A stretch of DNA of 10,942 bases from Devosia sp. (lineage in GTDB: Bacteria > Pseudomonadota > Alphaproteobacteria > Rhizobiales > Devosiaceae): contig JAEUMC010000596.1 in NCBI GenBank assembly GCA_016793415.1, positions 1 to 10,942 on the forward strand, in the 5' to 3' direction. This document shows, one piece after another, positions 1 through 10,942 of this stretch. Within the stretch, counting starts at the first letter, position 1; every line of letters begins with the position of its first letter. Made by a program: the position numbers and the translations under genes. The notes below the pieces were generated by a model. The model had not been told where the DNA came from. It saw nothing but the letters and a program-made list of their open reading frames with translations, and searched no databases.

Positions 1-146
1 TCATGATCCATGAGTTCCTGACCTGTATCGCCGAGAACAAGCCAATGCAGAATGGATCTCTGCTCGACGGAGTTAAGGCTGCAATCGCAATGGAGGCCAT
101 CCTGGCTTCTGCCGAGAGCGGACGGTCTACCGAACTTACCAACTAG
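1..146 (+). CDS. Gfo/Idh/MocA-type oxidoreductase, C-terminal end only
   Basis: An open frame enters from the left edge (first full codon at 3) and stops at TAG 144-146, giving 47 visible residues. The peptide reads HEFLTCIAENKPM, then NGSLLDGVKAAIAMEAILASAESGR. This is the usual ending of Gfo/Idh/MocA NAD(P)-dependent sugar or inositol oxidoreductases: a helix with a HEF-type start, a short loop, then a DG-containing helix of the form DGLRALEIALAAYESARTGR. The NAD-binding domain and catalytic residues lie outside the window, so the substrate cannot be named. The next supported coding sequence is more than 1 kb downstream. The family call rests on a short C-terminal match and is moderately secure. 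Confidence 0.7.
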   Translation, partial: MIHEFLTCIAENKPMQNGSLLDGVKAAIAMEAILASAESGRSTELTN

Positions 147-817
147 CGGCGCCCAGCTAAGCCGGACCAGTGCCCAACAACCTTCAAGTATGTTCGAGCC
201 AGCCATCCAGGGATGCACGTGCCACTCAATGACTGGTCATTCGATCGCACTGGCTAATGCAATCTGCTCTGCCACCGGAAGCAGCCAAGCCGGTGATCTT
301 GAAATCGAGCCTTCAACGATCGCCCAGAGCGTCATTGCGGCAACGCCGGGCGCCGCGATCTCGATTGAAGCGCTCGCACTGTGGCGGTGGACGGACGACA
401 CGGTACTCGGATTCGGTGGCGGCGCGGGACTCTACACACCTAGGTGAACCCTCGACCAGAACGAGGCTTCCGGTACCCAGTTTGCCACAGGGCTGGTTTG
501 CAGTTCGGCGCGCTCTGTGCCGGCGGTCGCCAACTGGCGAGATTGTCTCGCCCAACGAGGATTTCTATGCCGCATATACCCAGAGCTACACCGATCGAAT
601 GCCTCGATGGTCACTCCTGCTAGCTGGGTAAAGTCGCCGACTTACTTACGAGGCGGAGTTCAGCTTGCCAAAGTTCGCAATAGGCGGCCAACGAGCGCTG
701 TTTCAAACAGATGGTCCACCGTCGTCCGGCCACGTACCGTCACCATGACGGTTCGAATGCGGGGCGGCGCACTATTTGTCGCAGAATAATCCAGCAAACA
801 CAGGCATTTATGTAGGG
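147..817. other. Long stretch with no supported gene, left of the integrated element
   Basis: About 670 bases lie between the oxidoreductase stop and the left att-like repeat. Open frames exist in several phases, but none has a convincing ribosome binding site, recognisable family motif or consistent codon usage. The frame running to 447 shows some GC-ending codons near its end (peptide LWRWTDDTVLGFGGGAGLY), which could be a gene relic, but I do not recognise it. The one clear structure is a short perfect hairpin, GGCGAGA-TTG-TCTCGCC, at 536-552. Its position beside a tRNA-associated element suggests decayed island DNA. That is inference. Confidence 0.5.
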
Positions 818-837
818 TGCTGGCGGAGAGAAAGGGA
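818..837. repeat. Left attachment-site-like direct repeat (att copy)
   Basis: The sequence TGCTGGCGGAGAGAAAGGGA is identical to 3255-3274, where it is the 3' end of tRNA-Ser read on the complementary strand. Flanking bases diverge at once on both sides (preceding G versus C; following AACTC versus TTCGA). This marks the exact limits of a duplicated recombination core. Confidence 0.8.
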
Positions 838-1190
838 AACTCCGCTCGTGGCCAACAACACAGCAAAATCAGCTACTTAAAGCCGCTCGCGTTCACCTCG
901 CTGTATCATCTCACTGTAACACCCACAAGGCTTTCATCGAGCGACGGAAGAAGCACGGTCCGGCAGTAGTGCCACCACTGGCGAAGCATCGACAGTCGGC
1001 GACCTGATCGCGACCCGCCCACTACAGCTTCCATCTGGGAAGTACGTCGCTTGGGACCGTTGGTGCCAGCCTCACTACTGCTCCCACAGGCAAGGTTCCG
1101 CTCCAGAGGCCGCCATACCCGCCGCCGCCAGGGCGGCATGATCGCCTTCGTCGCGGTCGAACCATTCTCCAAACCAACAGCCGAGGCCCG
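838..1190. other. Left-end interior of the element, no supported gene
   Basis: About 350 bases lie between the left att repeat and the first start signal of the polymerase-like gene. Short open stretches occur in all three forward frames (for example one reading VGDLIATRPLQLPSGKYVAWD around 990-1060), but they are broken by stops, lack ribosome binding sites and match nothing I know. It also contains CACTGTAACA at 912-921, which recurs near the other end of the element. Confidence 0.4.
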
Positions 1191-1229
1191 ATGAAAAACC
1201 TGACCGCAGGTCCCGACACTTTCCCCCCC
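1183..1229 (+). promoter_or_regulatory. Probable original start region and C7 frameshift site of the polymerase-like gene
   Basis: GAGG at 1183-1186 precedes ATG 1191 by four bases and begins a peptide MKNLTAGPDTFPP. A run of seven C at 1223-1229 follows. Removing one C would join this start to the frame of the 1267-2631 gene, through RDLNHSRPLDFNLWAEGG, which is free of stops and protein-like. The gene's own frame has no ATG before residue 157. Either the run carries an indel (mutation or sequencing error) or it slips. Confidence 0.45.
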
Positions 1230-1266
1230 GCGCGACCTGAACCACTCCCGCCCGCTCGACTTCAAC

Positions 1267-2631
1267 TTGTGGGCCGAGGGCGGGGCCATCACAGACCTCA
1301 GCAAATGGGTTCTGGAGCAGTCGTTCGCCGGTGCTGCCCGCAAGGGCACGGAGAGGCAGCTTCGGGTGATCCTAGCAAACCTCTACGCTGCCTGGGCGGA
1401 GGACCCTGGGTTGTCCGTCGCGTTGTCGTTGACCAACTCCGCGTACAAGGCGAAGAGCCGCTACAACTCCACCAAACTCTCGAACCAGGTCATCGACGTC
1501 GTGGGTCAGCTGTCGGATGAGGGCTACCTCCACGGCGCGCTGGGCTTCAACGACCGCAGGCTCCACACCGGACGCACGACCCGCATCTGGCCCTCGCAGC
1601 AACTTGTGGGGCTATTCGAGCAAGCTCAAGCCAGAAGGCCGCGCCTCACGGTTGCGCCGGGCACGGAGTTGATCATTTTGAAGGATGCAGCGGGGCGGCC
1701 CGTAGAGTACGCCGACACCGCCGACACGGTCTCGATGCGCTCAGACCTGCGGGCCTACAACGATCTGCTGGCTAGGACCTTTATCGACATCCCCGAGCGG
1801 GACCAGCCGTTTCTCTCTCTTCCTAGGGGTGGAACGTTGGAGATCAGCCAGAGCAACAAGGTGGTCCGCCGAGTGTTCAATCGAGGGTCCTGGGAGAAGG
1901 GCGGGCGGTTCTACGGTGGCTGGTGGCAGAGTTGCCCGAAGGATTGGCGACGGCGCATCTTCATCAACAACCAGCCGACCATCGAGGACGACTACTCTGG
2001 CCTTCACATCGTGATGCTCTACGCCCGACAGGGTATCGACTACTGGGCCAGTGTTGGCCTGGATGCTGACCCCTACCACGTCGTCGGCATCAAGGGCTTC
2101 GAGGGCGACAGCCGCGCCTCGCGAGCTTACGCGAAGTCGCTTCTCTTGATGGCGATCAACGCCGGTTCTGACAAGTCTGCGTTCCAGGCGTTCCGTTCCG
2201 ACATGCGCAGCCGCCAAGACTATCGAGGCGCGAAGATAACTGACGCCCAACTCTCCGCGCTCCTCGACGCGCTGAAGGAAAAGCACAAGCCGATCTCCGA
2301 GTTCATCGGCGCTGGAGCTGGCATCGACCTCATGAACCAGGACGCCAAGATCACGGCAGAGGTGATCCGGCGCTTCGTTGATGCGAGGAGACCGATCCTG
2401 ACCATTCACGACAGCTACATCGTCATGTTCGGGGATGACCAACGCCTGCGGGCTGTGCTCAAAGCAGCCTTCGAGAAGGTGACGGGGATACCGACGGTGC
2501 ATCTGAAGCGGACTGGCATCGGCTTCAGTGATGTTGCTCAGGGTCATGACGCAGACGGGCTGGGGTCACTGACCCACCAGCACCGCACTGACGGCTACCT
2601 CGAAAGGCTGTCGGACTTCCACTCCTCGTAG
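1267..2631 (+). CDS. Divergent family A / T7 RNAP-like polymerase-palm protein with N-terminal winged-helix-like region
   Basis: A 454-residue frame from TTG 1267 to TAG 2631; the gene has no name I recognise. Residues 64-112 resemble a winged helix: a recognition-like helix KLSNQVIDVVGQLSDEGYL, then a wing ending GRTTRIWPSQQL. Residues 204-222 contain a Trp/Gly-rich block (RFYGGWWQ). Then come polymerase-like motifs in order. Motif A is DYSGLH with D242. Motif B is R286-x3-K290-x7-N298. A Q358-centred helix follows (LMNQDAKITAEVI), then motif C, IHDSYIV, with D382. R-x3-K-x7 spacing equals the O helix of Pol I and T7 RNAP, and HDS is the T7 RNAP form of motif C; DNA polymerases have HDE. Position 298 is Asn where Tyr/Phe is usual. 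No exonuclease domain is visible. The frame is open back to 1204 with no Shine-Dalgarno before TTG; a better start (GAGG, ATG 1191) lies in another frame across a C7 run, so the true N-terminus is probably longer. Activity is inference. Confidence 0.7.
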   Translation: MWAEGGAITDLSKWVLEQSFAGAARKGTERQLRVILANLYAAWAEDPGLSVALSLTNSAYKAKSRYNSTKLSNQVIDVVGQLSDEGYLHGALGFNDRRLHTGRTTRIWPSQQLVGLFEQAQARRPRLTVAPGTELIILKDAAGRPVEYADTADTVSMRSDLRAYNDLLARTFIDIPERDQPFLSLPRGGTLEISQSNKVVRRVFNRGSWEKGGRFYGGWWQSCPKDWRRRIFINNQPTIEDDYSGLHIVMLYARQGIDYWASVGLDADPYHVVGIKGFEGDSRASRAYAKSLLLMAINAGSDKSAFQAFRSDMRSRQDYRGAKITDAQLSALLDALKEKHKPISEFIGAGAGIDLMNQDAKITAEVIRRFVDARRPILTIHDSYIVMFGDDQRLRAVLKAAFEKVTGIPTVHLKRTGIGFSDVAQGHDADGLGSLTHQHRTDGYLERLSDFHSS

Positions 2632-2665
2632 GTTTGCTTGGGAGGTGTGTGATCCGAGAGTGGGA

Positions 2666-2755
2666 AGGTCGGGTGTGATGGAAGTCCCACAGCCGAGCCA
2701 GTCGACGGCTGGTGACCTACTCGTCGTCCATTACTAGTAACTTTCTACCCGACCT
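2666..2755. repeat. Inverted repeats between convergent element genes, possible terminator
   Basis: AGGTCGGGT at 2666-2674 is the exact reverse complement of ACCCGACCT at 2747-2755. Nested inside is CAGCCG (2690-2695) paired with CGGCTG (2706-2711). The structure lies between the ends of the polymerase-like gene and the truncated integrase, and the outer right arm overlaps the integrase stop codon. It could fold as a bidirectional terminator or mark the junction where the integrase gene was cut. There is no U tract, so the call is weak. Confidence 0.35.
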
Positions 2756-3167
2756 GCCGCAGGATGCTGTCGTCGCCTACCTCGACATACTCGTCGAAGC
2801 TGGGAACGGGAGCTTCTGGCTTCGGTTCGTCCCCCTCGAAGAAGCCCTCAAGGCGCGTTTCCTCGTCCTCTTGTAGGAGGTGCGCGAAGTACAACTCCTC
2901 GATCTTGGCGACCTGCGCCTTCGTCAACTCGGAGAGTGGAGGCTCAGCATCGAGTGCAAGCTGCTGGCGGTGTGCGGCAAATCGTTCGTCTACCTCGGCA
3001 GCCGCCCTACGGACCTTCACCAGCGCCTCGCCGGGGTCCTTGGTGCGAAGCGAGAACGTCTCCTCCGTTTTCGGGTACGTCGCGGCTATGTCCACTGGGA
3101 TCGACGCACGGTGGTAGTAGGTCGTTCCTCGAAGAAGGAGGCGAGGGTGCTTCGGCATGTCGTTCAT
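2745..3167 (-). pseudogene. Tyrosine integrase, N-terminal remnant (140 aa)
   Basis: The 140-residue product starts at ATG 3167 and stops at TAG 2745-2747. Residues 8-65 (PRLLLRGTTYYHRASIPVDIA, then FSLRTKDPGEALVKVRRAAAEVDERF) match the N-terminal arm of tyrosine integrases of the YYxRxxIPxDL...SLxTKDpxeA type found in alphaproteobacterial islands. Full-length members have roughly 350-500 residues. Here the core-binding domain and the catalytic domain with its R...HxxR...Y set are absent. After a linker rich in Glu and Pro (FEGDEPKPEAPVP) the frame ends, and the following bases do not continue the family in any frame I read. The gene therefore cannot encode an active recombinase. Its position 88 bp from the tRNA-borne repeat, reading inward, is typical for the integrase of such an element. 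A short accessory DNA-binding product remains possible. Confidence 0.7.
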
Positions 3168-3173
3168 GGCCCC

Positions 3174-3184
3174 ACTGTAACAGT
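3174..3184. promoter_or_regulatory. Short palindrome just upstream of the integrase start
   Basis: ACTGT-A-ACAGT is a perfect 11-base palindrome six bases before the integrase ATG (3167). Its larger context CACTGTAACA (3173-3182) recurs in the same orientation at 912-921. The two copies lie 73-74 bases inside their respective att repeats. It could be an operator or an integrase arm-type site. This is inference from position and symmetry only. Confidence 0.3.
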
Positions 3185-3254
3185 CTGGTGGAACGGCGTG
3201 AAGCTGATGTGCCTGATTTTGCTGGAGTTCTTGAGTTTACTGGCCTCAAGAAGC

Positions 3255-3274
3255 TGCTGGCGGAGAGAAAGGGA
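3255..3274. repeat. Right attachment-site-like direct repeat within tRNA-Ser
   Basis: This is the second perfect copy of the 20-mer at 818-837. It spans three bases beyond the tRNA, the encoded CCA, the discriminator, the 3' acceptor strand and part of the T-stem of tRNA-Ser(GGA). It is the likely tRNA-proximal end of the integrated element; the tRNA itself stays intact. Confidence 0.8.
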
Positions 3275-3347
3275 TTCGAACCCTTGAGACGGTTCCCCGC
3301 CTACACACTTTCCAGGCGTGCGCCTTCGACCACTCGGCCATCTCTCC
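3258..3347 (-). tRNA. tRNA-Ser (anticodon GGA)
   Basis: Read on the minus strand, the acceptor strand GGAGAGA (3347-3341) pairs perfectly with TCTCTCC (3268-3262), followed by discriminator G (3261) and an encoded CCA (3260-3258). The D-arm region is TGGCCGAGTGGTCGAAGGC. The anticodon stem CACGC/GTGTG encloses the loop CTGGAAA, giving anticodon GGA, which reads UCC and UCU. A long variable arm (TAGGCGGGGAACCGTCTC) and the T-loop GGTTCGAATCC follow. Length 90 nt, the long variable arm and G73 all agree with a class II tRNA-Ser. Its 3' end is the target of the adjacent integrative element. Confidence 0.97.
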
Positions 3348-3414
3348 GCATGCAGCGGGCCGGGCGGGCCCGGGGTCTGCGTGTCCGGCGGCCTGAGCCG
3401 GCCGGAGCGGGCGC

Positions 3415-3442
3415 AATATACTCATCGACGTCGTGACCGCAA
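3415..3442 (-). promoter_or_regulatory. Probable promoter of tRNA-Ser
   Basis: On the minus strand TTGCGG (3442-3437) and TATATT (3420-3415) are separated by 16 bases, a good sigma-70-type match, about 68 bases upstream of the mature tRNA 5' end. The intervening leader is very G+C rich. Confidence 0.5.
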
Positions 3443-3586
3443 GGCACTTAACGCGCCGATGACGGGGATTGCACCGAGGGGGCGGCAAACTAGTCTTGTC
3501 CCGCGCGCGGACCGCGTGGCAAAAGGATGCGCAGCAGTCGGTGGGCACTGGGACCCCATCGGCGCATCCGGACGCGGCAGACCTCG

Positions 3587-3910
3587 ATGCGGCTCTTTCT
3601 CAGGCTTTTGGGCACCTGGCTCCTTGGTGTGGCGCTGATCCTCCTGATCATCGACGGCACGCGCTCGCTGGGCGCCAACCAGTTGCTGTTTACCTCGCTG
3701 GCCGAGAACTGGACCTGGCTCAATGCCCAGAGCCTCGCCGCGGTACGCGAGTTCCTCGCCGGCCGATTCTTCGGCATGGTGCTCGAGCCGGTCTCGGAGG
3801 CGATCCTCGCCATGCCGGGCTGGGCGGTGCTGGCGGTGCCCGGCGCGCTGCTCGCCTGGGCCGGCCGGTCGCGCAAGACCCGGCTGTTCGTCCGCCACGA
3901 CCAGATCTGA
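3587..3910 (+). CDS. Small two-helix membrane protein (107 aa), function unknown
   Basis: Starting at ATG 3587 the product has 107 residues. The N-terminus MRLFLRLLGTWLLGVALILLI is a membrane segment (about 5-23) followed by the motif DGTRSLGAN. A second hydrophobic stretch covers residues 73-92 (ILAMPGWAVLAVPGALLAWAG), and the tail is basic (RSRKTRLFVRHDQI). Proteins of this layout, with a conserved IDGTRS motif after the first helix, are common uncharacterised inner-membrane proteins of Hyphomicrobiales. I recall some being labelled PetM-like, without evidence for a cytochrome b6f role. The frame extends upstream to ATG 3527, but the added 20 residues look non-coding and would precede the membrane helix, so 3587 is preferred. 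A weak promoter-like pair (TTGCAC 3469-3474, TAGTCT 3491-3496) lies upstream. Its stop overlaps the next start by one base, so both are probably translated together. Confidence 0.75.
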   Translation: MRLFLRLLGTWLLGVALILLIIDGTRSLGANQLLFTSLAENWTWLNAQSLAAVREFLAGRFFGMVLEPVSEAILAMPGWAVLAVPGALLAWAGRSRKTRLFVRHDQI

Positions 3911-4269
3911 TGGGGCCGACCTTGACCACCCTGCACGAACGCGACGGCTTTACCCGCTTTGTTTCGACGCTGCCTGCGGTGACGTTGCACGAACAGTGGG
4001 AAGCGCTGGTCGCCAAGGTCGGCGGCAAGGTGTTCTGCCTCGTCGGCGACAGCTCGGGCGACATCGTGTTCAAGGTCGGCGAGATCGCTTTCGACGGGCT
4101 GACCGAACTGGACGGCATCGAGCAGGCCGCCTACTTCGCCAAACGCCAATGGGTGCGGGTTTCGCCCGGGGCGCTCGAACCGGAGCTCGCCGAGGGCTAC
4201 ATCCGCGAGGCGCACCGGCTGATCGCCGACAAGCTGACCCGCAAGCTCAGGGCTGAGCTCGGCCTCTGA
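3910..4269 (+). CDS. MmcQ/YjbR family protein
   Basis: The 119-residue product starts at ATG 3910, sharing one base with the stop of the previous gene (TGATG junction), which suggests translational coupling. Family features are clear: an N-terminal helix ending LPAVTLHEQW, the strand pair WEALVAKVGGKVFCLVG, then IVFKVGEIAFDGLTEL, the block AAYFAKRQWVRV, and a C-terminal helix YIREAHRLIADKLTRKLRAELGL. Length and order match the MmcQ/YjbR (DUF419) double-wing fold. Members are described as DNA-binding-like proteins, but their cellular role is unsettled, so I assign none. It is the second gene of a two-gene unit with the small membrane protein. Confidence 0.9.
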   Translation: MGPTLTTLHERDGFTRFVSTLPAVTLHEQWEALVAKVGGKVFCLVGDSSGDIVFKVGEIAFDGLTELDGIEQAAYFAKRQWVRVSPGALEPELAEGYIREAHRLIADKLTRKLRAELGL

Positions 4270-4277
4270 GCAGCACG

Positions 4278-4307
4278 TTGACGAAGTCGTTCAGGCCTTC
4301 TTAACTA
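4278..4307 (+). promoter_or_regulatory. Probable promoter of the 88-aa membrane protein gene
   Basis: TTGACG (4278-4283) and TAACTA (4302-4307) are 18 bases apart, or 17 if TTAACT is taken as the -10. They lie 28 bases before the start codon of the downstream gene and just after the stop of the YjbR gene. Confidence 0.5.
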
Positions 4308-4335
4308 TCCGGCGACAAGCCAGGAGGGGGCGAGG

Positions 4336-4602
4336 ATGGTTGCGGGTTTGCTTTATGTCGTCGGGCTGATTGCGGTGCTGGCGACGATCGTGGTTGCCGG
4401 GTTCGGGGCACCGGGTCTGATCCAGATGGTCAACGCTTCGCTCGATACGCCGGGTTCAGACCTCCTGGCCACGCTCATCGATGTGGCGCGGCTGATGCAG
4501 TGGGCGGTGCTGCCGTTTGCCGGCGGGCTGGTGCTGATGGGGCTCGGCCGCATCGTCATGCTGCTTGGCGCCATCAACCGGGCGCTGCGCGGCAACGCCT
4601 GA
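4336..4602 (+). CDS. Small membrane protein (88 aa), function unknown
   Basis: ATG 4336 is preceded by a strong Shine-Dalgarno AGGAGG (4322-4327) at 8 bases. The product has two hydrophobic segments, about residues 3-23 (AGLLYVVGLIAVLATIVVAGF) and 53-79 (MQWAVLPFAGGLVLMGLGRIV), joined by a loop with few charges (NASLDTPGSD). It ends NRALRGNA, so both ends may face the cytoplasm. I recognise no named family. It has its own promoter-like sequence and is followed at once by a hairpin terminator, so it is probably transcribed alone. The start signal and continuous hydrophobic pattern make it a real gene. Confidence 0.75.
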   Translation: MVAGLLYVVGLIAVLATIVVAGFGAPGLIQMVNASLDTPGSDLLATLIDVARLMQWAVLPFAGGLVLMGLGRIVMLLGAINRALRGNA

Positions 4603-4610
4603 AACAAAGC

Positions 4611-4630
4611 GGGCGGCCCAGAGGCCGCCC
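4611..4630. terminator. Bidirectional hairpin terminator between convergent genes
   Basis: GGGCGGCC-CAGA-GGCCGCCC forms a perfect 8-bp G+C stem with a four-base loop. It lies between the stop of the 88-aa gene and the stop of the peroxiredoxin gene. On the minus strand the stem is followed by GCTTTGTTTC, a T-rich run, so it best serves the peroxiredoxin transcript; the plus-strand tail GAAACGTCTTGTCTTG is weaker. Confidence 0.8.
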
Positions 4631-4660
4631 GAAACGTCTTGTCTTGTCGCTATGGCCGGA

Positions 4661-5296
4661 TCAGGCGCGTGGCTGCGGCACGATGCGCAGGTACGGCTTG
4701 AGGGTCTTCCAGCCTTCGGGATATTTCTCACGCGCCGCCTCGTCGGAGACGGCGGGAACGATGATCACGTCTTCGCCCGACTTCCAGTTCACCGGCGTTG
4801 CCACCTGGTGCTTGGCAGTGAGCTGCAGGCTGTCGATGACGCGCAGAATCTCATCGAAGTTGCGGCCGGTGGAGGCCGGATACTCGATCTTGAGCTTCAC
4901 CTTCTTGTCCGGCCCGATAACGAACACCGACCGCACGGTCAGCGAGTTGTCGGCGTTCGGGTGGATCATGTCGTACTTGCGCGCGACTTCGCCATCGACG
5001 TCGGAGATCAGCGGGAAATTCAGCGTCGCGCCCTGCGTCTCGGCGATATCGGCGGCCCAGCCGGCATGGTTCTCGAGCTTGTCGACCGAGAGGCCCAGCA
5101 CCTTGACGCCGCGCTTGTCGAACTCGGGCTTCAGCTTGGCGGTATAGCCGAGCTCGGTGGTGCAAACCGGAGTGAAATTCTTCGGGTGCGAGAACAGCAC
5201 GGCCCAGCCGCCGTCGATGTAATCGTGGAAGCGGATGCGACCTTCGGTGGTCTCCGCCTCGAAATCGGGGGCGGTATCGCCGATGAGAATTGCCAT
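4661..5296 (-). CDS. 1-Cys peroxiredoxin (Prx6 subfamily)
   Basis: A 211-residue thiol peroxidase that reduces hydrogen peroxide and organic hydroperoxides in the cytoplasm. ATG 5296 is fixed by AAGGAG six bases upstream. The opening GDTAPDFEAETTEG and the active-site block SHPKNFTPVCTTELG place the peroxidatic cysteine at C45; P38 and T42 complete the PxxxT/SxxC motif. C45 is the only cysteine in the protein, so no resolving partner exists, as in the 1-Cys Prx6 class. Later family landmarks are GLSVDKLENHAGWAADI, FPLISDVDGEVARKYDMI, and the long C-terminal extension with TPVNWKSGEDVIIVPAVSDEAAREKYP, typical of Prx6 and absent from short AhpC proteins. Length is normal for the subfamily. It is monocistronic, with a terminator downstream and a palindrome over its putative -35 element. 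Confidence 0.95.
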   Translation of the reverse strand: MAILIGDTAPDFEAETTEGRIRFHDYIDGGWAVLFSHPKNFTPVCTTELGYTAKLKPEFDKRGVKVLGLSVDKLENHAGWAADIAETQGATLNFPLISDVDGEVARKYDMIHPNADNSLTVRSVFVIGPDKKVKLKIEYPASTGRNFDEILRVIDSLQLTAKHQVATPVNWKSGEDVIIVPAVSDEAAREKYPEGWKTLKPYLRIVPQPRA

Positions 5297-5385
5297 GATG
5301 AACTCCTTGATGCGGGTCGTTGCCACTTCGGGCCAATGCCGCGCGCAAATATCGAACGAGGGCCAGTCGATTGCGACCGCGCCGC

Positions 5386-5420
5386 ATGAAATCTTTTTGT
5401 GTTTTGCCGTCAAGCGGCAA
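5386..5420 (-). promoter_or_regulatory. Putative peroxiredoxin promoter with overlapping operator-like palindrome
   Basis: On the minus strand TTGACG (5413-5408) and TTTCAT (5391-5386) are 16 bases apart, about 90 bases upstream of the start codon. The perfect inverted repeat TTGCCG-N5-CGGCAA (5404-5420) covers the -35 hexamer completely, a position where a bound repressor would block RNA polymerase. The regulator is not identifiable from sequence. Confidence 0.4.
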
Positions 5421-5513
5421 CAACCGCTTCCGTAACGGTGCGGTCCACAGCAAAATCAGTGTGATAGGTCGGTTCTGGCCTGCAGCACCGTTGCAGACGA
5501 TGAAGCTCGGGGA

Positions 5514-5705
5514 TCAGATCAGACCGCTGGCGAAGCCGCGCTCGAGGGCGACGGCGATGGCCATTGGCGGGGTCAGCGCCAAAGCCAGGGCAAGCGGCTG
5601 GCTGAGCCGCGCCACCCGGCCGATCAGAAACACCACGACGATGAAAAGCAGCGAGGCGGCGATGGTCGCCGAACCCTGCTGCAGTGGCGGCAGCCAGCTG
5701 AACAT
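5514..5705 (-). CDS. Small hydrophobic membrane protein (63 aa), function unknown
   Basis: ATG 5705 follows GGGAGG (5718-5713) by seven bases, a strong start signal. Two membrane segments are evident: about residues 13-29 (ATIAASLLFIVVVFLIG) and 36-53 (QPLALALALTPPMAIAVA). They are joined by a short basic loop RVARLS, so the ends probably lie outside with the loop in the cytoplasm. No cysteines or motifs suggest a function and I recognise no family. It sits alone between the peroxiredoxin and creA genes on the same strand, with more than 200 bases on each side. Its start signal and hydrophobic pattern argue against chance. Confidence 0.65.
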   Translation of the reverse strand: MFSWLPPLQQGSATIAASLLFIVVVFLIGRVARLSQPLALALALTPPMAIAVALERGFASGLI

Positions 5706-5849
5706 GATCGTGCCTCCCGAAACCCGCTGACGGGCATCGGGGCCAGCCTGCGCGCCCAGAGCTTGCCCGGGGGTTGTTTGGTTCGGTCGGGGTTAAATCG
5801 AGTTTGAAGCAGTTCAATGCGGCTTGTGCCGTCGCCGGTGCCGCACTTC

Positions 5850-5897
5850 CCCCTCTCCCCCGCGGACGCTCTCGCGTCCGCCAGGAGGGGCGAGGGG
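5850..5897. repeat. Intergenic palindromic element / possible terminator of the creA unit
   Basis: The core GCGGACGC-TCTC-GCGTCCGC (5862-5881) is a perfect 8-bp hairpin. Outside it CCCCTCTCCCC (5850-5860) pairs with GGGGCGAGGGG (5887-5897) with one mismatch. The whole forms a long imperfect palindrome about 50 bases downstream of the creA stop. Its CCCTC/GAGGG composition resembles the larger inverted repeat at 9518-9629, so both may belong to a dispersed repeat type of this genome (inference). Confidence 0.55.
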
Positions 5898-5943
5898 ACG
5901 CGAGACCAGGGGCGGTGCGCGAGCCCCGCGGAAGCGAACTCGG

Positions 5944-6501
5944 CTAGATGCCGCCCGCTGCCGCGCCGGCAGCCGGTGCTGCTGCAGCGGCAGCTGGCGA
6001 GCCCTTGGGCGCGCCATTGGTCCAGGTGACGTCGAGCCCGGTGAGCGGCACGACAGAAAGCGACATCTTGCCCGAGCCCTGCTGCAGCTCGCGCGAGTGG
6101 GCGAGATAGACCAGCGAGTTGTTCTCGGCGTCGTAGATGCGCGAGACGCGCAGGCTCTTCCAGATCAGCGAGCGCGACTGCTGGAAGATCTCTTCGCCGC
6201 CCTTGTTGGTGTTGATATTGCCGATGGTGACCGGACCGGCCGCGGCGCAATCGACCGCCGAATAGGACGGATCCTCGAACCAGTTGCCCTGCTGCAACCG
6301 GTCGATCAGCGAGCGGTTGAAATAGGCGACGTGGCAGACCACGCCTTTCACCTCAGGATCGGCCACGGCTTCGACGTTGATATCGTTGCCGGTCCAGTCG
6401 ACCCCGACACGCCCCACATCGGTGCCGTTATTGTTGCCGCACGCGGCGAGCGCGCCGGTGAGAACGAGGGCGAAGCCGAGGGAGGCGAGGCGCTTGAGCA
6501 T
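5944..6501 (-). CDS. creA: CreA family protein, predicted lipoprotein
   Basis: The 185-residue product from ATG 6501 begins MLKRLASLGFALVLTGALAAC, a signal peptide whose LAAC lipobox puts the lipid-modified cysteine at C21. The mature part carries the CreA family pattern: VGRVGVDWTGNDINVEAVADPEVKGVVCHV, then ISFN-equivalent YFNRSLIDRLQQGNWFEDPS, and IGNINTNKGGEEIFQQSRSLIWKSLRVSRIYD, then LVYLAHSREL and SLSVVPLTG. CreA lies in the cre locus of E. coli, but its function is unknown. The tail GSPAAAAAAPAAGAAAGGI is a low-complexity Ala-rich extension not needed for the family. The frame is open upstream, but only 6501 gives a signal peptide at the N-terminus. The Shine-Dalgarno is poor. It lies 100 bases after the Rdx-like gene on the same strand and may be the last gene of that unit. 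Confidence 0.9.
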   Translation of the reverse strand: MLKRLASLGFALVLTGALAACGNNNGTDVGRVGVDWTGNDINVEAVADPEVKGVVCHVAYFNRSLIDRLQQGNWFEDPSYSAVDCAAAGPVTIGNINTNKGGEEIFQQSRSLIWKSLRVSRIYDAENNSLVYLAHSRELQQGSGKMSLSVVPLTGLDVTWTNGAPKGSPAAAAAAPAAGAAAGGI

Positions 6502-6601
6502 GCTTGGGGTCCAGGGGTTCGGGTTGCGGACGGCCGTGATGTGGGGACCGTGCCGCGCCCACGCAACGGCAGGGGCCGCAATTGTTGTCCCCCCTGGCCG
6601 C

Positions 6602-6913
6602 TCAGGAGTGTCCGTGCTTGGCCGCGGGGCCGTGCGGATGGTCGATATGGCCGAGGTCGCGGCCGGGATCGATCCGATCGCGCACCAGCTGCTTGATCTG
6701 CTTGGCATCGGGGAAGCCGCCATCGCGCTTGCGCTCCCAGATCAGGACGCCATCGAGATGGATCTCGAAAATGCCGCCAGTCCCGGGGACCAGCGACACC
6801 TCGCCCATTTCGAGGCCGAAGGTGGAGAGCACCTCCTGTCCCATCCAGGCGGCACGCAGCAGCCAGTTGCACTGGGTGCAGTAGGTGATGGCAAGCTTGG
6901 GTTTGCCGGTCAT
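6602..6913 (-). CDS. SelW/SelT/SelH (Rdx) family CxxC protein
   Basis: A 103-residue thioredoxin-like protein. The N-terminus KLAITYCTQCNWLLRAAWMGQE holds C12-x-x-C15, the redox motif of the Rdx family, here with two cysteines and no selenocysteine codon. The following segments FGLEMGEVSLVPGTGGIFEIHLDGVLIWERKRDGGFPDAKQIKQLVRDRI give the family's GTGGxFE and W-x-RK-x-GGFP signatures. Members are thought to act in thiol redox reactions, but bacterial substrates are unknown. The C-terminus PGRDLGHIDHPHGPAAKHGHS is His-rich and may bind metal (inference). ATG 6913 overlaps the stop of the upstream cyclic-nucleotide-fold gene in an ATGA junction, so it is translationally coupled and needs no separate ribosome binding site. 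Confidence 0.92.
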   Translation of the reverse strand: MTGKPKLAITYCTQCNWLLRAAWMGQEVLSTFGLEMGEVSLVPGTGGIFEIHLDGVLIWERKRDGGFPDAKQIKQLVRDRIDPGRDLGHIDHPHGPAAKHGHS

Positions 6914-7350
6914 ATCTGCGGATCCGCCCAGGAGGAGAACACGTTGGTGGGCAACACCAGCACGTCGTCCTGTTCGTCTTCGCGGCTCTTCAGCGCCACC
7001 AGTTGCGCCGTCGTGGTGTTGACGCGCTGCGCCAGCAACCGGGCGATCTGCAACAGCCAGGAAGGGTGCGCCTCGAGCACAACCAGCGCGTCGTTGATGA
7101 CGTAGAGCTGCACGTCGGTCACCGCCCGCACGGTCGCCGAATGCGGGCGCTCGAGCAGCACGCTCATCTCGCCGAAGATGGCGCCGGGCTGCTTGATGGT
7201 GGAGACGAACTTGCCGTCGCGCAGCACTTCGACCTCGCCATCCTTCAGCACCATGAAGCTGCCGCCGGCCTGCCGGCCCTGCACGATCAGCTCCGTGCCG
7301 GCGGGGAAGAAATCGAACTTCAGCCAGCTTTCCGTTTCTTCAGCCGCCAC
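6910..7350 (-). CDS. Cyclic-nucleotide-binding-fold protein, second of a tandem pair
   Basis: The 146-residue product starts at GTG 7350, eight bases after GGGAG. It is a stand-alone cNMP-binding (cupin-like) domain with no DNA-binding or catalytic domain. Residues 14-53 give FFPAGTELIVQGRQAGGSFMVLKDGEVEVLRDG. The phosphate-binding cassette is FGEMSVLLERPHSATVRA (59-76), followed by the C-helix HPSWLLQIARLLAQRVNTTTAQL. The cassette has the conserved Gly-Glu (E61), but His70 stands where Arg normally binds the cyclic phosphate, so cAMP/cGMP binding is doubtful. It lies 14 bases after the paralogous upstream gene and overlaps the Rdx-like gene by four bases. A regulator or sensor subunit for that gene is a reasonable guess. 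No partner is proven. Confidence 0.9.
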   Translation of the reverse strand: MAAEETESWLKFDFFPAGTELIVQGRQAGGSFMVLKDGEVEVLRDGKFVSTIKQPGAIFGEMSVLLERPHSATVRAVTDVQLYVINDALVVLEAHPSWLLQIARLLAQRVNTTTAQLVALKSREDEQDDVLVLPTNVFSSWADPQI

Positions 7351-7364
7351 TGGAGCAACTCCCG

Positions 7365-7790
7365 TTATTCGAGCAGTGCGAAAATCTTGTCGAACATGTC
7401 CTGGTCCTCGCGGACCTTGGCCTGCCGGCGCATGTCGACCAGCAGCGCCGTGGTCTTGTGCAGCCGAGCCGCCAGCAACCTGGCGATATGCCGGGCGGCG
7501 GCCGGATGCGCATCGAGGAAAGCGTCGGCGTCTTCGGCCACATGCACCTCGGCGCCGGTGCGCGTCCGGACCGTCGCCGAATGCGGCAGATCGAGCAGGG
7601 CGGACATATCGCCGATCACCGAGCCGGGGTCGCCGATGGCGGCGACGGTGCTGCCGTCACGCACCACCTCGAGCTCGCCGGACTTGAGGATATAGAGCTT
7701 GCCGGTCCGCGCCCCTTCGCTCACCAGCACGGCCCGTGGTCCCAACACGCTCAGCGGCAGCGTCGCCGCTGCCTCGAGGATCTGCTCCAT
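7365..7790 (-). CDS. Cyclic-nucleotide-binding-fold protein, first of a tandem pair
   Basis: A 141-residue single-domain protein from ATG 7790; an in-frame TTG lies directly before it. The domain runs through VLVSEGARTGKLYILKSGELEVVRDG, the cassette IGDMSALLDLPHSATVRT (59-76), and the helix HPAAARHIARLLAARLHKTTALL. It aligns with the next gene along its whole length, with the cassette at identical positions, so the two are tandem duplicates. Here the cassette Glu is Asp61 and the phosphate-contacting Arg is His70, so it is even less likely to bind cAMP canonically. The tail QAKVREDQDMFDKIFALLE is a charged helix. It is the first gene of the minus-strand cluster leading to the Rdx-like gene, divergent from queF. 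Confidence 0.9.
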   Translation of the reverse strand: MEQILEAAATLPLSVLGPRAVLVSEGARTGKLYILKSGELEVVRDGSTVAAIGDPGSVIGDMSALLDLPHSATVRTRTGAEVHVAEDADAFLDAHPAAARHIARLLAARLHKTTALLVDMRRQAKVREDQDMFDKIFALLE

Positions 7791-7793
7791 CAA

Positions 7794-7995
7794 CCCAACC
7801 CACCCGAAGACACCGGCCCGATGGTAGCCGAGCTTTGTGAGGATGCGAAGTCATTCGGCAAGGGTCGTCGATTTTGCTGGCGGCAGTTCCCATGCACGGC
7901 GTAATGAGGCGCTCGCGCCGGCCACCGCCGGTTGCGAGCCCGAAAAACCTCCCGTCCCCGGCCACCTGCCGGGCCCGACCTCAGGAGAGACGACG
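7794..7995. other. Divergent intergenic region between the cNMP-fold operon and queF
   Basis: About 200 bases must carry both promoters. I find no convincing -35/-10 pair for either direction. There is no preQ1 riboswitch-like pseudoknot that I can recognise; the segment before queF is G+C rich with only short dyads (for example CCGGCC and GCCGGC blocks). AGGAG at 7983-7987 is the queF ribosome binding site. Confidence 0.4.
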
Positions 7996-8442
7996 ATGAC
8001 GACTTCCGTGCTCGGCCGCCCGGCCGAGATTCCGCTCGATCCGGCCAGCGCCGTGCTCGACCGGGTGCCGAACCCGCACCCCGACATCGACTACCTGATC
8101 CGCTTTACGGTGCCGGAATTCACCGCGCTGTGCCCGATCACCGGGCAGCCGGATTTCGCCCACCTGGTCATCGACTATGTCGCCGACCAGTGGATGATCG
8201 AGAGCAAATCGTTGAAGCTGTTCATGTTCTCGTATCGCAACCATGGCGCCTTCCATGAGGCGACGACGGTGGAGATCGGCAAGCGCCTCGTTGAAGCCCT
8301 CGCTCCGCGCTGGCTCAGGATCGGTGGCTACTGGTATCCGCGTGGCGGCATCCCGATCGACGTGTTCTGGCAGACCGGCACGGCGCCGGCCACGCTGTGG
8401 CTCCCCGAACAGGGCGTCCCGGGCTATCGCGGACGCGGCTAA
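7996..8442 (+). CDS. queF: NADPH-dependent 7-cyano-7-deazaguanine reductase QueF, single-domain type
   Basis: This enzyme reduces the nitrile of preQ0 to the aminomethyl group of preQ1 with two NADPH, in the cytoplasmic part of queuosine tRNA-modification synthesis. The 148-residue product from ATG 7996 (AGGAG eight bases upstream) has the short type I length. [16 protein letters not shown] carries the thioimide-forming Cys46 and the proton-donor Asp53, with the same seven-residue spacing as C55/D62 of the B. subtilis enzyme. [21 protein letters not shown] is the QueF signature, with the substrate-binding Glu of ESKSLK and the terminal [18 protein letters not shown] completes the T-fold. The frame is open further upstream, but the family start and the ribosome binding site fix 7996. 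No other queuosine gene is visible in the window. Confidence 0.97.
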
Positions 8443-8460
8443 CACACGCCTTTGCAGCGC

Positions 8461-8490
8461 TTGAGCGGCCGGTTGGCGTTCCACTATGGT
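8461..8490 (+). promoter_or_regulatory. Possible promoter of the DUF1624 gene
   Basis: TTGAGC (8461-8466) and TATGGT (8485-8490) are 18 bases apart, in the 77-base gap after queF and 29 bases before the next start codon. The downstream gene could instead be read through from queF. Confidence 0.35.
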
Positions 8491-8519
8491 CGCCCAAGGC
8501 AAGCGGGGAGTCGGAACAG

Positions 8520-9545
8520 GTGAGTCGTGACGAGAGCAGCGGGCAGCGGCCCCGCTACCAGCTGCTCGATCTCTTACGTGGCGTGGCGATCATCGCCATG
8601 GTGGTCTTCCACATCGCCTGGGACCTCTATTACTTCGGGTACTCCGACGTCGACGTCACCACGGTGCCGGGCTGGGTGATCTTCCAGAAGTCGATCGTCT
8701 CCAGCTTCCTCCTCCTGGTCGGCGCGGGGCTGGTGCTGGCGCATGGCAAGGCCATCCGCTGGCAGAAATTCTGGCGCCGCTTCGGTATCCTCGTGGGCTG
8801 CGCCCTGCTGGTAACCGCCGGCACCTACTGGATGTTCCCCGACTACTTCGTGTTCTTCGGCGTGCTGCATGCCATTGCGTTGTTCTCGCTCATGGCCCTC
8901 GCCTTCCTCAGGCTGCCGCCCTGGCTGGTGGCGGCCATCGGGGCCGCGGTGATCGCGGCGAATTTCCTCTACACCGATCCGGTGTTTTCGAGCCGCGAGC
9001 TCGGCTGGATCGGCTTCTGGCCGAGCTCGCCGCCGACCAGCGACGTGGTGCCGATCTTCCCGTGGTTCGGCGTGGTGCTGCTGGGGATCGCGGCGATGCG
9101 GCTGATCCTTGCCTCACCGCTGGCGGAGGATCTGGCACAGTTCCACAGCAAGGAGCCGCTGGCGCGCGGGCTGGCATGGATGGGCCGCTGGAGCTTGCCG
9201 ATCTACGTCCTCCATCAGCCGCTGATCATCGGGGTGCTGTGGGGCCTGACGCAGCTCTCGGCGCCGGTGCTGGCGCCGCCGGTGCTGAGCCTCAGCCAGG
9301 ATTTCGTCAAAAGCTGCACCAGCGCCTGCCTCGGCACCGGATCCGACCTCGCGCGCTGTGACCGCTATTGCGGCTGCGCGGTCGAGCAGGTGGAGACCGG
9401 GAACCTCTGGGAAGCGGTGGCCGCGACCGAGCCGACGCTGGAGCAGAACACGCAGCTCAGGGCCGTGGCCCAGCTGTGTACGGCGATGGCGGACAGTCCC
9501 GATGCAGGTGCAGAGCCGACCCCCACCCCTGCCCCCTCCCCCTAA
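8520..9545 (+). CDS. DUF1624 multi-pass membrane protein (HGSNAT-like acyltransferase fold) with Cys-rich C-terminal tail
   Basis: The 341-residue product starts at GTG 8520, nine bases after GGGGAG (8505-8510). The N-terminal signature LLDLLRGVAIIAMVVFHIAWDLYYFG (R20, H31, D35) is that of DUF1624, related to heparan-alpha-glucosaminide N-acetyltransferase, in which a membrane histidine is used for acyl transfer. About seven hydrophobic segments follow, with FFGVLHAIALFSL and the closing block WMGRWSLPIYVLHQPLI typical of the family. After the last helix (about 255) a soluble segment begins: C266-x3-C270-x9-C280-x3-C284-x-C286 plus C320. The donor and acceptor are unknown. The last eight residues (TPTPAPSP) and the stop are encoded by the arm of a large inverted repeat, so the original C-terminus may have been altered. 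It lies 77 bases after queF on the same strand. Confidence 0.88.
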   Translation: MSRDESSGQRPRYQLLDLLRGVAIIAMVVFHIAWDLYYFGYSDVDVTTVPGWVIFQKSIVSSFLLLVGAGLVLAHGKAIRWQKFWRRFGILVGCALLVTAGTYWMFPDYFVFFGVLHAIALFSLMALAFLRLPPWLVAAIGAAVIAANFLYTDPVFSSRELGWIGFWPSSPPTSDVVPIFPWFGVVLLGIAAMRLILASPLAEDLAQFHSKEPLARGLAWMGRWSLPIYVLHQPLIIGVLWGLTQLSAPVLAPPVLSLSQDFVKSCTSACLGTGSDLARCDRYCGCAVEQVETGNLWEAVAATEPTLEQNTQLRAVAQLCTAMADSPDAGAEPTPTPAPSP

Positions 9546-9629
9546 ACATGGGGAGGGAGACCCCCACACGGATATCGAGACTGACGTCTCCCTCCCCCTG
9601 TTTAGGGGGAGGGGACAGGGGCGGGGGTC
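9518..9629. repeat. Large inverted repeat (two 44-base arms) between convergent genes
   Basis: Arms 9518-9561 and 9586-9629 are reverse complements at 41 of 44 positions, separated by 24 bases. Each arm is itself a smaller dyad, CCCTCCCCCTAAACAnGGGGAGGG. The left arm contains the TAA stop of the DUF1624 gene; the right arm ends 20 bases before the gnd stop. It would fold into a very stable stem in RNA from either side, so it probably acts as a bidirectional terminator. The nested-dyad form suggests a dispersed intergenic repeat of this genome (inference). Confidence 0.85.
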
Positions 9630-9648
9630 CGCGGCCACCGGGTGATGT

Positions 9649-10626
<978 letters not shown>

Positions 10627-10682
10627 GATGCACACTCCACTGTAGCGACTGACGCGGAGGGTGTTATACGCGACATCGAGAT

Positions 10683-10699
10683 CACGGGGGCAGCCCGTG
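10683..10699 (+). promoter_or_regulatory. Hairpin just before the ribosome binding site of the SDR gene
   Basis: CACGGG-GGCAG-CCCGTG is a perfect 6-bp dyad ending one base before GAGGAGG (10701-10707). In the mRNA leader it could limit access to the ribosome binding site; as DNA it could be an operator in the shared gnd/SDR promoter region. A TTATAC sequence at about 10663-10668 may be a -10 element. Confidence 0.3.
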
Positions 10700-10714
10700 T
10701 GAGGAGGAACGACT

Positions 10715-10942
10715 ATGCGGGTAGTGATTACCGGGGGCGCCGGGAACCTGGGCAGCAAGCTCCGGGAGCACCTGGAAACGGCCGACTGGGTGGAGGAGAT
10801 CGTCGCCATCGACGTCGCGCCATTTACCGCGGGCAAGAAGACCCGGGTGGTGGTCGCCGACCTCGCCGACCCCTATGACGAGCGCTGGCGCAAGGAAGCG
10901 CAGGCGGCCGACGGGATCGTGCATTATGCCTCGGCCAATCCG
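10715..10942 (+). CDS. NAD-dependent epimerase/dehydratase (extended SDR), N-terminal part
   Basis: ATG 10715 follows GAGGAGG by seven bases and the frame is open to the window edge (76 residues). [20 protein letters not shown] carries the extended-SDR TGxxGxxG motif (G7, G10, G13). Asp33 at the end of the second strand (EIVAIDVAP) indicates NAD(H) preference. Asp49 in VVVADLADP is the adenine-contacting residue. HYASANP near the edge corresponds to the conserved HLAA-type strand 4. The catalytic Ser/Tyr/Lys lie outside the window. Substrates of the family are nucleotide sugars or related compounds; the specific one cannot be told. It is divergent from gnd, so the two may share regulation. 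Confidence 0.9.

Follow-up and report, generated by a model that had tools for sequence, protein, structure and literature searches.

TV-Pols were defined by a hairpin arginine, two aspartates, a fingers aspartate and an RxxxK motif, and were never fused to a nuclease (Iyer et al. 2008, PMC2579912). Their thumb was described as two antiparallel helices and their fingers as being of the HTH type, while their gene neighbors included D5 helicases and lambda-type integrases or resolvases, with alphaproteobacteria among the hosts (PMC2579912). One TV-Pol, CcPol-MP of the SCC elements, primes and extends DNA with a preference for dNTPs, and acts together with a helicase and a partner protein of the OB-fold type (PMC7581432, PMC10061031). 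In the literature covered, CcPol was the only TV-Pol or divPolA2 protein with a reported assay (PMC7581432, PMC11348598). The name divPolA2 comes from Yutin et al. 2024, who modeled AUR84708 with a palm fold and an N-terminal globular domain of unknown kind and described phages with one to three divPolA2 paralogs in variable neighborhoods, beside a regular polymerase (PMC11348598). Pipolins are elements inserted at tRNA genes that carry a recombinase, variable cargo and a primer-independent polymerase of family B (PMC7385651). No description of tRNA elements of such a kind with a family A polymerase was found in the literature searched, which included few subscription papers.

The window, the entire 10,942-nucleotide stretch of Devosia DNA that was analyzed, carries on a decayed tRNA element the gene for a divergent family A-type polymerase, whose kind is known but has been little studied. 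Its gene is a frame of 454 codons with a TTG start (1267-2631, forward strand), assigned to the TV-Pol/divPolA2 type by a match to PHROG 4756, alignments and profile-profile comparison. The preliminary description had taken 1191-2631 as one protein, but the ATG at 1191 is in a different frame, so that span joins two frames. Similarity to the family started at 1225, in the frame of the TTG, and a close relative (P0002, 84% identical) had its entire N-terminus within a single frame, which together indicate a frame break near the start of the window copy; the ATG and the N-terminal residues of the family (1191-1266, forward strand) are out of frame with the remainder. The break is either a genuine mutation or an assembly error, in a source genome that is a fragmented draft of 1006 contigs, 82.5% complete (window contig G000:C722). 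The residue numbers given earlier for DYSGLH (D242), R286-x3-K290-x7-N298 and IHDS (D382) are correct in the numbering of the 454-codon frame.

In searches of PHROGs, the window protein matched PHROG 4756, annotated as "unknown function", with an E value of 1.9e-50, and the same family was matched by AUR84708 (E 2.3e-91) and by a gene of Barba19A (E 4.2e-65). A "DNA polymerase" PHROG overlapped residues 349-392 of the window protein at E 0.26 only. Neither Pfam nor NCBIfam had a family for the window protein at E values up to 10; in Pfam at this threshold it matched neither PF00476 (DNA_pol_A) nor PF00940 (RNA_pol) with its N-terminal domain PF14700, nor, at the N-terminus, where a winged helix for origin or promoter recognition had been proposed, any family of the winged-helix kind. 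Searches of PDB sequences with the window protein and with the family profile returned only endoglucanase chains, weakly. Pfam identified no exonuclease or nuclease domain in the family proteins scanned, in agreement with the lack of an exonuclease noted earlier. The protein had also been proposed as an undescribed polymerase, which did not stand, since the phage branch was published in 2024 as divPolA2 and the branch on elements agrees with how TV-Pols were described in 2008. The window protein shares with divPolA2 PHROG 4756, the same barbavirus genes and a palm without an exonuclease; it differs in being carried on an integrative element rather than a phage, and in its active site residues.

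The protein search identified 475 homologs at E ≤ 0.001 among 8000 scored candidates, and 28 of the 120 homologs listed were longer than 560 residues. In phages, tblastn matched 174 records (115 Rheinheimera, 40 Vibrio, 11 Aeromonas, and others), including barbaviruses, and all 40 phage matches among those listed were annotated as hypothetical. Four plasmids had a match. A homolog was found in 29 of 397 genomes of the order (E ≤ 1e-10) and in 29 of 385 genomes of the class (about 7%, E ≤ 0.001), the genome of the window being counted in both; the class screen undercounts, since genome G381 is absent from its matches. In that genome, reading of the region revealed a polymerase homolog beside its own integrase at a tRNA-Leu (L266:14365-17289). 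The best 80 of 264 loci in named genomes were mostly from Alphaproteobacteria, with a few others, and included Loktanella, Sulfitobacter and Roseovarius, which also appear in a figure legend of the 2008 description of TV-Pols.

The putative catalytic residues were highly conserved. In an alignment of 44 rows (the window protein and 43 relatives chosen from the 120 homologs listed), D242, R286, K290, N298, D382 and S383 were invariant, and each was kept in at least 137 of 141 more diverse rows. After homologous ORFs shorter than 400 residues (14 of 109) and duplicates had been left out, as was also done for the 141 rows, an alignment of 148 rows contained the motif A aspartate D242 (1990-1992) in 148, D382 of motif C (H381-D382-S383, 2407-2415) in 147, R286 in 145, K290 in 147 and N298 in 146, all encoded on the forward strand. 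R214, part of a G213-R214 pair (1903-1908, forward strand) that is the counterpart of the TGR motif preceding motif A, was present in 146 of the 148 rows, and the fingers aspartate D268 in 139. Thus the conservation anticipated for D242, R286, K290 and D382 was confirmed. Q358, which had been put forward as a further motif residue, was a glutamine in just 22 of 141 rows, while its neighbor D359 was kept in 134.

Profile-profile alignment with hhalign placed motifs 1, A, B and C of the family in the same order and register as in PolA. The P value was 1e-4 for the whole family (0.61 for the reversed control), 8e-6 for the phage branch (reversed control 0.86), and 0.0012 for the chromosomal branch alone (control 0.38). 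The PolA set comprised 48 sequences, retained at 70% identity from 105 candidates. Of these candidates, 77 came from 80 viral loci, with frames longer than 350 residues, and 28 from 30 bacterial loci. It replaced a first set of 30 PolA from one phylum, used with or without T7 DNA polymerase, that had given P values of 0.0064-0.31 versus 0.077-0.74 for integrase and reversed controls. All P values are per comparison and uncorrected, from 20 comparisons with the first PolA set, 9 in a round with phage Ma-LMM01 and 12 with the 48 PolA. The positive controls failed, with P values of 0.43 for T7-like RNA polymerases and 0.59 for the Ma-LMM01 group against PolA. In addition, 41 closely related T7-like RNA polymerases showed no link in hhalign to the first PolA set (P 0.68) or to the polymerase family (P 0.064-0.13). 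Because the T7 enzymes aligned neither to PolA nor to the family, hhalign cannot rank the family as closer to RNA or to DNA polymerases. The conservation and the order of the motifs in register, with negative reversed controls, supported the earlier proposal of a divergent single-subunit polymerase with a palm of the family A/T7 RNA polymerase type, and the gene product is very probably a palm polymerase.

The family also had several of the features by which TV-Pols were described, a likeness drawn from the text of the 2008 paper: the hairpin arginine (R214) and the two aspartates (D242 and D382), in register with PolA; the fingers aspartate (D268) and RxxxK (R286 and K290); and integrase or resolvase neighbors, with no nuclease domain by Pfam. 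One TV-Pol of the 2008 paper belongs to Ma-LMM01. There gp030 adjoins transposases and, among 116 frames, came first against two of the four models of the family; for these reasons we infer that gp030 is the TV-Pol in question. In that blind scan, gp030 ranked first for two models of the phage branch (E 0.028 and 0.011), while the best matches to the whole-family and chromosomal models were other frames (E 0.76 and 0.92). The gp030 group aligned moderately with the family, at P 1.7e-4 compared with 0.0084 for the worst control, a reversed RNA polymerase, and it lacks the arginine of RxxxK.

The active site of the window protein differs from that of family A DNA polymerases, which have a glutamate gate, an aromatic O-helix and HDE in motif C. 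In the Bacillus fragment, Glu658, Phe710 and Tyr714 occupy the sites in question and are conserved in family A, and losing the glutamate weakens the exclusion of rNTPs (PMC7200780). In the alignment to PolA, the window protein had His247 (2005-2007) where Glu710 forms the steric gate of Pol I; Leu294 and Asn298 at the Phe762 and Tyr766 sites, within an O-helix counterpart that also contains R286 and K290 (2122-2160); and HDS as motif C, all on the forward strand. Tyr714 of the Bacillus fragment presumably corresponds to Tyr766 of Pol I. The combination of His, Asn and Ser (H/N/S) was found in 133 of 148 rows. As letters, the motif C form attributed to T7-type RNA polymerases held up (S383 in 137 of 141 rows), but one phage clade has Glu or Asp as the third residue.

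That clade consists of five phage proteins with Glu at the gate, all five with an acidic third residue in motif C: two are E/Y/E (AUR84708, which differs in this from the H/N/S of the window protein, and an ICP1 gene), two are E/N/E and one is E/N/D. They formed one supported clade in a tree built from 104 of the 148 rows, which indicates a single event, and independent covariation of the gate with motif C was rejected, as all five co-occurrences fall within this clade. The family member of phage ICP1 (L139:1998-3302) thus has residues like those of DNA polymerases. The Ma-LMM01 group likewise had His at D+5 and Asn at K+8, so the H/N pair may be an ancient TV-Pol trait. The preliminary description had read the Asn as either altered substrate choice or lost activity; its presence in the O-helix throughout the family (146 of 148 rows) argues for changed substrate handling over loss of activity. 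From sequence, we infer that the H/N/S pocket may alter the choice of sugar.

The polymerase gene lies on an element bounded by exact 20-bp att-like repeats. The right repeat (3255-3274) covers the 3' end of a tRNA-Ser (GGA) gene (3258-3347, reverse strand), the insertion site, and the left repeat (818-837) duplicates this 3' end. Within the 2.4 kb that they bound (818-3257) lie the polymerase frame and a 140-codon remnant of an integrase (2745-3167, reverse strand), which retains the N-terminal DUF6538 only (Pfam, E 3.9e-17), without the catalytic part. DUF6538 also starts intact tyrosine integrases of other elements (e.g. L028 and L046), and 9 of 10 scanned members of the integrase cluster contained a Phage_integrase domain. 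With the catalytic part missing, the window element cannot move by itself, and the truncated integrase and the frame break make this copy look decayed. The repeats, together with tRNA-bounded loci elsewhere, supported the earlier suggestion of a tRNA-borne element.

DNA to the right of the tRNA-Ser gene was syntenic in congeners, with up to 89% identity. To its left, nothing aligned to the window in 13 congeners (12 with 1.5 kb and one with 0.3 kb; a 14th, with too short a flank, was left out), and the sole alignment among their left flanks was of 84 bases between two of them. The variable left flank beside a syntenic right flank indicates that this tRNA-Ser gene is an insertion hotspot, and no empty site was found among the congeners compared. 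Positions 1-817 of the window had no match in 81 genomes of the Devosiaceae except for two stretches of about 30 bases, and are probably another accessory insert in the same hotspot. Further to the right, Pfam identified ordinary chromosomal genes (4661-10942): 1-Cys peroxiredoxin, CreA, an Rdx-family protein and QueF, as well as an HGSNAT-type acetyltransferase, 6-phosphogluconate dehydrogenase and the start of an epimerase. Two adjacent short proteins with one cyclic nucleotide-binding domain each were encoded at 6910-7793 on the reverse strand.

Similar elements were found at other loci. Among the best 80 of the 264 loci in cellular genomes, 50 had a tRNA gene, and in 27 the polymerase gene had a tRNA gene on one side and, on the other, at least 17 bp of the same tRNA exactly repeated. 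These 27 loci spanned 4.9-15.0 kb and eight kinds of tRNA, and 26 of them contained an integrase of the cluster. As a chance control, such a repeat occurred in 149 of 5000 random 150-base segments from 25 such loci, true att sites included. In a scan of 112 of the 145 other ORFs of at least 110 residues in 25 elements, 6 had a resolvase domain and the rest were mixed, with some matches to defense models such as Pycsar cyclase, viperin and HIT proteins. No conserved partner gene for the polymerase was seen in the elements, a difference from CcPol-MP, which has an OB-fold partner and a helicase; by description, the two are alike in being TV-Pols on integrative elements with a family A active site. 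Matches to D5 helicase, a neighbor of other TV-Pols, occurred in 8 of 24 host genomes, but to the extent that contigs could be paired by number, none fell within the 25 elements; one may be some 8 kb away from a further copy of the polymerase gene (L081). In 52 segments flanking the polymerase gene, taken from 25 elements and from the window, the commonest 10-mer never exceeded four copies, and only 6 of the 52 surpassed the best of six shuffles, by one copy, which is no evidence of iterons.

The integrase was not restricted to elements with a polymerase. The L028 integrase as query gave 21 matches in 9 of 385 genomes, and among 17 regions fetched around integrases of its type, 3 had a polymerase, which in L266 adjoins a second integrase, and 1 had a remnant. 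One 3-kb repeat-bounded element (L270) consisted of an integrase and one other frame, without a polymerase. An obligatory partnership of the polymerase with the integrase was therefore rejected. In two phages (L003:4812-10633 and L004:4575-8481), the polymerase gene was near a gene for ribose-phosphate pyrophosphokinase, directly preceding it in L004, and another nearby gene clustered with nicotinate phosphoribosyltransferase of the NAD salvage type.

These elements share with pipolins tRNA insertion, att sites, a recombinase, a polymerase gene and variable cargo; they differ in that the pipolin polymerase is of family B, while the motifs of the window family are in register with family A. The reading that we favor, with modest confidence, is that the gene product is a primase-polymerase of the TV-Pol/divPolA2 type from a pipolin-like tRNA element, starting and extending DNA strands during replication. 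Judging from sequence anatomy, the small elements would enter tRNA 3' ends by means of a tyrosine integrase. The predicted enzyme would combine a family A palm and fingers, both metal-binding aspartates and an RxxxK helix with an N-terminal domain of its own and no exonuclease, and its polymerase chemistry is suggested by the motifs, by how well they are conserved and by the model published for one family member. Priming on element DNA would follow from the analogy to CcPol-MP, a TV-Pol whose primase activity has been measured. The primase-polymerase role has about an even chance. A relaxed sugar pocket, with His for the Glu gate and Leu and Asn in the O-helix, may aid uptake of the first nucleotides. 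Counting against this reading are the P value of only 0.0012 for the chromosomal branch, the failed positive controls, the L028-type integrases that mostly come without a polymerase, and the failure to locate D5 helicase or clear iterons in the elements.

A less probable explanation, which we regard as unlikely though worth weighing, is that an active polymerase travels as cargo, a repair, translesion, defense or counter-defense enzyme exchanged by large phages and islands, and does not replicate the element. It would account for the common occurrence of elements with L028-type integrases and no polymerase, and would agree with the varied make-up of the remaining element genes, some of which match defense models. 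The phage copies, one to three paralogs in variable neighborhoods beside a regular polymerase (PMC11348598), fit an accessory enzyme equally well. TV-Pols on other elements, however, act with a replication helicase (PMC7581432). The polymerase is also spread over many tRNA elements with differing cargo, though these loci were picked for having the gene.

It is improbable that the protein is a single-subunit RNA polymerase, similar to that of T7, which transcribes genes of the element or phage: 146 of 148 rows have Asn in place of the O-helix Tyr of T7 RNA polymerase, which we take to be Tyr639, and Pfam found no N-terminal domain of the T7 type. Moreover, a preference for dNTPs was measured in CcPol-MP, the TV-Pol assayed so far (PMC7581432). 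Least probable is a protein that is not a polymerase, with chance motifs or a dead palm for binding only; the lack of Pfam and NCBIfam matches and the weak endoglucanase matches in PDB would agree with it, but conservation, motif register with negative reversed controls, and the published model of a family member speak against it (PMC11348598).

The primase-polymerase reading would extend, in a form that we consider doubtful, to a widespread alphaproteobacterial class of pipolin-like elements, whose signature enzyme would be a palm polymerase of family A, minimal in size and with its sugar pocket rewired (His, Leu, Asn and HDS), independent of primers and using both NTPs and dNTPs. It would share ancestry with the enzymes of large phages, among which the clade of AUR84708 and the ICP1 gene would have kept or regained E/Y/E, and, if this were true, a natural series from DNA-polymerase-like to altered active sites would exist inside one family. 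The data suggest that about 7% of the class genomes sampled (29 of 385, own genome included) have a counterpart of pipolins with a family A enzyme. Pol I and T7 RNA polymerase have minimal relatives in TV-Pols and divPolA2, and the phage and element branches in one family provide natural variants, E/Y/E, E/N/E, E/N/D and H/N/S, as material for probing how DNA, RNA and priming activity change into one another. The H/N/S active site deserves follow-up, as does the series of variants preserved in phages.
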